A DNA stretch of 64,000 nt. It comes from Rhodopirellula bahusiensis. Lineage in GTDB: Bacteria; Planctomycetota; Planctomycetia; Pirellulales; Pirellulaceae. The notes beneath the pieces are model-generated. The model was not told where the DNA came from and did not search any database. It saw only the letters and a list, made by a program, of their open reading frames with translations. The position numbers were made by a program, and so were the translations under genes. Positions 1 through 64,000 of the stretch are shown here, piece by piece (positions within the stretch are counted from its first letter, which is position 1; each line of letters opens with the position of its first letter). The stretch lies in contig NZ_NIZW01000014.1 of assembly GCF_002727185.1 (NCBI RefSeq), forward strand, positions 62,001-126,000. The letters run 5' to 3'.

Positions 1-1843
1 CTACGCGATGCAAATGATTGATGGTCGCACGCTGGCCGACGTGATCGATGAGCTGCGGCAGGCGGATAAAAATGGGACGTCGGACGACACGGAACCATCG
101 CGTGGAAAGATCGAGGCTGCTCCAACTCGGTTGAACAACACGACCGCGATGGGCACATCGATGGGACGACGGCGGCACTACGAGTCCGCTGTTCGAATGG
201 CCCACGAAGCCGCGATCGCGATCGAGCATGCTCACCAATACGGTGTGATCCACCGTGACATCAAGCCAGGCAACTTGTTGATCGATGGCGCCGGCAAGGT
301 GTGGGTCACCGATTTTGGTCTGGCTCATATCGAATCGGACACAAACAATCTGACTCGGACCGGCGACCCGATGGGGACGTTGCGGTACGCCTCGCCAGAA
401 CAGGCTTCCGGCAATCGGATGATCTTGGATCACCGTACCGACGTCTATTCGTTTGGAGTGACACTCTATGAGTTATTGACGTTGCAACCCGCCATCCAAG
501 GCGAAGGTTTTCGCGAATTGCTCAACGCGGTGATTGAGGTCGACCCGCCATCGCCGATGTCAATCGCACCGGATTTACCCACTGAGTTGGATACGATCGT
601 TCGCAAAGCCATCGCGAAGCAACCGTCTGAACGCTACGCGACGATGAAGGCTCTCGCGGATGATTTGCAATGTTGGTTGGATGACAAACCGATCCAGGCC
701 AAACCGCCGACGGCACTCGAACGGTTGGCCAAATGGCGTCGCCGCAACAGTGGTTTGGTGGCGGCTGCCTTTGGAATGTTGTTGATCGCTTCGGTCGCTT
801 TGTTGGTGACTGCGTTGCTCGTTTGGGGAGAACAACGGCAAACCCAATTGGCTCTCGATCGCGAAACACAGCAACGGGAATTGGCTGAGGAAAGCTTTCG
901 GCAAGCTCGTGCGGCGGTCGACGCTTTCAGTGAGCTGAGTGAAAGCGAATTGGCCTATCGAGCGGGGCTTCAGGACCTACGTCGGACTTTCCTCGAGACG
1001 TCTTTGTCGTTTTATCGTGACTTCTTGGAGCTGCGTGCTGACGATCCGGCTTTGAAAAGCGAATTGGCGAAGACCTCCGCTCGTGTGGAAGCCATGGTCG
1101 AGGAACTGCAGTTGCTCGAGAACATTGGACCGTTGTTGCAGCTCTTGGAAGATAGCGTTCAGAAAGAATTGCAGATCGATCGTGAAAAGGCGGACGCGAT
1201 CACCGATGCCGTCAAAATGCTTCAGTCCGAACGACATTCCTTGGCGAACGAAAACCCAGGCAACCTGTCCATTGAAAACGCAGACATGACAGCGTTGCTG
1301 GAATCGTTCGATTCGTTTTTGAAGCAGCAACTGAGCCCTGAGCAAATCGAACGGTTGCAACAGATCGCTCGTCAGCGTCGATTGCCGTTCACGTTCAAGT
1401 CCTCCGAAGTCGTCGCGGCTCTCGAACTGACTCGCGAGCAACGAGCGAGGATCGATCAGATCATCGAAGAAACGCGTCCATCACGCCGCGGTGGAGGCGA
1501 TGGCGATCGAGGTCCCCGCGATCGCGAAAATGGCCGACGTGGTCCAGGACCAGGGGGACTCGAGTTTGGAATGCGAGGGCGATTTGATGGTGACCGGTCA
1601 CCTGACGGGAATGGTTCCCGTGGCGGGCGGCCGCCTGAATTCGGCCGTCCTCCTGAGATGAATGGTCCACCTGAATTTGGTGGCCCGCCCGGTATGAAAG
1701 GACCCTCCGGATTCAATGGGCCGCCGCACGACATGTGGAATTCGGAAGGGACCCACTATACCGTCGAGAAGATCCTGGAGATATTGACACCTGAGCAACG
1801 AGAGAAATGGAACGAATTGATCGGCGAAGCGTTCGTTCAGTGA
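1..1843 (+). CDS. Membrane-anchored Ser/Thr protein kinase, 5' end missing
   Basis: The reading frame is open at the left edge (codons from position 2), so the N-lobe with the P-loop lies outside the window. Counting from the Met at position 8, the catalytic loop HRDIKPGN is at about residues 82-89 with Asp84, DFG at 102-104 and the APE-like SPEQ near 129. This is a Hanks-type Pkn kinase. Residues 20-55 form a low-complexity insert between the hinge (YAMQMIDG) and the helix before HRD, longer than usual. One transmembrane helix (about 249-273) follows the kinase domain, so the rest should be extracytoplasmic: a helical region with coiled-coil character, then a Gly/Pro/Arg-rich stretch (about 490-580). 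Many planctomycete Pkn kinases carry WD40 or TPR sensors there; I see neither. The gene ends 69 bp before the glycosyltransferase on the same strand. The kinase call is secure; the substrate is unknown. Confidence 0.93.
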   Translation, partial: YAMQMIDGRTLADVIDELRQADKNGTSDDTEPSRGKIEAAPTRLNNTTAMGTSMGRRRHYESAVRMAHEAAIAIEHAHQYGVIHRDIKPGNLLIDGAGKVWVTDFGLAHIESDTNNLTRTGDPMGTLRYASPEQASGNRMILDHRTDVYSFGVTLYELLTLQPAIQGEGFRELLNAVIEVDPPSPMSIAPDLPTELDTIVRKAIAKQPSERYATMKALADDLQCWLDDKPIQAKPPTALERLAKWRRRNSGLVAAAFGMLLIASVALLVTALLVWGEQRQTQLALDRETQQRELAEESFRQARAAVDAFSELSESELAYRAGLQDLRRTFLETSLSFYRDFLELRADDPALKSELAKTSARVEAMVEELQLLENIGPLLQLLEDSVQKELQIDREKADAITDAVKMLQSERHSLANENPGNLSIENADMTALLESFDSFLKQQLSPEQIERLQQIARQRRLPFTFKSSEVVAALELTREQRARIDQIIEETRPSRRGGGDGDRGPRDRENGRRGPGPGGLEFGMRGRFDGDRSPDGNGSRGGRPPEFGRPPEMNGPPEFGGPPGMKGPSGFNGPPHDMWNSEGTHYTVEKILEILTPEQREKWNELIGEAFVQ

Positions 1844-1912
1844 TCGAGTGAACGCGATCTGAAGTTGCCTGTTTTGACGAAGCAGTTACGTGACACCTTG
1901 TTGGAATTTTGA

Positions 1913-3187
1913 ATGAGGATTCTGGTGTTGACGGTGGGGACTCGAGGTGACGTGCAGCCGTACGTTGCTTTGGCCGTTGGACTGAAGGCGGCGGGGCACG
2001 AAGTGCAAATTTGCACCTGCCAGATCTTCGAAGACTTCATCCGTTCGCATGGGATCGACTACGCTCCGCTGAACAACGACATTCGCGATTTCATGGAATC
2101 GGAGGATGGTCGGGTGGCGATGGAAACAACCACCAATTTGTTTCAGGCCGTTCGGACGGGTGTTCGACTGATGCCGAAGCTCACGGGCATGATGCATCGC
2201 CAAGTCAATGAGATGTGGGACGCGGCCGAGTCGTTTCAACCGGATCTGATTCTGTTTCATAAGAAGGCCATCGGTGCAGAAGACTTTGCCGAGCGGCTTG
2301 GTTGTCGCTGTGCCCTGGCGTTTTATTTGCCGCTGTATGTGCCCACGGGGGAGTCGCCTGCGTTTGGGTTTCCAAGGTTGCCGTTGGGCCGTTGGTACAA
2401 TCTCGCGACTTATCGTGTCATCGAATTCATCACTCGGCGGAGTGGAGGTCGGTTTGTGGGCAAGTGGCGGCGGTCGCTAGGAATGTCAAAGAGGCGTCCG
2501 CCGTATTTTCGTCATGCCGATGGCAGACCCGTCGCCGCGTTGCATGCCTACAGTCCCGCGGTGATTCCGAGACCAAGCGATTGGCCTGAGCACGCGACGG
2601 TGACTGGGTATTGGTTCCTGGATGCTCCAAATGAGTTCGATCCGGATCCGACGCTGGTGGAGTTTCTTCGGCAAGGCCCTCCGCCAATCTACGTTGGTTT
2701 CGGAAGCATCTTTGGTCGCGATCCACGAGCGACTGCCGAACGTGTCATTGAGGCGGTTCGCTTGTCTGGGCAACGCGCGCTGTTGGCGGCAGGTTGGGGA
2801 GGAATGGACCTTCGAGAATTCGATTTGCCCAAGACGATGCTTTCCATCGATGCGGTTCCGCATGATTGGTTGTTTCCACAAGTCTCCGCGGTGGTTCATC
2901 ATGGAGGTTGCGGCACCACCGCGGCCGGACTTCGTGCTGGTCGACGCACGATCATCTGTCCTTTCTTTGGTGACCAACCCTTTTGGGGCCGAGTGGTTCA
3001 TGAGCTCGGCGTTGGCCCCCAACCGATCCCGCAAAGAAAGCTCACGTCCCAACGGCTTGCCCAGGCCATCTCTCAAACGATGGATGATCGTGAGATGGAA
3101 GTCAGGGCGGACCAACTTGGCAAACAAATTCGATCGGAATCGGGCGTGCAGAACGCCGTACGATTCATCGATGAATTGAATGTTTGA
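1913..3187 (+). CDS. Glycosyltransferase family 1 (UGT/YjiC-like)
   Basis: A 424-residue protein beginning MRILVLTVGTRGDVQPYVALA, the N-terminal GT-B signature of MGT/UGT-type glycosyltransferases (sterol 3-beta-glucosyltransferase and rhamnosyltransferase relatives). The C-terminal half has the donor-site pattern PIYVGFGSIFGRDP, then VPHDWLFPQVSAVVHHGGCGTTAAGLRAG, with the HHGG..T nucleotide-sugar motif, and FFGDQPFWG. It probably transfers a sugar from a nucleotide donor to a lipid or small acceptor at the cytoplasmic face. There is no signal peptide or membrane span. It lies 69 bp after the kinase gene; a shared transcript is possible but no functional link is visible. The ATG follows weak Shine-Dalgarno sequence. 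The acceptor cannot be predicted. Confidence 0.9.
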   Translation: MRILVLTVGTRGDVQPYVALAVGLKAAGHEVQICTCQIFEDFIRSHGIDYAPLNNDIRDFMESEDGRVAMETTTNLFQAVRTGVRLMPKLTGMMHRQVNEMWDAAESFQPDLILFHKKAIGAEDFAERLGCRCALAFYLPLYVPTGESPAFGFPRLPLGRWYNLATYRVIEFITRRSGGRFVGKWRRSLGMSKRRPPYFRHADGRPVAALHAYSPAVIPRPSDWPEHATVTGYWFLDAPNEFDPDPTLVEFLRQGPPPIYVGFGSIFGRDPRATAERVIEAVRLSGQRALLAAGWGGMDLREFDLPKTMLSIDAVPHDWLFPQVSAVVHHGGCGTTAAGLRAGRRTIICPFFGDQPFWGRVVHELGVGPQPIPQRKLTSQRLAQAISQTMDDREMEVRADQLGKQIRSESGVQNAVRFIDELNV

Positions 3188-3284
3188 TCAGCTTGCAGCG
3201 CTTGCGTGACATGGATCGCTCGATCGCTTCAATGCGTCAGAAACAGCCATCGGTTTCGGTTATCGTAAGGGGTTCTCAACGCAT

Positions 3285-3398
3285 GTAGGATGGGCACTCT
3301 TGCCCGTCAGAGTTGTGGGTGTCGGCCAAGAGTGGCCAACCTACAACAAAACCAAGACGCCGGTGAGCGAGGGAATGGACGTTGCTCCCTTCCTCGCT
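3285..3398. repeat. Dispersed intergenic hairpin repeat (two imperfect palindromes)
   Basis: Two consecutive inverted repeats fill the gap before the LamG/sialidase gene. The first has 21-nt arms (3285-3305 and 3324-3344; 17 of 21 positions match) built round GGCACTCTTGCCC / GGCCAAGAGTGGCC. The second has arms at about 3366-3379 and 3386-3398 (AGCGAGGGA / TCCTCGCT). Read leftward, the block translates to peptides containing RCVSEEG and SLAHRRLGF. From memory, such peptides recur in many spurious hypothetical proteins of Rhodopirellula, which suggests a multicopy intergenic element. Only one copy is in this window, so dispersal is inferred. The rest of the 3188-3494 gap shows no other gene. 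Confidence 0.6.
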
Positions 3399-3494
3399 GA
3401 CGCATCGGGTTATGATTGTGCGCTCGTTGTCGCGGTCCATTTTGGAGCTTTCGCGGTTGATCATTTCAGTCTCTCGTTGCTGCATCCCCTTTTG

Positions 3495-5273
3495 ATGATC
3501 CGAACCATTTTGTTGAGTCTGTTTGTCTCGGTTCCTGTCCTGGCAATCGCGAGCGAACCCGTCCGCTGGTCGGCTGATTCGGCGCGAGCGAACGTTGTTG
3601 CAACGCACGGCAAAGCGGAGTTGTGTGCCGGGATCGAGGGTGAGAGCTGGTTGTTCAACGGGCAAACGGTGCTGGAGCCACAAGACGCGCGCGACGTTTT
3701 GAAGTCGGGGGAGTATTCGCTCGTTGTTTGGGTGAATCCCTACCGTTTGAATGCAGGTCAACAAATCATCGCGGCCAAGAATCGCTATTCCTTGGGCGAA
3801 CGCGAATGGTCGCTGATGCTGGATGGCAATCGCCAATTCAGCCTTTATGTGTACCGAAATGGATGGCGAACCATCTCTGGGCCGGAACCTGAACTCGGCC
3901 GCTGGTATCAACTCTGCATGGTCATGAAACCTGAGTCTGCGGAGTTGTACGTCAACGGTGAACGGGCGGGATCATTGAAGCTGGATCGACCCGTGCAATC
4001 CACCGACGCGCCGCTGACTTTGGGTGGAGTGAACGAAGATGGAAACATTCGACAACCCTGGAATGGCGCGATCGACGAAGTTCAGCTTCTTCCAAGTGCA
4101 TTGACGCCTGAAGAAGTGGCCGCGTCCTATCGTCCGGTCGATTCAGTTCATGATGTTCCGGTTCCTCCTCAGCCGTTCCCGCTGTGGGATGAGAACGTAT
4201 CACTGGGCCGAGCCGATGGTCTGCCCGAGGTCGCTAACGTCGATTTCCACGTGATCAAAAAGTGGGACAAGCCTCGTGATGGATACACCTTCTTGCATGG
4301 CGTCTCGCTGGCGTGGCACAAGGGGAAGTTGTTTGCCTCGATCGGTCACAACAAAGGGGAGGAGAACACGGTGACCGAAGAAGCTCAGTTTCGCGTCAGC
4401 GACGATGAGGGAAAGACTTGGGGGCCGTTGGAGGTCATTGATGCTGGCGAGGAAGACAACTTGGCCATCAGCCACGGCGTGTTCTTGTCGCACGGCGAAA
4501 CCTTGTGGGCATTCCAAGGTGCTTACTACGGAAAGATGGATGACATTCACACGCGAGCCTACCGGTTGGATGATTCCACTGGGGAATGGAAACCGCTTGG
4601 CGTGATCATCGAAAATGGATTCTGGCCGATGAATCAACCTGTTCGAATGGATGATGGCAACTGGATCATGCCGGGATTTCTTGGCCGAAGGTATTCGGGC
4701 GACGACGCTTTTCCGGCTGCGGTTGCGATCAGCCACGCGAATGATTTCACTCAATGGGATCTGGTGAAGATTCCCGTTGACGCTTCCATTCACCGGATGT
4801 GGGGCGAATCGAGTTTGTGGGTGGATGGCTCCAGTGTTTTCAACGTCGCTCGCTATGGTGGCGACGCGAAAGCATTGATCGCGAAAAGTGGCGACTATGG
4901 TCGAACTTGGTCTCCCTCGGAGATCACCAACCTTCCGATGGCGACCTCGAAGCCGGCGGCGGGTGTTTTGAGCAATGGCCAAAGGTATTTGATTTGCACG
5001 ACGGCGGCGGAGAACGGAGGCAAACGCTCGCCGCTGACGATTGCCGTTTCGCGTCCCGGCAAAAATATGTTCTCCAAGGTGTTTGTCATCCGGCGATCGA
5101 TGAATGGTGACGCGCCCGGTGAGTCAGCAGAACGGTTGAGTTTGTCGTACCCATGTGCCATGGAGCACGACGGCAAACTCTATGTTGGGTACTCGAACAA
5201 TGGCGGTCGCCGCGCCAACCAGAACAGTGCTGAGTTGGCGGTGTTCCCCATCGAGTCACTTCAGATCCCCTGA
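3495..5273 (+). CDS. Secreted LamG-like plus sialidase-fold exoprotein
   Basis: A 592-residue protein from the ATG at 3495, chosen because MIRTILLSLFVSVPVLAIAS is a clean Sec signal peptide; the in-frame upstream extension is repeat sequence. Residues about 25-205 resemble a LamG/concanavalin-A jelly roll (GEYSLVVWVNPY, ELYVNGERAGSLKLDR, WNGAIDEVQLLPSALTPEEV). The remainder has sialidase/BNR-type beta-propeller features: repeated SDDEGKTWGP, SGDYGRTWSP and a late SYPCAMEHDGKLYVGYSN. Family knowledge suggests binding and possibly hydrolysis of exported glycans in the periplasm or outside the cell. The classic sialidase Arg triad cannot be assigned by eye, so exo-alpha-sialidase activity is not claimed. 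It ends 17 bp from the convergent DUF4956 gene. Confidence 0.85.
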   Translation: MIRTILLSLFVSVPVLAIASEPVRWSADSARANVVATHGKAELCAGIEGESWLFNGQTVLEPQDARDVLKSGEYSLVVWVNPYRLNAGQQIIAAKNRYSLGEREWSLMLDGNRQFSLYVYRNGWRTISGPEPELGRWYQLCMVMKPESAELYVNGERAGSLKLDRPVQSTDAPLTLGGVNEDGNIRQPWNGAIDEVQLLPSALTPEEVAASYRPVDSVHDVPVPPQPFPLWDENVSLGRADGLPEVANVDFHVIKKWDKPRDGYTFLHGVSLAWHKGKLFASIGHNKGEENTVTEEAQFRVSDDEGKTWGPLEVIDAGEEDNLAISHGVFLSHGETLWAFQGAYYGKMDDIHTRAYRLDDSTGEWKPLGVIIENGFWPMNQPVRMDDGNWIMPGFLGRRYSGDDAFPAAVAISHANDFTQWDLVKIPVDASIHRMWGESSLWVDGSSVFNVARYGGDAKALIAKSGDYGRTWSPSEITNLPMATSKPAAGVLSNGQRYLICTTAAENGGKRSPLTIAVSRPGKNMFSKVFVIRRSMNGDAPGESAERLSLSYPCAMEHDGKLYVGYSNNGGRRANQNSAELAVFPIESLQIP

Positions 5274-5290
5274 AGGTTGCTCGATGTTGA

Positions 5291-5965
5291 TCAGATGGGT
5301 TTGGTGGCGATCGATTCAACCGTTGGGATCGCATTCAAAGCAGCGATCAGCTGGCTGGCATCGGTGTCGTCTTTGGGCTGATAGCGATAGACAAGTTCCA
5401 ACGAGCCGCCTCGGCGAGCGGTTTCCGCAGAGACGATCTCGTAGCTTTTGGTGAGCCGCTTCAGTTCGGACTCCCAGCCACCGACTGAATGCAGCCCGAC
5501 TTTCATGGTCAAACGCCATGTCTTTCCGGTCAGCAGCGAGGGTTTCTCAGCCTTTGACGAGGGGCGTCCGCCGTTGAACTGTGTCGCCCAAGCCAGCGTG
5601 ATCAAACCGAGGAAGGACACCCAGTATTGGCCGGCTCCGATCGCCATGCCGACGACCACCGCAGCCAAGACGAATGCGACATCTCGAGTGGACGACACCG
5701 CGGCTCGGAAGCGGACGATTGAAAGTGCGCCGACCAAGCTGAATGCTCGAGCGATGTTGTCGCCGATGATTTGAGTCGCCATTGCGATCAAGACGCTCAT
5801 CAACACCAACGTCAACGTAAGCTGGTCCGCGGTATTGGACGGCGATTTGATGCGAGCGATCAGGGCCACGGCCCAGCCGCACAGCCACGCCAATGCGAGT
5901 CGCGTGGCAAGTGTCGGCAGGTTGGCATCGACTTCGGTGGAAACTTGATTGAGCCACTCAGGCAT
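5291..5965 (-). CDS. DUF4956 integral membrane protein
   Basis: A 224-residue protein with about four transmembrane helices in the first 130 residues (LATRLALAWLCGWAVALIA, LTLTLVLMSVLIAMATQIIG, VAFVLAAVVVGMAIGA, YWVSFLGLITLAWA). The sequence ARAFSLVGALSIVRFRAAVSSTRDVAFVL is the DUF4956 hallmark. The C-terminal approximately 85 residues are a soluble ferredoxin-like tail. The start overlaps the end of the VTC gene by 8 nt, so translation is likely coupled. In many bacteria DUF4956 is encoded beside VTC-domain and CotH proteins, as here, implying a shared membrane-associated polyphosphate or phosphorylation system. Its molecular function is unknown. Confidence 0.88.
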   Translation of the reverse strand: MPEWLNQVSTEVDANLPTLATRLALAWLCGWAVALIARIKSPSNTADQLTLTLVLMSVLIAMATQIIGDNIARAFSLVGALSIVRFRAAVSSTRDVAFVLAAVVVGMAIGAGQYWVSFLGLITLAWATQFNGGRPSSKAEKPSLLTGKTWRLTMKVGLHSVGGWESELKRLTKSYEIVSAETARRGGSLELVYRYQPKDDTDASQLIAALNAIPTVESIATKPI

Positions 5966-6752
5966 ACGACACGATCTCCGTGTTCCAGTTCCATTCCGGC
6001 GGCAATTCGATCGCAGAATCGAACACGGGAACAGGTTGATGCAGGTTCCAACAACGAACGGCGGCTCGGTATTTTGAGAACCCGGTCACTGGAATGGGAA
6101 ACTCACGAAGCAGTTCTTTGAAACGATGGGGCATGAACCGGTGAAACTTTAGTTCCAGGATTTCCAAACCCGTCGCTTTCACGCGTTGAGTCCGGTCGGA
6201 ACCAGCCTCCTCGGATGCAACATCCCAACCCGACGCCGGGCTGGCGTGCAGTTGACTGTCGATGGTCAGACGCATGTTCTGACCCAGTTCCGAACCCATT
6301 CGAGCGAAACGACGATAGTGAATTTGCGTGGTCGGGCGGAGTTGTTTCTTGTTGGCTTGTTTGAGAAACCAGTCACCCAGTGCAGGTGTTGTCGGATCTG
6401 CTGAGTCCGACCGGGTGGAAGCTCGTTCGAGTTCCAGCAGTGTGTTCATCACTTCGTCTTCGGACCCAACGCAGCGTGTCTTTTGAACTTCGTTCTTTTT
6501 CTTTGATTTGCTTTCCAACCAAAGTTTCGACTCACAGCCATAGCGGCGAACCCGATACTTGCGACGCCCGATACTTCCAGTTTGATGGAACAGGTCCAAT
6601 TGGGGCGTGTCGAGGTACAAGCTGTTGACGTCGTAGCTGTCGCCAGATTCGCAGTTCGGATCCGCTGTTAGATGCTCACGGGCCCATTGCTTGACTTCCA
6701 ATGTCAGCGATGAATCCAGTTGGTACTTCAGTTCGATTCGTTTGTCGTTCAT
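5958..6752 (-). CDS. VTC-domain protein, polyphosphate polymerase-like
   Basis: A 264-residue soluble protein with the VTC (vacuolar transporter chaperone) tunnel fold signature. The N-terminal RIELKYQL is followed by YDVNSLYLDTP, YRVRRYG and LWLESKSKKKN, the strand pattern whose basic residues line the polyphosphate tunnel in yeast Vtc4 and bacterial CYTH/VTC proteins. Later GLEILELKFH and PVTGFSKYRAAV complete the fold. In characterised relatives this domain makes or handles polyphosphate from nucleoside triphosphate. It has no transmembrane helices; DUF4956, whose start it overlaps, probably supplies the membrane anchor. Upstream is CotH, separated by 96 nt that contain a strong hairpin. 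Polymerase activity is inferred from the family only. Confidence 0.87.
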   Translation of the reverse strand: MNDKRIELKYQLDSSLTLEVKQWAREHLTADPNCESGDSYDVNSLYLDTPQLDLFHQTGSIGRRKYRVRRYGCESKLWLESKSKKKNEVQKTRCVGSEDEVMNTLLELERASTRSDSADPTTPALGDWFLKQANKKQLRPTTQIHYRRFARMGSELGQNMRLTIDSQLHASPASGWDVASEEAGSDRTQRVKATGLEILELKFHRFMPHRFKELLREFPIPVTGFSKYRAAVRCWNLHQPVPVFDSAIELPPEWNWNTEIVSYA

Positions 6753-6788
6753 GACGTGATGGAATACTAAATTGCGATTGGTGAACGC

Positions 6789-6827
6789 AACGCCTCGCGG
6801 TCACAGTGGTGACTCGCGCGAGGCGTT
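6789..6827. repeat. Strong hairpin between the CotH and VTC genes
   Basis: Perfect 11-bp arms AACGCCTCGCG (6789-6799) and CGCGAGGCGTT (6817-6827) enclose a second inverted repeat GTCAC/GTGAC (6800-6804, 6809-6813) with a 4-nt AGTG loop, giving a nearly continuous 16-bp stem. No U-tract follows on the leftward transcript, so it is more likely an RNA-processing or partial attenuation element between the CotH and VTC cistrons than a full terminator. It could equally be a binding palindrome. Confidence 0.6.
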
Positions 6828-6848
6828 GATGGCAAGTGACACGAGGTG

Positions 6849-8708
6849 CTACTTCAGCAGAAATTCGCGACGACCTTCGGCGAATGCCTTTAAGTTCATC
6901 GCACCATGACCGCGTTGCGGCGTCTCTGTGTGATCGGACGCACCTGTGGCACTGGTCATCGATTGGAATGATTCAAACGTTCCCAGTTTTCGTGTGTCCA
7001 CTTTCACAAGCGGTTCGATCATTTTGGCTTGCGATTGAACAAACGGTCCGATCGTTTCCCATTTCAGCGAGTGCTCCGCGATGTGACGAATGTTCGCAAG
7101 GTAAGCGTCACGGTATTTTGGAACCGCCAGGACTTTGCTGCGAAGCGGTTTGGTTGGATCTTCCATTCCGATCAACGGATCCAAACCGAGCGGCGGTGCG
7201 GTTGATTCCGTTCCCGCACGGTTCGCGTCGCGAGGTTCATTTTGGTCAGGGCCGCCAAGTCCTCCGGGACCACCAAAGCCACCTGGTCCGCCGCGTCCAC
7301 GACCACCTCGTCCGCCGGGGCCACCACGGCCTCCCGGACCACCTGGTCCGCCCGCGGCGCGGAAGGCTTCGTTCATATCGTGCGGGATGAAGTGGAACAC
7401 GTCCTCCTTGTCCAGAACGATGCTGTAGTCGCTGGCTCGGATCCAGTAGCCGTCCGAGTTGATCAAGGCGTTGTCCAGTGCCAAGAACCAGAGCAGTCCG
7501 TCGACGTTGACCATTGGCTCCAGGGCGGCGGGAAGTTCAGCGGCTGGGGTTTTTTCCAGCACGCGGCACAAATCGACCAGTCGCTGGAGGTCTTTGTCGT
7601 TGCCGGACTTTTGTTCGAATGGGTGACGGTAGTCTTCTAAGTTTTCGCCGTGGTACTCCAGACCGCCGCCGCCACGTGGTGAGCCACTGACTTTCCAGCG
7701 AGCACCTTTGCCACTGTCAAAGTTTCGCTTGACGAAGTCTTTGTTGAATTGTTCCACGTTGGTGTACACGCCCCAGTCTTCACCGTTGATGACGACGCGG
7801 ACGAAGTTGGCTCGTGGTGCAGGAATGTGTTGGTTGGCGATGTGTGAGTACAGCACGGTGCTCATCATCGAATCATCGCTGGCACCGTTGAGCAGGTTGA
7901 GCGTTTTGTAGCCTCCAATTCGTTGGTCTTCGTTGGCCATGTCGACTGAAATATTGAGCGACCGTTTGTAGCCACTCGGGACCATGCCGTACGACGACGC
8001 ACCACGAAAACTGATGCCGCAATTGGGATAGGATTTTCCATCGATGGTGATGGTGGCCGGGACTTCCACGTCGGTGCTGTGAAAGGTTTCCATCTCTTCT
8101 TCCCAGTCATCATTGCTGAAGTCCAGGAACACGGTGCGGACGATCTGGGTGTCGTACAAGTCACCGTCGACCGGAGTGACGGATTCTTTCGTGATCGTTT
8201 GGCCGGGCGTGGGATCGGGACGATCACGATTCATTCCGGGGGGGCCGCCACCGCGTCGGCCGCCGCCACGTCGTGCTTCGTCACCTTGAGGTGGTCCAAA
8301 GTCGGAAGGAGGGCCGAATCCAGGTGGAGGCCCAAACCCTTCAGGCGGACCGAAACCGGGAGGAGGTCCGAAATCACCCCCGCGACCTTCGCCTCGATCG
8401 CGTCCACCTTCGGGGCCACGACCTTGGCCAGGACCACGCCCTCCGCCGGGACCACCGAAACCTCGTTGGACAGGATTCTCAGCGAGGAACTCGCGAGCTT
8501 CCTTGCGTTCGGCATCGTTCAGCCAAGCGTTGTCGTCGGTGTCGAATTTTTCGACGAGTTCTTGGTCTTGTTGGTTGGGACCACCTGGGCCACCGGGACC
8601 AAAGCCGGGCGGTTGAGCCTGAATGTTGGGTGAACAGCCGGGGCCGCCGATCAGAGCGGCTCCAGCAAACAACAAAACTGCGGGGCGGACGTGCGAGAAA
8701 CGAAGCAT
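6849..8708 (-). CDS. CotH-family secretory kinase with EF-hand
   Basis: A 619-residue exported protein. The signal sequence runs to about residue 24, with Cys25 a possible but non-canonical lipobox (GGPGC). A canonical EF-hand loop follows at residues 56-67 (Asp56, Asp58, Asn60, Trp62, Glu67), then a Gly/Pro/Arg-rich linker to about 165. The CotH kinase domain occupies about 190-600: YPNCGISFRGASSY, GYKRSLNISVDM, NLLNGASDDSMM, VVINGEDWGVYTNVEQFNKDF, and a second Gly-rich insert after FIPHDMNEAFRAAGG. CotH proteins of Bacillus and Mucorales are atypical ATP-dependent kinases that phosphorylate secreted proteins. The neighbouring VTC and DUF4956 genes match a recurrent bacterial association. 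The Gly-rich inserts have strong codon repetition. Kinase activity is inferred from the family. Confidence 0.9.
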   Translation of the reverse strand: MLRFSHVRPAVLLFAGAALIGGPGCSPNIQAQPPGFGPGGPGGPNQQDQELVEKFDTDDNAWLNDAERKEAREFLAENPVQRGFGGPGGGRGPGQGRGPEGGRDRGEGRGGDFGPPPGFGPPEGFGPPPGFGPPSDFGPPQGDEARRGGGRRGGGPPGMNRDRPDPTPGQTITKESVTPVDGDLYDTQIVRTVFLDFSNDDWEEEMETFHSTDVEVPATITIDGKSYPNCGISFRGASSYGMVPSGYKRSLNISVDMANEDQRIGGYKTLNLLNGASDDSMMSTVLYSHIANQHIPAPRANFVRVVINGEDWGVYTNVEQFNKDFVKRNFDSGKGARWKVSGSPRGGGGLEYHGENLEDYRHPFEQKSGNDKDLQRLVDLCRVLEKTPAAELPAALEPMVNVDGLLWFLALDNALINSDGYWIRASDYSIVLDKEDVFHFIPHDMNEAFRAAGGPGGPGGRGGPGGRGGRGRGGPGGFGGPGGLGGPDQNEPRDANRAGTESTAPPLGLDPLIGMEDPTKPLRSKVLAVPKYRDAYLANIRHIAEHSLKWETIGPFVQSQAKMIEPLVKVDTRKLGTFESFQSMTSATGASDHTETPQRGHGAMNLKAFAEGRREFLLK

Positions 8709-8822
8709 TCAATTACCTGACAAACAAGACGCGAGACGGCGGGCGAAAAGCCTTCTCATGATCAGTTGCGATTCCAATTCGTAACCGCCAGGAAAAACTG
8801 TGAATAGTTTTGGACGGTTTGC

Positions 8823-8838
8823 TGGCACATTGCTTGCT
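8823..8838 (+). promoter_or_regulatory. Predicted sigma-54 (-24/-12) promoter
   Basis: TGGCACATTGCTTGCT matches the RpoN consensus TGGCACG-N4-TTGCW at every position except the seventh. The invariant GG is at 8824-8825 and GC at 8836-8837, with correct spacing. It lies in the 190-bp intergenic region about 60 nt upstream of the ATG at 8899 and on the same strand. An activator binding site was not identified, although an NtrC-type activator is encoded at 25847-27259. Confidence 0.7.
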
Positions 8839-8898
8839 TGAATGACCAACGCGTGAAGACAGAACGCTTCTCTTTCCCTTCTTCCTTGAGAAACACAG

Positions 8899-10083
8899 AT
8901 GCATTGGGATTTCAACACTTCTGGGCTGACATCGGCTCGCCGGAAATTACGCCACGGTCGCCGGATTTTTGTCACAACCTGTGCGTTGGCGGTCATCAGT
9001 TTGCCGGCATTCGGTCAAGACGCCGGTTCAACGTCTGAAACCGAACCAGCTGGCAAAATGGAACAACTTCGCCGGCAGATCGTCGACAAAGGGCTCGCCT
9101 TTCTCGCCAAAGAGGGGCAGTCGGAGCAAGGAACCTTCTCGGACAAAGTCGGACCTGGCGTGACCGCCCTGGCCATCACTTCGGCACTCCGTAACGGTCA
9201 AGCCACCGATGATCCGATGGTCGCCGAGGGCCTGAAAGCGCTCGAAGGCTACGTCAAACCTGACGGTGGCATCTACGGCAACGGTCGGCTGAAGAACTAT
9301 GAAACCTGTGTCGCGATGGTGTGCTTCGCCGAAGCCAACAAGACCGGGAAGTACAACCAAACTCTGAAGCGAGCCAAAGAATTCGTGACGGGGATTCAGT
9401 ACGGCGAAGGAACCAAGGACCCGTCCGATCCCTGGTATGGCGGCGTCGGCTACGGCGGTGCAGGACGACCTGATTTGTCCAACACGGCGTACATGATCGA
9501 AGCCTTGCGAGCCGTGGAGACTCCGGCGAGCGACCCAGCGATTCAACGCGCGCTCGTGTTCATTTCGCGATGCCAAAATTTAGACAGCGAATTCAATGAC
9601 ACGCAGTTCGCGGACAAAGTCGATGACGGAGGGTTCTACTACGAAATTCCGACCACCAAGATTGATCCAAGCACCTCGGAAGAACGCTTCACTCCCAACG
9701 GCGGACTTCGCAGTTATGGATCAATGGGGTACACGGGTTTGAAGAGCATGATCTTTGCCGGTCTGACTAAGGAAGACCCTCGTGTCAAAGCCGCTCAAGC
9801 CTGGATCCAAGATCACTACAGCGTTGAGAAGAATCCCGGCATGGGGTCCGCTGGGCTGTATTACTACTACCACACCTTCGCAGCCGCACTGGATGCAGCG
9901 GGCCTGAAAACGGTTGCTGATTCCGAAGGCACGCAGCACGACTGGAAAGCCGACCTGGTCGCGGAATTGGCCGAACGCCAAAACGAAGATGGCTCGTGGA
10001 GCAACGACAATCAGCGATGGTTTGAAAACGATAAAAACCTCGCCACCAGCTTTGCTTTGATGGCCTTGGGACACTGTCAGTGA
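8899..10083 (+). CDS. Exported prenyltransferase/squalene-oxidase-repeat protein
   Basis: A 394-residue protein with an Arg-rich N-region and hydrophobic core (RRIFVTTCALAVISLPAFG), then a mature region made of terpenoid-cyclase/prenyltransferase-type alpha/alpha repeats. These show QxxxG/DGG patterns: VTALAITSALRNG, LEGYVKPDGGIYG, ETCVAMVCFAEA, NTAYMIEALRAV, FISRCQ, MGYTGLKSMIFAG and AELAERQNEDGSWSN. The fold is an alpha/alpha toroid. Exported planctomycete versions lack an obvious cyclase DCTAE/DxDD motif, and I see none here, so enzymatic activity is doubtful; a ligand-binding or scaffolding role is as likely. A predicted sigma-54 promoter lies upstream. The next gene starts 42 bp downstream, so they are probably co-transcribed. 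Confidence 0.85.
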   Translation: MHWDFNTSGLTSARRKLRHGRRIFVTTCALAVISLPAFGQDAGSTSETEPAGKMEQLRRQIVDKGLAFLAKEGQSEQGTFSDKVGPGVTALAITSALRNGQATDDPMVAEGLKALEGYVKPDGGIYGNGRLKNYETCVAMVCFAEANKTGKYNQTLKRAKEFVTGIQYGEGTKDPSDPWYGGVGYGGAGRPDLSNTAYMIEALRAVETPASDPAIQRALVFISRCQNLDSEFNDTQFADKVDDGGFYYEIPTTKIDPSTSEERFTPNGGLRSYGSMGYTGLKSMIFAGLTKEDPRVKAAQAWIQDHYSVEKNPGMGSAGLYYYYHTFAAALDAAGLKTVADSEGTQHDWKADLVAELAERQNEDGSWSNDNQRWFENDKNLATSFALMALGHCQ

Positions 10084-10125
10084 GTGTTGCTTGACATTTC
10101 ACCGTCGGACGAATGAGGCAACCAA

Positions 10126-10833
10126 ATGTGGAAACAATCCAAGTGGTTATGGGGAACCCAAGTCGCGGCATTTTGCATGCTTGCGATTTGGGCGGCCGCA
10201 GACCCATCCTTTGCGGACTTGGCGAAAGGCGGTTTTCTTTCACGTGAATGGATGTCAGCCAATCCAGTTCGCAGTGTTGGGATCGGTTTGACCGCGATCT
10301 TGGCCGTGGGAAGTCTGCTTGGTTTGCTGGTTCAGTTCTTTGCCAGATCATCGCCAACGACTCAGCACCGATCGTTGGCGCAGTTGTTGGCGGTGGTCAC
10401 TTTGGCGGGGTTTTGGTTTGCGTTTGCGACCCACGTTGACTCGATCGCATGGCAAGGCAAACGGGCTCGGTTTGCCTTGCGTGTGGAGGGGCTGGAACGC
10501 ATCGTTGCCCCACTTCGCGAAGAGTGGCCGGAGCGTGATGGTGAGCTTCCTGCCATCGGGCCCTTCATGGCTTATCCGTTTGGACGCCCGACCACGTTGG
10601 TGTTGTTGCAGGCTCCGTCAGTGGCGCAGCAATCGGTCTATGTCAGTGCGATTGAATTGCAGGACGGCGCGATCAAGTTGCAATTGACCGGAACCGATGG
10701 AGGCGACTGGGCGGAATGGCATCCACCCAAGAGTCGACCGAGTTCATTCGTGGGCGGTTTGTCTGACCCGCACGAAATGGAAACCGCCACACCGATTGGT
10801 CGCGGTTGGTACTTGGTTCGCTACCAAAGCTGA
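10126..10833 (+). CDS. Hypothetical membrane protein
   Basis: A 235-residue protein I do not recognise. Three hydrophobic segments lie in the first 105 residues (WGTQVAAFCMLAIWAAADPSF, VGIGLTAILAVGSLLGLLVQFF, LLAVVTLAGFWFAFATHV). About 130 hydrophilic residues follow, containing FGRPTTLVLLQAPSVAQQSVYVSAIELQDGAIKLQLTG, which looks like a small beta domain. GAGG lies 8 nt before the ATG. The gene is 42 bp after the prenyltransferase-fold gene and probably in its transcript; its end abuts the convergent flavodoxin gene by 1 bp. Confidence 0.7.
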   Translation: MWKQSKWLWGTQVAAFCMLAIWAAADPSFADLAKGGFLSREWMSANPVRSVGIGLTAILAVGSLLGLLVQFFARSSPTTQHRSLAQLLAVVTLAGFWFAFATHVDSIAWQGKRARFALRVEGLERIVAPLREEWPERDGELPAIGPFMAYPFGRPTTLVLLQAPSVAQQSVYVSAIELQDGAIKLQLTGTDGGDWAEWHPPKSRPSSFVGGLSDPHEMETATPIGRGWYLVRYQS

Positions 10834-10834
10834 G

Positions 10835-11551
10835 TCACAGACTCGGTTGAGCGTTGCCGGCAAACTCTTCGACGAGTGCTTGCCAAGCTGACAATGCCAA
10901 CGGATCGGCGTCATCGACTTCGATTCTCTCGTCGGCGGCCTTCGCATCGCACCGTTGCAACCAAGCGTCGATTTGTCGGCCGAACGCACAGTACTCGTCG
11001 TAACTGCTGTCGCCGAGTGCCAACACCACGTAGGTCAGAGATGACAAATCATGCTTGGAAGACATCACTTCCTCGGCAAACTCAAATGCGTGAACGGGCG
11101 GTTCACCATCTCCCGCTGTGCTGGCCAGAAAGAATGCGTGTGGAACGGTCTGCAATTGCTCGACGGACAATTCATCCAGAGGTAGCAGTTCGACAACTTT
11201 GCCAGCCGCACGTAGCAGTTCCAATGTTTGTTGTGCCAGTTCTTCAGCGAATCCTGTTTCGCTGGCGTAGACGACCAGCACCGAATCGTCGTTGGCAGAA
11301 GTCGCCGGGCGGTTCTCTGTCACTTGTTCGGAAGCGACCGAGGTGAAATTCGTCGTTGATGTTTTTGTCACCGAGTCATTTCGCAATGACCAGGCACACA
11401 GCAAGCCGTAGGCGACGAGAGAACCCGCCGCCATCCACCAACGTGCGGCACTCGGTGGTGCGACCCACCAAACGCCCTCGGTCCATTGTGCCAGGAACCA
11501 AGCGGCGATCATCAGCACCGCGAGGCAAATGGCGTTGACCTTTGAGATCAT
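10835..11551 (-). CDS. Membrane-anchored flavodoxin
   Basis: A 238-residue protein with two N-terminal transmembrane segments (VNAICLAVLMIAAWFLAQW; WWMAAGSLVAYGLLCAWSL), a short linker, and a flavodoxin domain from about residue 90. The FMN phosphate loop VVYASETGFAEELA, the second loop LASTAGDGEPP and the third loop LALGDSSYDEYCAFG are those of the sulfite-reductase/P450-reductase flavodoxin class. No FAD/NADPH domain is present, so it must receive electrons from another carrier. Its start codon overlaps the DUF4198 stop (ATGA), making it the last gene of the PepSY-DUF2271-DUF4198 series. Such series are associated with ferric-siderophore reduction at the inner membrane, which is the role I infer. 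Confidence 0.88.
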   Translation of the reverse strand: MISKVNAICLAVLMIAAWFLAQWTEGVWWVAPPSAARWWMAAGSLVAYGLLCAWSLRNDSVTKTSTTNFTSVASEQVTENRPATSANDDSVLVVYASETGFAEELAQQTLELLRAAGKVVELLPLDELSVEQLQTVPHAFFLASTAGDGEPPVHAFEFAEEVMSSKHDLSSLTYVVLALGDSSYDEYCAFGRQIDAWLQRCDAKAADERIEVDDADPLALSAWQALVEEFAGNAQPSL

Positions 11552-12354
11552 TGAGGCAGAACTTCGAAAGTGCCCGCGTAGCTCATTCGCCGGCCGACTG
11601 CGTTCTTGATCTTGGTCTCGTCGTCTTGGTGGCTGGTTTCGATCCAGTACATGCCGGGTTCATCCCAAGTGACTTGGAACTCGCCTTCTTCGTTCGTGGT
11701 GACGTTGATTTCTTCCTGCGAGTTGCGATAACGCGTGCCACCTTGAATCACAACGATTTCCAAATCCTTCTGAGGTTGGCCATTGACCAGGAAGCGGAAG
11801 GTGGCGGTTTCGCCTGCGTACAGGTCGTTGGGATGGGTCACAGGAATGAGTTCAATTCCTTTGCCAACTGGCTGCAGCGCGTCGAGCGAAGGTGCACCGT
11901 TGGTGACGAACGTTTCAATCCGGCCAAAGCTTTCGGTAATGCGAAGGTTAGTCGCGTCGGCAGGGATTTCCGATTCAATCGCAGCGGCGCTTCCACGCCA
12001 ACGACGTCGTTTGCCGTTCTCTTCCCAGCTTGCAAAGGCACCATCGTTGACGACCGCAACGCGATAGGTACCACGTTGAGTCAGCGGAAGGTCAAAGACA
12101 CTGCGATACTTTCCCTTGGCCTTGTTTTCAGCATCGACATGGGTTCCATCAGGAACCGTGATGACCAAGTTGTCCAACCCCAGTGGAAAGTGATTGAAGT
12201 AGAACAAGTCATTTGAAACGGCTGCATCGACAGTCAACCAGGGTTCGGGACCCGAGAACACAGTTTGCGATGGCAGCAACCAAACCTTGTGCGCGTACGA
12301 AGTGCTGGGGATGGCGGTCAACAGAAAGACAAACGATAGGAGCAAGCGATTCAT
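11548..12354 (-). CDS. DUF4198 periplasmic protein
   Basis: A 268-residue protein from the ATG at 12354 (MNRLLLSFVFLLTAIPSTSYA signal peptide, cleaved before HKVWLLPSQ). After cleavage the mature protein starts with His, as in DUF4198/NikM-type proteins where an N-terminal His can bind metal. Further motifs are GPEPWLTVDAAVSND, a GKRRRWRGSA segment, TATFRFLVNGQPQKDLEIVVIQGGTRYRNSQEEINVTTNEEGEFQVTW (an Ig-like domain) and PGMYWIETSH. It overlaps the flavodoxin gene by 4 nt and follows DUF2271 by 26 nt. Family context suggests metal-linked periplasmic binding; the specific ligand is unknown. A longer reading frame upstream to 12468 lies within the DUF2271 gene and was not used. Confidence 0.87.
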   Translation of the reverse strand: MNRLLLSFVFLLTAIPSTSYAHKVWLLPSQTVFSGPEPWLTVDAAVSNDLFYFNHFPLGLDNLVITVPDGTHVDAENKAKGKYRSVFDLPLTQRGTYRVAVVNDGAFASWEENGKRRRWRGSAAAIESEIPADATNLRITESFGRIETFVTNGAPSLDALQPVGKGIELIPVTHPNDLYAGETATFRFLVNGQPQKDLEIVVIQGGTRYRNSQEEINVTTNEEGEFQVTWDEPGMYWIETSHQDDETKIKNAVGRRMSYAGTFEVLPQ

Positions 12355-12380
12355 GATCGATCTCTTGTGGGAAAGGAGGT

Positions 12381-12908
12381 TCACTTGGTGGATGGAATGA
12401 CGAAGGTGACTTCGCCGAGTTCTTCTTTGCCAGCGGCATTCAGTTTTTGAGTCGTCTTGGATGGCCATACAAATGGCAGTTCCACAATTTCGCGGCCGCC
12501 GACTTCTCGCGAAGCCTCGACCATCAGGCTGTATTTGCCAGCCGGCAATTTTGAAAATCGTTGCTTGTGGTCGTCGAACGTCAGTTCATGTTTGCCGGCG
12601 GGGCGGGTGGCGCTGGACACACCATCCACGGGCATTTCCAGCGAACGTCCAGAACGCCGCCACCACTGACGCAGGTCGGGCAACCACTTGGTTCCTTCGC
12701 CTTCGCCGGATTTGGTCAGTTGGTACCAAACGGCCAAGTTCGCAACGCACTTTCGGTTTTCGTCTTGGATCCAGATTGCCACATAGGGACGGTGGTATTC
12801 CGAGACATTCAACCGTGGGATTTCAACGGTGGCTTTCCAGTCTTCGGCGGTCGTCTGGCTGACGCCGAGCAGAGCGATGCCAAGCATCAACGCAATTCGA
12901 TTCATCAT
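12381..12908 (-). CDS. DUF2271 periplasmic protein
   Basis: A 175-residue protein with signal peptide MMNRIALMLGIALLGVSQTTAE. The mature region shows the DUF2271 pattern: VEIPRLNVSEYHRPYVAIWIQDENRKCVANLAVWYQ, WLPDLRQWWRR, VDGVSSATRPAGKHEL and PAGKYSLMVEASREVGGREIVELPF, a beta-sandwich. Two adjacent ATGs (12908 and 12905) could start it. In other phyla DUF2271 genes lie between PepSY membrane proteins and DUF4198 or flavin-transferase genes, the same order as here, and are usually found with iron transport. I infer a periplasmic accessory of the PepSY reductase; no enzymatic motif is visible. Confidence 0.87.
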   Translation of the reverse strand: MMNRIALMLGIALLGVSQTTAEDWKATVEIPRLNVSEYHRPYVAIWIQDENRKCVANLAVWYQLTKSGEGEGTKWLPDLRQWWRRSGRSLEMPVDGVSSATRPAGKHELTFDDHKQRFSKLPAGKYSLMVEASREVGGREIVELPFVWPSKTTQKLNAAGKEELGEVTFVIPSTK

Positions 12909-12944
12909 GGAAGGAAGTCGAGTTATCAAGAGGAAGGAAAGTGA

Positions 12945-13601
12945 TTAGTGAATGAGCAACAGGGCCAATAGGAACGGCAGGAAGAGTCCGAGTCCGACCA
13001 GTGGCCAAGTCGTTTTTCGACGTCGAGCGTGTTCAACCAACAACAGCAGACCAGTGAAACAAAATACCAATGTGGCAATCGCGAAAAGATCGAGGAACCA
13101 TTTCCATGCCGCTCCTGTGTTGCGTCCTTTGTGCAAATCGTTGAAGTAGGAGATCCAACCTCGCTGGGTCGATTCAAATTCGAACTCACCGGTCTCGCGA
13201 TCGATCGCCAACCAAGCGTCGGAGCCGGGCCCGGGCATCGAGAGGTAAACTTCGTCTTCCGACCAATCCGCTTCTCGGCTTCCAATTGATTTGCCGGTTT
13301 GCTCAGTCAGCCACACGGCCAGTTCAGGCGGCAAGGCGGCTGATTCTTCTTCCGTCGAATTCGCAAGCAAGCTCACGAACTCCGGCGGCAAATCATCAAT
13401 GACCGAATTGCGTTGCGGTTCGGTTTCAATTTGGGAAGCGTGGTTCAGCGTGATGCCGGTGATCGCAAACCCCAACATCCCGATCAAGCAAACTGCCGAG
13501 CTGGTCCAGTGCCATAACACCACCATCCGCAAAGCAGCGGATGAGAATCCGGTCTTTCGAATGGTGGGCGTCGCAGTCGTTTCGGCGGTTGGGTTGCTCA
13601 T
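12945..13601 (-). CDS. PepSY-associated membrane protein, putative iron reductase
   Basis: A 218-residue protein from the ATG at 13601. It has an N-terminal membrane helix with conserved His ([31 protein letters not shown]), a periplasmic PepSY-like domain (residues about 60-150, with [34 protein letters not shown]), and C-terminal helices [50 protein letters not shown]. The His residues in the helices ([19 protein letters not shown]) fit the heme-binding pattern of the PiuB/PepSY_TM family, which includes siderophore ferrireductases. It is compact compared with the 350-500 residues of full PepSY_TM reductases. It follows the DUF1559 gene by 20 bp and precedes DUF2271 by 36 bp. Confidence 0.87.
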
Positions 13602-13621
13602 CAAGGAAGGTCAGCGAGGAA

Positions 13622-14710
13622 TTAGTTGGACGAAATGGTCTCGACCTCGCGTCCCATTCGAGTCCAGCTAGCGTGCCAGACTTCTTGTTCGACCGAATCG
13701 GTCACGTTTTGAACGCTGCCATCAGCCATCAGAATTTTCACGAGCCCGGTATGATAGCTACGTGGTCCGGTGATTTTCGCCGAACGATAACTGAGATCGG
13801 GAATTTGGCTGTTCGGTGGCAAGTAGCCGTTCATGACGGCTCCATCAGGCACCGACCCGCGAAGCCAGTAGTGGTTGCGGCTTCCATCCCAACTGTTCGT
13901 GACCGCTTCAACAGGCGGGTACTGATTCTGAGCTGCCGCATCCAAAACTGTCGTGGCGATGGAGCTGACCGACGCGCGATTGGATCGAAGATCCATCTTG
14001 GGCGAGACATTGGCCACGTCGAGTCCGGACCCAATGCCCGTTTCAGCGAACAGGATGGTGTGGGAAGTTCCGTCGAGGATGTCACGGAATTTCAGCTTGG
14101 CGTTGACCCAGCACATACCGTCTGATGGAGTGCCGTTGCCAGGGTGGAAAACACCATCTTGGCCGCTGCCCTGGTTCATGCTGTAGCTGGTTCCCGCGAT
14201 CTGAATGGAATCACCCGATGGCATCGTCAATCCGTGTAGAACAGCATTGACATCGCTGGGGCATTCGAACGCTGGTACTCGTGTCTGAGCAGCTTCACGC
14301 AATTCGACAGGAAGATCTTCGCGTGCGGGGTGTCCCATCGGGATGCTGAAGTCGATCAGATCTTGCAGTTGAGATTGCTCCAAGAACGGCAAAATTTTCG
14401 CGTGGGGCGAGAAGTCGTTTGGATAGGTCGGACCACTGAACCCATTGTTGGGGAACGCACCGGCGTAAGTCGATGCGTAGTTGTGTGTGGCCAGTCCGAT
14501 TTGCTTGAGGTTGTTGCTGCACTGCATCGACCGGGCGGCCTCACGTGCGGCTTGAACGGCGGGCAACAATAAGCCAACCAACACGCCGATGATCGCGATG
14601 ACGACCAACAGTTCGACCAATGTGAATCCGCGATGCAGTTTTGGAATTGCGAACGGTTCCGTCGATTGAGAGTTGATTGGCGTTGAGCCAGCTTCGTCTT
14701 GGTGAGTCAT
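13622..14710 (-). CDS. DUF1559 pseudopilin-like protein (iron region, copy 1)
   Basis: A 362-residue protein. The ATG at 14710 is chosen because AGGAG lies about 8-12 nt upstream. The prepilin-type leader RGFTLVELLVVIAIIGVLVGLLLPAVQAAREAARSMQCSNNLKQIG is followed by the DUF1559 (SBP_bac_10) body and ends WHASWTRMGREVETIS. Relatives are processed like type II/IV pseudopilins and are hugely expanded in planctomycetes; their function is unknown. It is clearly a tandem paralogue of the next gene (14886-15995), sharing long stretches such as FRDILDGTSHTI and CPSDVNA. It lies only 20 bp upstream of the PepSY reductase gene, so it is probably part of that operon. Confidence 0.93.
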   Translation of the reverse strand: MTHQDEAGSTPINSQSTEPFAIPKLHRGFTLVELLVVIAIIGVLVGLLLPAVQAAREAARSMQCSNNLKQIGLATHNYASTYAGAFPNNGFSGPTYPNDFSPHAKILPFLEQSQLQDLIDFSIPMGHPAREDLPVELREAAQTRVPAFECPSDVNAVLHGLTMPSGDSIQIAGTSYSMNQGSGQDGVFHPGNGTPSDGMCWVNAKLKFRDILDGTSHTILFAETGIGSGLDVANVSPKMDLRSNRASVSSIATTVLDAAAQNQYPPVEAVTNSWDGSRNHYWLRGSVPDGAVMNGYLPPNSQIPDLSYRSAKITGPRSYHTGLVKILMADGSVQNVTDSVEQEVWHASWTRMGREVETISSN

Positions 14711-14746
14711 TCCGGTTCTCCTAGGAGGGCACATGTTTGTGCGAGG

Positions 14747-14761
14747 CGAACGTGGCTGGCT
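14747..14761. repeat. Leader element shared by the tandem DUF1559 genes (copy A)
   Basis: CGAACGTGGCTGGCT occurs here, 37 nt upstream of the ATG at 14710, and again identically at 16086-16100, 91 nt upstream of the ATG at 15995. On the transcript it reads AGCCAGCCACGTTCG. It indicates that the tandem duplication included leader sequence, or that both leaders carry a common RNA or protein-binding element. Confidence 0.55.
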
Positions 14762-14802
14762 ATTGAACCGAGGTTCATGGCTGGCTTCGTAACAGTGAAT
14801 TG

Positions 14803-14847
14803 AAAAAATGCTGAGCGACAATTGCAGTGAGCGTTGTGCGACTCAGC
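14803..14847 (-). terminator. Rho-independent terminator/attenuator between the DUF1559 genes
   Basis: On the leftward transcript GCTGAG (plus-strand 14842-14847) pairs with CTCAGC (14810-14815). The pairing continues imperfectly inward (GCACAA/TTGT) and is followed by AT6 (A-run 14803-14808 on the plus strand). This fits an intrinsic terminator after the 14886-15995 gene. It would separate or attenuate transcription of the downstream DUF1559-PepSY-flavodoxin series. Confidence 0.6.
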
Positions 14848-14885
14848 GATGTGTGATTGAGTTGAGTCGAGTTGTAGGAATCGCA

Positions 14886-15995
14886 TCAACGATTCTGTGA
14901 AATCGTTTCCACTTCGCGACCCATTCGCGTCCAGCTCGCGTGCCAGATCTGCAAATCGATTGAGTCGGTCACGGCTTGCACACTGCCATCGGCTAAAGCG
15001 ACTTTGACCAATCCTGTGTGATTGCTGCGAGCGGCGGTGATCTTGGACGAGCCGCGAACCAAGTCGGGAATGTTGCTATTGGGTGACAAGCGGCCGTTGA
15101 TGATTGGGCCGTTGGGAACGGTGCCTCTCAACCAATAATGATTGCGGTCGCCGTTCCAACTGGTGATGTACGACTGAACGTCGGCGATGTCACCTGAGTC
15201 TGCGAGGTTGGCGACCGCGGTGCTCGCTTCAGAGACTCCCGCACGAAAGAACTGTGGATCCATCGTGGGCGTCGGTGTGTCCGAGTTCAGCCCGCCACCG
15301 ATCAGTGTTTCTGCAAACACGATGGTGTGGCTGGTGCCGTCGAGAATGTCGCGGAACTTGACCTTCGCGTTGGTCCAACACAGTCCGTCGGGTTCGCCGA
15401 TGCTGGGGTGAAAAACACCGTCCAGTCCACTGCCTTGGTTCATTGCGTAGCTGGTGCCAGCGATCGGAATGGTGGCTCCCGATGGCATCGTCAACATGTG
15501 CACGTCTGCGTTGACATCGCTTGGGCATTCATAGGTTGGGACTCGAGTGCCAGCGGCTTCATGCAAGCCTTCGGGCAAATCCGCAAGCGCGGGATGACCC
15601 ATGTAGATGTCGAAATCAATCAGATCTTGCAGTTGAGCTTGCTCAAGGAATGGCAAGATCTTGGCAAACGGCGAGTAGTCACTCGGGTATCCGGCTGGCC
15701 AACTGTAGCCGTTGTTGGGGAAGGCACCGTTGTAGGTCGATGCGTAGTTGTGAAGCCCAAGCCCAAGTTGTTTGAGGTTGTTGCTGCACTGCATCGAGCG
15801 GGCGGCTTCGCGAGCGGCTTGGACCGCTGGCAAGAGCAAGCCAACCAGGACGCCGATGATCGCGATGACCACCAACAACTCCACCAAAGTGAAACCTTTG
15901 TGACGCGCGGCGGGGCGAGCAGAGCCAGCTTGCTTCGTCTCGGTTGAGACCGGTTCAGGGGGCGTCGACGAAGAATCGAGAGGCGAACGGGGCAT
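14886..15995 (-). CDS. DUF1559 pseudopilin-like protein (iron region, copy 2)
   Basis: A 369-residue protein; TGGAG lies 8 nt before the ATG at 15995. A Pro/Ser/Thr-rich cytoplasmic N-tail of about 32 residues precedes the prepilin-type segment KGFTLVELLVVIAIIGVLVGLLLPAV; DUF1559 follows, with CPSDVNADVHMLTMPSG and FRDILDGTSHTIVFAET, ending MGREVETISQNR. It is the closest paralogue of the gene at 13622-14710. It is the first gene after the Fur-like palindrome at 16143-16161, so iron-responsive expression is plausible. Its export and processing would need a prepilin peptidase encoded elsewhere. Confidence 0.93.
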   Translation of the reverse strand: MPRSPLDSSSTPPEPVSTETKQAGSARPAARHKGFTLVELLVVIAIIGVLVGLLLPAVQAAREAARSMQCSNNLKQLGLGLHNYASTYNGAFPNNGYSWPAGYPSDYSPFAKILPFLEQAQLQDLIDFDIYMGHPALADLPEGLHEAAGTRVPTYECPSDVNADVHMLTMPSGATIPIAGTSYAMNQGSGLDGVFHPSIGEPDGLCWTNAKVKFRDILDGTSHTIVFAETLIGGGLNSDTPTPTMDPQFFRAGVSEASTAVANLADSGDIADVQSYITSWNGDRNHYWLRGTVPNGPIINGRLSPNSNIPDLVRGSSKITAARSNHTGLVKVALADGSVQAVTDSIDLQIWHASWTRMGREVETISQNR

Positions 15996-16085
15996 TAAAA
16001 ACTCCAGCCGGAAGGCACACTGGGTACGGATCTACTTCAGCGGATCGGGCCTCACCGCGGTGGTGAGATCGATCAAGAAGCGAAA

Positions 16086-16100
16086 CGAACGTGGCTGGCT
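16086..16100. repeat. Leader element shared by the tandem DUF1559 genes (copy B)
   Basis: Identical 15-mer to 14747-14761, lying between the Fur-like box and the DUF1559 start at 15995. The rest of the 15996-16283 gap holds only the 16143-16161 palindrome; I see no gene in it. Confidence 0.55.
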
Positions 16101-16142
16101 GGAGGGTGTGAACCCGTTGCTGGCTGCGTCGACGAATCTGTT

Positions 16143-16161
16143 ATTGCGAGTCAGTCGCAAT
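16143..16161. promoter_or_regulatory. Fur-box-like palindrome
   Basis: ATTGCGA-GTCAG-TCGCAAT is a perfect 7-5-7 inverted repeat of 19 bp. Aligned without gaps to a common proteobacterial Fur-box form (AATGAGAATGATTCTCATT), it matches 13 of 19 positions. It lies 148 bp upstream of the DUF1559 gene that heads the PepSY/DUF2271/DUF4198/flavodoxin series. The Fur assignment is inferred from the motif and the iron-related neighbours; planctomycete Fur sites are poorly known, and another dimeric regulator is possible. Confidence 0.5.
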
Positions 16162-16283
16162 ATGGTGCTGGTTGATCCGAACGGTTACAAGGGGGAAAAC
16201 GAGGCGTACGGGTGATATTTGAGCTATTTCAAGGCAAAACGCTGTTTTCTTACGGGAAACAAGCGGTTCTGCGGCAATTTGAA

Positions 16284-17093
16284 TCAGGGCGAATGGGCCA
16301 TTTCAGGGGCACCAGTCGAGACGATTTGTTGGTACCGAGCTGCTAGCGACTGAGCATCTGTGCACTCTTTCGTGAGGAATTGGCTGACGATTCGGCCGTC
16401 CTTGAGAACGACGACGCTGTCCGCCCAAACCGCCACACTGGGTTCGTGAGTGACCATCACGATGGTCCGTTGTTGTTGATCGCACAGATTTCGCAGCAGT
16501 TTGCAGATCGAATCACCCGTTACGGAATCCAGACTCCCGGTGGGTTCGTCAGCGAAGACGATGGCCGGATTGGTGATCAGTGAACGTGCGATCGCAACGC
16601 GTTGCTGCTCACCACCACTGAGTGCGTCGGGGCGATGGTGCAAGCGATCTTCGATACCCAATTGCTGAGCAAGTTCGGTTAGCTCGGATTCGTCGGTCAA
16701 GCTTTCTCCCGCGGCATAGAGCGGGAACAGAATGTTGTCTCGTGCTGATAGAGACGGCACCAAGTTGAACGCCTGAAACACCAAGCCGATGCGCCTGCGT
16801 CGAAAGCAGGTGAGTTCATAGTCCGACAGATCAGCGATGTTCTGACCTTCAATCAGAACGGACCCCGATGTCGGACGAGTCAATCCGCTCATCAAGTGCA
16901 GCAACGTGCTTTTGCCTGACCCACTGGCTCCCATAACCGCGACAAAAGATCCTGCTTCGACGTCGAGGCTGACATCACGCAACGCATCGACCTGGCGAAT
17001 GCCTTGCCGATAAGTTTTGGAAATGGACTGAACCGTTGCGGTTGTTGGTTGAGAACGTTCGGGCACAGACATGGGTGGCGTGATTGGTGGCAT
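16284..17093 (-). CDS. ABC transporter ATP-binding protein, MacB/LolD type
   Basis: A 269-residue ATPase from the ATG at 17093 (a second ATG at 17072 is also possible). Walker [10 protein letters not shown], the Q-loop [10 protein letters not shown], signature [14 protein letters not shown], Walker [13 protein letters not shown] and the H-loop VTHEPS are intact, with the DEPTGSLDS form typical of the LolD/MacB subgroup that powers FtsX-type permeases. No permease follows it; the next gene downstream on the strand is a DUF1559 gene. The two FtsX-type permeases at 19054-21849 and 22894-25806 are candidate partners. Eight nucleotides upstream ends a candidate small Cys-rich ORF. The very long in-frame extension to 17399 runs antiparallel through that ORF and was rejected. 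Confidence 0.92.
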
Positions 17094-17101
17094 CGAGTCG
17101 G

Positions 17102-17389
17102 TCACAATGGTGGTTGAGCGAAGGATGGTGCTTTGATTAAGCACGAGCCGTGCCAGGGGCAATGCATACATCGATCGATCGCAACACAGACGGCGTCGAA
17201 GCCAACGATTTGCGGGGTGCAGCGAATTTTGTTGTCGGTTTCGGTCTGATTCGAGTGAACGACTTTGCAGGAACCGCCGGCGAAATAGCCATCGCCCGCG
17301 ACCGAAATTCCATCGAGCTTGACGGTGGTGGTGGGGAATCCACAATCGGCACCATTGATTCCAGCGAGCAACATCGAAGAGACCAGCAT
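17102..17389 (-). CDS. Candidate small Cys-rich exported protein
   Basis: A 95-residue ORF that I do not recognise. A short hydrophobic start (MLVSSMLLAGINGADC) is followed by GFPTTTVKLDGISVAGDGYFAGGSCKVV and a tail with CMHCPWHGSC. There are seven Cys in all, and residue use looks natural rather than shadow-like. Its stop lies 8 nt before the ABC ATPase start, as in an operon. Against it, its first ATG overlaps the divergent esterase ATG (17388), leaving no room for separate promoters; the ATG at 17374 is an alternative. If real it would be a small disulfide-rich or metal-binding periplasmic protein. Confidence is limited because no homologue comes to mind. Confidence 0.42.
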   Translation of the reverse strand: MLVSSMLLAGINGADCGFPTTTVKLDGISVAGDGYFAGGSCKVVHSNQTETDNKIRCTPQIVGFDAVCVAIDRCMHCPWHGSCLIKAPSFAQPPL

Positions 17390-19040
17390 GATTCAACAAA
17401 GGAAGACTTTGGCTTTTGCCACAACCGCGATCCTGCTGGTATGGGCATCCCTTGTGTCGATGCGGTCGTTGTCTGCTGATGATTCACCGATGTTGCATGT
17501 TGGGGCTGTTCACCGCGGAGTGTTGGATTCACGCGAGAACGGTGATGACACCGCGAAGACCACGTCGTTGCTTAGGTTAGATGCGAAACGCGGTGACTTC
17601 GTCCGTGGTTCGATTCGAGGGAAAGGCATTCAGCTTTGGTTGGTCGATCAGCATGGTGAACGCATTCGACGTCTGACCAATGGCGACGGTGCGATGGCGA
17701 CCTTCCTGTTTGTGGTCGACGAGCCATCGCGAGCTGCGTTGATGGTGTCCGGTCCCGAAAATCAGAATTATGAGTTGCGGATTGATTCGGTCATCCCCGC
17801 GGCGGAACAGTTCCAAAGTTTCGATCGAATTGAGAGCCCTATCCTGTCGGCTTTGCAGCGGAAGCTTCACAACGGTGGCAACACAACGGAGTTCTGGCAG
17901 GCCGTTGCTCGTGATGGTTCGCCGCTGGTAGAAGACAACAACGCCGATGAATCGCTTCGCGAAGATCAAGCTTTGGTCACGTTTTTGTGGCGGGGCGCCG
18001 AGCACAACGTTCGCATCTTTGGTGCCCCATCGGGCGATCACGATGAGATGCAACGTCTTGGTGACAGCGATATTTGGTATCGCAGTTATCCGGTGTCTCG
18101 AAAAGCTCGCATCAACTATCGCTTGGCGCCGGACGTGCCTGTGTTCGATGGAAGTTATCGAGACCGTCGGCGTGCGATTCTTGCGACGGCTCAGCGAGAC
18201 CCATTCAATCCGTTGTTCGAACCGGCCAAGCCGGTCGATCAGTTCGATGGCAGTTCCGTGGTTGAGTTGCCGGATGCGCCGGTTGTTCCTTGGCTCGATT
18301 CGTCTTCAGAGTCACTCGCTGGCTCGATGACGACGCTGGAACTCAAAAGCAAAATTCTGGCGAACACACGCGATGTTCATTTGTATCGTCCTGCCGGATA
18401 CGATCCCGCTGCTTCCGGCAACGCGTTGTTGGTCGTCTTTGATGGAGATCAGTACATCGACGAGGTGAACCTGCCGACGATATTGGATAATTTGATCGCC
18501 GCGAAACGGATTCCGTCCACTGCCGCCGTTTTGATCAGCAACCCAAGTCCGAAGTCTCGGGCCGTGGAACTTCCTTGCAACGACGACTTCGTTCGTTTCT
18601 TGACCGAAGAGCTGATGCCGTTCGTTCATGAGCATTCGATGGACGCAACTCGAGAGAACACCGTGTTGGTTGGTGCCAGCTATGGTGGATTGGCCTCGTC
18701 ATACGCAGGGCTGAAGGCTTCCGAGGTGTTCGGCAATGTGCTGAGCCAATCGGGATCGTACTGGTGGTCGCCGGGAGGTGAGTTTGGTTCGGTCGAATCA
18801 GGCGAACCCAATTGGCTGATTCGTGAATTTGTTCGTGCGGATCGAAAGCCTGTTCGGTTTGCATTGCAGGCGGGGACTTTCGAAACGGCCAGCGAGATCT
18901 TGTCCGGCAACCGACATTTTCGAGACTGTTTGCGAGCGAAGGGTTATGACGTTCACTACAGCGAATTCGTTGGCGGCCACGGCTACTTTCATTGGCGTTA
19001 CGCGATTGCCGATGGTTTGATCGAATTGCTTGGAAACTAG
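17388..19040 (+). CDS. Fes-type ferri-siderophore esterase, exported
   Basis: A 550-residue protein from the ATG at 17388 (signal peptide MIQQRKTLAFATTAILLVWAS...SADD). The N-terminal part (about 40-290) resembles the enterochelin-esterase N-terminal domain region, including VTFLWRGAEHNVRIFG and MQRLGDSDIWYRSYPVSRKARINYRLAPD, and NPFNPL. The C-terminal alpha/beta hydrolase is esterase-D like: LLVVFDGDQYID, nucleophile elbow GASYGG with Ser431, and catalytic His531 in GGHGYFHWR. Fes, IroD and IroE hydrolyse tri-catecholate ferri-siderophores to release iron; export suggests an IroE-like periplasmic action. It sits between ABC genes and beside the PepSY reductase series, supporting an iron role. 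The true substrate is unproven. Confidence 0.88.
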   Translation: MIQQRKTLAFATTAILLVWASLVSMRSLSADDSPMLHVGAVHRGVLDSRENGDDTAKTTSLLRLDAKRGDFVRGSIRGKGIQLWLVDQHGERIRRLTNGDGAMATFLFVVDEPSRAALMVSGPENQNYELRIDSVIPAAEQFQSFDRIESPILSALQRKLHNGGNTTEFWQAVARDGSPLVEDNNADESLREDQALVTFLWRGAEHNVRIFGAPSGDHDEMQRLGDSDIWYRSYPVSRKARINYRLAPDVPVFDGSYRDRRRAILATAQRDPFNPLFEPAKPVDQFDGSSVVELPDAPVVPWLDSSSESLAGSMTTLELKSKILANTRDVHLYRPAGYDPAASGNALLVVFDGDQYIDEVNLPTILDNLIAAKRIPSTAAVLISNPSPKSRAVELPCNDDFVRFLTEELMPFVHEHSMDATRENTVLVGASYGGLASSYAGLKASEVFGNVLSQSGSYWWSPGGEFGSVESGEPNWLIREFVRADRKPVRFALQAGTFETASEILSGNRHFRDCLRAKGYDVHYSEFVGGHGYFHWRYAIADGLIELLGN

Positions 19041-19053
19041 CGAGGCAAGCTAC

Positions 19054-21849
19054 TCAACTGAATTCGTTTCCGGATTGAAGCAGGTCCATCGGTCGCGATC
19101 TGCCGATCGAGATGGCGGGCCAAGCGGCAATGCCAACGCCGAGTAGCAGCACCAACAGAAAGCCACCCATGATCGGCAGCCACGGGATCACGAGCGGTGG
19201 GTGCAGTCCGCCAAAGAAGCTCATGTATTGAGCCATCCCGCTGCCGCACCATCCGCTCAAGATGCCAAAGCCAAGGCTGAGCACGCCGGCCACAAATGCG
19301 ATCAGCAACCCTTCGACCAAGATCGCGCGGGTGAGGTCCGAGCTGGTGAAGCCGATTGATCGCAACACGCCAAATTCCCAACGCCGAGATCGAACGGACG
19401 CCAGCATCACGTTCAGCACGCCCAGGCAGGAAATCAGCAGCGAAACCAATGGGATGTAGCTGATGACCCAAATCCATCGACGCGCGGTGACGTCCAGGCG
19501 ATGGCGAATTCCCTGCACGGGAACGACTTTGGCAAGTTCGTCCTCGGTGGCATCGCTTGATGGCGTTTCCGAATCGGCCGGTTCATCGGCGAGGGATTGT
19601 TCGACCAGATTGCTGGCGAAGGCTTGGATGCTATCGACGTCGGCATCGTCGCTCGCGTACGAGAACCACACGTGGGAAGCAGTCGGCAAGTCAAAGTCCG
19701 ATGCGACGGAATCGTAATCCGCGATGACCAGAGCGGCGGCGCGGTGCGTTCGAGTTCGCAGGCCGGTGAACTTCGTCTGCCAATGCCATCCAGGAAGTTG
19801 GACGACGCCGGCGATCACATAGCTGACCTGATTGTCAGCGTTTCGCGGCGGAGAGACGGAGATCGAATCGCCTAGTTGGAGTCCTGTTTCTTTGATGAAA
19901 TGATCGGGGACAATGCAGGCACCGCCTTCTTGCATTTGCTTCACAGCGTGGCGAGGGTTGCCCGCGACCCATTCCAGTTGCAGCAGCGGATGCTCTCCAA
20001 TCAGGGCTGGTTCGGGATCCAGTCCAATCATCACCACGTTGTCCTGGCGAATGACGGACGGACGTTCGGCGCTCCCGGTGAGATCTTCGACCAACCGAGG
20101 CTGTTCCACCACCATCGGCAGGCAACGCTGGGGATCCACATCGGGATGGTTGGCAAGCTTTCGTGCTTCCTCCGGAACCAGTCCGGGATTCAACATCACG
20201 ACGGCGTCGGGCGTCCATTTTCCTGGGATGAAGGATTCCAACATGGTGAATCCCCAAACCTGGATCCCGACAAACAGCCCCAGCCCAAATGCCATCGCGA
20301 TCGCGGCGCCGACGGTTCGCCACAGGTGGCTGGTGATCTGGCTGGCCAGCAGCTTGGGATCGATCCGAAACCATCGGGCAAAGGTCGGGCCGACGTGACG
20401 ATCGACCCAAGCAACGATCGAGGGAGCGATCACGAAGAAGCCAATGCTGGAACAGAGGAACCCAATTCCCATCGCCAGACCCACACTGCTTTCGCTGGGC
20501 GGGAAGACAAATGTCAGCAGAGGATTGATTGCAATCAGCGTGATTCCCACCAGCAATCGCAGCCAACCGGGACGTTGCGAGATCGGAGTTTGATGAAGCG
20601 GTGCGACGGCATCGAGCGGTTTGACGCGAGTGCTTCGATAGGCCGGCAGCAGCGACGCGAGGAAGGCCCCGCCCAAGGACGCGAGCACCGCGAGGCCCAG
20701 GTTTCGGCTGCCCAGTAGGATGCCATGGTGCAGCAATTCGCCAAACAAACCTTCCACGATTTGCAGTAGTCCCCACCCGACAACGATGCCAGCGACCAAT
20801 CCCAACACACCGAGCACCAACCCTTCGACCACGATCAGGGAAAGGATTTGCCATTTGGTGAAAGCGATCGCTCGCAGGACGGCGTATTGTCGGGTTCGTT
20901 CGGTCACACCCATGCTGAGCGAGCAAAACGTCACCAGCATCGCAACCAACATGGCCACGCCGGTGGCGGCGTAGGATTGCAGTTTGACGTTCTCGGCCTC
21001 GGACGCTTGGTCGAGTGCTTCTTCGATTTCGTAGGCTTCTTGAAACTGAAGGGGCGTTTCATAGCGGTTCAATCGCGTCGCCCATCCAAATCGAAACTTC
21101 GTGATGTCGGCTTGGTCTTGGACGGAGACACCGAGCAAGCTGATTTGAAACGGCTCGCCGAGAATGTCTTCCGCCAATTCGACGTTGATGAACGCTTCCC
21201 CAAAGCTTGGCGTCAGCATGGGGATCGATCCCACGCCTAACTTGGGAGTGGGAGGTGCATCGAGCAGGCCGACGATCTTGAGCGCCAACGTGTCTTGCCC
21301 GTCGGCTCCGGGACGTGGTCGTTCGACCGTCAGCCAGTCGCCGAGATGCAACTGACGACGTTCCGCCACGTCTGCTCGCAAGACGACTTGTGGTGAGGTG
21401 GCGTCAGAAACGATCCAATTTCCTTCCGACAGATCGAAGGGAGCTTCTGGCGCATCCGTGGCCATGAACATCAGGCTGGGCAGCAATCCGCGTGGCCCGT
21501 CTCCGGGACCCGGGGAGGTCGATTGAACCGCGGGCGGCAGGTTTGAATTTTCAATGGCGATGTGTTTGGCCCACATCGGATCGACTGCTGCGACGGCGGG
21601 GTCTTCGCGTAGCGGTTGCAAGGCGTCAGGCGTCACGAAATCGTGTTCGTCTCCGCTGATGGGAGCGATGGCCAGTTCGTAGCGGCCCAGGGCCAGGTTG
21701 CTGAACTCGTCATACGTTTTGTGCAGCGCTTCGTAGCTGCTGGAAACCCAGATCACCATGCAAACGGCCGCGGCGATGGCGACCGTGGTCAGGGCTGTGC
21801 GAGTGGTGCGTTCGCGAAGAAACGCCAAGGCGAGCCGAATGACTTTCAA
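19054..21849 (-). CDS. FtsX/MacB-type ABC permease (P1)
   Basis: A 931-residue permease starting at TTG 21849. The TTG is supported by GGAGG 7 nt upstream and by the TTGA overlap with the ATPase stop. The N-terminal helix (TTVAIAAAVCMVIWVSSS) is followed by a MacB-like periplasmic domain, a first FtsX block (ATGVAMLVAMLVTFCSLSMGVTERTRQYAVLRAIAFTKWQI), central helices, a second periplasmic domain with GWHWQTKFTGLR, and a C-terminal FtsX block (SCLGVLNVMLASVRSRRWEFGVLRSIGFTSSDL). The duplicated architecture is that of LolC/E-like or DevC-like exporters. It is a paralogue of the permease at 22894-25806. With the ATPase at 21846-22589 it forms a complete transporter; export of a lipid, peptide or siderophore is possible. 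Confidence 0.92.
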   Translation of the reverse strand: MKVIRLALAFLRERTTRTALTTVAIAAAVCMVIWVSSSYEALHKTYDEFSNLALGRYELAIAPISGDEHDFVTPDALQPLREDPAVAAVDPMWAKHIAIENSNLPPAVQSTSPGPGDGPRGLLPSLMFMATDAPEAPFDLSEGNWIVSDATSPQVVLRADVAERRQLHLGDWLTVERPRPGADGQDTLALKIVGLLDAPPTPKLGVGSIPMLTPSFGEAFINVELAEDILGEPFQISLLGVSVQDQADITKFRFGWATRLNRYETPLQFQEAYEIEEALDQASEAENVKLQSYAATGVAMLVAMLVTFCSLSMGVTERTRQYAVLRAIAFTKWQILSLIVVEGLVLGVLGLVAGIVVGWGLLQIVEGLFGELLHHGILLGSRNLGLAVLASLGGAFLASLLPAYRSTRVKPLDAVAPLHQTPISQRPGWLRLLVGITLIAINPLLTFVFPPSESSVGLAMGIGFLCSSIGFFVIAPSIVAWVDRHVGPTFARWFRIDPKLLASQITSHLWRTVGAAIAMAFGLGLFVGIQVWGFTMLESFIPGKWTPDAVVMLNPGLVPEEARKLANHPDVDPQRCLPMVVEQPRLVEDLTGSAERPSVIRQDNVVMIGLDPEPALIGEHPLLQLEWVAGNPRHAVKQMQEGGACIVPDHFIKETGLQLGDSISVSPPRNADNQVSYVIAGVVQLPGWHWQTKFTGLRTRTHRAAALVIADYDSVASDFDLPTASHVWFSYASDDADVDSIQAFASNLVEQSLADEPADSETPSSDATEDELAKVVPVQGIRHRLDVTARRWIWVISYIPLVSLLISCLGVLNVMLASVRSRRWEFGVLRSIGFTSSDLTRAILVEGLLIAFVAGVLSLGFGILSGWCGSGMAQYMSFFGGLHPPLVIPWLPIMGGFLLVLLLGVGIAAWPAISIGRSRPMDLLQSGNEFS

Positions 21850-22589
21850 TGCACCGCCTCCGCACCGAGTGATTCTTGATAGCGATTCGCGATGATCTGC
21901 GGGTCTCGTGTGCCCAACGTTTCAAACTCGGCCAGGTTGGTTCCGTCCTTCATGACCACCACGCGGTCGGCCCACATCGCAACGTGGGGTTCGTGGGTCA
22001 CGACCACGACGCTGCGTTGATCTTCATCGACGAGGCCACGAAGAAGCTGGCAAATCTGAGTCCCGGTGACCGAATCCAAGCTGCCGGTGGGTTCATCGGC
22101 TAGCAGGATGGCTGGGTCGCAAATCAGGGCTCTCGCAATCGCGATGCGTTGTTGCTCGCCGCCGGAAAGAGCCATGGGGCGATGCGAACGTCGCTCGTTC
22201 ATCCCCAGCCGATCGAGCAGGCGTTCGACGCGATCGTCCAAGTTACCAGCGTCGGTTGCGGGGAGGCGAACGTTCTCTTCCGCGGTCAAAGCTGGGATCA
22301 AGTTGTAGGCTTGGAAGACGATCCCCAAGTTCTTTTGTCGGAACTTGGTGAGCGCGACGTCGCCCAACTGCGAGAGATCTTGCCCGGACACGAACACTTG
22401 TCCCGAGTCGACTTGGATCAGGCCCGCCATCGCATGCAGCAGCGTGCTTTTCCCCGATCCGGATGCACCCATGATCGCCACAAATTCGCCTGGACGGACG
22501 GTCAAGTTGACTCCATCCAACGCGTGAATGGTCGAATCGCCTTGGTGATAGCTCTTGCAAACTTGGTCAATTTGAAGCGGCGGCGTCAT
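21846..22589 (-). CDS. ABC transporter ATP-binding protein, MacB/LolD type
   Basis: A 247-residue ATPase from the ATG at 22589 (MTPPLQIDQVCKSYHQGDST), chosen because the longer frame to 22661 adds residues outside the family. Walker [11 protein letters not shown]-loop FQAYNLIPAL, signature [14 protein letters not shown], Walker [13 protein letters not shown] and H-loop VTHEPHVAMWADRVVVMKDG are present. Its stop overlaps the TTG start of permease P1, so the two are translationally coupled. It is closely similar to the ATPase at 16284-17093. It could also energise the divergent permease at 22894. Confidence 0.93.
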   Translation of the reverse strand: MTPPLQIDQVCKSYHQGDSTIHALDGVNLTVRPGEFVAIMGASGSGKSTLLHAMAGLIQVDSGQVFVSGQDLSQLGDVALTKFRQKNLGIVFQAYNLIPALTAEENVRLPATDAGNLDDRVERLLDRLGMNERRSHRPMALSGGEQQRIAIARALICDPAILLADEPTGSLDSVTGTQICQLLRGLVDEDQRSVVVVTHEPHVAMWADRVVVMKDGTNLAEFETLGTRDPQIIANRYQESLGAEAVH

Positions 22590-22893
22590 GTTGATCGAAG
22601 GCACGGAAGGATGACCCTTTGAGTTGTGTTTTTCAAAGCTCAACGCACGCGGAAGTGGCACAATCGCTTGATTCAGTGGTGCAGATCAACCAAGCGAATG
22701 GACGTTCCGTTTGAGCTCAAGATGGCGACGGCGGAATCATCGCTGTCGGCGAAAATTTCACCGACATTCAGCGGCAAGACGTCTCGAGTGTTTGTGTTTC
22801 GCGATGGAAGCGGCATTGGTCCAGTGATTGCAATTGCGGGTTGCAACTGCCGGACCCTCGACCTCGATCTCCCACTCTGACTCTGCAACCTTC
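22590..22893. other. Divergent intergenic region between ABC genes
   Basis: A 304-bp gap between the leftward ATPase and the rightward permease, which must hold both promoters. I see no convincing gene. A GTGGCACAATCG stretch at 22655-22666 starts like a sigma-54 site but lacks the -12 GC. TTGCAA occurs twice 13 nt apart near 22830-22848 without forming a clear regulator box. A leftward frame at 22673-22816 was considered and rejected. Confidence 0.5.
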
Positions 22894-25806
22894 ATGAACC
22901 CATTTCGCTTTTTGATCCAGTTCGTCGGCGCCCAAATGCGTTTGAATCCTGGACGTTCGGTCATCACCACCTTGGGGATCATCGCGTCGACTTGTGCTGT
23001 CGTTTGGGTTGTCAGCGGCTACGACGCACTGGTGTCTCAGTTTGATGAGGACAGTGAGAAGTACTTGGGACGCTACGATCTGCTGATCATGCCCAAGCCC
23101 GGTCCCCCCGGTACGGAGACACCACCCATTCAGGCTTCCTTGGTGGATGAGCTGAAGAGCGACGCGGGCGTGTTGGAGGTCAATCCTGTCAGCCAGTCTC
23201 GCGTCACTGTCAATCCGATCCGGACTGTTTCAGAGGATGAGAAGTCATCGCTGGATTTCGTCGTGGGAGCACGTCCGCCGGTGAACGGTGCACCGCCGCT
23301 GGATCCGACTTTGGTCAGCACGCCCGCGATCGAGCCGCCCTATGAATTGCTGGACGGTCGTTGGTTGAGCGAAGACGGCGAGGCAAAGGAGATCGTGATT
23401 GGTGAGTTGGTCGCGAAAGAAAAGAAGTTGTCGGTGGGCGATGATTTGAAGCTGATCTCGGTGGCCAATGAAGTGCAACTGAAGGTCGTCGGCATTGTCG
23501 AACAAGCCCCGCAGGCACCTTCGTTGACACCGCGAGGCCGCGGGGGACCGCCATCCGGCAAACGACCAGACAGACCGCAGCGTCCCCAACCGAAGGTAGA
23601 TGAATCGCCGAGTGAAACGAATCAAACCGTGTTGGGAATGCCCAAGAATTTTTCACAGGGCATCGCCGCCAATGCGATTTATGTTCGCCCTGAACTGGCG
23701 GAGTGGATCAATGGATATGCCTCCAAACCTCAGGTATTGCAGATTGCGATTCGTGACACGGTCACGGTGCAGCAGTTTCGCGAAGTTTGGGAAGAACGAC
23801 TGACCCGTGGTCGGCCCGCGATGTTGTTGGTTGACTTTGACACTGTGCGGGCGGGGATGGAGCAAACTCGAACCGTGTCGGGCCAGCAAGCTCAGGCGTG
23901 GGCGGCGACGGGCATGGCGACGCTGGCGGCGATCTTCATCATCTTCTCAACCCTCAGCATGGGCGTCAGTGAACGCACACGAGAATTCGCGATGTTGCGA
24001 GCGGTCGCGCTGACGCGAGGTCAGATCGCAACCATCGTTGCAATGGAAAGCCTGTTGCTCGCCCTGATTGGTTGGGGAGGCGGATTGTTGGCGGGTTACG
24101 CGATGTTGGCCGTGGGCAGTTGGTTGGTGCCAGGTTGGTTTGGCACGAGCGCGGTGTTGGGTTGGGGATGCATCGTGTTGTCTGGTGTGACGGTGTTGGT
24201 CGGTGCACTCGGGGCCGCGATTGTTCCGGCTTGGCGAGCGACTCGGATCGAGCCACTGGAAGCGATGACGTCCAAAATCTCCACACCCGGAATGCATTCC
24301 TGGGTGGTTTTCGGCGTCATCGGTGCCCTGCTCTCTGCTCTGACTCCCCTGCTCGTGTTTGCGATCCCCATGCCAGACGCATGGCGAGCCTGGGCGTATG
24401 GATTCCTGACTTACCCGACTTTGTTGGTGGGCATGATTTGTCTGGCACCCGCCATCGTCGTGTTTTGTGAAACAGTGATCGGCCCCTGGGTGACTCGCGC
24501 GTTGGGGTTGGACACTCGAATGATGAAGACGCAGTTGTCGACCAATTTGTGGCGGACTGTCGGGGCGACGTTGGCGTTGTCAATTGGCTTGGGTCTGTAT
24601 GCCTCGACTCAAACCTGGGGATATTCCATGTTGAAGCCGTTCACCCCGGGGACATGGTTGCCCGATGCTTTGGTCGCGTTCCATCCGGTTGGATTGGATG
24701 ACGAAGGGATCGACGATGTTCGAGATGTGTCGGGCGTTCGGGCGGATCGCGTGATGCCGCTGGCGGTTGAGCAGGCTCGTTTCGATTGGGGCGATGCCGA
24801 GCAACCTTCCCGTGTGCAGCGCGACAATGCGGTCTTGTTTGGGATCGATCCGGCGATGGCGTTCGCCGATGAGAATCCGTTTTTAACCTTTGGGTTTGTG
24901 GAGGGTGATCGAGTTTCTGCCATTGAAGCCTTGCAATCCGGTGGCTCGTGTTTGATCTCCGAAGACTTTCAAATGAGCACGGGATTGAGCGTCGGTGACG
25001 AGTTGAGCTTCACTCCGCCGACCGCCGAAAGTGAGCGAGTGACGTATCGAATCGCTGGTGTTGTGTCGCTGCCCGGTTGGCACTGGGTGACGAAGTTCTC
25101 GGGCGTGAGGCGACACTTTGTCCGGACTGCCACGGTGGTGTTCGCAGGTCGCGAAGACGTGCAGCGAGACTTTCATCTTCACCGGACGGAATTCGTTTGG
25201 ATGGACTTCGAAGACGATGCGGACTTGTCGTCGATGGAAGCTGATTTGCAATCGATCGCCGAACAAAAGTCAGGTGAGACCTTTGTGGCAAGCGGTTTGG
25301 GAAGCGTGAAAGCCTACCGTCCGTTTGCTCGAATGACCGCCTCGGAAAATGTTCGCAAAGCAATCAAGATTCGGGCCGACGACATGATTTGGGGAATGAG
25401 CTATCTGCCATTGATCACGCTGGCAATCATGTCGTTGGCGATTGCCAACACGGTCATCGCGTCGGTGCGATCACGGACGTGGGAGTTTGGCATCATGCGT
25501 TCGATCGGTGTGACTCGCGGGCAGCTTGTGCGGTTGGTCGTTGCCGAAACGATCTTGATCGCGGTTGGTGCCTGCGTGCTGAGTCTGATCTTTGGATTGA
25601 TCGCGGGCTGGTGCGGCGTCGGGATGGCTCAGTACGTCGGTTGGTTTGCCGGACCGCCGAACTTCATCGTTCCCTGGTCCCACCTGTCGATCGGATTCGC
25701 GATGACGATCGGGTTGTGTTTGCTAGCCGGTTTATGGCCCGTCGTGCGAATCGGTCGGGCCGAGCCACTGGGGTTGCTGCAAGCCGGACGTGGTGGTCAA
25801 GGGTGA
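22894..25806 (+). CDS. FtsX/MacB-type ABC permease (P2)
   Basis: A 970-residue permease from the ATG at 22894 (MNPFRFLIQFVGAQMRLNPGRSVITTLGIIASTCAVVWVVSGYDALVSQ). Its organisation matches P1: N-terminal helix, periplasmic domain with a Pro/Arg-rich insert (about 225-255), a first FtsX block (MATLAAIFIIFSTLSMGVSERTREFAMLRAVALTRGQI), central helices, a second periplasmic domain with GWHWVTKFSGVRR, and a final FtsX block (SLAIANTVIASVRSRTWEFGIMRSIGVTRGQL). It is clearly paralogous to P1. No ATPase lies beside it on its strand; the ATPase at 21846 is divergent and that at 16284 is remote. It ends 40 bp from the convergent NtrC-type gene. Confidence 0.92.
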   Translation: MNPFRFLIQFVGAQMRLNPGRSVITTLGIIASTCAVVWVVSGYDALVSQFDEDSEKYLGRYDLLIMPKPGPPGTETPPIQASLVDELKSDAGVLEVNPVSQSRVTVNPIRTVSEDEKSSLDFVVGARPPVNGAPPLDPTLVSTPAIEPPYELLDGRWLSEDGEAKEIVIGELVAKEKKLSVGDDLKLISVANEVQLKVVGIVEQAPQAPSLTPRGRGGPPSGKRPDRPQRPQPKVDESPSETNQTVLGMPKNFSQGIAANAIYVRPELAEWINGYASKPQVLQIAIRDTVTVQQFREVWEERLTRGRPAMLLVDFDTVRAGMEQTRTVSGQQAQAWAATGMATLAAIFIIFSTLSMGVSERTREFAMLRAVALTRGQIATIVAMESLLLALIGWGGGLLAGYAMLAVGSWLVPGWFGTSAVLGWGCIVLSGVTVLVGALGAAIVPAWRATRIEPLEAMTSKISTPGMHSWVVFGVIGALLSALTPLLVFAIPMPDAWRAWAYGFLTYPTLLVGMICLAPAIVVFCETVIGPWVTRALGLDTRMMKTQLSTNLWRTVGATLALSIGLGLYASTQTWGYSMLKPFTPGTWLPDALVAFHPVGLDDEGIDDVRDVSGVRADRVMPLAVEQARFDWGDAEQPSRVQRDNAVLFGIDPAMAFADENPFLTFGFVEGDRVSAIEALQSGGSCLISEDFQMSTGLSVGDELSFTPPTAESERVTYRIAGVVSLPGWHWVTKFSGVRRHFVRTATVVFAGREDVQRDFHLHRTEFVWMDFEDDADLSSMEADLQSIAEQKSGETFVASGLGSVKAYRPFARMTASENVRKAIKIRADDMIWGMSYLPLITLAIMSLAIANTVIASVRSRTWEFGIMRSIGVTRGQLVRLVVAETILIAVGACVLSLIFGLIAGWCGVGMAQYVGWFAGPPNFIVPWSHLSIGFAMTIGLCLLAGLWPVVRIGRAEPLGLLQAGRGGQG

Positions 25807-25846
25807 CGAGACACGTCGCTTTGTCGTTGCTTCGCGTCGTTTTCAT

Positions 25847-27259
25847 TCACTGGTCGTCGATGCCGTAGGCCTTCATGCGATCGCGAAGGGTGCCGCGGTG
25901 GATGCCCAGCATTTCGGACGCCTTCGCTCGGTTGCCTCCGGTATGTTTGATCACGGTTCGCAGGAGTGTCGGTTCCGTGGCAGCCAGGAAATCACTGTGC
26001 AGCGTCACCGATTCGGGGTTGGCTTCGATCGCGTTCTCTGACCAGACTCGAATGGATTTTTCCATCGCGAGAACCGGTGAGGTCGTTTGTGTGTCGCGTC
26101 CGGGTTTGGGTTCGGGGAAATCATCGATCGTGAGTTTGCGACCTCGGGCAACCACGGCAGCGTGCCCCACCGCGTTCTTCAGTTCACGAATGTTGCCGTG
26201 CCAAGGTCGCGCATGCAGTTGCTCGAGCAGTTTGTCATCCACTGCGGAATCGATGTCGGCGTACTTCATCGCGCTAAGGAAGTGACGGCAAAGCGGACCG
26301 ATGTCTTCCAAGCGATCTCGTAGCGGCGGAAGATGGATTTGCACTCCGGTCAGGCGATGGAACAAATCCTCGCGAAAAGCGTTGGTGGCAACGTCTTCGT
26401 GCAGGTCGCTGTTTGTCGCGGCGAGAATGCGAACGTTGGCGGTCCGTGGTTTGACGTCGCCAACACGGCAGTACTCGCCTTGTTCCAGCACCCGCAGCAG
26501 TTTGACTTGCGTGCCCAGCGGCAGGTCGCCAATTTCGTCGAGCAACACGGTTCCGCCTTCGGCGCGTTCGAACAATCCGGCGCGGTCGTCACTGGCCCCC
26601 GTGAAAGCTCCTTTGACGTGGCCAAACAGTTCGCTTTCGATCAAATCCGGATTCAGTGCGACTGGGGCGATGGGAATGTAAGGTCCATCGGCGCGGCGAC
26701 TGTGTCGATGAATCGCGGCGGCGACCAGTTCTTTGCCGGTGCCCGTTTCACCGGTGATCAGCACTGACAGATCGCTGTCGGCGACCAAGGCGATTTGCCG
26801 GAAGACTTGTTGCATCGCCGGTGACGTGCCGACCAAGACCGACGGATCGACGTTCATTGGCTGAGTCGCGGTGGGAGCCGTTCGACGCGAAGATTTTTGG
26901 AGTGCCGTTCGGCAGGTGCGCAGAGCGTCTTCGAGTTTGAATGGTTTGGTCAGGTAGTCGGTTGCTCCGTTTTTGACTGCTGCGACAGCGGTTTCCAAGT
27001 CACCAAAGGCGGTGATGATGATGACCGGAGCGTTGTCAGTTGCTTCCAAAAACTTGGGCAACGCCGTGATGCCATCTTCTTTGGGGAGACGCACGTCCAG
27101 AATCACCATGGAAACATCGTTCTGCCCCGCTAGTCGCAACCCTTCTTCTGCGCTGGATCCCGTGATGACCTCGTGCCCTTCGCTGGTGAGCATCTTTTCC
27201 AGTGCCCAGCAAATGGATGGTTCGTCGTCGACAACGAGGATGGTGTGTGCTGTGGTCAT
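25847..27259 (-). CDS. NtrC-family sigma-54 response regulator
   Basis: A 470-residue full-length regulator. The receiver domain (1-120) has [16 protein letters not shown], the phosphoacceptor in [12 protein letters not shown] and LTKPFK. The AAA+ domain has Walker A GETGTGKE, the sigma-54-contacting loop GAFTGAS, Walker [14 protein letters not shown] and RILAATN. The C-terminal Fis-like helix-turn-helix is [27 protein letters not shown]. All elements for RpoN activation are intact. It follows the sensor kinase gene by 8 bp. A palindrome and a -24/-12 promoter in the intergenic region upstream of the kinase (28715-28822) make the adjacent DUF1559 gene its best target candidate. Confidence 0.95.
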
Positions 27260-27267
27260 TTCAAAAA

Positions 27268-28689
27268 CTATGGTTCGTCCTGTTGATCTCGCGAGCCAAG
27301 CAATTGCGTGTCCAACTCGAAAATGGTTCGTTCGTTCTCACGTCGCCATCGCACCGACCCGCCCAAGTATTCGGCAGAACGTTGAACGACGGGGAGCCCC
27401 AATCCCATGCCCTCGGGCTTGGAGGTCACAAATGGTTCGAAGAGATTCCCAGCAACCTCATCCGGAACTCCGTCGCCATTGTCGGTCACGGTGACTCGAA
27501 GAAAATTCTCGTCCAGTTGTTTCAGCGAAACGTCGACTTCGTCACCCGCCTGAATGGCGTTGTGGATCAAGTTGGTCACGGCGGCGACCCACGTCGGGCC
27601 ATCTTTGATTCGGCGTTGACGAAGGTCATCGTCCAAATCCCAACGCATGTTCACTCGCAAATGTTTCGCGATGGGAGAAAGGCTGGTGCGAACGTCGTCG
27701 AAACAGGTTTGCACATCGGTTGGTCGATCCTCATCTTGGCGACCGGAGGCGACCAGCAACAGCCGGCGGACATAATCTTCGGACAGTTCAATTTGATGGA
27801 TTGCAACCCGGATGCCTTCGTCGTCGGTCGCTTGGCATTCTTGCGCATGCAGTTCGACAGCCATCCGAGCGCCCGTCAAACTGTTTCTCAATTGGTGAGC
27901 CATGCCGCCGGCGATTTGGTGCAAGAGCTTTTCGCTTTGCTGGCGGTTGATTTGATTCCAAAGTTGTTTGAGTTGGAGTGCCATGGAATCCACTGCACCG
28001 CCAAGGCGTCCAATTTCGTCGGGCACTTCTGCCTCGGGCATTTCATCGGAAACCGCCGAATCGAAGTCGCCATTGGCGACGGCTTCCACGCGTCGTTGCA
28101 GCTTGCTGATTCGACGAATCAATCGAGACGTCAGCCAAAACGTCAACGAACTGAGGGCGACGATCGTCGACAATCCCGTTGCCAGGGGAAGGATTGCGGC
28201 TTGGCGGCGGCTGGCGTTGAATTGCTCGTCCTCGAACAAAACCACGACGGCGGCGACTTGGTCTTGGCGGAGTTGACTGCCAATGGTTTGGAAAACGAAA
28301 ACTCGAAAGCGAGCTTGGTCGTCGTTGGGAACGATTGACTCCGGTAGAGGACGCTGGTCCGCCAGATATTCGCGGAACGATGCTCGGGCGGTTTCGTCCA
28401 GGCTCAGGGTGGAGGACGTGACCTGGCCGCTCGCGTTCAGCCCGATCAGTTGAGTCCGGGTCAGATCCGCCAGCGATTCCAGGACCATCGAATTGAGCGG
28501 GAAGTTGGAATCCGACAGCGTGGATTCGATCGCTGAGAACCGTTGCTCGAGGTCCTTTATCGCCCGCTGGCTGCCCAGCCAATAGGAGGCGATCGCGACC
28601 AGCACCGCGGCCAACAACGCGGTGGCGATGATGGGCGTGAGCAGGCGAAGTCGCAGCGAACGGAGAGGAGGAGATGTCACGGGGCTCAT
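27268..28689 (-). CDS. Sensor histidine kinase of the NtrB type
   Basis: A 473-residue kinase from the ATG at 28689. A first transmembrane helix (LRLLTPIIATALLAAVLVAIASYWLG), a periplasmic sensor of about 140 residues without a recognised domain, a second helix (LPLATGLSTIVALSSLTFWLTSRL), HAMP, then HisKA with a His in GGMAHQLRNSLTGARMAVELH. The HATPase has N box NLIHNAIQAG, G1 DNGDGVP and G2 GMGLGLPVV. It forms a two-component pair with the NtrC-type regulator 8 bp downstream. The first ATG in the frame at 28749 would run through the putative regulatory palindrome, so 28689 is preferred. The signal sensed is unknown. Confidence 0.94.
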   Translation of the reverse strand: MSPVTSPPLRSLRLRLLTPIIATALLAAVLVAIASYWLGSQRAIKDLEQRFSAIESTLSDSNFPLNSMVLESLADLTRTQLIGLNASGQVTSSTLSLDETARASFREYLADQRPLPESIVPNDDQARFRVFVFQTIGSQLRQDQVAAVVVLFEDEQFNASRRQAAILPLATGLSTIVALSSLTFWLTSRLIRRISKLQRRVEAVANGDFDSAVSDEMPEAEVPDEIGRLGGAVDSMALQLKQLWNQINRQQSEKLLHQIAGGMAHQLRNSLTGARMAVELHAQECQATDDEGIRVAIHQIELSEDYVRRLLLVASGRQDEDRPTDVQTCFDDVRTSLSPIAKHLRVNMRWDLDDDLRQRRIKDGPTWVAAVTNLIHNAIQAGDEVDVSLKQLDENFLRVTVTDNGDGVPDEVAGNLFEPFVTSKPEGMGLGLPVVQRSAEYLGGSVRWRRENERTIFELDTQLLGSRDQQDEP

Positions 28690-28714
28690 TCTATCTGGAT
28701 GTCCGCGCCGGAAA

Positions 28715-28734
28715 TTTCGCCGCCGATGGCGAAA
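28715..28734. promoter_or_regulatory. Candidate enhancer palindrome for the NtrC-type regulator
   Basis: TTTCGCC-GCCGAT-GGCGAAA is a perfect 7-6-7 inverted repeat. Its centre lies about 108 bp upstream of the start site predicted from the -24/-12 element at 28807-28822, the usual range for an NtrC-family enhancer. It is also just upstream of the kinase ATG, so autoregulation is possible. A weaker palindrome, CATCA-TGG-TGATG, lies at 28773-28785. Confidence 0.55.
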
Positions 28735-28806
28735 GACCCGCCGCGCCATTGGCCGAATTGAAGCATTCGGATCATCATGGTGATGTTTTCACACAAATTG
28801 CGTGGG

Positions 28807-28822
28807 TGGCACAGCGAGTGCA
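28807..28822 (+). promoter_or_regulatory. Predicted sigma-54 (-24/-12) promoter
   Basis: TGGCACAGCGAGTGCA fits TGGCACG-N4-TTGCW with two substitutions; the invariant GG (28808-28809) and GC (28820-28821) have exact spacing. It faces the DUF1559 gene at 28914, placing the start site about 80 nt before the ATG. The neighbouring NtrC-type activator strengthens the call. Confidence 0.68.
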
Positions 28823-28913
28823 ATGGTTTATTCGCGTCGCAACCAGATGACTTGCTTGCATTGCCCAATTGGGGGCCTCTGGAACGAGGTCCTCCTCACG
28901 AAGGAATCGCTTG

Positions 28914-29933
28914 ATGAAAAATTGTTCTGCCGCCCGCTCCGCTTTCACTTTGGTCGAACTGTTGGTGGTCATCGCCATCATCGGTGTCTTGGTTGGGCTG
29001 CTGCTGCCCGCCGTGCAATCCGCTCGAGAAGCGGCTCGTCGGATGCAGTGCAGCAACAATCTGAAGCAGATCGCGTTGTCCGTCCACAACTACCAAAGTG
29101 CCTACAAAAAGTTCCCACCCTCTGCACTCGTTGATTTGAGCGTGACCTCCACCGGCAACAACGGGTCTTGGGGAGTTCACGGCCGGATCTTGCCTTTTCT
29201 AGAACAAGGCAATGTGTACGAGAACATTGATCTGTCGTTGGCTTGGGACAACCAAGTTGCGATCGACGGTCTGAAGATTCCGACCTACGCCTGCCCGAGT
29301 GATCCGGGAACGGACCAAGAGCGAACGTTCAGCGACGGACGGCCCACGCTGTATCCAACCACTTACGGTTTCAACTTTGGTCGTTGGTTTGTGTTCGACC
29401 CCGCGACCCAAAAAGCTGGCGATGGAATGTTCGCTCCCAACCAGTTCTACAGTTTTCGGGATTGCTTGGACGGAAGCAGTCACACGTTGCTGACCGGCGA
29501 AGTGAAAGCTTGGACGCCCTACCAACGCAACGGTGGCCCGTCAGACACGGCGATCCCAGCCAATCAAAATCAGGCCGAGTTGATCGTCGCCAGCGGTGCT
29601 CAGTTCAAGAACACGGGCCACACCGAATGGCCGGATGGTCGCTGCCACCACACGGGATTCACCGTGACGTTACCGCCCAACAGTGACGTGGAATTCGAGA
29701 CGGGTGGGCAACTGTACGAACAGATGGATTTTAGTTCATGGCAAGAAGGAAAAGACGGTCAAAGCGGTAACCCGACCTACGCCATGATCACGTCCCGCAG
29801 TCACCACGTTGGATTGGTGCAAGTCGCGAGGGTCGATGGGAGTGTGGCTTCGGTCACGGAGTCGGTGGATCTTTCGATATGGCACGCACTCGGAACGCGA
29901 GCCGGTCGCGAGGTCATTCAGGGCGAATACTGA
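28914..29933 (+). CDS. DUF1559 pseudopilin-like protein (sigma-54 linked)
   Basis: A 339-residue protein. The ATG at 28914 is chosen for the AAGGA about 9 nt upstream and the short basic leader MKNCSAARS before AFTLVELLVVIAIIGVLVGLLLPAVQSAREAARRMQCSNNLKQIA. The DUF1559 body contains CPSDPGTDQERTFSDG, FRDCLDGSSHTLL and the C-terminal SRSHHVGLVQVARVDGSVASVTESVDLSIWHALGTRAGREV. It is divergent from the sensor kinase/NtrC pair and has a predicted sigma-54 promoter, so it is probably the output gene of that two-component system. It is less similar to the iron-region copies than those are to each other. Confidence 0.93.
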   Translation: MKNCSAARSAFTLVELLVVIAIIGVLVGLLLPAVQSAREAARRMQCSNNLKQIALSVHNYQSAYKKFPPSALVDLSVTSTGNNGSWGVHGRILPFLEQGNVYENIDLSLAWDNQVAIDGLKIPTYACPSDPGTDQERTFSDGRPTLYPTTYGFNFGRWFVFDPATQKAGDGMFAPNQFYSFRDCLDGSSHTLLTGEVKAWTPYQRNGGPSDTAIPANQNQAELIVASGAQFKNTGHTEWPDGRCHHTGFTVTLPPNSDVEFETGGQLYEQMDFSSWQEGKDGQSGNPTYAMITSRSHHVGLVQVARVDGSVASVTESVDLSIWHALGTRAGREVIQGEY

Positions 29934-30081
29934 TTTTGTGTTGAGACGCACCGCGGATGAGGTCGGCTTTTGGGGAAGTACGTTGCCCCTGAATGTGATT
30001 CCTCGTCCCGCGGCGGTGGTGAGCGAAGACCCGAAAAAGTTTCTCGTCGCAAAAAAGGAAATATGTTTGGCGGTTGTTGGG

Positions 30082-30101
30082 ATGAGTCGCAACTGACTCA
30101 T
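30082..30101. promoter_or_regulatory. Perfect inverted repeat upstream of the EF-hand gene
   Basis: ATGAGTC-GCAACT-GACTCAT has 7-bp perfect arms with a 6-nt spacer, in the 236-bp gap between the DUF1559 gene and the EF-hand gene, about 68 bp before the latter's ATG. It has no following T-run, so an operator is more likely than a terminator. The cognate regulator is unknown. Confidence 0.4.
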
Positions 30102-30169
30102 TAGCAGCATGTGATCAAGGGTTTGATCGCGGGCTTGCAATCATTCCCACACCACTGGAGGCCTCCGCG

Positions 30170-31069
30170 ATGAAGGCACTGACTCAATTTTCGTTCGTTG
30201 TACTGACTGTTGCTGGCATGTGTTCCGCGGTGGCTCAGCCGCCTGAACGCGGAGACCGCGAAGGACGGGGCGGCCGGCCTGGAGCCGATCGTGGCCAACG
30301 TTCGCCCGTCGAGCGTTTGATGCGTTTGGACAAGGACGAAGACGGCAAGCTGACCGAAGAAGAAGTGGGCGATTCCCGGCTCAAATCGTTGATCACCCGA
30401 GCGGACAAAGACAAAGACGGCGTCGTGACTCGTGAAGAGCTCGAAGCGATGGTCGGAAGCCGCGAACTTGGCGATGGCGCACGCGGTCCTCGCGGCAACG
30501 GTGACCGCGGTCCACGTGGCGACGGCGATCGTGGCCCACGCGGTGAAGGTGATCGAGGTCCTCGCGGTGAAGGTCGCGGGCCCGAAGATGGTGCTCGACG
30601 CGGCCCGCGAGATGGTGATGGTGACCGTGGTCCCCGTGCTGATGGCGACCGTGGTCCTCGAGGCGAAGAAGGCCGTGGACCTCATGGCGAAGGTGACCGC
30701 GGACGCGGCCCTGGACCAGGTTTCGGTGGACCACCACGCGATGGCGACATGCAAGGTCGTCGTGGTCCCGGCGGGCCTCCACAAGTGGGCCAGGTATTGC
30801 CAGCGTTCGTGCAAGAGCACATGAGTCTGAGCGACGAACAACGCGAAGCGATTGCAAAGCTGCAGGCCAAGGTGGATGCGGAGCTCAAAGAGATCTTGAG
30901 CGAAGAGCAGCTGCAAGCGATGCGTCGTGGTCCTGGCCAGGGACCTCACTCGGCCGAAGGACACGAGCATCATCACGGCGATCATTCGGAAGGTGCTGAT
31001 CGCCCCTCGCGTCCAGATCGCCCAGAAGGCGGTGACCGCCCCGAACGTGCTGATCGGCCCGAACGCTAG
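30170..31069 (+). CDS. Exported EF-hand protein with Gly-Asp-Arg-Pro repeats
   Basis: A 299-residue protein with signal peptide MKALTQFSFVVLTVAGMCSAVAQ. Two EF-hand loops, DKDEDGKLTEEE and DKDKDGVVTREE, lie about 25 residues apart at roughly 53-64 and 78-89 and should bind Ca2+. From about 100 to 205 comes a degenerate repeat of GDRGPRG(D/E) units, resembling a charged collagen-like sequence. A helical segment follows (MSLSDEQREAIAKLQAKVDAELKEILSEEQLQAM, as in Spy/CpxP-like or Zn-resistance-associated proteins), then a His-rich GHEHHHGDH patch and an RPERADRPER tail. The His cluster could bind transition metals. The function is unknown; a clear terminator lies downstream. Confidence 0.85.
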   Translation: MKALTQFSFVVLTVAGMCSAVAQPPERGDREGRGGRPGADRGQRSPVERLMRLDKDEDGKLTEEEVGDSRLKSLITRADKDKDGVVTREELEAMVGSRELGDGARGPRGNGDRGPRGDGDRGPRGEGDRGPRGEGRGPEDGARRGPRDGDGDRGPRADGDRGPRGEEGRGPHGEGDRGRGPGPGFGGPPRDGDMQGRRGPGGPPQVGQVLPAFVQEHMSLSDEQREAIAKLQAKVDAELKEILSEEQLQAMRRGPGQGPHSAEGHEHHHGDHSEGADRPSRPDRPEGGDRPERADRPER

Positions 31070-31095
31070 TCGTCGCAGGATTCACGAACGGCAAG

Positions 31096-31114
31096 GTCTG
31101 CTAACCAAGCAGAC
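31096..31114. repeat. Short hairpin after the EF-hand gene
   Basis: GTCTGCT-AACCA-AGCAGAC is a perfect 7-bp stem with a 5-nt loop, 26 bp beyond the EF-hand stop and followed 40 bp later by the intrinsic terminator. It may stabilise the transcript end. Confidence 0.45.
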
Positions 31115-31154
31115 TGCCCAAGCAAGCAGACGACACAGCCAATAAGCTCGCATT

Positions 31155-31195
31155 GCTCGGGTCGATTTCTTCGGAATTCGATCCGAGCTTTTTTT
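31155..31195 (+). terminator. Rho-independent terminator of the EF-hand gene
   Basis: GCTCGGGTCGA (31155-31165) pairs with TCGATCCGAGC (31178-31188) with one G-U, and seven Ts follow directly (31189-31195). It is the clearest intrinsic terminator in the window. Confidence 0.9.
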
Positions 31196-31254
31196 GTGAA
31201 TCGACTGCATCAAAACCGATACACAAACGGTTCAACATCCGAGGCGGTCCCGAT

Positions 31255-32166
31255 TCAGTAGACCATTGGGACGAAGACTTCTTGAGGGAGCTCATTGCGT
31301 TTGTACTCATCGCTGTGCAGGCGATCCGGCAACTCCACCGTATCCTGCGGGACTTCGCCGTAAGGGATTTGCGAGAGCAAGTGATGGATGCAATTCAGTC
31401 GTGCTCTTTTCTTGTCGTTGCCTTCGACAACCCACCAAGGTGCCTCGGGAATGTGTGAACGTTCCAGCATGATTTCCTTGGCTTTGGTGTATTGCTCCCA
31501 TCGTCGACGAGATTCCAAATCCATGGGACTGAGTTTCCATTGCTTCAACGGGTCGTTGATACGGCATTGAAACCGAAACTCTTGTTCGTCATCCGTGATG
31601 GAGAACCAATACTTCAGCAGGATTGTTCCCGAGTCAACGATCATCCGTTCAAAGTCGGGGACGGTTCGAAAGAATTGTTCGTATTCCTGATCGGTGCAAA
31701 ATCCCATCACACGCTCGACCCCGGCGCGGTTGTACCAACTGCGGTCAAACAGCACGATCTCTCCGCCGGCAGGAAGGTGCGGTGTGTAGCGTTGGAAATA
31801 CCACTGCGTCTTTTCGCGTTCGTTGGGTGCCGGCAATGCGACAACGCGGCAAACACGTGGATTCAGTCGCTGGGTAATGCGTTTGATCGCACCGCCCTTG
31901 CCCGCGGCATCGCGACCTTCAAACAACACCGCGACTTTGACACGATTCGCGACCACCCATTCTTGAAGCTTCACCAGTTCCAGCTGCAGTTTCAGCAAAC
32001 TGGCAAAGTACTCTTTGCGGCCAATCTTGCCGCCGTCATCAGTGGTGCGTTTCGCGGAACGTTCCATCAACGCATCGCCGATCTCGGCTTCGATTTCTTC
32101 GTCGATGGAATCCAGGATGTCGTCGCGGATTCGGTCGTAGTCAGTGGGAAGGTTGTTGTCTGACAC
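31255..32166 (-). CDS. ppk2: Polyphosphate kinase 2
   Basis: A 303-residue protein starting at GTG 32166 (AGGA 10-13 nt upstream). Walker A GRDAAGKGG is at residues 84-92, the Walker B/lid region IVLFDRSWYNRAGVERVMGFC at about 137-157, and KYWFSITDDEQEFRFQCRINDPLKQWKLSPMD follows. This single-domain PPK2 uses polyphosphate to phosphorylate nucleoside mono- or diphosphates; the subclass cannot be fixed by eye. Upstream are a 74-residue coiled-coil protein (4-bp gap) and a Na/phosphate cotransporter (11 bp further), a likely operon for phosphate uptake and storage as polyphosphate. Confidence 0.95.
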   Translation of the reverse strand: MSDNNLPTDYDRIRDDILDSIDEEIEAEIGDALMERSAKRTTDDGGKIGRKEYFASLLKLQLELVKLQEWVVANRVKVAVLFEGRDAAGKGGAIKRITQRLNPRVCRVVALPAPNEREKTQWYFQRYTPHLPAGGEIVLFDRSWYNRAGVERVMGFCTDQEYEQFFRTVPDFERMIVDSGTILLKYWFSITDDEQEFRFQCRINDPLKQWKLSPMDLESRRRWEQYTKAKEIMLERSHIPEAPWWVVEGNDKKRARLNCIHHLLSQIPYGEVPQDTVELPDRLHSDEYKRNELPQEVFVPMVY

Positions 32167-32170
32167 GGTG

Positions 32171-32395
32171 CTATTTTTCCTTGCGGTATTCTTCGACTAG
32201 GAACGCCAAGAATTCGCGAATCGATCGCAACGAGAACTCGGCACTCTTCATGTGGTTTTCCAGACCCTCAATTTGGATCTCTTGCTCGGCCTCTTCGCGG
32301 CGCTGCATCTCCGCTTTCAACTGACTCAACGTCGATTCAGTGTCCTCGATCAGGTTGCGGACCGTTTGCGTCGAATAGTGTTTGAATTCACTCAC
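32171..32395 (-). CDS. Small coiled-coil protein in the phosphate operon
   Basis: A 74-residue protein with GTG start at 32395: AAGG lies 5-8 nt upstream and the residues before it belong to the end of the upstream cotransporter. The sequence TVRNLIEDTESTLSQLKAEMQRREEAEQEIQIEGLENHMKSAEFSLRSIREFLAFLVEEYRKE is almost entirely helical with heptad character. No domain is recognised. Its tight placement between the Na/Pi cotransporter and PPK2 (11 and 4 bp gaps) suggests a regulatory or scaffolding partner of one of them. Confidence 0.75.
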   Translation of the reverse strand: MSEFKHYSTQTVRNLIEDTESTLSQLKAEMQRREEAEQEIQIEGLENHMKSAEFSLRSIREFLAFLVEEYRKEK

Positions 32396-32406
32396 AGAGA
32401 TGCCTT

Positions 32407-33591
32407 CTAAAGAATGCTGGAGATGCCCAGGCACAGCCCGGGGATGAGAAAGAACACGCCGACGATGTAAGCCAACGCGATCAGTTTGTTCTCGGACGCG
32501 GTCGCACCCAACCATTCAGCAGCACGCACTGGTGTGTATCGAAGGAACGGAATTCCGTAGATCACCAGGACCCCGAGCACGTTGTAGGTCAGGTGAATGA
32601 AGGCGATTTGCAAGGCCGCGGCTTGGTTGCCATCGACCGCCGTCGCGGCGAGCAACGCGGTGATGCATGTTCCAATGTTGGCACCCAAAGTGAAAGGATA
32701 GATCTGTTTCAAGCCAAACGCCCCCGATCCAGCCAACGGCACCATCAGCGAGGTGGTCGTTGACGATGACTGAACCAAAATTGTCACAAACGTGCCCGAT
32801 GCGATTCCGGAGAGAGGACCCTTGCCGATCGCTGCGTGCATGATGTCTTTGGCTCGCCCTACCATCAGATGTTTCAGCAATTTGCCCACGTAGTGAATGG
32901 TGAAGAAAATGATCACGATGCCGACCACGATCAGGATCAATCCACCCAATCCAGCCGACAGGCTTTCCACCGAATGCTTGGCACCGTCCACGATCGGAGC
33001 CGTGGAAGCTTTGACAAAGTTCAATCCTTTCATCGAAGCGTTTTCGACAACGAAGAGACTCGCGAGGGCGCTGCCCATCCGCTCGAGTATCCCGAACATC
33101 ATTTCCAGCGGCAGAAAGATCACCACCGACAACAGGTTGAAGAAGTCATGCACCGTCGCAGCGGCAAACGCGCGGGCAAATTCTTTCTTCTCGCGGACGT
33201 GACCGAGTGACACGATCGTGTTGGTGATCGAGGTGCCAATGTTGGCGCCCATGACCATTGGGACTGCTACGGACACCGGCAAACCGCCGGCAACCAGTCC
33301 GACGATGATGGACGTTACGGTCGAAGAGGATTGAATCAAGGCGGTGGCGACGGTTCCGACGACCAAACCCGCGAATGGATTGGTCGCGAACGAGAACATT
33401 TCCTTGGCTTCGTCACCCGTCGCGGTCTTGAAACCAGATCCGATCAGTCCCACCGCGCAGATGAGGAAGTAGACCAACACGGCGACCGCGATCCATTGCA
33501 GAACCGGTTTTCGGCTACTTGCAGAGGCCATCTCTTCTGACACCGCCTCTTCTAAGACGGCGTCCGCAACGCTTTCGCTGGCTGGATTCAT
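32407..33591 (-). CDS. Na+/phosphate cotransporter (NptA/NaPi-II family)
   Basis: A 394-residue membrane protein. The two inverted repeats each carry the family QSSS signature: LIQSSSTVTSIIVGLVAGGLPV with VMGANIGTSITNTIVSLG, and LVQSSSTTTSLMVPLAG with TLGANIGTCITALLAA. About eight to ten transmembrane helices are visible; the family imports phosphate with sodium across the inner membrane. The PhoU-like tail found in some bacterial members is absent. Sodium coupling suits a marine host. It heads the operon with the coiled-coil protein and PPK2. Confidence 0.94.
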   Translation of the reverse strand: MNPASESVADAVLEEAVSEEMASASSRKPVLQWIAVAVLVYFLICAVGLIGSGFKTATGDEAKEMFSFATNPFAGLVVGTVATALIQSSSTVTSIIVGLVAGGLPVSVAVPMVMGANIGTSITNTIVSLGHVREKKEFARAFAAATVHDFFNLLSVVIFLPLEMMFGILERMGSALASLFVVENASMKGLNFVKASTAPIVDGAKHSVESLSAGLGGLILIVVGIVIIFFTIHYVGKLLKHLMVGRAKDIMHAAIGKGPLSGIASGTFVTILVQSSSTTTSLMVPLAGSGAFGLKQIYPFTLGANIGTCITALLAATAVDGNQAAALQIAFIHLTYNVLGVLVIYGIPFLRYTPVRAAEWLGATASENKLIALAYIVGVFFLIPGLCLGISSIL

Positions 33592-33917
33592 GGGAAGACC
33601 GTGGTTGGAGAGCGAAAGCTCGGTGGATGAGAGCCCGTTCGGTTTGGAAACAGTCTCGGAGCAAGACGATTGCCATTGGCTGGATAGGTTATGAGAACCT
33701 CATTGAAATCAATCAACCGTCACTCGCAATGGTGTCGGAAATGACGCGAATCGCTGGCGAGAGCGGACAAGCCTGCTTTTTGCGGGTGTTTATGAAGCTG
33801 CTCCGATCTGAGGTATCAAACTCAGAACAGAAGTTCATCGAAACTTCACGAGCCAGCCCAGGTCAGGATCGAGCGACCGTCCCGACACCGCTCGAGTTCC
33901 TGTTCCCAAATCTCGCG
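33592..33917. other. Intergenic region upstream of the phosphate operon
   Basis: 326 bp without a supported gene, between the nucleoside hydrolase stop and the cotransporter start (both leftward). It contains a short palindrome ATGAG-AAC-CTCAT (33691-33703) about 100 bp before the cotransporter ATG. A clear PhoB box (repeated CTGTCAT) is not visible. A rightward frame spans the region but overlaps real genes at both ends and has no family features. Confidence 0.5.
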
Positions 33918-34967
33918 TTATTCGACGGAGACGGCGTCGCCCGCCGATTTTCGCGGTGGGGCGACCATCAGGTCCTCGATCTCTCGAGCCAGTTGTTTGG
34001 GTGGGCTCGCGATTTTGACGTAGGCGTGTTTCGCGGACTTTGTGCGAGGCGGATCCTGTGACCAAGATGTGATTCCCGCTTCGTCAACGTCGACTCGGCC
34101 GTCATTCTGGACCTGCCAGATTTTCGGTTGTGCACCACGAACCGCAAACAACGCCGCCGCTTGGTCGTAGCTTGGTTTTCCATTGTCAATCGACATCTTG
34201 TTGCCCGGCATCGGACGCAACTCATACGCACGACGGACTGGATTGTCGTTGGAAGTCGCTTTGAGTCCTGCGCCGGTCACCAATTGCTTGCCGACTTCGA
34301 AGCCATGCCAAACGATCTCGCCGGGCCAATGATCGGCCACGCTTCGAGCGGCTTCGATGTGAGTCGCAATGTTGGTTTCGGGGCGGTTGGATTTCGGGAA
34401 GTGGCCGCCCATCACAACCAAGCGTTGAACCTTCGTGCGCACCAATTCAGGTTCGGTTCGGATCAGCTCCGCAAGATTCGAAAAGGCACCCACGCTGCAA
34501 ATCGTGACGCTTTGGTCAGCTTCCTTCTTCAGCGCGTTTCGGAGTACCTCGATCGCATCGAGGGCTTCTGAATCCGCCGGTGCATCGTTGTCAAATTCGT
34601 CTCGCAGCGCGATCGTGTAGGGACTGGCACGCTGCAATGCAGTCGGCCCGGTCTTGTCCGTTCCAATCGGGATGTCGCCACGACCGTAGTAGGTGTTGAT
34701 CGCATCGACGGCAGCGGCAGATGCATCGGTGAGGTCGCGGCGATTCGTAACCACCGCCAGGATTTCGCATTCGCCTCGATCGGCCAACGCATGCAAAAGA
34801 GCGAGAGCACCCGCGTCGTCGCAATCCCCCGACATGTCCGTGTCCAGGATCAGCTTCACCGGCTCGCAACTTGCCGGAGGCTGGCCGACCTGAGCCATCA
34901 CCCTGGAGGGAACATATGTGATCGTCAAAAGGCAAACGAATAGGTAGCGAAGCATCGCGAACTTCAT
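33918..34967 (-). CDS. Inosine/uridine-preferring nucleoside hydrolase, exported
   Basis: A 349-residue protein with a signal peptide (MLRYLFVCLLTITYVPSRVMAQ). The N-terminal Ca2+-binding motif LILDTDMSGDCDDAGALALLHAL is the nucleoside hydrolase hallmark (DxDxxxDxDD). Further features are DIPIGT, VTICSVGAFSNLAELI, LVVMGGHFP and the late KPSYDQAAALFAVRG with Asp for Ca2+. The enzyme cleaves N-ribosidic bonds of nucleosides, here probably in the periplasm to scavenge ribose or bases. It stands alone, with DUF3124 34 bp upstream on the same strand. Confidence 0.92.
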   Translation of the reverse strand: MKFAMLRYLFVCLLTITYVPSRVMAQVGQPPASCEPVKLILDTDMSGDCDDAGALALLHALADRGECEILAVVTNRRDLTDASAAAVDAINTYYGRGDIPIGTDKTGPTALQRASPYTIALRDEFDNDAPADSEALDAIEVLRNALKKEADQSVTICSVGAFSNLAELIRTEPELVRTKVQRLVVMGGHFPKSNRPETNIATHIEAARSVADHWPGEIVWHGFEVGKQLVTGAGLKATSNDNPVRRAYELRPMPGNKMSIDNGKPSYDQAAALFAVRGAQPKIWQVQNDGRVDVDEAGITSWSQDPPRTKSAKHAYVKIASPPKQLAREIEDLMVAPPRKSAGDAVSVE

Positions 34968-35001
34968 GAGGGAATCTTGGGTGGGTTAGTCTCGATGCTT
35001 C

Positions 35002-35646
35002 TTAATTGGCCGAAGGTTCTTCGCCTTCAGGATCAGAAGACGATTCCGAGGCCGGCAACGTTTCGCGAATCGGGACGGCTGAGGCGGTGAACGAGATGCC
35101 TTGCGTGTTGCTCGTGTCGACCATCACCGTTTCGACAATCGGTTGATTGACTTCGGTACCAGCCTGCCATTCGACGATGAAGCTGGCTCCACTGCCGCCG
35201 AATTTGTCGTCCCTTTGAATCACGAACTCAGTGGCGGCGAGAGGGGCGAGTTGCAACGGTTTCTGAAGTAACGAACGCAGCTCTTTTCCACTCGTGTCGA
35301 AGTACCGAACTGATGTGACGACGATCTCGTTGTCCATGTCCGTATTGCGGACGTTCAGCGTGACCGTCAGCAAATACGGTTCGCCCTTTTGATGATAAAC
35401 GTGCGAATACGCGGGGACGTACAAACGTTGTCCCGTGACAGGATGCCACGGCATCTTGTCCAGTTCCTGCCGAGCTTCGTCGCGAACGCTGGGGGCGCGG
35501 TTGGGCAAGCTTTCTTCGATCGATCGAAATCGAAATTCGATGAAAACGACCAGCAACACAATCGGAACAATCACGAACAGAAACGTCAGCAGCTTGAGAT
35601 GCCGCGAAATCTGTTCCGCACGTTCTTCACTGAAGGGAGTCGGCAT
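35002..35646 (-). CDS. DUF3124 membrane-anchored protein
   Basis: A 214-residue protein with one N-terminal helix (LLTFLFVIVPIVLLVVFIEFRF) and an extracytoplasmic DUF3124 domain: RLYVPAYSHVYHQKGEPYLLTVTLNVRNTDMDNEIVVTSVRYFDTSGKELRSLL, LAPLAATEFVIQRDDKFGGSGASFIVEWQAG. The fold is predicted beta-rich; the function is unknown. It is followed by the nucleoside hydrolase gene, 34 bp downstream. Confidence 0.85.
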   Translation of the reverse strand: MPTPFSEERAEQISRHLKLLTFLFVIVPIVLLVVFIEFRFRSIEESLPNRAPSVRDEARQELDKMPWHPVTGQRLYVPAYSHVYHQKGEPYLLTVTLNVRNTDMDNEIVVTSVRYFDTSGKELRSLLQKPLQLAPLAATEFVIQRDDKFGGSGASFIVEWQAGTEVNQPIVETVMVDTSNTQGISFTASAVPIRETLPASESSSDPEGEEPSAN

Positions 35647-35670
35647 GGGTGGGCAAGTGGGTTGGATGAA

Positions 35671-35697
35671 TGGGCGTGAACGGTGCGTTCACGCCCA
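35671..35697 (-). terminator. Terminator-like hairpin after the SulP-carbonic anhydrase gene
   Basis: GGGCGTGAA (35672-35680) pairs perfectly with TTCACGCCC (35688-35696), extended by one flanking pair, with a 7-nt loop. It lies 46 bp beyond the stop at 35743 on the leftward transcript. No long U-tract follows, so it may act as a Rho-assisted or stabilising end. Confidence 0.6.
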
Positions 35698-35742
35698 GAA
35701 TCTTCGGACGAATCGGTCGTCTGACGACGCTCGCCCGAGACG

Positions 35743-38049
35743 TTACCCAGCCACTTCCGCCGGTTGATCCGGCGATGAATCAGGAATGGCACCCGAAACG
35801 CTGTCCCCGAGGAACTTCGTGTGGCCAGACTTCACATCATACAACGCGCCGATCACCTTCACACGACCCGCTTCCACGGCTTCGCGGATGATTCGGCTTC
35901 GTTTGACGATCTCATCGACCGTGTGCATCACGTTGTCTTCAGCCACTTTGTCGACGTACTGTTCCATCGCTTCTTCGCTCAAGTTTTCAATTGCTCGAGT
36001 GACATCGCTTGGAATGCAAGGTGCAATTTCGTCAACGATCGGTTGCAAGTGTTGGCAACCGGTCGCGGCTTCTGCCCCTTGATTCGCCGCAACCAAATTG
36101 ACGGATGAGGTGACCGCTCCACATCGGGTGTGACCCAAAACGGCAACCAACTTCACCCCAGCAACACCGACGGCGTATTCGAGGCTGCCCAAGGACTTCG
36201 TGCCAACGATGTTGCCCGCTACGCGAACGCTGAAAATATCGCCGACGCCGAGGTCAAACACCAACTCGGTTGGCACCCGCGAATCGATGCAGCTCAGGAT
36301 CGCGGCCAGCGGATTTTGTCCCGCTGCGGTCGCGTTGACCTGCTGCCCCAGGTCACGGTTCAAACGCGTGCCGCTGGTGAAACGCTGGTTCCCATCGTGC
36401 AGGATCTTGATGACCTGATCCGACGTGACCTTCTCTTGCAATTCGCGTGAAGTGAAGTCTGCGAATTGCTTGGCGTCGCTGAGTTGGTACTTTTGGCGAA
36501 AGCCCTTGAGATTGACGGAGATGTTCCGGGCAGGAGCGATGTTCTGCTTGTAGTCCCGAATCAAACTCAAAACATCAGGGTCGATGTAGTCCGAACCAGA
36601 CGCGTCAATCACCAACTTGCCACCCGATTGAGCTTCGTTGAGCACGCGGTCCAAAGCAGCTCGGTTGAGGAAGCTGACTTGGTTGGAAAGTTCGATGTGA
36701 GTGACATCACCGTCAACTTGAGTTTCCACGATCCGGCGAATCGGTCGACGCAGATTGCTGTTGAGGATGAACAGAACGCTGATTGCCAAGCCGATCAGAA
36801 TCCCGATCAGCAAGTCCGTCACGACAATCGCGATGACGGTGATGATGAACGGCGTGAATTGATAGCGGCCTTCTTTCCACATCTGCTTGAAGATCTTCGG
36901 GCTGGCAAGTTTGAACCCGGTGACAAGCAGGATGGCAGCCAGAGCCGACAAAGGAATTTTGTTCATCAAAGTCGGTAAGAATGCAACGCTGATCAGCAGC
37001 AATGCACCGTGGAAGATCGCCGACATCTTGGTTTTCGAACCGGAGGCGACGTTGACCGAACCACGAACGACGACCGATGTGACGGGAAGTCCACCAATCA
37101 AACCGCAGACCATGTTGCCGCAACCTTGTGCGATCAATTCGCGACTGGGTGGTGAGTTTCGTTTGGCTTTGTCGAGCTTGTCGACGGCTTCCAAGTTCAG
37201 AAGCGTTTCCAAGGACGCGACGACAGCAATCGTGACCGCGGCAATGTAAATCGCTGGATCAAACGTGCGGCTGAAGTCGGGCAAACGAAGGAAACCGAAG
37301 AACTCCGAGAAGCTTTGTGCGATGGGGATCTGAACCAAGTGAGATCCGCTGACCAACCAGTCCTGACCCATGTTGGTGAAGCCCAGGTTCAGCAACACGC
37401 CGCCGACCACCACGATCAAAGGCGCGGGAACCAAGGAATTCTTTAGTGCGGGGATGCGTTCCCAGACAAGCAGGATGGCAATCGACAGCAGTCCGATCAC
37501 CATCGCTCCGGTGTGGATCTCCCCGGCGAAAATGGTCAGCAACTCGGAGAACGTGTTTTCCTGGTCGGGCTGAATGAATGACATCTCACCCTCAGGGTCG
37601 GTGTCGTGGCCAAAGATGTGAGGGATCTGTTTCAGGATCAGGATCACACCGATCGCGACCAACAACCCTTTGATCACGCTGGATGGGAAGAAGGCGGACA
37701 GAGCACCGCCTCGAGCGATCCCGAAAACGATCTGGATGACACCCGCAATCAGCACGGCCAACAAGAAAGCTTCGAAAGAACCAAGGGTCGCGATTTGCGC
37801 CGCGACGATCGCGGTCAAACCTGCGGCGGGACCACTGACACTGGTGTGCGATCCACTGATCGCGGCGACCACCAGGCCGCCGACGATTCCGGCGAGCAAC
37901 CCGGAAAAGAGATCGGCACCGGATGCCAGCGCGATGCCCAAGCAAAGAGGTAACGCGACGAGGAAGACAACCAAACCCGAAATGAGGTCTTGTAAGATTG
38001 TACTGGGAGAGAAAATGCTGGTCGGTGTTTGAGCTTCGGAAGTCGACAT
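35743..38049 (-). CDS. SulP anion transporter fused to beta-carbonic anhydrase
   Basis: A 768-residue protein; the ATG at 38049 has AAGGA about 9 nt upstream. Residues about 1-430 are a SulP transporter (LISGLVVFLVALPLCLGIALASG, SGPAAGLTAIVAAQI, GLIGGLPVTSVVVRGSVNVASGSKTKMSAIFHG). A STAS domain covers roughly 460-545 (VDGDVTHIELSNQVSFLNRAALDRVL, LVIDASGSDYIDPDVLSLI). The C-terminus is a beta-carbonic anhydrase with zinc ligands Cys587, His640 and Cys643 and the Asp589-Arg590 dyad intact. The fusion suggests bicarbonate uptake coupled to CO2/HCO3- interconversion at the inner membrane, with sodium as a likely co-ion by analogy to BicA-type SulPs. Confidence 0.94.
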   Translation of the reverse strand: MSTSEAQTPTSIFSPSTILQDLISGLVVFLVALPLCLGIALASGADLFSGLLAGIVGGLVVAAISGSHTSVSGPAAGLTAIVAAQIATLGSFEAFLLAVLIAGVIQIVFGIARGGALSAFFPSSVIKGLLVAIGVILILKQIPHIFGHDTDPEGEMSFIQPDQENTFSELLTIFAGEIHTGAMVIGLLSIAILLVWERIPALKNSLVPAPLIVVVGGVLLNLGFTNMGQDWLVSGSHLVQIPIAQSFSEFFGFLRLPDFSRTFDPAIYIAAVTIAVVASLETLLNLEAVDKLDKAKRNSPPSRELIAQGCGNMVCGLIGGLPVTSVVVRGSVNVASGSKTKMSAIFHGALLLISVAFLPTLMNKIPLSALAAILLVTGFKLASPKIFKQMWKEGRYQFTPFIITVIAIVVTDLLIGILIGLAISVLFILNSNLRRPIRRIVETQVDGDVTHIELSNQVSFLNRAALDRVLNEAQSGGKLVIDASGSDYIDPDVLSLIRDYKQNIAPARNISVNLKGFRQKYQLSDAKQFADFTSRELQEKVTSDQVIKILHDGNQRFTSGTRLNRDLGQQVNATAAGQNPLAAILSCIDSRVPTELVFDLGVGDIFSVRVAGNIVGTKSLGSLEYAVGVAGVKLVAVLGHTRCGAVTSSVNLVAANQGAEAATGCQHLQPIVDEIAPCIPSDVTRAIENLSEEAMEQYVDKVAEDNVMHTVDEIVKRSRIIREAVEAGRVKVIGALYDVKSGHTKFLGDSVSGAIPDSSPDQPAEVAG

Positions 38050-38684
38050 AAAGGTATCCTTGGCAGAACGAAGACGTCGTTGTGCAAGCGGAAACGGCGA
38101 ATCAAAACGGTCGAACTCTCGTGCAGCAATCTGCGCAGCGACTGAACTATCAGTTCGTGCGGCACACCATCTTTGAAAGCAGAATTGCAATCATGATGTC
38201 GATTTGCCACGGAAACCTATTTTCCAATGGCGAATGCTTCGCGGGAATTCAATGACGAAACGGGTGGACGGACCGGTGGCCTAGCACCGCATCGGTGCGA
38301 GCAATCCGTTTGCGATTCGATGACCGTTTGCGACTGAAAGAATTGGGCGAGTTTGAAGAACCAACGTTCGGTCCAACTTGATTTCGCGATGAAGAACAAA
38401 ACCGCCCTGTGTCGAGCGAGTCTGTTGGACACGTCGATGTGCGGAGCAAGGAACGCGTTCTTCAATTTCTTCCGCTTCGGTTTGTCGACTGTTTCCCAGC
38501 AGCGAGCGGGAAACGGTGGTTGATATCCCCAACGTCGGAAATGCAAGCAAAAACAACATGATGAATGACATCATGCGGCTGCTGCGACCAACATCAAAAA
38601 GGCTTGGGGATGTGTTCAAAACAACAGTTTTGACAGATGAGAATGGAAAGCTTGGGCGAGCCAAAGGACTCTCACGTGGAGGGC
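38050..38684. other. Long intergenic region with a 19-bp palindrome
   Basis: 635 bp with no supported gene between the leftward antiporter (stop 38685) and the leftward SulP gene (start 38049). Its frames are Arg/Ser-rich and lack family features. It contains a perfect palindrome CATGATG-AATGA-CATCATG (38557-38575) and an inverted repeat TCAAAAC-AACA-GTTTTGA (38616-38633); the second may end the antiporter transcript. A small RNA or unannotated leader is possible but unproven. Confidence 0.5.
38557..38575. promoter_or_regulatory. Perfect 19-bp palindrome, regulator unknown
   Basis: CATGATG-AATGA-CATCATG has a 7-5-7 architecture, the same geometry as the Fur-like box at 16143-16161. It is about 510 bp upstream of the SulP-carbonic anhydrase start, so it would control a long leader or an unrecognised transcript. 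Confidence 0.4.
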
Positions 38685-40454
38685 TTATTCTAATGGCAAG
38701 CTGGTTGCCGACAAGGACGAATCAGGGGTCTGTGCCGGTTCCGCAAGGATCGACATCCCTACGTACAGAACAGTTCCATCGGACGATATTTCCCGTAAAT
38801 GAAGCGCAATTTGATCGATTTGGACCACAGCACCGATCTTCATCTGGTCTTCGCCCAAATGTTGCCGGACCAAATTGTCCAGCGTCAGGTCGCCATCATC
38901 GGCCAGTTTGAGCTCGTAAAACTGCTCTAAATCACGGACTTTGATCGAGCCCCGCAGCGGAAACTCAAGCTCTTGAGGCAGCTCTTCCGCATGAGGTCGA
39001 GTGGGGGCGAAAACTCGGTCGACCATCGATCGAATGCTCGGTCGCAACACCACGACCACATGATCGCCCTGCAGCAACTGCGATCGCCCCTGCGGCAACA
39101 CCGTTTGTTCATCACGAACGATCAGTGCGATGACGACTCCATCGGGTAACGCCAAATCCTTGATCATGCACCCGGATGCTCGAGAATCTTGGTCAATGTA
39201 GTAGTCGACAATGTCGCCATCGACGTTTTGCAGCGAACTGATCTCCAGAGTCACTGGCGTGGTTTGGTTCTTTGGCACTTCGAGTTTTAAGAATCGTGCC
39301 ACCGCCGGTAGCGTCCATCCTTGCACGAGTGCAGAGATCACGACGACAAAGAAGACGGTGTCGAAGATGATCGAGGCGGCCGGAAGTCCCGCCATCATTG
39401 GGAACGTGGCCAACGTGATCGGCACAGCTCCTTTCAGACCCACCCACGACAAAAACGTCAATTCACGAGTCGTGTACCGAAACGGAATCCCACACAAGAA
39501 CACAGCGATCGGGCGTGCAACAAAGATCAACACCGATGCGATTAGGATTGCTGGAACGGCGACGTCCCACAGTCGACTGGGAAATGAAAGGATGCCCAGG
39601 GCCGTGAACATCAGGATTTGGCACATCCACGCGAGAGCATCGTGGAAGAGCACAATGCCTCGATGAAAAACGGGACGTCGATTGCCAATCACGACTCCGG
39701 TCAAATAGACGGCCAAAAACCCGCTGCCGCCCAACTCGGACGCCATCCCAAACGAAAACAGTCCCAGCGCGGTGGCCATCACGGGATACAAGCCGGCCGC
39801 TTCCAAACGTATGTGCTGCAACACCCAAGCACCGGCCCAGCCGACCGCCATGCCCATGGCGGTGCCCACGACGGCTTGGTTGAGGAACAACGTGACCAAC
39901 CCAAAGCCAAAGGGCGTTTGGCCGGTCAATACTTCGATCAAACCGACGGTCAGGAAAATCGCCATCGGGTCGTTGGAGCCGCTTTCGACTTCCAGCGCGT
40001 TGGCCAACCGGGGGCGAATGTGAACGCCGCCGCCGCGCAGCACAGAAAACACAACCGAAGCATCGGTTGATCCCACGATGCTGCCCAGCAGCAATCCTTG
40101 CATCCATGACAGCCCCAGGATCCAGGAAGCTGCTAACCCGGTGATCACGGCGGTCACGATGACGCCCACGGTCGCTAACAACGATGCCGGTTTCCATGCC
40201 GATTGAAATGCGGCGTATGGTGTGCCGATCCCGCCGTTGAACAGGATCAAACACAAGGCTGTGGTCGCGAAACCATGTGCGAGCGTGTAGTTCTCAAACT
40301 CGATCCCGCCAATGCCCTCGGACCCGGCTAGCATCCCGATGGCCAAGAAGACCACCAATACGGGAACGCCCATTCGAGCCGAAAACTTGTTCGACGCGAT
40401 TCCTAGTAACAGCAAACTCCCGGCGATCAGGATGAGAGTTTCGATGCTGAACAT
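38685..40454 (-). CDS. K+/H+ (or Na+/H+) antiporter, CvrA/NhaP2 type
   Basis: A 589-residue protein with about 12-13 transmembrane helices of the CPA1 Na+/H+ exchanger fold. LLGSIVGSTDASVVFSVLR and LEVESGSNDPMAIFLTVGLIEV carry the ion-binding Asp residues (ND motif). The cytoplasmic part holds an RCK_C/TrkA-C domain (DYYIDQDSRASGCMIKDLALPDGVVIALIVRDEQTVLPQGRSQLLQGDHVVVVL, about 410-470) and a CorC/HlyC-like C-terminus. This three-part layout is typical of CvrA/NhaP2 potassium/proton antiporters in ion and pH homeostasis. Cation choice cannot be fixed from the sequence. Confidence 0.92.
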   Translation of the reverse strand: MFSIETLILIAGSLLLLGIASNKFSARMGVPVLVVFLAIGMLAGSEGIGGIEFENYTLAHGFATTALCLILFNGGIGTPYAAFQSAWKPASLLATVGVIVTAVITGLAASWILGLSWMQGLLLGSIVGSTDASVVFSVLRGGGVHIRPRLANALEVESGSNDPMAIFLTVGLIEVLTGQTPFGFGLVTLFLNQAVVGTAMGMAVGWAGAWVLQHIRLEAAGLYPVMATALGLFSFGMASELGGSGFLAVYLTGVVIGNRRPVFHRGIVLFHDALAWMCQILMFTALGILSFPSRLWDVAVPAILIASVLIFVARPIAVFLCGIPFRYTTRELTFLSWVGLKGAVPITLATFPMMAGLPAASIIFDTVFFVVVISALVQGWTLPAVARFLKLEVPKNQTTPVTLEISSLQNVDGDIVDYYIDQDSRASGCMIKDLALPDGVVIALIVRDEQTVLPQGRSQLLQGDHVVVVLRPSIRSMVDRVFAPTRPHAEELPQELEFPLRGSIKVRDLEQFYELKLADDGDLTLDNLVRQHLGEDQMKIGAVVQIDQIALHLREISSDGTVLYVGMSILAEPAQTPDSSLSATSLPLE

Positions 40455-40484
40455 GGCTGGATTTCACTTCGATGAAGGGCAGAC

Positions 40485-40514
40485 GCTTGGAGGAGAAATC
40501 TCGCTCCTCCAAGC
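40485..40514 (-). terminator. Terminator-like hairpin after the RND operon
   Basis: GCTTGGAGGAG (40485-40495) pairs perfectly with CTCCTCCAAGC (40504-40514) around an 8-nt loop, 8 bp beyond the RND pump stop at 40522. There is no U-tract on the leftward transcript. Confidence 0.6.
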
Positions 40515-40521
40515 TATCTGA

Positions 40522-43500
40522 TCAAGTGGCATCGGTCTCCACTTTCTTTTGTTTCGCGAAACGTCGCAGCATCACATAGAAGACGGGCGTCAGGAACAAA
40601 CCAAAGACGGTCACTCCCAACATTCCGGCGAACACCGCGGTGCCAAGCACGCGTCGCATTTCAAACCCGGCACCGGTGGCCACCAACAGTGGCACCACGC
40701 CGAGGATGAACGAGAACGCGGTCATCAGGATCGGACGCAATCGCAAGCGGCAGGCTGCGATGGCAGCCTCAAATCGGTTCTTGCCCGCGTCTTCTTCTGC
40801 TTTTGCAAATTCAACGATCAAAATCGCGTTCTTGCAGGCCAAGCCAATCAAGACGATGAACCCGATTTGCGTCAGCACATTGTTGTCCATCCCACGGAAC
40901 CAAACTCCCGAGAGAGCGAACAGCAAACACAGAGGCACAATCAAAATGATTGCCAACGGCAGCAACCAGCTTTCGTACTGGGCCGAAAGAGCCAAGAACA
41001 CGAACAAGACGGCCAAAGGGAACAGGAACACGATCGTGTTGCCAGCTTGTTTTTCCTGGAACGCGATTTCGGTCCATTCGTATCCGAATCCGGGCGGCAG
41101 GTTCTGGTCGGCCAATTGTTCCATTGTCGCCAGCGATTGTCCGGTACTGAAACCAGGGACGGTTGTCCCGTTCAGGTCGGCCGCCGGGAACAAGTTGAAT
41201 CGCACCAAGCGGTCAGGGCCGGCGGTTTGAGTGATGTTGACGACTGATCCCAGCGCGATCGACGCACCTCGATCGCTGCGAGTTCGAATCTTCGTGATGT
41301 CAGTTGCTTCGTCGCGGAATTTTGGTTCGGCTTGAGCGGTCACACGGTAGGTGCGGCCGAGGAAGTTGAAGTCGTTGATGTAAACCGATCCCAAGTAAAC
41401 CTGCAAAGCTTCGAAGACACGGTTGACCGGAACGTCAAGCATTTGTGCTTTGGTTCGATCCACGTCCGCGTAGACTTGAGGCACATCCATCCGCAGGTTC
41501 GAGAACACTTGCGTGACGCCGGGCTGCTGGTTGGCTTGGCCCAACATCGTTTGAGCGACCTGGTTCAACGCGTCCAGACCCGCGCCACTGCGGTCTTGGA
41601 CATACATCTTGAAACCGCCCCCACGACCGATCCCGCGAATTGGTGGCGGAGGAATGATTAAGATTTGAGCTTCGTTGATCGCGGCCACTTCTCGTCGCAT
41701 GTCCGCGACGATTGCTTCGACCCCGCGACCTCGTTTGGCTCGTTCCTTGGCATCTTCCAACGGCAGGAACGTGACCGCCGCGTTGGGTTTGATCGAGAAC
41801 GTTGCTCCGGACAGTCCCGCGATTCCAACCGCGTGGGCGACACCGTCGATCTCTTTTCCGATCTCCGCGACTCGCCGAGTCACACGGTCGGTTCGTGCGA
41901 GCGATGCACCGTCGGGCAAGTTGATTGCGACGATCACGTAGCCCTGATCTTGATCAGGAATGAACCCAGTCGGCACCATGCTGAAACTGAATCCGGTGAG
42001 GACCAGCAAACCCACGTAGAGCACCATCGCGAAACCGGTCTTCTTGATCAAACGACCAATGATCGATGCGTAGATGTTACTCGTCGCATCAAACGTTCGA
42101 TTGAACAGTCGGAAGAACCAGCCAAACAGGAAGTCGATGAACTTCCCGATGCGATTCTTAGGAGCATCTTTCGGACGCAACAACAATGCACACAACGCGG
42201 GGCTGAGTGTCAGCGAGACAAAGGTTGAAATCGCGGTTGAGATCGAGATCGTCAGTGCAAACTGTTGATAGAACTGCCCACTGATCCCGGGGACGAAGAC
42301 GGTTGGCACAAACACGGCAATCAAAACGAGGGTTGTCGCAATCAATGCAGAACCGACTTCGTCCATCGCCTTGTGAGTCGCTTCTCGGGCCGTCATGCCT
42401 TCGGCGATCAAACGTTCCACGTTTTCCACCACCACAATCGCATCATCGACCACGATCCCGATGGCGAGCACCAAACCAAACAGAGATAGCGTGTTCAGTG
42501 TGACGCCGAGGAACTGCATCACCGCGAAAGTTCCGACCAACGAAATTGGAATTGCAATCACGGGAATGATTGTCGGACGCCATCCGTGAAGGAAAAGGAA
42601 CACGGTCAGCACCACAAAGATCGTTGTGATGAAGAGTGTCTCAAACACTTCGGCGATCGATTCCTCGACATAGTCGGTTGGGTTGTAAGCGATCTCGTAG
42701 CCGAGCCCTTGGGGGAACTCCTCGCTCATCTCGCTCATGACACGTTTGACTTCGGCCGCCGTATCAACCGCGTTGGTACCAGGACGTTGGTAGACCAACA
42801 CCGCGATCGCGGATTTGCCGTCGAGGTAACTCAAACGGGAATAATCCTGTGCTCCAAGTTCAATCCGAGCCACATCGCGAAGCCGCGTGATCCTTCCGTC
42901 TTCGCCACGTTTGACGATGATGTCACTGAACTCGTCTTCGCGAATCAAGCGACCTTGAGTGGTGACGTTCAACTGAAAGTCACCGGTCTCGTCCGTCGGT
43001 GGTTGCCCGATCACACCGGCAGCGACCTGGATGTTTTGAGCTCGAATCGCATCAACGACTTCTCCCGCCGTTAGGTCGACGTGGGTCATCTTTTCGATGT
43101 CCAGCCAGATTCGCATGGCGTATTCGTTGCCGCCCGCGATACGAATCTCGCCCACGCCATCCAAACGCATCAATGCATCGCGAACTCGAAGGAATGCGTA
43201 GTTACTGATGTAGAGCTGATCACGACTGCCATCGGGCGAGTTCAAGTGAACCACCATCAGCATGTCGGGGATTTGCTTGGTCGTGGTCACACCAATTTGG
43301 CGGACTTGTTCTGGCAAACGTGATTCGGCAATCGCGACGCGGTTTTGGACCAACACCTGAGCGTCGTCCAGGTCCGTGCCCAGTTTGAACGTCACGGTCA
43401 GCTGCATGGTGCCGTCCGAACTGGACGACGATTCCATGTACAGCATGTCGTCGACGCCGTTCATTTCCTGTTCGATGGGCGTCGCCACCGTGTCGGCGAT

Positions 43501-43674
43501 GACTTCCGGCGTTGCACCGGGATAACTGGCGCGAACCAAAACCGTCGGTGGTGCGACGCTGGGATACTGCGAAACCGGCAGCGTGAAATACACGATGCCG
43601 CCCACCAGCACGATCACAAACGACAGCACCGACGCGAAGATCGGACGCTCGATAAAGAAGTGGGGAAACTTCAT
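40522..43674 (-). CDS. RND multidrug efflux pump, HAE1 family
   Basis: A 1050-residue inner membrane pump of normal AcrB/MexB length. The ATG at 43674 has GGAGG 8 nt upstream and overlaps the adaptor stop (ATGA). It begins MKFPHFFIERPIFASVLSFVIVLVGGI. Helix 4 contains the proton-relay pair in GLVLAIGIVVDDAIVVVENVER (two Asp); a matching Lys region lies in the second half, with IVLIGLACKNAILIVEFAK. The porter and funnel domains are intact (TPVFYVMLRRF at the end). It exports drugs, dyes or host metabolites to a TolC-like channel encoded elsewhere. Confidence 0.96.
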   Translation of the reverse strand: MKFPHFFIERPIFASVLSFVIVLVGGIVYFTLPVSQYPSVAPPTVLVRASYPGATPEVIADTVATPIEQEMNGVDDMLYMESSSSSDGTMQLTVTFKLGTDLDDAQVLVQNRVAIAESRLPEQVRQIGVTTTKQIPDMLMVVHLNSPDGSRDQLYISNYAFLRVRDALMRLDGVGEIRIAGGNEYAMRIWLDIEKMTHVDLTAGEVVDAIRAQNIQVAAGVIGQPPTDETGDFQLNVTTQGRLIREDEFSDIIVKRGEDGRITRLRDVARIELGAQDYSRLSYLDGKSAIAVLVYQRPGTNAVDTAAEVKRVMSEMSEEFPQGLGYEIAYNPTDYVEESIAEVFETLFITTIFVVLTVFLFLHGWRPTIIPVIAIPISLVGTFAVMQFLGVTLNTLSLFGLVLAIGIVVDDAIVVVENVERLIAEGMTAREATHKAMDEVGSALIATTLVLIAVFVPTVFVPGISGQFYQQFALTISISTAISTFVSLTLSPALCALLLRPKDAPKNRIGKFIDFLFGWFFRLFNRTFDATSNIYASIIGRLIKKTGFAMVLYVGLLVLTGFSFSMVPTGFIPDQDQGYVIVAINLPDGASLARTDRVTRRVAEIGKEIDGVAHAVGIAGLSGATFSIKPNAAVTFLPLEDAKERAKRGRGVEAIVADMRREVAAINEAQILIIPPPPIRGIGRGGGFKMYVQDRSGAGLDALNQVAQTMLGQANQQPGVTQVFSNLRMDVPQVYADVDRTKAQMLDVPVNRVFEALQVYLGSVYINDFNFLGRTYRVTAQAEPKFRDEATDITKIRTRSDRGASIALGSVVNITQTAGPDRLVRFNLFPAADLNGTTVPGFSTGQSLATMEQLADQNLPPGFGYEWTEIAFQEKQAGNTIVFLFPLAVLFVFLALSAQYESWLLPLAIILIVPLCLLFALSGVWFRGMDNNVLTQIGFIVLIGLACKNAILIVEFAKAEEDAGKNRFEAAIAACRLRLRPILMTAFSFILGVVPLLVATGAGFEMRRVLGTAVFAGMLGVTVFGLFLTPVFYVMLRRFAKQKKVETDAT

Positions 43675-45071
43675 CGTTTCACCTCCGTCATGCGATCCGC
43701 AACTGGAACGGCGGTGGGAGCGGGCGAAATCCATTTGTCTTTCGGAACCGGCTGATACTCGTCCGGCAATCCGTCTTCGACGATTTCAATTGTTCCGTCG
43801 ATCGTGTTCACTTCCGCATCGGGCCGAGCCTGCATCAAACCTTCGGTGACCAAAAGTTCGGTTCCATCGAGCCCCTCGCGAATGACTCGCAAGCCATCGA
43901 TGATTGGACCGCTGGTGATGGGCCGACGCCGGATCACACCGTCCACCACGATGTAGACGTATTGCGTCGATTGGTCGGTGCCGATTGCCGAGTCTGGAAT
44001 CAAAACCGCTTGATGCGGTGCACTGCCTGGAAGTCGAATGCGAGCGAACATGCCGGGAAGCAACAGTTCATCTTCGTTCGCAAAGACGCTTCGGGCACGT
44101 AGGCTGGCCGTGTTGACATCAAAGCGGTTGTCGACGAAGTCCATGTGTCCCTGGTGAGGGAAACCGTCTTCATCAACCAAGCCAAGGTACACGGGGTTCT
44201 TTGCGACCCGCGAACTTTCGCGTTCGCCGGATTTGGCCAAGCGAGAATATTTCAAGACGTCTTGTTCGGTTGCGTCAAACACGCAGTAGATCGGCTGCAC
44301 CGAAGCGATGGTGGTCAACAAGGACGAGGTCGCACTGCCGCCGGCAATCAAGTTGCCTTCCGTGACGAACTTGCGACTGATTCGACCGGTGATGGGCGCA
44401 CGGATGCGTGTGTATTGCAAGTTGAGTTCGGCGGTTTCTACACCGGCCTTGGCCAGTTCGATTTCGGCTTGAGCCGTTGCGATCGCGGCTTCGGATGAAT
44501 TCAGGCTGGCACGAACACCTTCGATGTCGGCCTTGGCTTTGAGGAACTCCGCCTCACGATCATCCAGTTCATCTTGCGACGATGCATTTCGCTCGACCAA
44601 GTTCTGAGTTCGTTTGTAACGGACATCAGCGAGGTTCAGTTGGGCCTCGGATTGCAAGAGGTTTGCGCGGGCGACCTCCGTCATCGCTTTGGCTTGGTTG
44701 AGTTGTGATTTCGATTGCTGGAGTTTGGCTTGGGCTGCCGACAGTTCAGCTTCGTACGGACGCGGATCGATGATGAACAACAGGTCGTTCTCTTCGACGA
44801 TTTGTCCTTCGTCAAAGTGGACCGACTGCAAGTAACCGCCCACGCGACCACGGACCTCCACCAAATCGACCGCTTCCAAGCGTCCGGTGAAGGCGTCCCA
44901 CTCAACGATCTTTTTGGAAACGGGTTGGGCGACGGTCACGGTGGGTTTGGGCATCGCCGGCGGCCCACTTGGGCCTTGATTGCATCCAGCGACAGCGAGC
45001 AGTATCCCACTGATGCCGACCCCGAGGGCAAACTTGCCGAGAGCAGAAAGATTCACGTGAGGAGGATTCAT
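43671..45071 (-). CDS. RND efflux adaptor (membrane fusion lipoprotein)
   Basis: A 466-residue MexA/AcrA-type adaptor. The signal peptide ends in the lipobox LAVAGC (about residue 29). The lipoyl half-motif VRGRVGGYLQSVHFDEGQIVEENDLLFIIDPRPYEAEL is followed by a long alpha-helical hairpin (about 105-215), the second lipoyl half LNLQYTRIRAPITGRISRKFVTEGNLI, and beta-barrel and membrane-proximal domains (VLIPDSAIGTDQSTQYVYIV). It is translationally coupled to the pump gene. The MarR-type regulator lies 115 bp upstream on the same strand. Confidence 0.95.
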   Translation of the reverse strand: MNPPHVNLSALGKFALGVGISGILLAVAGCNQGPSGPPAMPKPTVTVAQPVSKKIVEWDAFTGRLEAVDLVEVRGRVGGYLQSVHFDEGQIVEENDLLFIIDPRPYEAELSAAQAKLQQSKSQLNQAKAMTEVARANLLQSEAQLNLADVRYKRTQNLVERNASSQDELDDREAEFLKAKADIEGVRASLNSSEAAIATAQAEIELAKAGVETAELNLQYTRIRAPITGRISRKFVTEGNLIAGGSATSSLLTTIASVQPIYCVFDATEQDVLKYSRLAKSGERESSRVAKNPVYLGLVDEDGFPHQGHMDFVDNRFDVNTASLRARSVFANEDELLLPGMFARIRLPGSAPHQAVLIPDSAIGTDQSTQYVYIVVDGVIRRRPITSGPIIDGLRVIREGLDGTELLVTEGLMQARPDAEVNTIDGTIEIVEDGLPDEYQPVPKDKWISPAPTAVPVADRMTEVKR

Positions 45072-45185
45072 GATCGGGTTCGATTCAAAGACGATAGAGT
45101 TCGGGTGGGACCTGCGGCGTGTCGGCTTGATGGGCGGACAGGGCCGAGGTGAATTGGGTTCGGGGTCTGGTGGGTGGGCGTGAAA

Positions 45186-45659
45186 TCAGTCGTCGCAATG
45201 AGAAATCGACTCACGAGTTCGATTGAGCAATTGCAAAAGACTCTGCTTGTCCGCCTGACTGAGTTGCAGAAGCATCCGATCTTCCATCTCTCGGAGCGGT
45301 TGCATGGTGTCTTTCACAAGTTGTTTGCCCTTTTCAGTGATTGCCACGTGCACAACGCGGCGGTCCTCGGTGCTGCGATTTCGCTCCACCAATTCTTGCG
45401 AGCAAAGATGGTCGACCAGCGATGTGACCGCAGGAACAACCTGAATCATCTGCTCGCCAATCTCGCCACAGGTCAGCGGCCGTTCAGCAAGCGCCAAACT
45501 GCGGAGAATGTTGAATCGAGATAGCGTCAAACCGTGTTCGCGAAAGAGACGCGAGAAACGATTGTCGAGCTGGTCACCGATGCGGAGGAAATTCAGCAAC
45601 ACTTCTTGGTCCAAGCATCGAAATGGCTGGGGGCGGTTCAGTTCTTGTTGCAGATTCAT
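45186..45659 (-). CDS. MarR-family repressor of the RND operon
   Basis: A 157-residue protein from the ATG at 45659; the longer frame to 45749 runs through the operator-like palindrome. The winged helix reads LTLSRFNILRSLALAERPLTCGEIGEQMIQVVPAVTSLVDHLCSQELVERNRSTEDRRVVHVAITEKGKQLV, with the DxRxxxV wing typical of MarR. The flanking helices form the dimer interface. It is the first gene of the leftward series with the adaptor and RND pump. Autorepression through the palindrome at 45684-45712 and induction by a small phenolic or drug ligand are inferred from the family. Confidence 0.93.
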   Translation of the reverse strand: MNLQQELNRPQPFRCLDQEVLLNFLRIGDQLDNRFSRLFREHGLTLSRFNILRSLALAERPLTCGEIGEQMIQVVPAVTSLVDHLCSQELVERNRSTEDRRVVHVAITEKGKQLVKDTMQPLREMEDRMLLQLSQADKQSLLQLLNRTRESISHCDD

Positions 45660-45683
45660 TGCGATTTCCCAAAACGGACTTCG

Positions 45684-45712
45684 TTTCACTGCTGAATAGG
45701 TTATTAGTGAAA
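45684..45712. promoter_or_regulatory. Candidate MarR operator
   Basis: TTTCACT (45684-45690) and AGTGAAA (45706-45712) are perfect inverted arms separated by 15 nt of AT-rich sequence, 25 bp upstream of the repressor ATG. MarR proteins usually bind such inverted repeats over their own promoters. Confidence 0.55.
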
Positions 45713-45861
45713 TATCTTTTGTCGAATTGTTTCCGCCGATAAAACACAAGGGATTCCTGGTTCACGATGCGAGTCGATTGCGGCGTGTGCCGGTCCGCAA
45801 AGGATGCCGGTAGGCGATCGTATGTACAGATCGCCGTCGATAGAGGATCAGCAAGCGCCGA

Positions 45862-46287
45862 TCAGTTGGACTCGATTCGGTCCAGTTGCCCGCGAGTGGG
45901 GATGACGTCCGCGAGCGTGACGCTGTTGAGATAGTCCATCTGAACGCGTTCCGCTTTTGCGAGCACACCGCTGAGCTTGCAGAACGAGTGAATCACGCAA
46001 CCGTGATCGCTGGCCACACAAGGCAATAAATGCGTGTCGTTTTCGATTGTCGAAATGACCTGACCGACCGTGACGTCTTCCGGACGGACCGCCAATTCGA
46101 TGCCGCCGCCGACGCCGCGGATGCTTCGCACGTAGCCTTCACGAGCCAGCAGATTGACGACCTTGGCCACATGATTGACAGAGATGTTGAACAGAGAAGC
46201 AACCCCGGCGACGTTGGCACGAGATTCTCTCGTCGCCAAATACATCAACGTGCGCAGTGCGTAGTCGGTTTGGGTTGTCAGTTTCAT
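45862..46287 (-). CDS. Rrf2-family regulator, NsrR-like
   Basis: A 141-residue protein starting MKLTTQTDYALRTLMYLATR, the Rrf2 N-terminus. The winged helix includes GVASLFNISVNHVAKVVNLLAREGYVRSIRGVGGGIELAVRPEDVTVGQVI. Three Cys in HLLPCVASDHGCVIHSFCKLSGVL (about 90, 97 and 103) match the Fe-S ligand region of NsrR rather than IscR. NsrR senses nitric oxide through its cluster and represses NO-detoxification genes. The rightward genes beginning at 46586 are candidate targets. A palindrome 37 bp upstream of its ATG is a likely autoregulatory site. Confidence 0.9.
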   Translation of the reverse strand: MKLTTQTDYALRTLMYLATRESRANVAGVASLFNISVNHVAKVVNLLAREGYVRSIRGVGGGIELAVRPEDVTVGQVISTIENDTHLLPCVASDHGCVIHSFCKLSGVLAKAERVQMDYLNSVTLADVIPTRGQLDRIESN

Positions 46288-46323
46288 GTCGATCCAGCGT
46301 AAACCTAACGGGCCGGCTTATCG

Positions 46324-46348
46324 TACTCAAACTTGCATTTCTTGAGTA
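46324..46348. promoter_or_regulatory. Candidate Rrf2/NsrR operator
   Basis: TACTCAA (46324-46330) and TTGAGTA (46342-46348) are perfect 7-bp arms with an 11-nt spacer, giving a 25-bp dyad. This is close to the 23-bp span of known NsrR sites, and it lies between the Rrf2 gene and the rightward exported-protein gene. The rest of this 298-bp gap shows no gene. Confidence 0.5.
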
Positions 46349-46585
46349 TTCCACTGGCAAAAACGATGTTTTGCGATAGTGCAATGTGAGCGGTGTTGGT
46401 TCCGGATTCGGTTTTCGGTTCCTGTTTAGAATGAGAGCCCGAACTCGCTTCGGGGTGGAAACTCCCCTTGCACAATTGACTTGGGGGTTGTGTCTGCCTA
46501 GGCTCGTTGTCAGGCCGCTTCGCTCTTGGTCGAGCATTGCTTCTCTCAAGGTGGCCAACACTCAGTTGGATCGACTGAAAAAAAT

Positions 46586-47050
46586 ATGCCGCGTGTTCTT
46601 ATCCTCATCGTCGTCGCTGTGTTGCTGGCGGGTGTTTTGACACCACGTTCAGCCGAAGCGAGTTGCGGGGATTGGTTGCAGCATTCCGGTGGCACTTCGA
46701 TGGTCACCTCGAATCAGTCATCGGTCCGATTCAGCGAAAGGCAGACCGGCGAACCCGGTGCCCCGTCGAGTCACGAGTTGACCGAAGGAAGCCAGGGGGT
46801 TGCCGGACAACCGGTCCCTGCGAAGCCCTGTGATGGGCCGTTGTGTGGCCAGTTGCCAACGCTTCCGATTCCCGCACCAATGCTTCCGTCGGCCGAACGT
46901 CCGCAACACGACGCGGTCTGGAAAGAGGCATCGCTGCGAGTTCGCGTGGGGCAGTTCGTTCGTCGATCGCAGGAAGAAGCAGCTGATGTCCAACAAGGAT
47001 TCTTGATGGGAATCGATCGACCGCCGCAGGCGACTTTGTCTCTGACTTGA
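46586..47050 (+). CDS. Small exported hypothetical protein
   Basis: A 154-residue protein from the ATG at 46586: MPRVLILIVVAVLLAGVLTPRSAEAS is a good signal peptide. The mature part has CGDWLQHSGG and PCDGPLCGQLPTLPIPAP, four Cys in pairs, then a charged helical tail. From memory, similar short Pro/Cys proteins (CDGPxCxxxP) recur in Pirellulaceae next to cytochrome or exoprotein genes; I cannot name a family. It precedes the multiheme cytochrome gene by 291 bp, in which a hairpin GGAAGCG-ATT-CGCTTCC (47242-47258) is visible. Confidence 0.6.
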   Translation: MPRVLILIVVAVLLAGVLTPRSAEASCGDWLQHSGGTSMVTSNQSSVRFSERQTGEPGAPSSHELTEGSQGVAGQPVPAKPCDGPLCGQLPTLPIPAPMLPSAERPQHDAVWKEASLRVRVGQFVRRSQEEAADVQQGFLMGIDRPPQATLSLT

Positions 47051-47341
47051 GCAGGTCGTTCTCCACTGGCTAGTTTGCACGTGCTGATCCCTCCGTCGTC
47101 GTCTCTCGCGATGATGGATGTGTCGGCGTAGCAATGTCCAATATCGCCGTTTGGGCGTTGGGTCACAGTTGCGGATGAAATCTTGCTCGATGTTGATGCC
47201 TGTGCCACGTTCTGTCGGCCGGTCAACACAGGATCACGGTCGGAAGCGATTCGCTTCCTTCCGCTTGATGCACTCCATCCGAAGACGTCGGTCGCGGGTG
47301 CACATCCAGTCTGCAAGCTGATCATTCATTGGACTCATTTT

Positions 47342-50236
47342 ATGTCATCTGTTGCACAATCCGGTGCGGCCGTGCCGAAGCCGCGAAAAAAGTATGTTCG
47401 CGCGGTCGGGCCGCGTCTGAAGAAGTTGCTTTACGCCATCTTTGTTCTTTTCGCGTTGCTGCTTGCCAATTCTGGGTATCTAGCAACGTTCACGTTCCTG
47501 GAATGGTTTCGTGATCAGACGTACCAGGACTATTTCTATCAGTACATGTTCTTCGCTCACTTGGTGATGGGACTGCTGTTGATCTTGCCGGTCGTCATCT
47601 TTGGTTTCATCCATATGTGGAACACCAAAGATCGTCGCAACCGGCGAGCGGTCCGAATCGGCTACGCTCTTTTCGCGGTCAGTTTGGGCATTCTCACGAC
47701 GGGAATCTTGTTGGTTCGGATCGGAGGTTTTGACCTGAAGCAACCTTTGGCACGCAGCACGGTGTATTGGTTGCACGTCGCGTTTCCGCTGGCTTCGATT
47801 TGGCTCTACTGGCTGCACCGTTTGGCCGGGCCTCGGATCAAGTGGCGAATTGGAATGAGCTTTGGCGGTGTCGCGGCGGCGTCGATCGCTGCCATGGTGA
47901 TCTTGCAGATGCAGGACCCTCGCCAGTGGAACGCGATTGGTCCCGATTCAGGAACGCAGTACTTCGAACCGTCGCTCGCACGAACGTCTAGTGGCAACTT
48001 CATTCCGTCGAATGCGTTGATGAACGATGAATACTGCTTGAAGTGCCATGCCGACATTCACAAGGATTGGCAGGACAGCGTTCATCGATTCAGTTCCTTC
48101 AACAACGCACCGTATTTTGCCAGCGTTAGTGAAACGCGTGCGAAGTCGCTCGAGCGTGATGGCTCGGTTCAAGCTTCACGCTGGTGCGCAGGGTGTCACG
48201 ACCCCGTGCCGTTTTTCTCCGGAGCGTTTGATGATCCAAACTTTGACATGTTGGATCACCCAACCGCGAAAGCGGGGATCACTTGCACGGTCTGTCACGC
48301 GATCACCAACGTCAACAGCGTTCGTGGCAACGCGGACTACACGATCGAAGAACCACTGCATTACCCGTTTGCCAGCAGCGAAAACGCGGCGTTGCAATGG
48401 ATCAACAATCAATTGGTCAAAGCGAAACCGTCTTTCCATAAGAAGACTTTCCTGAAGCCATTTCACAAGACGGCAGAGTTTTGTTCGACCTGTCACAAGG
48501 TGCACTTGCCCGAGGCGTTGACCGGCTACAAGGAATTCTTGCGTGGCCAGAACCACTATGACCCGTACCTGTTCAGCGGCGTGTCGGGTCACGGAGCGAG
48601 AAGTTTTTACTACCCGCCCAAAGCCGTCGACAATTGCAGCAAATGTCACATGCCGTTGGTGGCTTCCAACGACTTCGGCGCGAAAATGTTTGATGACGCG
48701 GAGGAACTGAGTGTCCATGACCACATGTTCCCATCCGCGAACACCGGCATCGCATGGCTTCGCGACCGAGACGATGTGATCGCGGCGCATCAAGAGTATC
48801 TGCAGGACGTGATGCGTGTTGACATTTTTGGCGTCCGTGAAGGCGGCGAGATCGATGGCGAATTGATCGCTCCGCTGCGTCCACAGGTGCCGTCGCTGAA
48901 ACGCGGTGAAAAGTATCTGCTCGAGACGGTGATTCGAACGATGAAGATGGGACACCTGTTTTCACAAGGCACTGTCGACAGCAACGAAATTTGGTTGGAA
49001 GTCAAAGTCACCAGCGGTGATCGCCTGATCGGTCACAGTGGTTTGATCGACGAAGGCAAACACAATGAAGTTGACCCATGGTCGCACTTCATCAACGTTT
49101 TCATGCTGGACAAGGACGGCAATCGCATCAACCGACGCAATGCGGAAGATATCTTCACTCCGCTTTACAACCATCAAATTCCACCGGGCGCCGGCCAAAC
49201 GGTTCACTACGAACTGAATGTTCCGGACGATGTCTCGGAGCCGGTTCAAGTCGAGATCAAGTTGCTGTATCGGAAGTTTGACACGGAGTACATGGATTTC
49301 GTTGCGAAGCAGAACGAGAAATTCGGCAACCTGATTCGTGGTCACGTGCCCGGCCAGGACTACACGAATGAGTTGCCCATCACCACGATGGCAGTCGACA
49401 CAGTTGTCTTTCCGGTGGAGGGACTTGATCAGTCCGTCGAGAATCCGCCGCGTGACATTCCGACCTGGCAACGGTGGAACGATTACGGCATTGGATTGCT
49501 GCTCAAGGGAAAAGCTGAACTTCGTCAGGCAGAAAATGCCTTCCGCGCCGTGGAGGAACTTGATCGCTACGACGGTCCAATGAACCTAGCTCGTGTGTTG
49601 AACACCGAAGGCCGTTTGGACGAAGCGGTCGAGGCGCTGCAGCGTGCCGATGAATTCCGCGACACGGAAGGATTCCCACGTTGGACGTGGGCCTGGTTGT
49701 CGGGCGTCATCAACTCGCAACAGGGACGCCTCGAAGAAGCCGAGCAGAATCTTCGCAGCGTGTTGGAAGACAGCACAGAAGACATGCAACGTCGAGGTTT
49801 TGATTTCAGTCTGGACATCGAAGTCATCAACCAGCTTGGCCGAACGCTGTTTGATCTCGGCAACATTCGCGATCGGCAACGTCGATCCGACGAGAGCCTG
49901 GCGTACTTGGAAGAAGCGGTTTCGCAGTATCGGAAGACGTTGATGATTGATCCTGAAAACGTTTCAGCTCATCACAACCTGCAACTGCTCTACGAACGAC
50001 TCGATGACCAAGAATCAGCCGAGAAACATCGAAAGCTGCATCAGATCTACAAGCCCGATGACAACGCTCAAGGGCGAGCCATTCGGCTGGCGCGTGAAAA
50101 ATATCCCGCTGCGGATCATGCCGCCGAAGCTGTCGTGAAGTACTCGTTGCATCGCGAATTACCAACCCAAACCGCTGCGGATGAGGCCACTGAGGTCACC
50201 GCTGATAACCCGCAGGAGAATTCCAATGACCAGTGA
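47342..50236 (+). CDS. Membrane pentaheme cytochrome c with TPR domain
   Basis: A 964-residue protein from the ATG at 47342. Residues 28-190 hold about five transmembrane helices with several His residues, resembling a small quinol-type membrane domain. Five CXXCH heme sites follow, at Cys232 (CLKCH), Cys282 (CAGCH), Cys315 (CTVCH), Cys381 (CSTCH) and Cys432 (CSKCH), arranged like the cytochrome c554/hydroxylamine-oxidoreductase-related fold. A beta domain lies at about 525-720, and TPR-like helices at about 770-930. No CXXCK catalytic heme site was seen, so a NrfA-type nitrite reductase is unlikely. The protein probably passes electrons from the membrane to an extracytoplasmic acceptor. It overlaps the CRTAC1 gene by 11 nt. 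Confidence 0.88.
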   Translation: MSSVAQSGAAVPKPRKKYVRAVGPRLKKLLYAIFVLFALLLANSGYLATFTFLEWFRDQTYQDYFYQYMFFAHLVMGLLLILPVVIFGFIHMWNTKDRRNRRAVRIGYALFAVSLGILTTGILLVRIGGFDLKQPLARSTVYWLHVAFPLASIWLYWLHRLAGPRIKWRIGMSFGGVAAASIAAMVILQMQDPRQWNAIGPDSGTQYFEPSLARTSSGNFIPSNALMNDEYCLKCHADIHKDWQDSVHRFSSFNNAPYFASVSETRAKSLERDGSVQASRWCAGCHDPVPFFSGAFDDPNFDMLDHPTAKAGITCTVCHAITNVNSVRGNADYTIEEPLHYPFASSENAALQWINNQLVKAKPSFHKKTFLKPFHKTAEFCSTCHKVHLPEALTGYKEFLRGQNHYDPYLFSGVSGHGARSFYYPPKAVDNCSKCHMPLVASNDFGAKMFDDAEELSVHDHMFPSANTGIAWLRDRDDVIAAHQEYLQDVMRVDIFGVREGGEIDGELIAPLRPQVPSLKRGEKYLLETVIRTMKMGHLFSQGTVDSNEIWLEVKVTSGDRLIGHSGLIDEGKHNEVDPWSHFINVFMLDKDGNRINRRNAEDIFTPLYNHQIPPGAGQTVHYELNVPDDVSEPVQVEIKLLYRKFDTEYMDFVAKQNEKFGNLIRGHVPGQDYTNELPITTMAVDTVVFPVEGLDQSVENPPRDIPTWQRWNDYGIGLLLKGKAELRQAENAFRAVEELDRYDGPMNLARVLNTEGRLDEAVEALQRADEFRDTEGFPRWTWAWLSGVINSQQGRLEEAEQNLRSVLEDSTEDMQRRGFDFSLDIEVINQLGRTLFDLGNIRDRQRRSDESLAYLEEAVSQYRKTLMIDPENVSAHHNLQLLYERLDDQESAEKHRKLHQIYKPDDNAQGRAIRLAREKYPAADHAAEAVVKYSLHRELPTQTAADEATEVTADNPQENSNDQ

Positions 50237-52073
50237 TCCGCAATCGAACGAAGTCGACGAAAGTGAGTTGCGAGACGATGCCGACATCGGTCGTGCGATG
50301 CGAGGATCGTTGATCGCATTGGTCGTTCTGGCGTTGCTCGGTGGTGTTGCCGCGTACATTCTGACGCGTCCCAAACCGGCGCCACCGGTGCGCGAGTCCA
50401 AGCTCGCGAATGTCGCTGTGCGAGAGCAGCCGAAGGTGCAGGTTCCGACGACACCGTTCAAGGACATCACGGAAGAAGCTGGGATCTCGTTCGTGCACAA
50501 CAATGGTGCGACCGGTGACAAACTGCTGCCGGAAACGATGGGCGGCGGCAGCGCGTTCTTTGATTTCGACAACGATGGAGATCAAGACTTGCTGCTGATC
50601 AATTCGATGGACTGGTCTTGGGACGAACCAAGCGGTCGGCGAAACACATCGGCGCTTTATCAAAACGAAGGCGGCAAGTTCGTTGACGTCACCGAGGACT
50701 CTGGGCTGGACGTCGAGTTGTATGGAATGGGTGTCGCGGTTGGCGACTACGATCAAGATGGCTTGGTCGACGTTTTTATTTCCGCGGTCGGGGCCAACCG
50801 GCTGTTTCGTAACTTGGGTGAAGGCAAGTTCGACGACATGACGGAGGATGCTGGCGTGGGAGGCGAGGCAGATCGATGGAGCACCAGTTCCGGTTGGTTT
50901 GACTACGACAACGACGGTGATCTGGATTTGTTTGTCTGCAACTATGTCGGTTGGAGCCGCGAATACGATCAGTCGCAGGGGTTTCAGCTTGTTGGTGGCG
51001 GTCGAGCTTATGGCAGGCCGCAAAACTTCGAAGGCACGTTTCCTTATCTTTACCGCAATGAAGGAGATGGCAAGTTCACCGACGTTTCCGAAGAAGCTGG
51101 CATTCAAATTCGCAACGTGTCCACCAATGTGCCGCAGTCAAAGTCGCTCGGATTGGCCCTGTGTGACTTTGATCGCAATGGGTTCGTGGATGTCGTGGTG
51201 GCCAACGACACCGTACAGAATTGCCTGTTGAGAAACGGTGGCGATGGCAAATTCACGGAGATGGGAGCGATCTGTGGGATCGCCTTCGATGCGACGGGCA
51301 ACGCTCGCGGGGCCATGGGGATCGACGTGACAACGTTTCGCGAGCGTTCCAGCATGGCGGTCGCGATCGGAAACTTCTCCAATGAGATGACCGCTTTGTA
51401 TGTGACCAAAGCCGGCCGAATGCAGTTTTACGATGAAGCGGTTTCAACCGGGCTCGGCCCCAGCACGCGATTGTTGCTGACGTTTGGTTTGGCGTATGTC
51501 GACTATGATTTGGATGGCCGTTTGGATCTGTTTTGTGCGAACGGGCACCTGGAAGAGGACATCAACCGGGTGCAGCCAAGCCAGCACTACGAGCAGCCAC
51601 CGCAGATGTTTTGGAACGCGGGACCGGAGTATGAAACCGAGTTCCTGCCCGTTGGTGCCGAGCAGCTAGGCGATGAGTTTGTTCAGCCCATGGTGGGCCG
51701 CGGTGCTTCGTACGCGGACATCGATCTGGATGGCGATTTGGATCTCTTGATCACATCTGTTGGCCGGGCCCCGCGATTGTTGCGGAACGACCAAGACACC
51801 GGTCACCACTGGTTGCGTTTGAAGTTGGTGGGCGACGGCGAGAAGTGCAATCGCGATGCGATTGGTGCGTGGGTCGAGGTCACCGTTGGCGAAGAAGTGA
51901 TTTCCAAGCAGGTGATGCCCACACGAAGCTATTTGACTCAGGTGGAGTTGCCGCTGACATTCGGTCTGGGCGAACACGATTCCATTGAGAACGTGACCGT
52001 TCAATGGCCCGACGGTGAGGTGGTTGAACTAGGGCCAATGGAAATCGACCGGTCGCACAAGATCACTCGTTGA
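50226..52073 (+). CDS. CRTAC1 family (FG-GAP/ASPIC-UnbV) membrane-anchored protein
   Basis: A 615-residue protein. The ATG at 50226 has AGGAG about 8 nt upstream, and the start overlaps the end of the cytochrome gene. One N-terminal transmembrane helix (GSLIALVVLALLGGVAAYILT) anchors an extracytoplasmic beta-propeller with repeated Ca2+-binding loops: FFDFDNDGDQDLLL, DYDQDGLVDVFI, DYDNDGDLDLFV, DFDRNGFVDVVV, DYDLDGRLDLFC and DIDLDGDLDLLI. The C-terminus is ASPIC/UnbV (RDAIGAWVEVTVGEEVISKQVMPTRSYLTQVELPLTFGLG). The close coupling to the multiheme cytochrome suggests a surface or periplasmic partner protein, perhaps presenting it to substrates. Its biochemical role is unknown. Confidence 0.92.
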   Translation: MTSDPQSNEVDESELRDDADIGRAMRGSLIALVVLALLGGVAAYILTRPKPAPPVRESKLANVAVREQPKVQVPTTPFKDITEEAGISFVHNNGATGDKLLPETMGGGSAFFDFDNDGDQDLLLINSMDWSWDEPSGRRNTSALYQNEGGKFVDVTEDSGLDVELYGMGVAVGDYDQDGLVDVFISAVGANRLFRNLGEGKFDDMTEDAGVGGEADRWSTSSGWFDYDNDGDLDLFVCNYVGWSREYDQSQGFQLVGGGRAYGRPQNFEGTFPYLYRNEGDGKFTDVSEEAGIQIRNVSTNVPQSKSLGLALCDFDRNGFVDVVVANDTVQNCLLRNGGDGKFTEMGAICGIAFDATGNARGAMGIDVTTFRERSSMAVAIGNFSNEMTALYVTKAGRMQFYDEAVSTGLGPSTRLLLTFGLAYVDYDLDGRLDLFCANGHLEEDINRVQPSQHYEQPPQMFWNAGPEYETEFLPVGAEQLGDEFVQPMVGRGASYADIDLDGDLDLLITSVGRAPRLLRNDQDTGHHWLRLKLVGDGEKCNRDAIGAWVEVTVGEEVISKQVMPTRSYLTQVELPLTFGLGEHDSIENVTVQWPDGEVVELGPMEIDRSHKITR

Positions 52074-52125
52074 TCTGCCAAGCCGTGTCTTCGTTTCGAC
52101 AATTTGAACGAGGCGATCCTATGAA

Positions 52126-53262
52126 CTAGACCGCTGCGACTTGCTTCGAATGTTTGGCCGGAATTTCAACCGCGACGGATTCCAGTCCGACCAGGTTGCG
52201 AAGCCGCGTGACCATCGGGGGTGATAGCTTACGGCCCGATGCGATCAGCAAGAGTCCATTTGGCATTCGAACATCTTCGGCAACGGTCATTCCCGTTAGC
52301 AGTTCCGAAGTCGGGATGCTTTCGATCGTTGGCTGTGGTTGAGCATCGTTGGAGAGGCGGACATGCTCGGTCAGTTGATTGTCGAGGTCAGGAAATCGAT
52401 CTTCAATTTCGGACTGAGCAACGTCGCCTTCATCCCCGCGGCGTTTCAGCAGGCTTTGGTAGTAACTGAGTAAGATCACTTGAGCGATCTTGTCGTCATC
52501 GTTGTTGCATTTCGCGTTGGTGACATCCGTGGTCCCCATTCGGTCCAAGAGTTCAGCAATGGGTTCCAGACGTGGGATTTGCTTGATCAACTGGCTCGAG
52601 ATCGAGAAGACCTCTTTCACGACCTGGCGGTGTTCATCCGAAGTGATCGCCGCGCTGGCCAAAGTTTCCCGTTGACCCAAATCGAGCAATGGAACACCGG
52701 CGACCATCAACCGTGAGGTCAACGGAATCCTCCAGTCAGACGCAACCTTCGATTCGACAAGCATCGCTTCGGCGGACTGCAAAATGTCGTCCGTGTTCAC
52801 CAACGGGTCATCGACGTATTCAATGATCTCAACCAGAACGCTGATGGCTCCGGCGAAGGTTTTCTTGAGCAATTCTTCCTTGCTGGTGATCAAGTCATGC
52901 TGCTTGATCCCCGCGTTGATGGCGGCTTTGATGTCGCTCATCTGGCAAGGCTTGTTAAGGAACCGGAAAACCTGCCCCTCGTTGACCGCCTCCATCGCGG
53001 TGGTCAAGTCTTGGTTGCCGGTTAGCATCAGATACACGCTGTTCGGCGCGATCTGGCGTGCTTTTTGAATGACCTCAATGCCTTCCATCCCAGGCATCCG
53101 CATGTCGACCATGATGACCGAGAAAGGCTCGGACTTCTTGATGCAAGCCAACGCCTCGGGCCCCGATTCGCAGGTCGTGACCTCGAAGTCAAAAGACAAG
53201 TTGCGTTTCAGCGTGTTCAGCAAGCTGTAGTCGTCGTCGACCAGTAATATGCGTTCGTTCAT
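52126..53262 (-). CDS. Response regulator with degenerate HD-GYP-like output
   Basis: A 378-residue protein from the ATG at 53262. The receiver (1-120) is complete: ILLVDDDYSLLNTLK, phosphoacceptor Asp in VIMVDMRMPGMEG, Thr in LMLTGNQD and Lys in FLNKPCQ. The C-terminal region follows the helical plan of RpfG-type HD-GYP proteins (aligned around LTSRLMVAGVPLLDLGQ, SSQLIKQIPRLEPIAELLDRMG, AQVILLSYYQSLLKRRGDEGD) but I see neither the HD pair nor GYP, so c-di-GMP hydrolysis is unlikely. A final domain has SELLTGMTVAEDVRMPNGLLLIASGRKLSPPMVTRL, as in two-component HD proteins. It follows the PAS kinase gene by 47 bp. Confidence 0.85.
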   Translation of the reverse strand: MNERILLVDDDYSLLNTLKRNLSFDFEVTTCESGPEALACIKKSEPFSVIMVDMRMPGMEGIEVIQKARQIAPNSVYLMLTGNQDLTTAMEAVNEGQVFRFLNKPCQMSDIKAAINAGIKQHDLITSKEELLKKTFAGAISVLVEIIEYVDDPLVNTDDILQSAEAMLVESKVASDWRIPLTSRLMVAGVPLLDLGQRETLASAAITSDEHRQVVKEVFSISSQLIKQIPRLEPIAELLDRMGTTDVTNAKCNNDDDKIAQVILLSYYQSLLKRRGDEGDVAQSEIEDRFPDLDNQLTEHVRLSNDAQPQPTIESIPTSELLTGMTVAEDVRMPNGLLLIASGRKLSPPMVTRLRNLVGLESVAVEIPAKHSKQVAAV

Positions 53263-53309
53263 TGGACGCCCCAAATGGACTGTTGCGTGAGATCGCGGGT
53301 TTCAAAAAG

Positions 53310-55622
53310 TTAGGTGAGAATCGGGACACGACAAGTGTCCGATTGGTGTGCATCAGACTCATCGGCGGTTGACTGATGAGATTTTAATGGCAGGATCACG
53401 ATGAAACTGCTTCCAGCGTTTGGCTCAGACTCCACACGGATGGTTCCGTTGTGTTTGGAAGAGACAATGTTGTAGGTCAACGAAAGTCCCATTCCTGTGC
53501 CTTTGCCAACGTCTTTGGTTGTGAAGAACTGGTTGAAGACTTTGGACCGAATGTCTTCCGTCATTCCGGTTCCGTTGTCTCGAACACACATTTCGATGTG
53601 ATCGCCATTTTGAACGGTTGAGATTGTGATCTTTCCGTCCAAATCGGGATCGCTTTCTTTGCGTTCCGTAATTGCGTCCGCCGCGTTGACAATCAGATTG
53701 ATGATGACCTGACTGAGTTCGGCTCCGTAGGCAGGGATCAAAGGTAAATCGGGCGAAAGATCGAGTTCCAATTCGGACACATACTTGTATCGGTTGCGGC
53801 TGATGATCGACGCCTGGTGAATCAACATGTTCACGTCCGTTTCGTTCATCTCTTGGCGACCGGGATGTGACATCGCCTTCATTGCTCTCACAATTTCGAT
53901 CACCCGGATCACGGCCTGGGAGGCTTCTTCCACGGCATCAGGTGTTTGTTCCCGCAGCACGTCGTACTTGTGTCGTTTTGTCAGTGAGTCGAGTTGTGAT
54001 TGAGCATCGTCCGCGCTCAACGAAGGACTTTTCTTCAATAGCTCAAGTAGCCCGTCGGTGAACTGGAAGAGTCGTTCATAGCTCATCGTCAAGAATTCGA
54101 CGTTCCCGCTGACGCACTGCATCGGAGTGTTGATCTCGTGAGCGATGCCCGCGGCGAGTTGCCCCATGGATTCAAGCTTTTGAGCTTGTGCCAGTTGGCG
54201 TTCCATCGCTTGGGAATCGCTCAGGTCGGTGCAGAAGGCGACAAACACAGGACGCGCTTCGAACGTCGATCGGTGAATGTCCACGTGCACTGGGAAGACA
54301 GTGCCGTCCTTGCGAACGTGGTTGGAATCAAAGGCGCAACGTCCTCGCGGATCTGACATCGCCACGGTGATCCGGTCGCGGAGTTCCTGGTTGGACATGT
54401 CTTGAAGGAAGTCTTCAGGGGACATGTTCGCTAGGTCTTCCATTTCCAGTCCGAGGCTGCGTGCGAAGCCTTGGTTGGCCTCCACCAAGCGATAGGATTC
54501 GAAATCAAAGATATACAGTTCGTTGGGAGAATCCTGAATCAAGTTTGCCAACGACTTCGCTCGCGATTCCGCATTCTTGAGCGTGGTGATGTCCAAAAAG
54601 CTTCCCAAGGTCCCGAAGCAATTGTCTTCGTGATCATGAAGGGAGGTCGCACCAGCAAGTACGGTGCGGTACTCACCAGCGATGTTGTGCAGAGTCTCTT
54701 CGATGTTGACGAGTTCTACATTTTCATCGGGGGAGTCGCAGAAACTGGAGAGTCGATTCATGGTTTGGTCATTGGATGGGATGATATCGTTCATCCGTTT
54801 GCCAATGATTTCGTCGGGTGACTTCAATCCGAAGAAGTCGCTGAACATCTCGTTGCAACCCATGAAGGTTCCTTCCTTGTCACGCCAGAAGACTGCGGCA
54901 GGAATTCGCTGCAAAATCGTGTCGAGAATGCGGCGTTGTTGCTCAATTTCAGAGGTGCGACTGTGGACGCGCTGCTCCAGTAAGTCTCGTTGCTGAGTCA
55001 GTGAGGACTGGAGTTTGGCAAGTTCCCAAAGTGACTGCCGGTTCTGACGCACGCCCAGGACAAGAAAGGTCGTTTCGAAGGCGATCCATCCTGCATGTTC
55101 GAGCGCGCGAAGGGGTGACGGCGAGAAGATGCCGAATACCGATTCGGGCCAAAAAAGACTGCGGATAAAGTGATCGAGACTGACAACGGACACGGCGGGT
55201 AAAAAGACCCAGGGGTCTTTGTAGAATGCCAGGAACGCGAGTGAACCGAAGATGTGAAAGTGAGATTCGATCCGGCCGCCCATCAGGTGAATCAGCAAGG
55301 CTGAGAACTGCATTTGAGCCATCGCCATGATCATCCGCGTCAGGCGTTGGCCGGGGAAGTTCATTGCCAAGAACACCGGGAAAACGGTGAGCAAGCCTCC
55401 CCCAATGATCGCACTCCAGACATGCAAATGGACGAGCTTCTGAGATCCAATCCATGTATATGGCGAAATCCAAAGGGCGCAACCGATTGCAAACATCCAT
55501 TGCAGGGCAAGCACGATTGATAATGCGCGGTCCGCATTGATCTGGCGTGATTGCAAATGCTCGGCGAAGAGTGTGTCTGCACTCTTGTGTGGCGAGATCG
55601 TTTCGAGTTCGTTGTCCGACAT
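53310..55622 (-). CDS. PAS-domain sensor histidine kinase with 7TM-like input
   Basis: A 770-residue kinase. The N-terminus (about 30-205) has six or more hydrophobic helices (SIVLALQWMFAIGCALWIS, VWSAIIGGGLLTVFPVFLAM, FHIFGSLAFLAFY). A coiled coil (about 215-250) and two PAS domains follow (ILQRIPAAVFWRDKEGTFMGCNEMF; LIQDSPNELYIFDFESYRLVEANQGFAR). HisKA has QLAAGIAHEINTPMQ; HATPase has NLIVNAADAI, DNGTGM and GKGTGMGLSLTYNIV. The HEINTPMQ form is typical of the PAS-HisKA class in planctomycetes and delta-proteobacteria. It pairs with the response regulator downstream; the RedB-like gene lies upstream by 18 bp. Confidence 0.93.
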   Translation of the reverse strand: MSDNELETISPHKSADTLFAEHLQSRQINADRALSIVLALQWMFAIGCALWISPYTWIGSQKLVHLHVWSAIIGGGLLTVFPVFLAMNFPGQRLTRMIMAMAQMQFSALLIHLMGGRIESHFHIFGSLAFLAFYKDPWVFLPAVSVVSLDHFIRSLFWPESVFGIFSPSPLRALEHAGWIAFETTFLVLGVRQNRQSLWELAKLQSSLTQQRDLLEQRVHSRTSEIEQQRRILDTILQRIPAAVFWRDKEGTFMGCNEMFSDFFGLKSPDEIIGKRMNDIIPSNDQTMNRLSSFCDSPDENVELVNIEETLHNIAGEYRTVLAGATSLHDHEDNCFGTLGSFLDITTLKNAESRAKSLANLIQDSPNELYIFDFESYRLVEANQGFARSLGLEMEDLANMSPEDFLQDMSNQELRDRITVAMSDPRGRCAFDSNHVRKDGTVFPVHVDIHRSTFEARPVFVAFCTDLSDSQAMERQLAQAQKLESMGQLAAGIAHEINTPMQCVSGNVEFLTMSYERLFQFTDGLLELLKKSPSLSADDAQSQLDSLTKRHKYDVLREQTPDAVEEASQAVIRVIEIVRAMKAMSHPGRQEMNETDVNMLIHQASIISRNRYKYVSELELDLSPDLPLIPAYGAELSQVIINLIVNAADAITERKESDPDLDGKITISTVQNGDHIEMCVRDNGTGMTEDIRSKVFNQFFTTKDVGKGTGMGLSLTYNIVSSKHNGTIRVESEPNAGSSFIVILPLKSHQSTADESDAHQSDTCRVPILT

Positions 55623-55640
55623 GTCAATCCGTCTCTATGA

Positions 55641-56297
55641 CTACAGGCTACAACCGTAAACCGGTGTGGTAGTGAGAGGCGGTGTTTTGCCTTGAATCAA
55701 CATGGAAATGGAACGCACCCCAAGGTTGTCACCTTCATGGTTGCGAGAAACGGTGATGCCACCGTGAAAACGAGATTTGCCGCGAGGATCAAATACAATG
55801 ACTGCGCCAGATGTTTTCATCCCCAATTCGAACGCTGTCTCGCCGCCCTCGTCAGCTTGGATGACGGAGCGAGGAATACACGCGAGACGAGATGAGATTT
55901 TTCCGTTCATCCAATCGGGCGTGCTGTTGACCGGGTGGAAAACCAGGAAGCGGCATCTCACGTTGTCGTCGACTTTGTCGAGCAGTCTGTTCAGTTCGTT
56001 GACCGAAGCGACTGTGCAAGGGCATTTCGGATGGACGGCCATCACGATTTCCCATTCAGTTGTAGATGATGCGTTGAGGAAGCCCGAGACGTTTCGAAAC
56101 GGTGCAACGCCCGGAGGCAGGTCGGATTCTCCAGGTGTGGTGCCGTAGGCAATCAACGCGAAGAACAGGCCTACCAAAACGCAGCCCCATAAGACCGCGA
56201 CGCGTACTAGGTACGGCGGTATCTTTTTTGTTATTGGACGGACCTCTAGCAGGTCCGCATTCTGGATGAATCCAGAAGCGTTTTCTTGATGTAACAT
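55641..56297 (-). CDS. RedB-like membrane-anchored thioredoxin-fold protein
   Basis: A 218-residue protein with one N-terminal helix (VRVAVLWGCVLVGLFFALIAYG) and an extracytoplasmic domain beginning WEIVMAVHPKCPCTVASVNELNRLLDKV, a thioredoxin-like strand followed by a CPC site rather than CXXC. Later GAVIVFDPRGKSRFHGGITVSRNHEGDN matches the RedB description: a small thioredoxin-fold family of unknown function often encoded near sensor kinases. The role may be thiol reduction or redox sensing feeding the kinase 18 bp downstream. I infer a three-gene operon. Confidence 0.8.
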   Translation of the reverse strand: MLHQENASGFIQNADLLEVRPITKKIPPYLVRVAVLWGCVLVGLFFALIAYGTTPGESDLPPGVAPFRNVSGFLNASSTTEWEIVMAVHPKCPCTVASVNELNRLLDKVDDNVRCRFLVFHPVNSTPDWMNGKISSRLACIPRSVIQADEGGETAFELGMKTSGAVIVFDPRGKSRFHGGITVSRNHEGDNLGVRSISMLIQGKTPPLTTTPVYGCSL

Positions 56298-56620
56298 GTC
56301 ACGTGCCCCGCGATCGATGTTGAATAAGTGTTGACTAGCACCTCGATAGGTCGAGGCTGTAGAACGCTACATTGGAAAATCGCTTTGAGCCTCGATTAGA
56401 AAGATTTGGGGAGGAGAAACGCGACGCCTAGACTGGGGGTGAAGTGACCTTGGCGGTTAAGCCGGATATGTGGGTCGCTCGGAATCGGATGGGGGGCGGG
56501 CTGCGGAACAAGCCACGTTCTGTCTACACTGCCGAGGATCTGATGTGTTGCGAGAATGGTGGGCATCGTTTGTCAGTCCAATGCGCTTCGTGACTCCGTC
56601 TCCAGGTGAAGGTTCATCGC
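56298..56620. other. Divergent intergenic region
   Basis: 323 bp between the leftward RedB-like operon and the rightward ThrE gene. A palindrome CCTCGA-TAGG-TCGAGG (56341-56356) sits 44 bp upstream of the RedB-like ATG, and a second CCTCGA half lies at 56390-56395. These may bind a regulator of the sensor operon. No gene is supported. Confidence 0.45.
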
Positions 56621-57835
56621 GTGTCCACTGTTTCCTCCGTCGAGCTCATCATGGAACTCGCGAGAAGCTTGCACGCATGCGGGTCTCCGGCGTATGAGTT
56701 GGACCTGGAGATGGAACAGGTCGCTGCTTCGCTGGGCCGGGAAGCGACCTTCTTTTCAACACCGACGGCGTTGTTTGTCACCTTTGGTCGTGACGAGACT
56801 CGACTGTTGCGGGTCTACCCCAGCGATACCAATTTGGGACGCTATGCAGCTCTGTTTGAACTGCAGCGTTCGATTCAGGAAGAGCAGTTGGATGTCCCGC
56901 AAGCGTGGGATCGACTGACTGAGATCAATGAGATGCGAGACGGCTACGGACCGGCGATCCAAATTGCTTCTCACGGTGGAGTTGCGGCCTGCATCAGTGT
57001 TCTGGTGGGAGGCGATGGAATGGTGGTGTTCTCGGCCGGCGTGATTGGATTGATCGTTGGCGTGCTGGTGGTTTGGTTGAACCACCTTCGTCATCAAGTT
57101 CATTTGATCAATGTGGTTGCCGGTTTTGTCGCAAGTTCAATCGCTTGTGTGATTCAGGCCTTTGTGGGATCGGGCAACTTCGAGCTCACCTCGTTGGCAG
57201 CGTTGATCCTGTTGGTTCCTGGGCTGCACCTGACGATCAGCATCAATGAATTGGCAACACAGAATTTGGCGTCGGGCTCGGCTCGTTTCGCCGGGGCGAT
57301 GACAACGTTGCTGACCATCGTGTTTGGAGTTTCGATGGGCTACGGCTTGGTCAACGCGATTCGTCCGGTACCCGCATCCTTGCCACTGAATTCGCCGGAT
57401 CTCTTTGCGTCCGCTTTGGTGCTGGTGCCGATCGGATTATGCGTCGCCGTGACGTTTCGCACGCGCTACCGCGACATCCCTTGGTTGCTGATGTCGACCT
57501 TGGTGGGCTACGGAGCATTGCGATTGGCGGGGACCACGTTTGGGCCGTTCGCTTCGGTTGGAATCGCATCGTTTGTCGCGAGCGTGACCAGTCACTTCGC
57601 ATCCAATCGATTGGGGATTCCGACGGCGGTGATGTTGCTGCCCGCGTTGCTGCTTTTGGTTCCCGGCAGTTTGGGCTTTTCGGGTTTCTCGCAGATCATG
57701 GTGCAAGAAGATTTGCCCAGTGGCATCCGACTGACGGCGACGATGATGTTGACGGCGGTTTCCATCGTCGCGGGGTTGTTGCTGACCGACGTCGTGGTTT
57801 CGCGGTCTGAAAAGCAATCGTCTGAAGAGGGTTGA
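56621..57835 (+). CDS. Threonine/serine exporter (ThrE family)
   Basis: A 404-residue protein. GTG 56621 is preferred (GAAGG 8 nt upstream); GTG 56606 and ATG 56651 are alternatives. The cytoplasmic N-terminal domain has ELARSLHACGSPAYELDLEMEQVAASLGREATFFSTPTALFVTF, the DUF1212/ThrP signature, and the C-terminal half has about ten helices including GVAACISVLVGG and LLVPGLHLTISINELATQNLASGSARFAGAM. The N- and C-terminal parts normally found split in E. coli-type proteins are fused, as in Corynebacterium ThrE. It probably exports threonine and serine using the proton gradient. It faces the DtxR gene convergently, 22 bp apart. Confidence 0.9.
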   Translation: MSTVSSVELIMELARSLHACGSPAYELDLEMEQVAASLGREATFFSTPTALFVTFGRDETRLLRVYPSDTNLGRYAALFELQRSIQEEQLDVPQAWDRLTEINEMRDGYGPAIQIASHGGVAACISVLVGGDGMVVFSAGVIGLIVGVLVVWLNHLRHQVHLINVVAGFVASSIACVIQAFVGSGNFELTSLAALILLVPGLHLTISINELATQNLASGSARFAGAMTTLLTIVFGVSMGYGLVNAIRPVPASLPLNSPDLFASALVLVPIGLCVAVTFRTRYRDIPWLLMSTLVGYGALRLAGTTFGPFASVGIASFVASVTSHFASNRLGIPTAVMLLPALLLLVPGSLGFSGFSQIMVQEDLPSGIRLTATMMLTAVSIVAGLLLTDVVVSRSEKQSSEEG

Positions 57836-57857
57836 GCGTCTCAGATGCGGAGGGTGC

Positions 57858-58304
57858 CTACTTCGGTGCTGGCAGGCCTTCTTTCAAAATGCGTTTCATC
57901 ACCCGGAGTGTCTCATCGCTGACGTGGTGCTCCATTCCTTCGCTGTCCACCGCCGCGGTAGTTTCGCTGACGCCTAGACGCAGCAGGAATGATTGAACGA
58001 CCTTGTGTCGGTTCCGAGCCTTGGTGGCCATTCGCTTGCCTTGCGGCGTCAGCGTGATCGGTTGATAGGGCTCGGTCATGACCAGTCCGTCTCGTTGCAG
58101 GCGGCTGATCGTGTTGTTCACCGTCGCATGCGTGACATCGAAGTGACGCACCAAATCGACCGCGCGACAGATCCCGTTTTCCGCGATGGCCTCCGCGATG
58201 GCCTCGACATAGTCCTCTGCCACTTCACTGGCGTGATCCGATCGAGTGCGGTGATGCGATTGGGAGGGCAATTTGGGGCCTTTGGAACCGTGCGAACGCA
58301 ACAA
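57858..58304 (-). CDS. DtxR/MntR-family metal-dependent repressor
   Basis: A 148-residue protein; no ATG is available, and TTG 58304 is the best start by length (a neighbouring TTG 58301 is possible), with a stop codon upstream in frame. The winged helix reads AEDYVEAIAEAIAENGICRAVDLVRHFDVTHATVNNTISRLQRDGLVMTEPYQPITLTPQGKRMA. The dimerisation and metal-binding part includes NRHKVVQSFLLRLGVSETTAAVDSEGMEHHVSDETLRVMKRIL, with His, Glu and Asp/His ligands of the MntR type (EGMEHH). There is no SH3 domain. It should repress in the presence of Mn2+ or Fe2+. Three near-identical palindromes lie between it and the divergent DUF1559 gene. Confidence 0.93.
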   Translation of the reverse strand: MLRSHGSKGPKLPSQSHHRTRSDHASEVAEDYVEAIAEAIAENGICRAVDLVRHFDVTHATVNNTISRLQRDGLVMTEPYQPITLTPQGKRMATKARNRHKVVQSFLLRLGVSETTAAVDSEGMEHHVSDETLRVMKRILKEGLPAPK

Positions 58305-58375
58305 ATGGTGAGGGTGAACATTCTAGCAGCGAAATTTGAAGGAGAAACCCTCTTGTTTTGTCTCTGAAGGAAATG

Positions 58376-58387
58376 TAGCCTCTGCTA
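58376..58387. promoter_or_regulatory. DtxR-type operator, site 1
   Basis: TAGC-CTCT-GCTA: 4-bp inverted arms with a 4-nt spacer, flanked by G and A so that the right half reads GCTAA. It is the weakest of three equally spaced-arm sites and nearest the DtxR gene. Confidence 0.6.
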
Positions 58388-58392
58388 AACAA

Positions 58393-58408
58393 GTTAGCGG
58401 GTGCTAAC
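58393..58408. promoter_or_regulatory. DtxR-type operator, site 2
   Basis: GTTAGC-GGGT-GCTAAC: perfect 6-bp arms and the same 4-nt spacer. Its centre is 19 bp from that of site 1, about two helical turns, so two dimers could bind side by side. Confidence 0.75.
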
Positions 58409-58489
58409 AAAGGGTGTGTGGGATTGTCAAATTTCTGGCGAGGTGTCGTTGGAATTTTGCCCCGATGCCTTTGTTTTTATTTGCCTCAA

Positions 58490-58509
58490 AACTTAGCTGC
58501 GGCTAAGTT
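58490..58509. promoter_or_regulatory. DtxR-type operator, site 3
   Basis: AACTTAGC-TGCG-GCTAAGTT: perfect 8-bp arms with a 4-nt spacer. It lies 9-28 bp upstream of the GGAG ribosome-binding site region of the DUF1559 gene (ATG 58529), where bound repressor would block its promoter or transcript start. Confidence 0.78.
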
Positions 58510-58528
58510 GTTGCGTTGGAGAATTCTG

Positions 58529-59665
58529 ATGAGACGGGACGAATCGCAGTTGGTTTCGATGGAGGCTGGTGAAGCCCGCAGGAGCGCCGGCGATCAACAA
58601 CATCGAGGTGGTTTCACCCTGGTGGAGCTGTTGGTCGTGATTGCGATCATTGGTGTGCTCGTGGGGTTGTTGTTGCCCGCGGTTCAGGCGGCTCGCGAAG
58701 CGGCTCGGCGAATGTCGTGCAGCAACAACCTTCGTCAGGTTGGTTTGGCCGCCCAGAACTACCACTCTGCCTATCAGCGATTCCCAGCCGGTTATGTGTC
58801 GTTCGAGACCAGTACTGGCGTGGCACCCGCTTCCGTTGCGATGGATCCGGTGACCTGGGACGCCGGGCCCGGTTGGGGCTGGGGGACCGGATTGTTGCCG
58901 TTTCTGGAAGCCACGGCGCTGAACGATCAACTTCGGATGGAGGAGCCGATTTGGTCATTGGCCAATGAATCCGCCATCGCATCACGGGTTCCCACCTTTC
59001 TGTGCCCGAGTGCAGCGGGAGGGGACGATGCGTTTGAAGTGTTGGACGAAGCGGGCAATGCGTTGCAGTTCAATGGTCGGAGTATCGAACTCGGACGCAG
59101 CCATTACGTCGCAAGTCATGGGCAAGAAAGTTGCTGGGGTGAATGTGGCTCTGCGGCGACGGGGATTGTCTTCACCAACATCTACACCTCGGAAACGAAA
59201 ACGATCGTAATCGATGGAGACGCGGGGCGCGTTGCCGATGGTCCGTTTTATCGAAACTCGAGAACGCGATTTCGAGACGTGTTGGATGGGACCAGCAACA
59301 CGATCTTCTTTGGCGAGCACACTTCGTCGCTGAGCGAAAAGACTTGGGTGGGTGTCGTCCCGGGGGCGTTCACGCATCCTCGATTTGCTTCACCTGAAAA
59401 CGGGCCCGACGCTGCTGCAACGCTGACGCTGGTTCACGCGGGACCGTCCGGTGGTGAGCTGGATATCACCGGTTTTCCAATTATCCACCCGGTGAACTTT
59501 CCAACCTATCACGTTGGTCAAATGGTGTCGGACCATCCGGGCGGAGGCATGGTCGCTTTTGGTGACGGATCAGTTCGCTTTGTCAGCGACTTTGTGGATC
59601 TGTTTCTCTGGGCGGAAATGTCCAGCATGAACGAGAGCGAAGTCATCGACTGGGAGAAGCTCTGA
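58529..59665 (+). CDS. DUF1559 pseudopilin-like protein under DtxR-type control
   Basis: A 378-residue protein. ATG 58529 is chosen because GGAG lies 7 nt upstream (58518-58521) and the longer frame to 58418 crosses operator site 3. The leader MRRDESQLVSMEAGEARRSAGDQQHRG precedes GFTLVELLVVIAIIGVLVGLLLPAVQAAREAARRMSCSNNLRQVG. The body has CPSAAGGDDAFEVLDEAGNA, HYVASHGQESCWGECGSAATGIVF and FRDVLDGTSNTIFFGEHTSSLSEKTWVGVVPGAF, ending in a C-terminal FVDLFLWAEMSSMNESEVIDWEKL. Its stop overlaps the next ATG (TGATG). Metal-repressed expression is inferred from the three upstream palindromes. Confidence 0.93.
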   Translation: MRRDESQLVSMEAGEARRSAGDQQHRGGFTLVELLVVIAIIGVLVGLLLPAVQAAREAARRMSCSNNLRQVGLAAQNYHSAYQRFPAGYVSFETSTGVAPASVAMDPVTWDAGPGWGWGTGLLPFLEATALNDQLRMEEPIWSLANESAIASRVPTFLCPSAAGGDDAFEVLDEAGNALQFNGRSIELGRSHYVASHGQESCWGECGSAATGIVFTNIYTSETKTIVIDGDAGRVADGPFYRNSRTRFRDVLDGTSNTIFFGEHTSSLSEKTWVGVVPGAFTHPRFASPENGPDAAATLTLVHAGPSGGELDITGFPIIHPVNFPTYHVGQMVSDHPGGGMVAFGDGSVRFVSDFVDLFLWAEMSSMNESEVIDWEKL

Positions 59666-60015
59666 TGGCGAATTCCAAAGCGGCTCCTGGCAACGAAGGA
59701 AACCCTTGGATCAAATGGGCTTGCATCGCGATCGCCGTGGTCGGCTTGGCGTTCTACTTCTACCCTCGTAGCAGAGTCGAGCTGGACGATCAGGGCTACG
59801 ATGCTTCGGTGGCGCTGTATCGGATTTGCAATCAGAAAGACACGGAGTCTTTGCAAACGGTTGCCGAGCAAGTCGCTCAGTGGCAAACCGAAGGAAAGCT
59901 CTCGGAGCAATCCCACGCATCGCTCCAGCGAGTCATTGATTTGGCCGATGAGGGCGATTGGAACCAAGCCAGCCGGGAATGTCGGCGCATGATGGAAGAT
60001 CAAGTGCAACGCTGA
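59665..60015 (+). CDS. Small membrane-anchored helical protein
   Basis: A 116-residue protein whose ATG overlaps the DUF1559 stop (TGATG), so it is translationally coupled. One transmembrane helix (WIKWACIAIAVVGLAFYFYP) is followed by an approximately 75-residue helical domain (DASVALYRICNQKDTESLQTVAEQVAQWQTEGKLSEQSHASLQRVIDLADEGDWNQASRECRRMMEDQ). I do not recognise a family. The coupling suggests it assists export, assembly or function of the DUF1559 protein in the metal-regulated unit. Confidence 0.82.
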   Translation: MANSKAAPGNEGNPWIKWACIAIAVVGLAFYFYPRSRVELDDQGYDASVALYRICNQKDTESLQTVAEQVAQWQTEGKLSEQSHASLQRVIDLADEGDWNQASRECRRMMEDQVQR

Positions 60016-60042
60016 CTCTGTTCCGCCTCGAACGCTCTCAGG

Positions 60043-60903
60043 TCATTTCGATTGCAGCTGAAGAATCGCGAGAACTGGCCGGTGGTCCGAAGCGATCGGT
60101 TCGTCGATCACATCCACTTCTTTGATCGACCATTTGGCAGCGGGGGCGGCAAACAAGAAGTCAATTTCGCGATCGGGTTTGTCGGCTGAGAACGTGAAAG
60201 GATCGTCTGCTGGTTTGTCGGCTTCCAAAAAGCCTTCTTGGAAGAGCTTGAGCGTGCGTGAATCCGGGGTGTCATTGAAATCGCCCAATAAGACGGCTGG
60301 GTTCGGAAGCGACTCAATGTATTCGCGGACCTTGGTTGCTTGTTCGAATCGAACTGCGTCGTCGCGGATGTAATCGAAGTGCACGTTGACCAGCGTCAGT
60401 TTGTTGCCGTCGGGCAAGGCGACGTGAACGGCCAACGCGACGCGAGGTTCGCGACCGCGGGCCAGTTCGACCGCCTCGGTTTTTTCGATCGGGTATCGCG
60501 AGAGAATGGCCATCCCGTATCGGCCTCCGTCGTAGTCCATGAATGGGGCGAACGCGGCGTGCATATCGAGTTGTTCACCCAACCATTTGGCTTGGTCGAC
60601 GTTGCCGCTGCGGTTGCACCGTTCATCAACTTCTTGCAAGCCAACAAAGTCCGGATTGAGTTTCGAGATCACATCCGCGGTTCTTGAAAGGTCCGTTTTT
60701 CCGTCGTTTCCGTAGCCACGTTTGATGTTGTAAGACAGCACACGATGCGACGAGTTTGATTCCTCCGCCGATGATTCGCCGGGCATCGCGATCGATATGG
60801 ATATCGCGATGAGCGAACAAGTCATGAAGCGAATAGCTAGCACGAGAGAAATACGATTGCAAGCAAAGCTCGATGTGGCGAAGCGGTGGCGAAGGAAAGT
60901 CAT
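60043..60903 (-). CDS. Exported endonuclease/exonuclease/phosphatase (EEP) family protein
   Basis: A 286-residue protein from the ATG at 60903 (a longer ATG start at 60957 is possible). A signal-like segment ISLVLAIRFMTCSLIAISISIA precedes the EEP fold: VLSYNIKRGYGNDGK, VGLQEVDERCNRS (Mg ligand Glu), YGMAILSRYPIE, LVNVHFDY, VLLGDFNDTP (catalytic Asp/Asn), REIDFLFA and IASDHRPVLAIL (catalytic Asp-His). The family hydrolyses phosphodiesters or phosphomonoesters of nucleic acids, sugars or sphingolipids. Export favours a phospholipid or extracellular DNA substrate. Confidence 0.9.
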   Translation of the reverse strand: MTFLRHRFATSSFACNRISLVLAIRFMTCSLIAISISIAMPGESSAEESNSSHRVLSYNIKRGYGNDGKTDLSRTADVISKLNPDFVGLQEVDERCNRSGNVDQAKWLGEQLDMHAAFAPFMDYDGGRYGMAILSRYPIEKTEAVELARGREPRVALAVHVALPDGNKLTLVNVHFDYIRDDAVRFEQATKVREYIESLPNPAVLLGDFNDTPDSRTLKLFQEGFLEADKPADDPFTFSADKPDREIDFLFAAPAAKWSIKEVDVIDEPIASDHRPVLAILQLQSK

Positions 60904-61285
60904 GGTGCGGGTCTTGTCGTGTGAAATGAAAGTCCGGGACAGCAGGCGGAATGACATCAATCATAAGCGATGGGTGGATCCTTGCACGAGCTTGCCACGG
61001 CATCTGATTTTGTACGAAGGATGGTCGTTGAGCGTCCATTTGATGGACTCGTAGCTGACCGATTTCCTACCGCCCTCCTCGATCTTGGAGCAAGACGCGA
61101 GAGTCGAAAGAGGCATCATCCTGCGTGATGAACGACGAAATGATTCTTGCGCATGAACGACACGTGAAATGGAGCAGAAGAAATGACGCAGCGACGTGAA
61201 CTGGAACACGACATGCAGACATCTTCGATCGCCTGAGCCCCCTTTGTGCCCAGGACATTCCCACGAAACTTGCATGGAGATCCAA
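60904..61285. other. Divergent intergenic region
   Basis: About 380 bp between the EEP-family start and the DUF4142 start. I find no gene, no clear sigma-54 site and no long palindrome; a weak CATCA-TCCTGCG-TGATG element lies near 61110-61130. Confidence 0.4.
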
Positions 61286-61963
61286 ATGTTGAAATTGCGA
61301 TTCACTGTTGCTGCCGCTGCCCTCACCGTGTTGACCGGTCTGCCGGTCGCCACCGCCCAGCAAGGAGCCAATGACAATTTGATTCTGAATGGTCAACTTC
61401 CAACTTCCCAGGATCAAACCGACTCGGGCCGCTACGAAGCACGACGAACGTCCACCGACAGTCGTCAGCAGCAACCAACAGTCACGCAAGCGATTGTGCA
61501 GAAGCTGCAAAAGGCCAACGAGAATGAGATCGAGTTGGCAAAAATGGCGATGCAGAAAACGGATCACAGCGAACTGAAGCAGTTGACTCAAACGATCGTC
61601 CGCGATCACGAAGCACTGAATCAAAAGCTGCAGCAATTCAGCAACCAGAACCAAGCGAATTCACAAGGCCAGCGGGTGCCCACCCAACTCTGCCAAATCG
61701 CGGACCAAGCCTGTGACAACGCGATGAAGATGACCAAGGACATGCTGACCAAGTACGAGGGTCAGGACTTTCAGATGGCTTTCCTCGGCCAGCAATGCGT
61801 GGCTCATACGATGATGTTGGCGGAACTGAAGGCGATCGAAAGCACCGGACCGCAGGAATTGCAGCCGATTGCTCAAGAGGCCATTTCGAAAGTCGAAAAG
61901 CATCTTGAAAAAGCCAAGCAACTGGCGAAGGAACTGGAGGACGACGAAAAGCAACGGTCATAG
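61286..61963 (+). CDS. DUF4142 exported protein
   Basis: A 225-residue protein. ATG 61286 is chosen over 61274 because GGAG sits 6 nt upstream. The signal peptide is MLKLRFTVAAAALTVLTGLPVATAQ. The DUF4142 ferritin-like four-helix region spans about 75-215: VQKLQKANENEIELAKMAMQKTDHSELKQLTQTIVRDHEALNQKLQQF, CQIADQACDNAMKMTKDMLTKYEGQDFQMAFLGQQCVAHTMMLAELKAI. Members are periplasmic or outer-membrane stress proteins of unknown activity; metal binding through His/Glu is possible. It is convergent with csaA. Confidence 0.88.
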   Translation: MLKLRFTVAAAALTVLTGLPVATAQQGANDNLILNGQLPTSQDQTDSGRYEARRTSTDSRQQQPTVTQAIVQKLQKANENEIELAKMAMQKTDHSELKQLTQTIVRDHEALNQKLQQFSNQNQANSQGQRVPTQLCQIADQACDNAMKMTKDMLTKYEGQDFQMAFLGQQCVAHTMMLAELKAIESTGPQELQPIAQEAISKVEKHLEKAKQLAKELEDDEKQRS

Positions 61964-61998
61964 TTGTCTTGATGGAAAGCTCGTCTTTCGAGGATACG

Positions 61999-62038
61999 TT
62001 CTCATCAACGCCGAATGAAATCACGGCGTTGGTGAGAA
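61999..62038. terminator. Bidirectional terminator-like hairpin
   Basis: TTCTCATCAACGCCG (61999-62013) pairs with CGGCGTTGGTGAGAA (62024-62038), 14 of 15 positions with one G-U, around a 10-nt loop. It lies between the convergent DUF4142 and csaA genes and may end both transcripts. Confidence 0.65.
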
Positions 62039-62081
62039 GTTCGTTTGCCAGAGGACTCGGTGAGCGTGCTGGGTTGAGCGC

Positions 62082-62420
62082 TCAGCCGAGTTTGGCGCCG
62101 TTTGGCATCGCTTTGTCTGGGACCGCGAGAATCACCGATCCATCTTCACGGTACAGACCCGTGAGCAGAAACTCAGACATGATCGGTCCGATCTGCTTGG
62201 GCGGAAAATTGACCACGCCGAGTATCTGACGACCGATCAATTCTTCTTTCGTGTAGTGCACCGTGATTTGCGCACTGGTTCGCTTCAGGCCCAATTCTTC
62301 GCCGAAGTCGACTGTGATTTTGTACGCGGGCTTGCGGGCTTCTGGAAAATCCTCCACGAGCGTGATCGTACCAACGCGCACGTCAACGTTTTCGAATTCT
62401 TGCCAAGTGATGAGAGACAT
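62082..62420 (-). CDS. csaA: tRNA-binding domain protein CsaA
   Basis: A 112-residue single-domain protein from the ATG at 62420: [109 protein letters not shown]. This is the complete EMAP-II/OB-fold tRNA-binding domain, with the family motif [16 protein letters not shown], of normal CsaA length. CsaA binds tRNA or nascent chains as a dimer and has export-chaperone activity in Bacillus. The upstream frame to 62618 adds no family residues. Confidence 0.94.
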
Positions 62421-62656
62421 GGATCGTTCGTTAGAATGGTTTTGTCGGGAGTCGCCAATCGGAATGTTGCTCTGGTCCGATGGTGGTTGAGCGTTGGCAA
62501 AATAAGTTATCTGAATGACGTGGTATCTCAAGGTTCCTTGACTCCCGCCCGCTAGGATTGTGCCCATTGAGGCGGGTGGTTGGATGGGAAGTCTCCCTTT
62601 GAATCGCGAGCCTGTCATTCCGCCGCGTCCAGCTTCGCAACGTTTTCAGGCCAATC

Positions 62657-64000
62657 ATGCATCGCGTTCTCTTCGCTTCGACATCATTCTATCGGTCGGT
62701 CTGCCAAATTCGTTTCAGAGCGGCACCGTGGATGGCTTTCGCGCTTGTGGCGTTGGGGCTGCCTGGATGGTCCATTGCGGACGATCGTCCGAACATCGTG
62801 GTGATCATGGTGGATGACATGGGCTTTTCGGATATTGGTCCGTATGGCAGCGAGATTCCAACGCCGCACTTGGATGCGTTGGCTGCAAATGGTGCCAAGT
62901 TCTCTCAGTTCTACAACACTGGGCGTTGTTGTCCGACGCGAGCCGCTTTGCTCACTGGGCTGTACTCTCACCAAACCGGAATTGGTTGGATGACAACGGA
63001 CCAAAAGCTCGAGGGCTATCGAGGTCGGCTCAATGATCAATGCGTTACGATTGGCGAAGTTCTTGGGCAAGCCGGCTACTTCACCGCGATGACGGGAAAG
63101 TGGCATGTTGGTTTCAAGCAGGGTGTGACTCCTTGGGGGAGAGGCTTTGATCGGAGTTTGAACTTGCCTGCCGGTGGATTGCACTTTTCCAATCAAACCG
63201 GATCCAAGGGAGGAACCAAGCTCTTTCTCAATGGGCAAGAGGTTGCCAAGGATGATCCGCAATTCGATCCACCGTGGTACGGATCCGACCTGTGGACGGA
63301 ACAAGGAATCGAGTTCATTGACGAAGCGATCGCGGAAGACAAACCGTTTTTCTGGTACCTCGCCCATGTCGCTCCCCATTTCCCTTGCATGGCACCGGAA
63401 GCAACGATCGCGAAGTATCGCGGCAAGTACATGCATGGTTGGGACAAATTGCGAGAGGAACGATACGCTCGTCAGGTTGAATCCGGGTTGGTTGACGAGA
63501 TCTGGAGCTTGGAACCTCGGCCGGAACAAATTCCCGCGTGGGATTCATTATCGCAAGAAGAGAAAGAACGCTACGACGACATGATGGCGATCTATGCGGC
63601 GATGATCGAAGAGATCGACAGGAACATTGGGAAGCTGGTGGCTGCGTTGGAGAGCCGAGGAAAACTTGACAACACATTGATTCTGTTCTTGTCTGACAAC
63701 GGCGGCAACGCGGAGGCTGGCGTTAGCGGCCGATACGAAGGCCACGCCCCAGGAGACCCGCATTCGGACGTCTTCATCGGCCGTTGCTGGGCTCACTTGA
63801 ACAATACTCCCTTTCGCAAGTACAAGCACTACAACCACGAAGGCGGCATCGCGACGCCGTTGATTGCGCATTGGCCAGCCAAAATTCAGCCTGCAACTGA
63901 CCAGAAGACTTGGATCAAAACGCCCACCCATGTCATTGATCTGATGGCGACGTGTGTCGATTTGGCGAAGGCGGAGTATCCGACACGTTTCAATGGAAAC
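62657..64000 (+). CDS. Sulfatase (type I, formylglycine), 3' end missing
   Basis: The first 448 residues of an exported sulfatase; the frame runs off the window. ATG 62657 gives a long basic-then-hydrophobic signal (MAFALVALGLPGWSIA core); ATG 62732 is an alternative start. RPNIVVIMVDDMGFSDIGPYG carries the metal-binding Asp pair (53-54). The FGly motif CCPTR with modified Cys91 is in GRCCPTRAALLTG; MTGKWHVG holds a Lys and His of the active site, and LFLSDNGGNAEAG holds the late metal Asp-Asn. It resembles arylsulfatases of the CxPxR subtype that need a formylglycine-generating enzyme. The target is probably a sulfated algal glycan. It is divergent from csaA. Confidence 0.95.
   Translation, partial: MHRVLFASTSFYRSVCQIRFRAAPWMAFALVALGLPGWSIADDRPNIVVIMVDDMGFSDIGPYGSEIPTPHLDALAANGAKFSQFYNTGRCCPTRAALLTGLYSHQTGIGWMTTDQKLEGYRGRLNDQCVTIGEVLGQAGYFTAMTGKWHVGFKQGVTPWGRGFDRSLNLPAGGLHFSNQTGSKGGTKLFLNGQEVAKDDPQFDPPWYGSDLWTEQGIEFIDEAIAEDKPFFWYLAHVAPHFPCMAPEATIAKYRGKYMHGWDKLREERYARQVESGLVDEIWSLEPRPEQIPAWDSLSQEEKERYDDMMAIYAAMIEEIDRNIGKLVAALESRGKLDNTLILFLSDNGGNAEAGVSGRYEGHAPGDPHSDVFIGRCWAHLNNTPFRKYKHYNHEGGIATPLIAHWPAKIQPATDQKTWIKTPTHVIDLMATCVDLAKAEYPTRFNGN

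Follow-up and report, generated by a model that had tools for sequence, protein, structure and literature searches.

In the part of the Rhodopirellula bahusiensis genome (7.78 Mb) analysed here, a stretch of 64 kb referred to as the window, three TAGC-N4-GCTA palindromes lie between a metalloregulator gene, mntR, and a divergent gene coding for a DUF1559 protein, which is followed by the gene of a small partner protein (Table 1). The initial annotation, made from the letters alone, had drawn attention to three palindromes with the same spacer in this gap, and they turned out to be the only TAGC-N4-GCTA matches in the window, with cores starting at positions 58376, 58395 and 58494, while simulation of 60 windows with an identical dinucleotide composition gave one match in total. 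The two 8-bp arms of operator 3 form a perfect palindrome, whose last base lies 20 bp ahead of the ATG of DUF1559, a start codon with GGAG just upstream. This fits the place proposed for operator 3, just before the ribosome-binding site, and the proposed TGATG coupling of the downstream gene corresponds to a one-base overlap of the two genes at position 59665.

Table 1. Genes and operators of the locus (positions in the window) and loci with a second palindrome in related genomes.
Feature	Position	Strand	Details
mntR	57858-58304	minus	TTG start, 148 aa
Operator 1	58376-58387		TAGCctctGCTA; TAGC-CTCT-GCTA
Operator 2	58393-58408		GTTAGCgggtGCTAAC; GTTAGC-GGGT-GCTAAC
Operator 3	58490-58509		AACTTAGCtgcgGCTAAGTT; AACTTAGC-TGCG-GCTAAGTT
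DUF1559 (PF07596) gene	58529-59665	plus	ATG start, GGAG just upstream, 378 aa
Small partner gene	59665-60015	plus	116 aa
TTTTGA-N4-TCAAAA instead of MntR box	upstream of DUF1559 in L156, L160, L167, L168, L169, L171		
TTTTGA-N4-TCAAAA instead of MntR box	upstream of DUF1559 in L302-L305, L307		

The longer core TTAGC-N4-GCTAA occurs exactly at four places in the whole genome, two of them in the mntR-DUF1559 gap. Of the other two, one is at the 3' end of an ORF that was identified by eye as rpsI, the other precedes an ORF beside an ATP-synthase-like gene, and both look like chance occurrences. The 20-bp sequence of operator 3 has a single exact copy genome-wide, with 15 other places within three mismatches, all of which have three, and TGTAGC-N4-GCTACA gave no exact match in the genome; further MntR targets were sought by exact patterns of this kind and not with a full weight matrix. 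Chance palindromes are ruled out by this genome-wide rarity, by the simulated windows and by the counts upstream of orthologues given below. No consensus promoter of the sigma-70 type was found between 58250 and 58620, and the positions of the operators relative to the promoter are thus not established. The gap contains two terminator-like stems, one of which is operator 2 itself, and no Rfam family reached its gathering score between 56000 and 62000. Just downstream of mntR (56606-57835) there is a gene for a ThrE-type threonine/serine exporter, a neighbour found only in L045-L049 among 29 mntR regions compared.

The regulator and its sites

The regulator scored 180.6 bits against NCBIfam model NF008273, the equivalog of MntR of the E. 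coli type (cut-off 153), whereas DtxR-type models remained far below their cut-offs. Its identity to E. coli MntR is 42% over 119 residues, and its closest solved relative by sequence is 2h09, which was assigned to E. coli MntR by its match to that protein. In the alignment, D31, E34, H100, E122, E125 and H126 keep all six metal-ligand positions of MntR, which we take to be D8, E11, H77, E99, E102 and H103 in B. subtilis numbering, and Asp31 is presumably at the position that favours manganese in the B. subtilis protein. Judged by these sequence criteria, the regulator is an MntR of the E. coli type and not a generic DtxR, from which it follows that the three palindromes are MntR boxes, in the absence of binding data. 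The operators of the initial annotation are therefore real, but its label for them, DtxR-type, has to be replaced. Likewise, where it had left the choice between manganese and iron, the regulator's family, ligands and Asp31 point to manganese rather than iron.

The sites fit this assignment. Operator 3 resembles the mntH box of E. coli MG1655 (AACATAGC-CTTT-GCTATGTT), and the locus shares with the E. coli MntR regulon (mntH, mntS, mntP) the same curated regulator family and the TAGC-N4-GCTA core. Operators 1 and 2 are 19 bp apart, a pair also present in L045, L046, L047 and L049, and in this they are like the two MntR boxes that lie 19 bp apart between mntS and mntR in MG1655. Unlike in E. coli, the target is neither a transporter, an exporter nor MntS, but a pilin-like DUF1559 protein with its partner.

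Conservation of the gene pair and its operators

In a tree of 96 proteins, the 66 metal-linked DUF1559 proteins formed one clade with support 100/99, and all 29 sampled paralogues fell outside it. A search with the regulator in 60 related genomes gave 30 matches at 48% identity or more, and the 29 regions outside the source genome were compared. A DUF1559 gene of the clade is divergent from mntR in 23 of them, one (L070) has a distant DUF1559 paralogue, and five have no DUF1559 gene beside mntR. In L065 and L071 (genomes G045 and G007), a ZnuA-type ABC transporter is divergent from mntR with MntR boxes at its start, and neither this transporter nor a DUF1559 gene was seen beside mntR in L053, L058 and L060. 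Even in the genus, the clade gene is missing beside MntR in G005 and G007, as far as the locus itself is concerned. In G005, the distant DUF1559 gene (L070:3162-4160, minus strand), which groups with the paralogues in the same tree, is the neighbour of a second mntR and has two MntR boxes in front of it, an apparent recruitment of another family member.

The partner gene follows the clade closely. A profile trained on 23 partner sequences matched directly behind 65 of the 66 clade DUF1559 genes, 42 of 43 when only genes outside the training set are counted, and the single gene without a match is at a contig end; behind other DUF1559 genes there was no match (0/30). The DUF1559 gene and its partner are an obligate two-gene unit, as compact as had been suggested from the window alone.

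For the operators, the DUF1559 protein was searched in 297 genomes of the class. Class A comprises matches from several families with 53-79% identity and 380 bits or more, below which scores drop to under 300 bits and identities are mostly 37-53%. The 450 bp upstream of the prepilin motif were scanned for the MntR box and for a second palindrome, searched as TTTGA-N4-TCAAA. Of the 51 class A genes, 37 have an exact MntR box in this stretch, against 0.33 expected from shuffles, as do 4/15 class B/C genes. TTTTGA-N4-TCAAAA precedes seven of the 51 class A genes, one of which has both palindromes, and four of the 15 class B/C genes. Upstream of the 29 sampled paralogues, which were taken from the best Pfam scorers of the source genome, neither the MntR box (0/29) nor the second palindrome (0/29) was present. 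Absence of the operators upstream of orthologues would have refuted the initial annotation, which has withstood this check. As to the rest of class A, six genes have only a box with one mismatch (7.5 expected, uninformative alone) and two have none, one of these with just 119 bp of upstream sequence; in class B/C, five genes have no box and two a one-mismatch box. These counts are subject to two reservations: closely related species are not independent, and 24 of the 51 class A genes, the window included, came from the mntR-led search, so that this part is biased. The 27 class A genes found through DUF1559 alone were distributed as 15 with the MntR box, six with the second palindrome, four with a near miss and two with none. 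Moreover, ten loci with an exact box have no mntR within about 1.5 kb (L147, L149, L150, L152, L153, L159, L163-L165 and L170; nine of family f22, L147 of family f1), and mntR is elsewhere in their genomes. In 294 genomes across the phylum, 17 had a DUF1559 match at E 1e-60 or better, the source genome included, and none of these 17 is outside its class, a threshold at which weaker class B/C members are missed.

Box type and regulator change together. Thirty-eight genomes were compared, the 27 found via DUF1559 and 11 from class B/C that have a box. MntR of the E. coli type, at 53-73% identity, was present in 19 of 20 genomes with an exact MntR box and in none of 12 with the TTTTGA box (p 5.8e-8). 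The exception is G118, with an MntR box and no such regulator. All four near-miss genomes have this MntR (4/4), and of the two without a box one lacks it and the other has it together with a truncated upstream sequence. Nine further class A genomes, picked by DUF1559 and not by box, all agreed with the rule (9/9), four having MntR and the MntR box and five having the second palindrome without MntR. MntR of the E. coli type is missing from each of the seven class B/C genomes that have no exact box, and G109 has neither an exact box nor this regulator. Taken over 54 genomes, the 28 with MntR of the E. coli type comprise 23 with an exact box before the pair, four near misses and one with none; the 26 without it comprise 17 with the second palindrome, one with the MntR box, two near misses and six with none. 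That operator and regulator switch together between genomes amounts to a natural experiment in regulon rewiring.

Features of the DUF1559 protein and its partner

The DUF1559 protein matches PF07596 with 195.3 bits (cut-off 23.3), carries a prepilin motif (N_methyl, 31.7 versus 21.2) with the leader GFTLVELL, and has the H-X9-DG end (TIGR04294, 31.6 against a cut-off of 19). PF07596 has 85 domain matches in the source genome, some of them pieces of one gene, and the family has about 80 members there. The available parts of earlier reports present DUF1559, or SBP_bac_10, as a family that is large in planctomycetes and has no known function, with 74 genes in R. baltica (PMC2754498), 68 in Planctopirus limnophila, two of which are essential (PMC10632474), and 91 proteins combining the prepilin motif and the PF07596 domain in Tuwongella immobilis (PMC8567305). 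The present protein shares with this family the domain and the prepilin leader, but, unlike other DUF1559 proteins, it is part of a distinct clade that has histidines, a partner gene and metal-type operators of its own.

Five histidines of the mature protein mark the clade. Their identities in class A (39 rows), class B/C (18 rows) and other DUF1559 proteins (60 rows, taken as paralogues) were 87/78/5% for H165, 100/78/3% for H237, 100/94/7% for H276, 100/100/5% for H293 and 100/100/8% for H301. H170, E173, C175 and C179 are additionally conserved in class A alone. That these histidines form a metal site is inferred from their conservation, no spatial data being at hand. A structure model based on an alignment of 117 rows reached a pLDDT of 94.3 and a pTM of 0.91, while one from 25 rows had a pLDDT of only 43. 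Forty of the 117 rows came from the 80 loci, mostly of distant DUF1559 relatives, that a search for a very common peptide pattern had given, and 37 of the forty are counted in the paralogue group of the histidine comparison. The 117-row model consists of a long N-terminal helix (4-55) and a mixed globular domain. Foldseek gave no match to a solved structure in the PDB with an E-value of 0.001 or lower, its best match being a type IVb pilus entry (E 0.19); the prepilin leader and the hydrophobic N-terminal helix of type IV pilins and pseudopilins are both present in the protein. PF01297, the family of ZnuA/MntC-type ABC solute-binding proteins, was absent among the families matched at E 0.1. 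The 116-aa partner has a single hydrophobic segment at its N-terminus, judged by eye to be transmembrane, and no Pfam or NCBIfam family was above cut-off for it. A simple pattern found a lipobox-like motif in 28 of 66 candidate partners, one of which, behind L070, is not a true partner.

A putative manganese-acquisition module

Control of the pair by MntR is well supported by the comparative evidence above, within the limits of what sequences can tell, and the pair appears to be switched on when manganese is scarce, a metal response that is inferred. The reading we favour, and regard as rather probable without being secure, is that of an extracytoplasmic manganese-acquisition module repressed by MntR, in which binding of the regulator, repression, metal binding and uptake are all inferences. 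Mn2+-charged MntR would occupy operators 1 and 2, which it may share with, or use for autoregulation of, the divergent mntR, and operator 3, in the start region of the DUF1559 transcript, where it would repress the two-gene operon. When Mn2+ falls, MntR would be released and the pair made. After processing at the prepilin leader, the DUF1559 protein would stay in the inner membrane or be assembled from it, its globular domain lying outside the cytoplasm; this pseudopilus-like placement is inferred, as is the "surface system" of the initial annotation, from the prepilin leader. H165, H237, H276, H293 and H301 might be ligands of Mn2+ or of some related divalent metal, the small membrane-type protein would be a dedicated partner of DUF1559, and the pair would scavenge manganese or hand it to importers of the Nramp or ABC type, a delivery likewise inferred. 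A more specific version, in which the histidine-bearing pilin-like protein and its membrane-anchored partner build a metal-capturing pseudopilus that passes Mn2+ to Nramp/ABC importers, is possible but doubtful on present evidence.

The link to importers rests on other genomes. Among the 60 matches listed, 39 ZnuA-type (Mn/Zn) ABC metal-binding-protein genes were examined, and the second palindrome precedes 12 of them (0.013 expected) and the MntR box three (0.24 expected); since both palindromes precede ABC genes, both operators are used in common by the pair and by metal transporters. In G053, a TTTTGA box is followed by DUF1559, partner and an Nramp importer, in this order and on the same strand; this is the only one of 20 DUF1559 loci compared with importer proteins (L172) that has an importer beside the pair. 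The ABC gene of the source genome has neither palindrome and those of its ABC and Nramp regions that were examined are without an exact MntR box, so that coupling to an importer is not shown there. These data bear on a rival explanation in which manganese is only a signal: at low manganese the pair would construct or reshape a fibre or an adhesive structure on the surface, without binding or transporting metal. The prepilin leader and the pilin-type N-terminal helix would suit such a role, as would the very large size of a family whose sampled paralogues lack these operators. However, the five clade-specific histidines are nearly absent from paralogues, the operators also precede ABC transporter genes, and the DUF1559-partner-Nramp row of G053 likewise speaks against it. 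We thus consider it unlikely, without setting it aside.

Less credible still is a reading that gives the effector role to the small membrane-type protein, which, as a counterpart of E. coli MntS, would tune a manganese transporter, and makes DUF1559 its partner or chaperone. E. coli MntS, a small MntR-repressed protein of 42 aa in the available part of PMC4361602, is also encoded beside mntR with two boxes 19 bp apart, and the partner is obligate here. It is nevertheless DUF1559 that is the better conserved of the two, with 57-93% identity (43% in L068) versus 28-83% for the partner among clade members beside mntR, and the clade-specific residues sit in DUF1559. Pfam, for its part, names both domains of the regulator iron-dependent repressor. 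In some species, proteins of the MntR family can be iron-responsive, which would allow an iron-responsive uptake module of the DtxR/IdeR kind. We consider this very improbable in view of the MntR equivalog score above cut-off and the DtxR models far below theirs, of Asp31 at what we presume to be the manganese-favouring position, and of boxes that match the E. coli type. Which way the control works is itself only inferred, because B. subtilis MntR, which also represses, can activate exporter genes through several upstream sites (PMC11275975, available in part); yet activation of the pair at manganese excess, for efflux or detoxification, is the least probable reading of all, given boxes that also precede uptake-type ABC transporter genes and an operator 3 that ends 20 bp before the start codon, where repression is inferred to be likelier.

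For the manganese-acquisition module, the closest parallel is the MntR-regulated TBDR-pTFP locus near mntR in Stenotrophomonas maltophilia, proposed to serve manganese acquisition (PMC13217887). As far as the available part of that paper goes, it too has an MntR box and two genes for an unusual extracytoplasmic pair, but these code for a TonB-dependent receptor and a thioredoxin-fold protein, with no pilin-like protein. The literature searched, which excluded most subscription papers and included sources available only in part, contained no report tying DUF1559 to MntR or manganese, none joining MntR with Rhodopirellula and no prior description of the MntR-DUF1559-partner module. The pilin-like protein and small membrane partner found in many planctomycetes are, by inference from sequence, probably a manganese-scavenging system that has not been described. 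DUF1559 is among the largest planctomycete protein families, and one clade is now tied to a named metal, regulator, operator and partner, which gives a member of the family a directly testable function. If the pseudopilus version were true, metal would be acquired without a TonB receptor and without an ordinary solute-binding protein, and such a module would have persisted in much of the class Planctomycetia while regulator and operator changed.

A candidate for the regulator acting at the TTTTGA box is a DtxR-type gene of 220-250 aa, and ten loci around DtxR-type matches were checked. The box lies beside the DtxR-type gene in one of them (L317); in L311, TTTTGA boxes precede an ABC operon whose permease carries the DtxR-type match, and in L314 the DtxR-type gene is divergent from an ABC operon with no exact box. 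The remaining loci of the ten showed no TTTTGA box, so that the gene is not assigned to the box on these grounds. In L065 (8128-9600), the ABC-3 permease of a Mn/Zn-type operon carries at its C-terminus a metal-binding domain of the DtxR type (PF02742), which looks like a fusion of transporter and sensor, and a similar frame is found in L071 (8576-10090).
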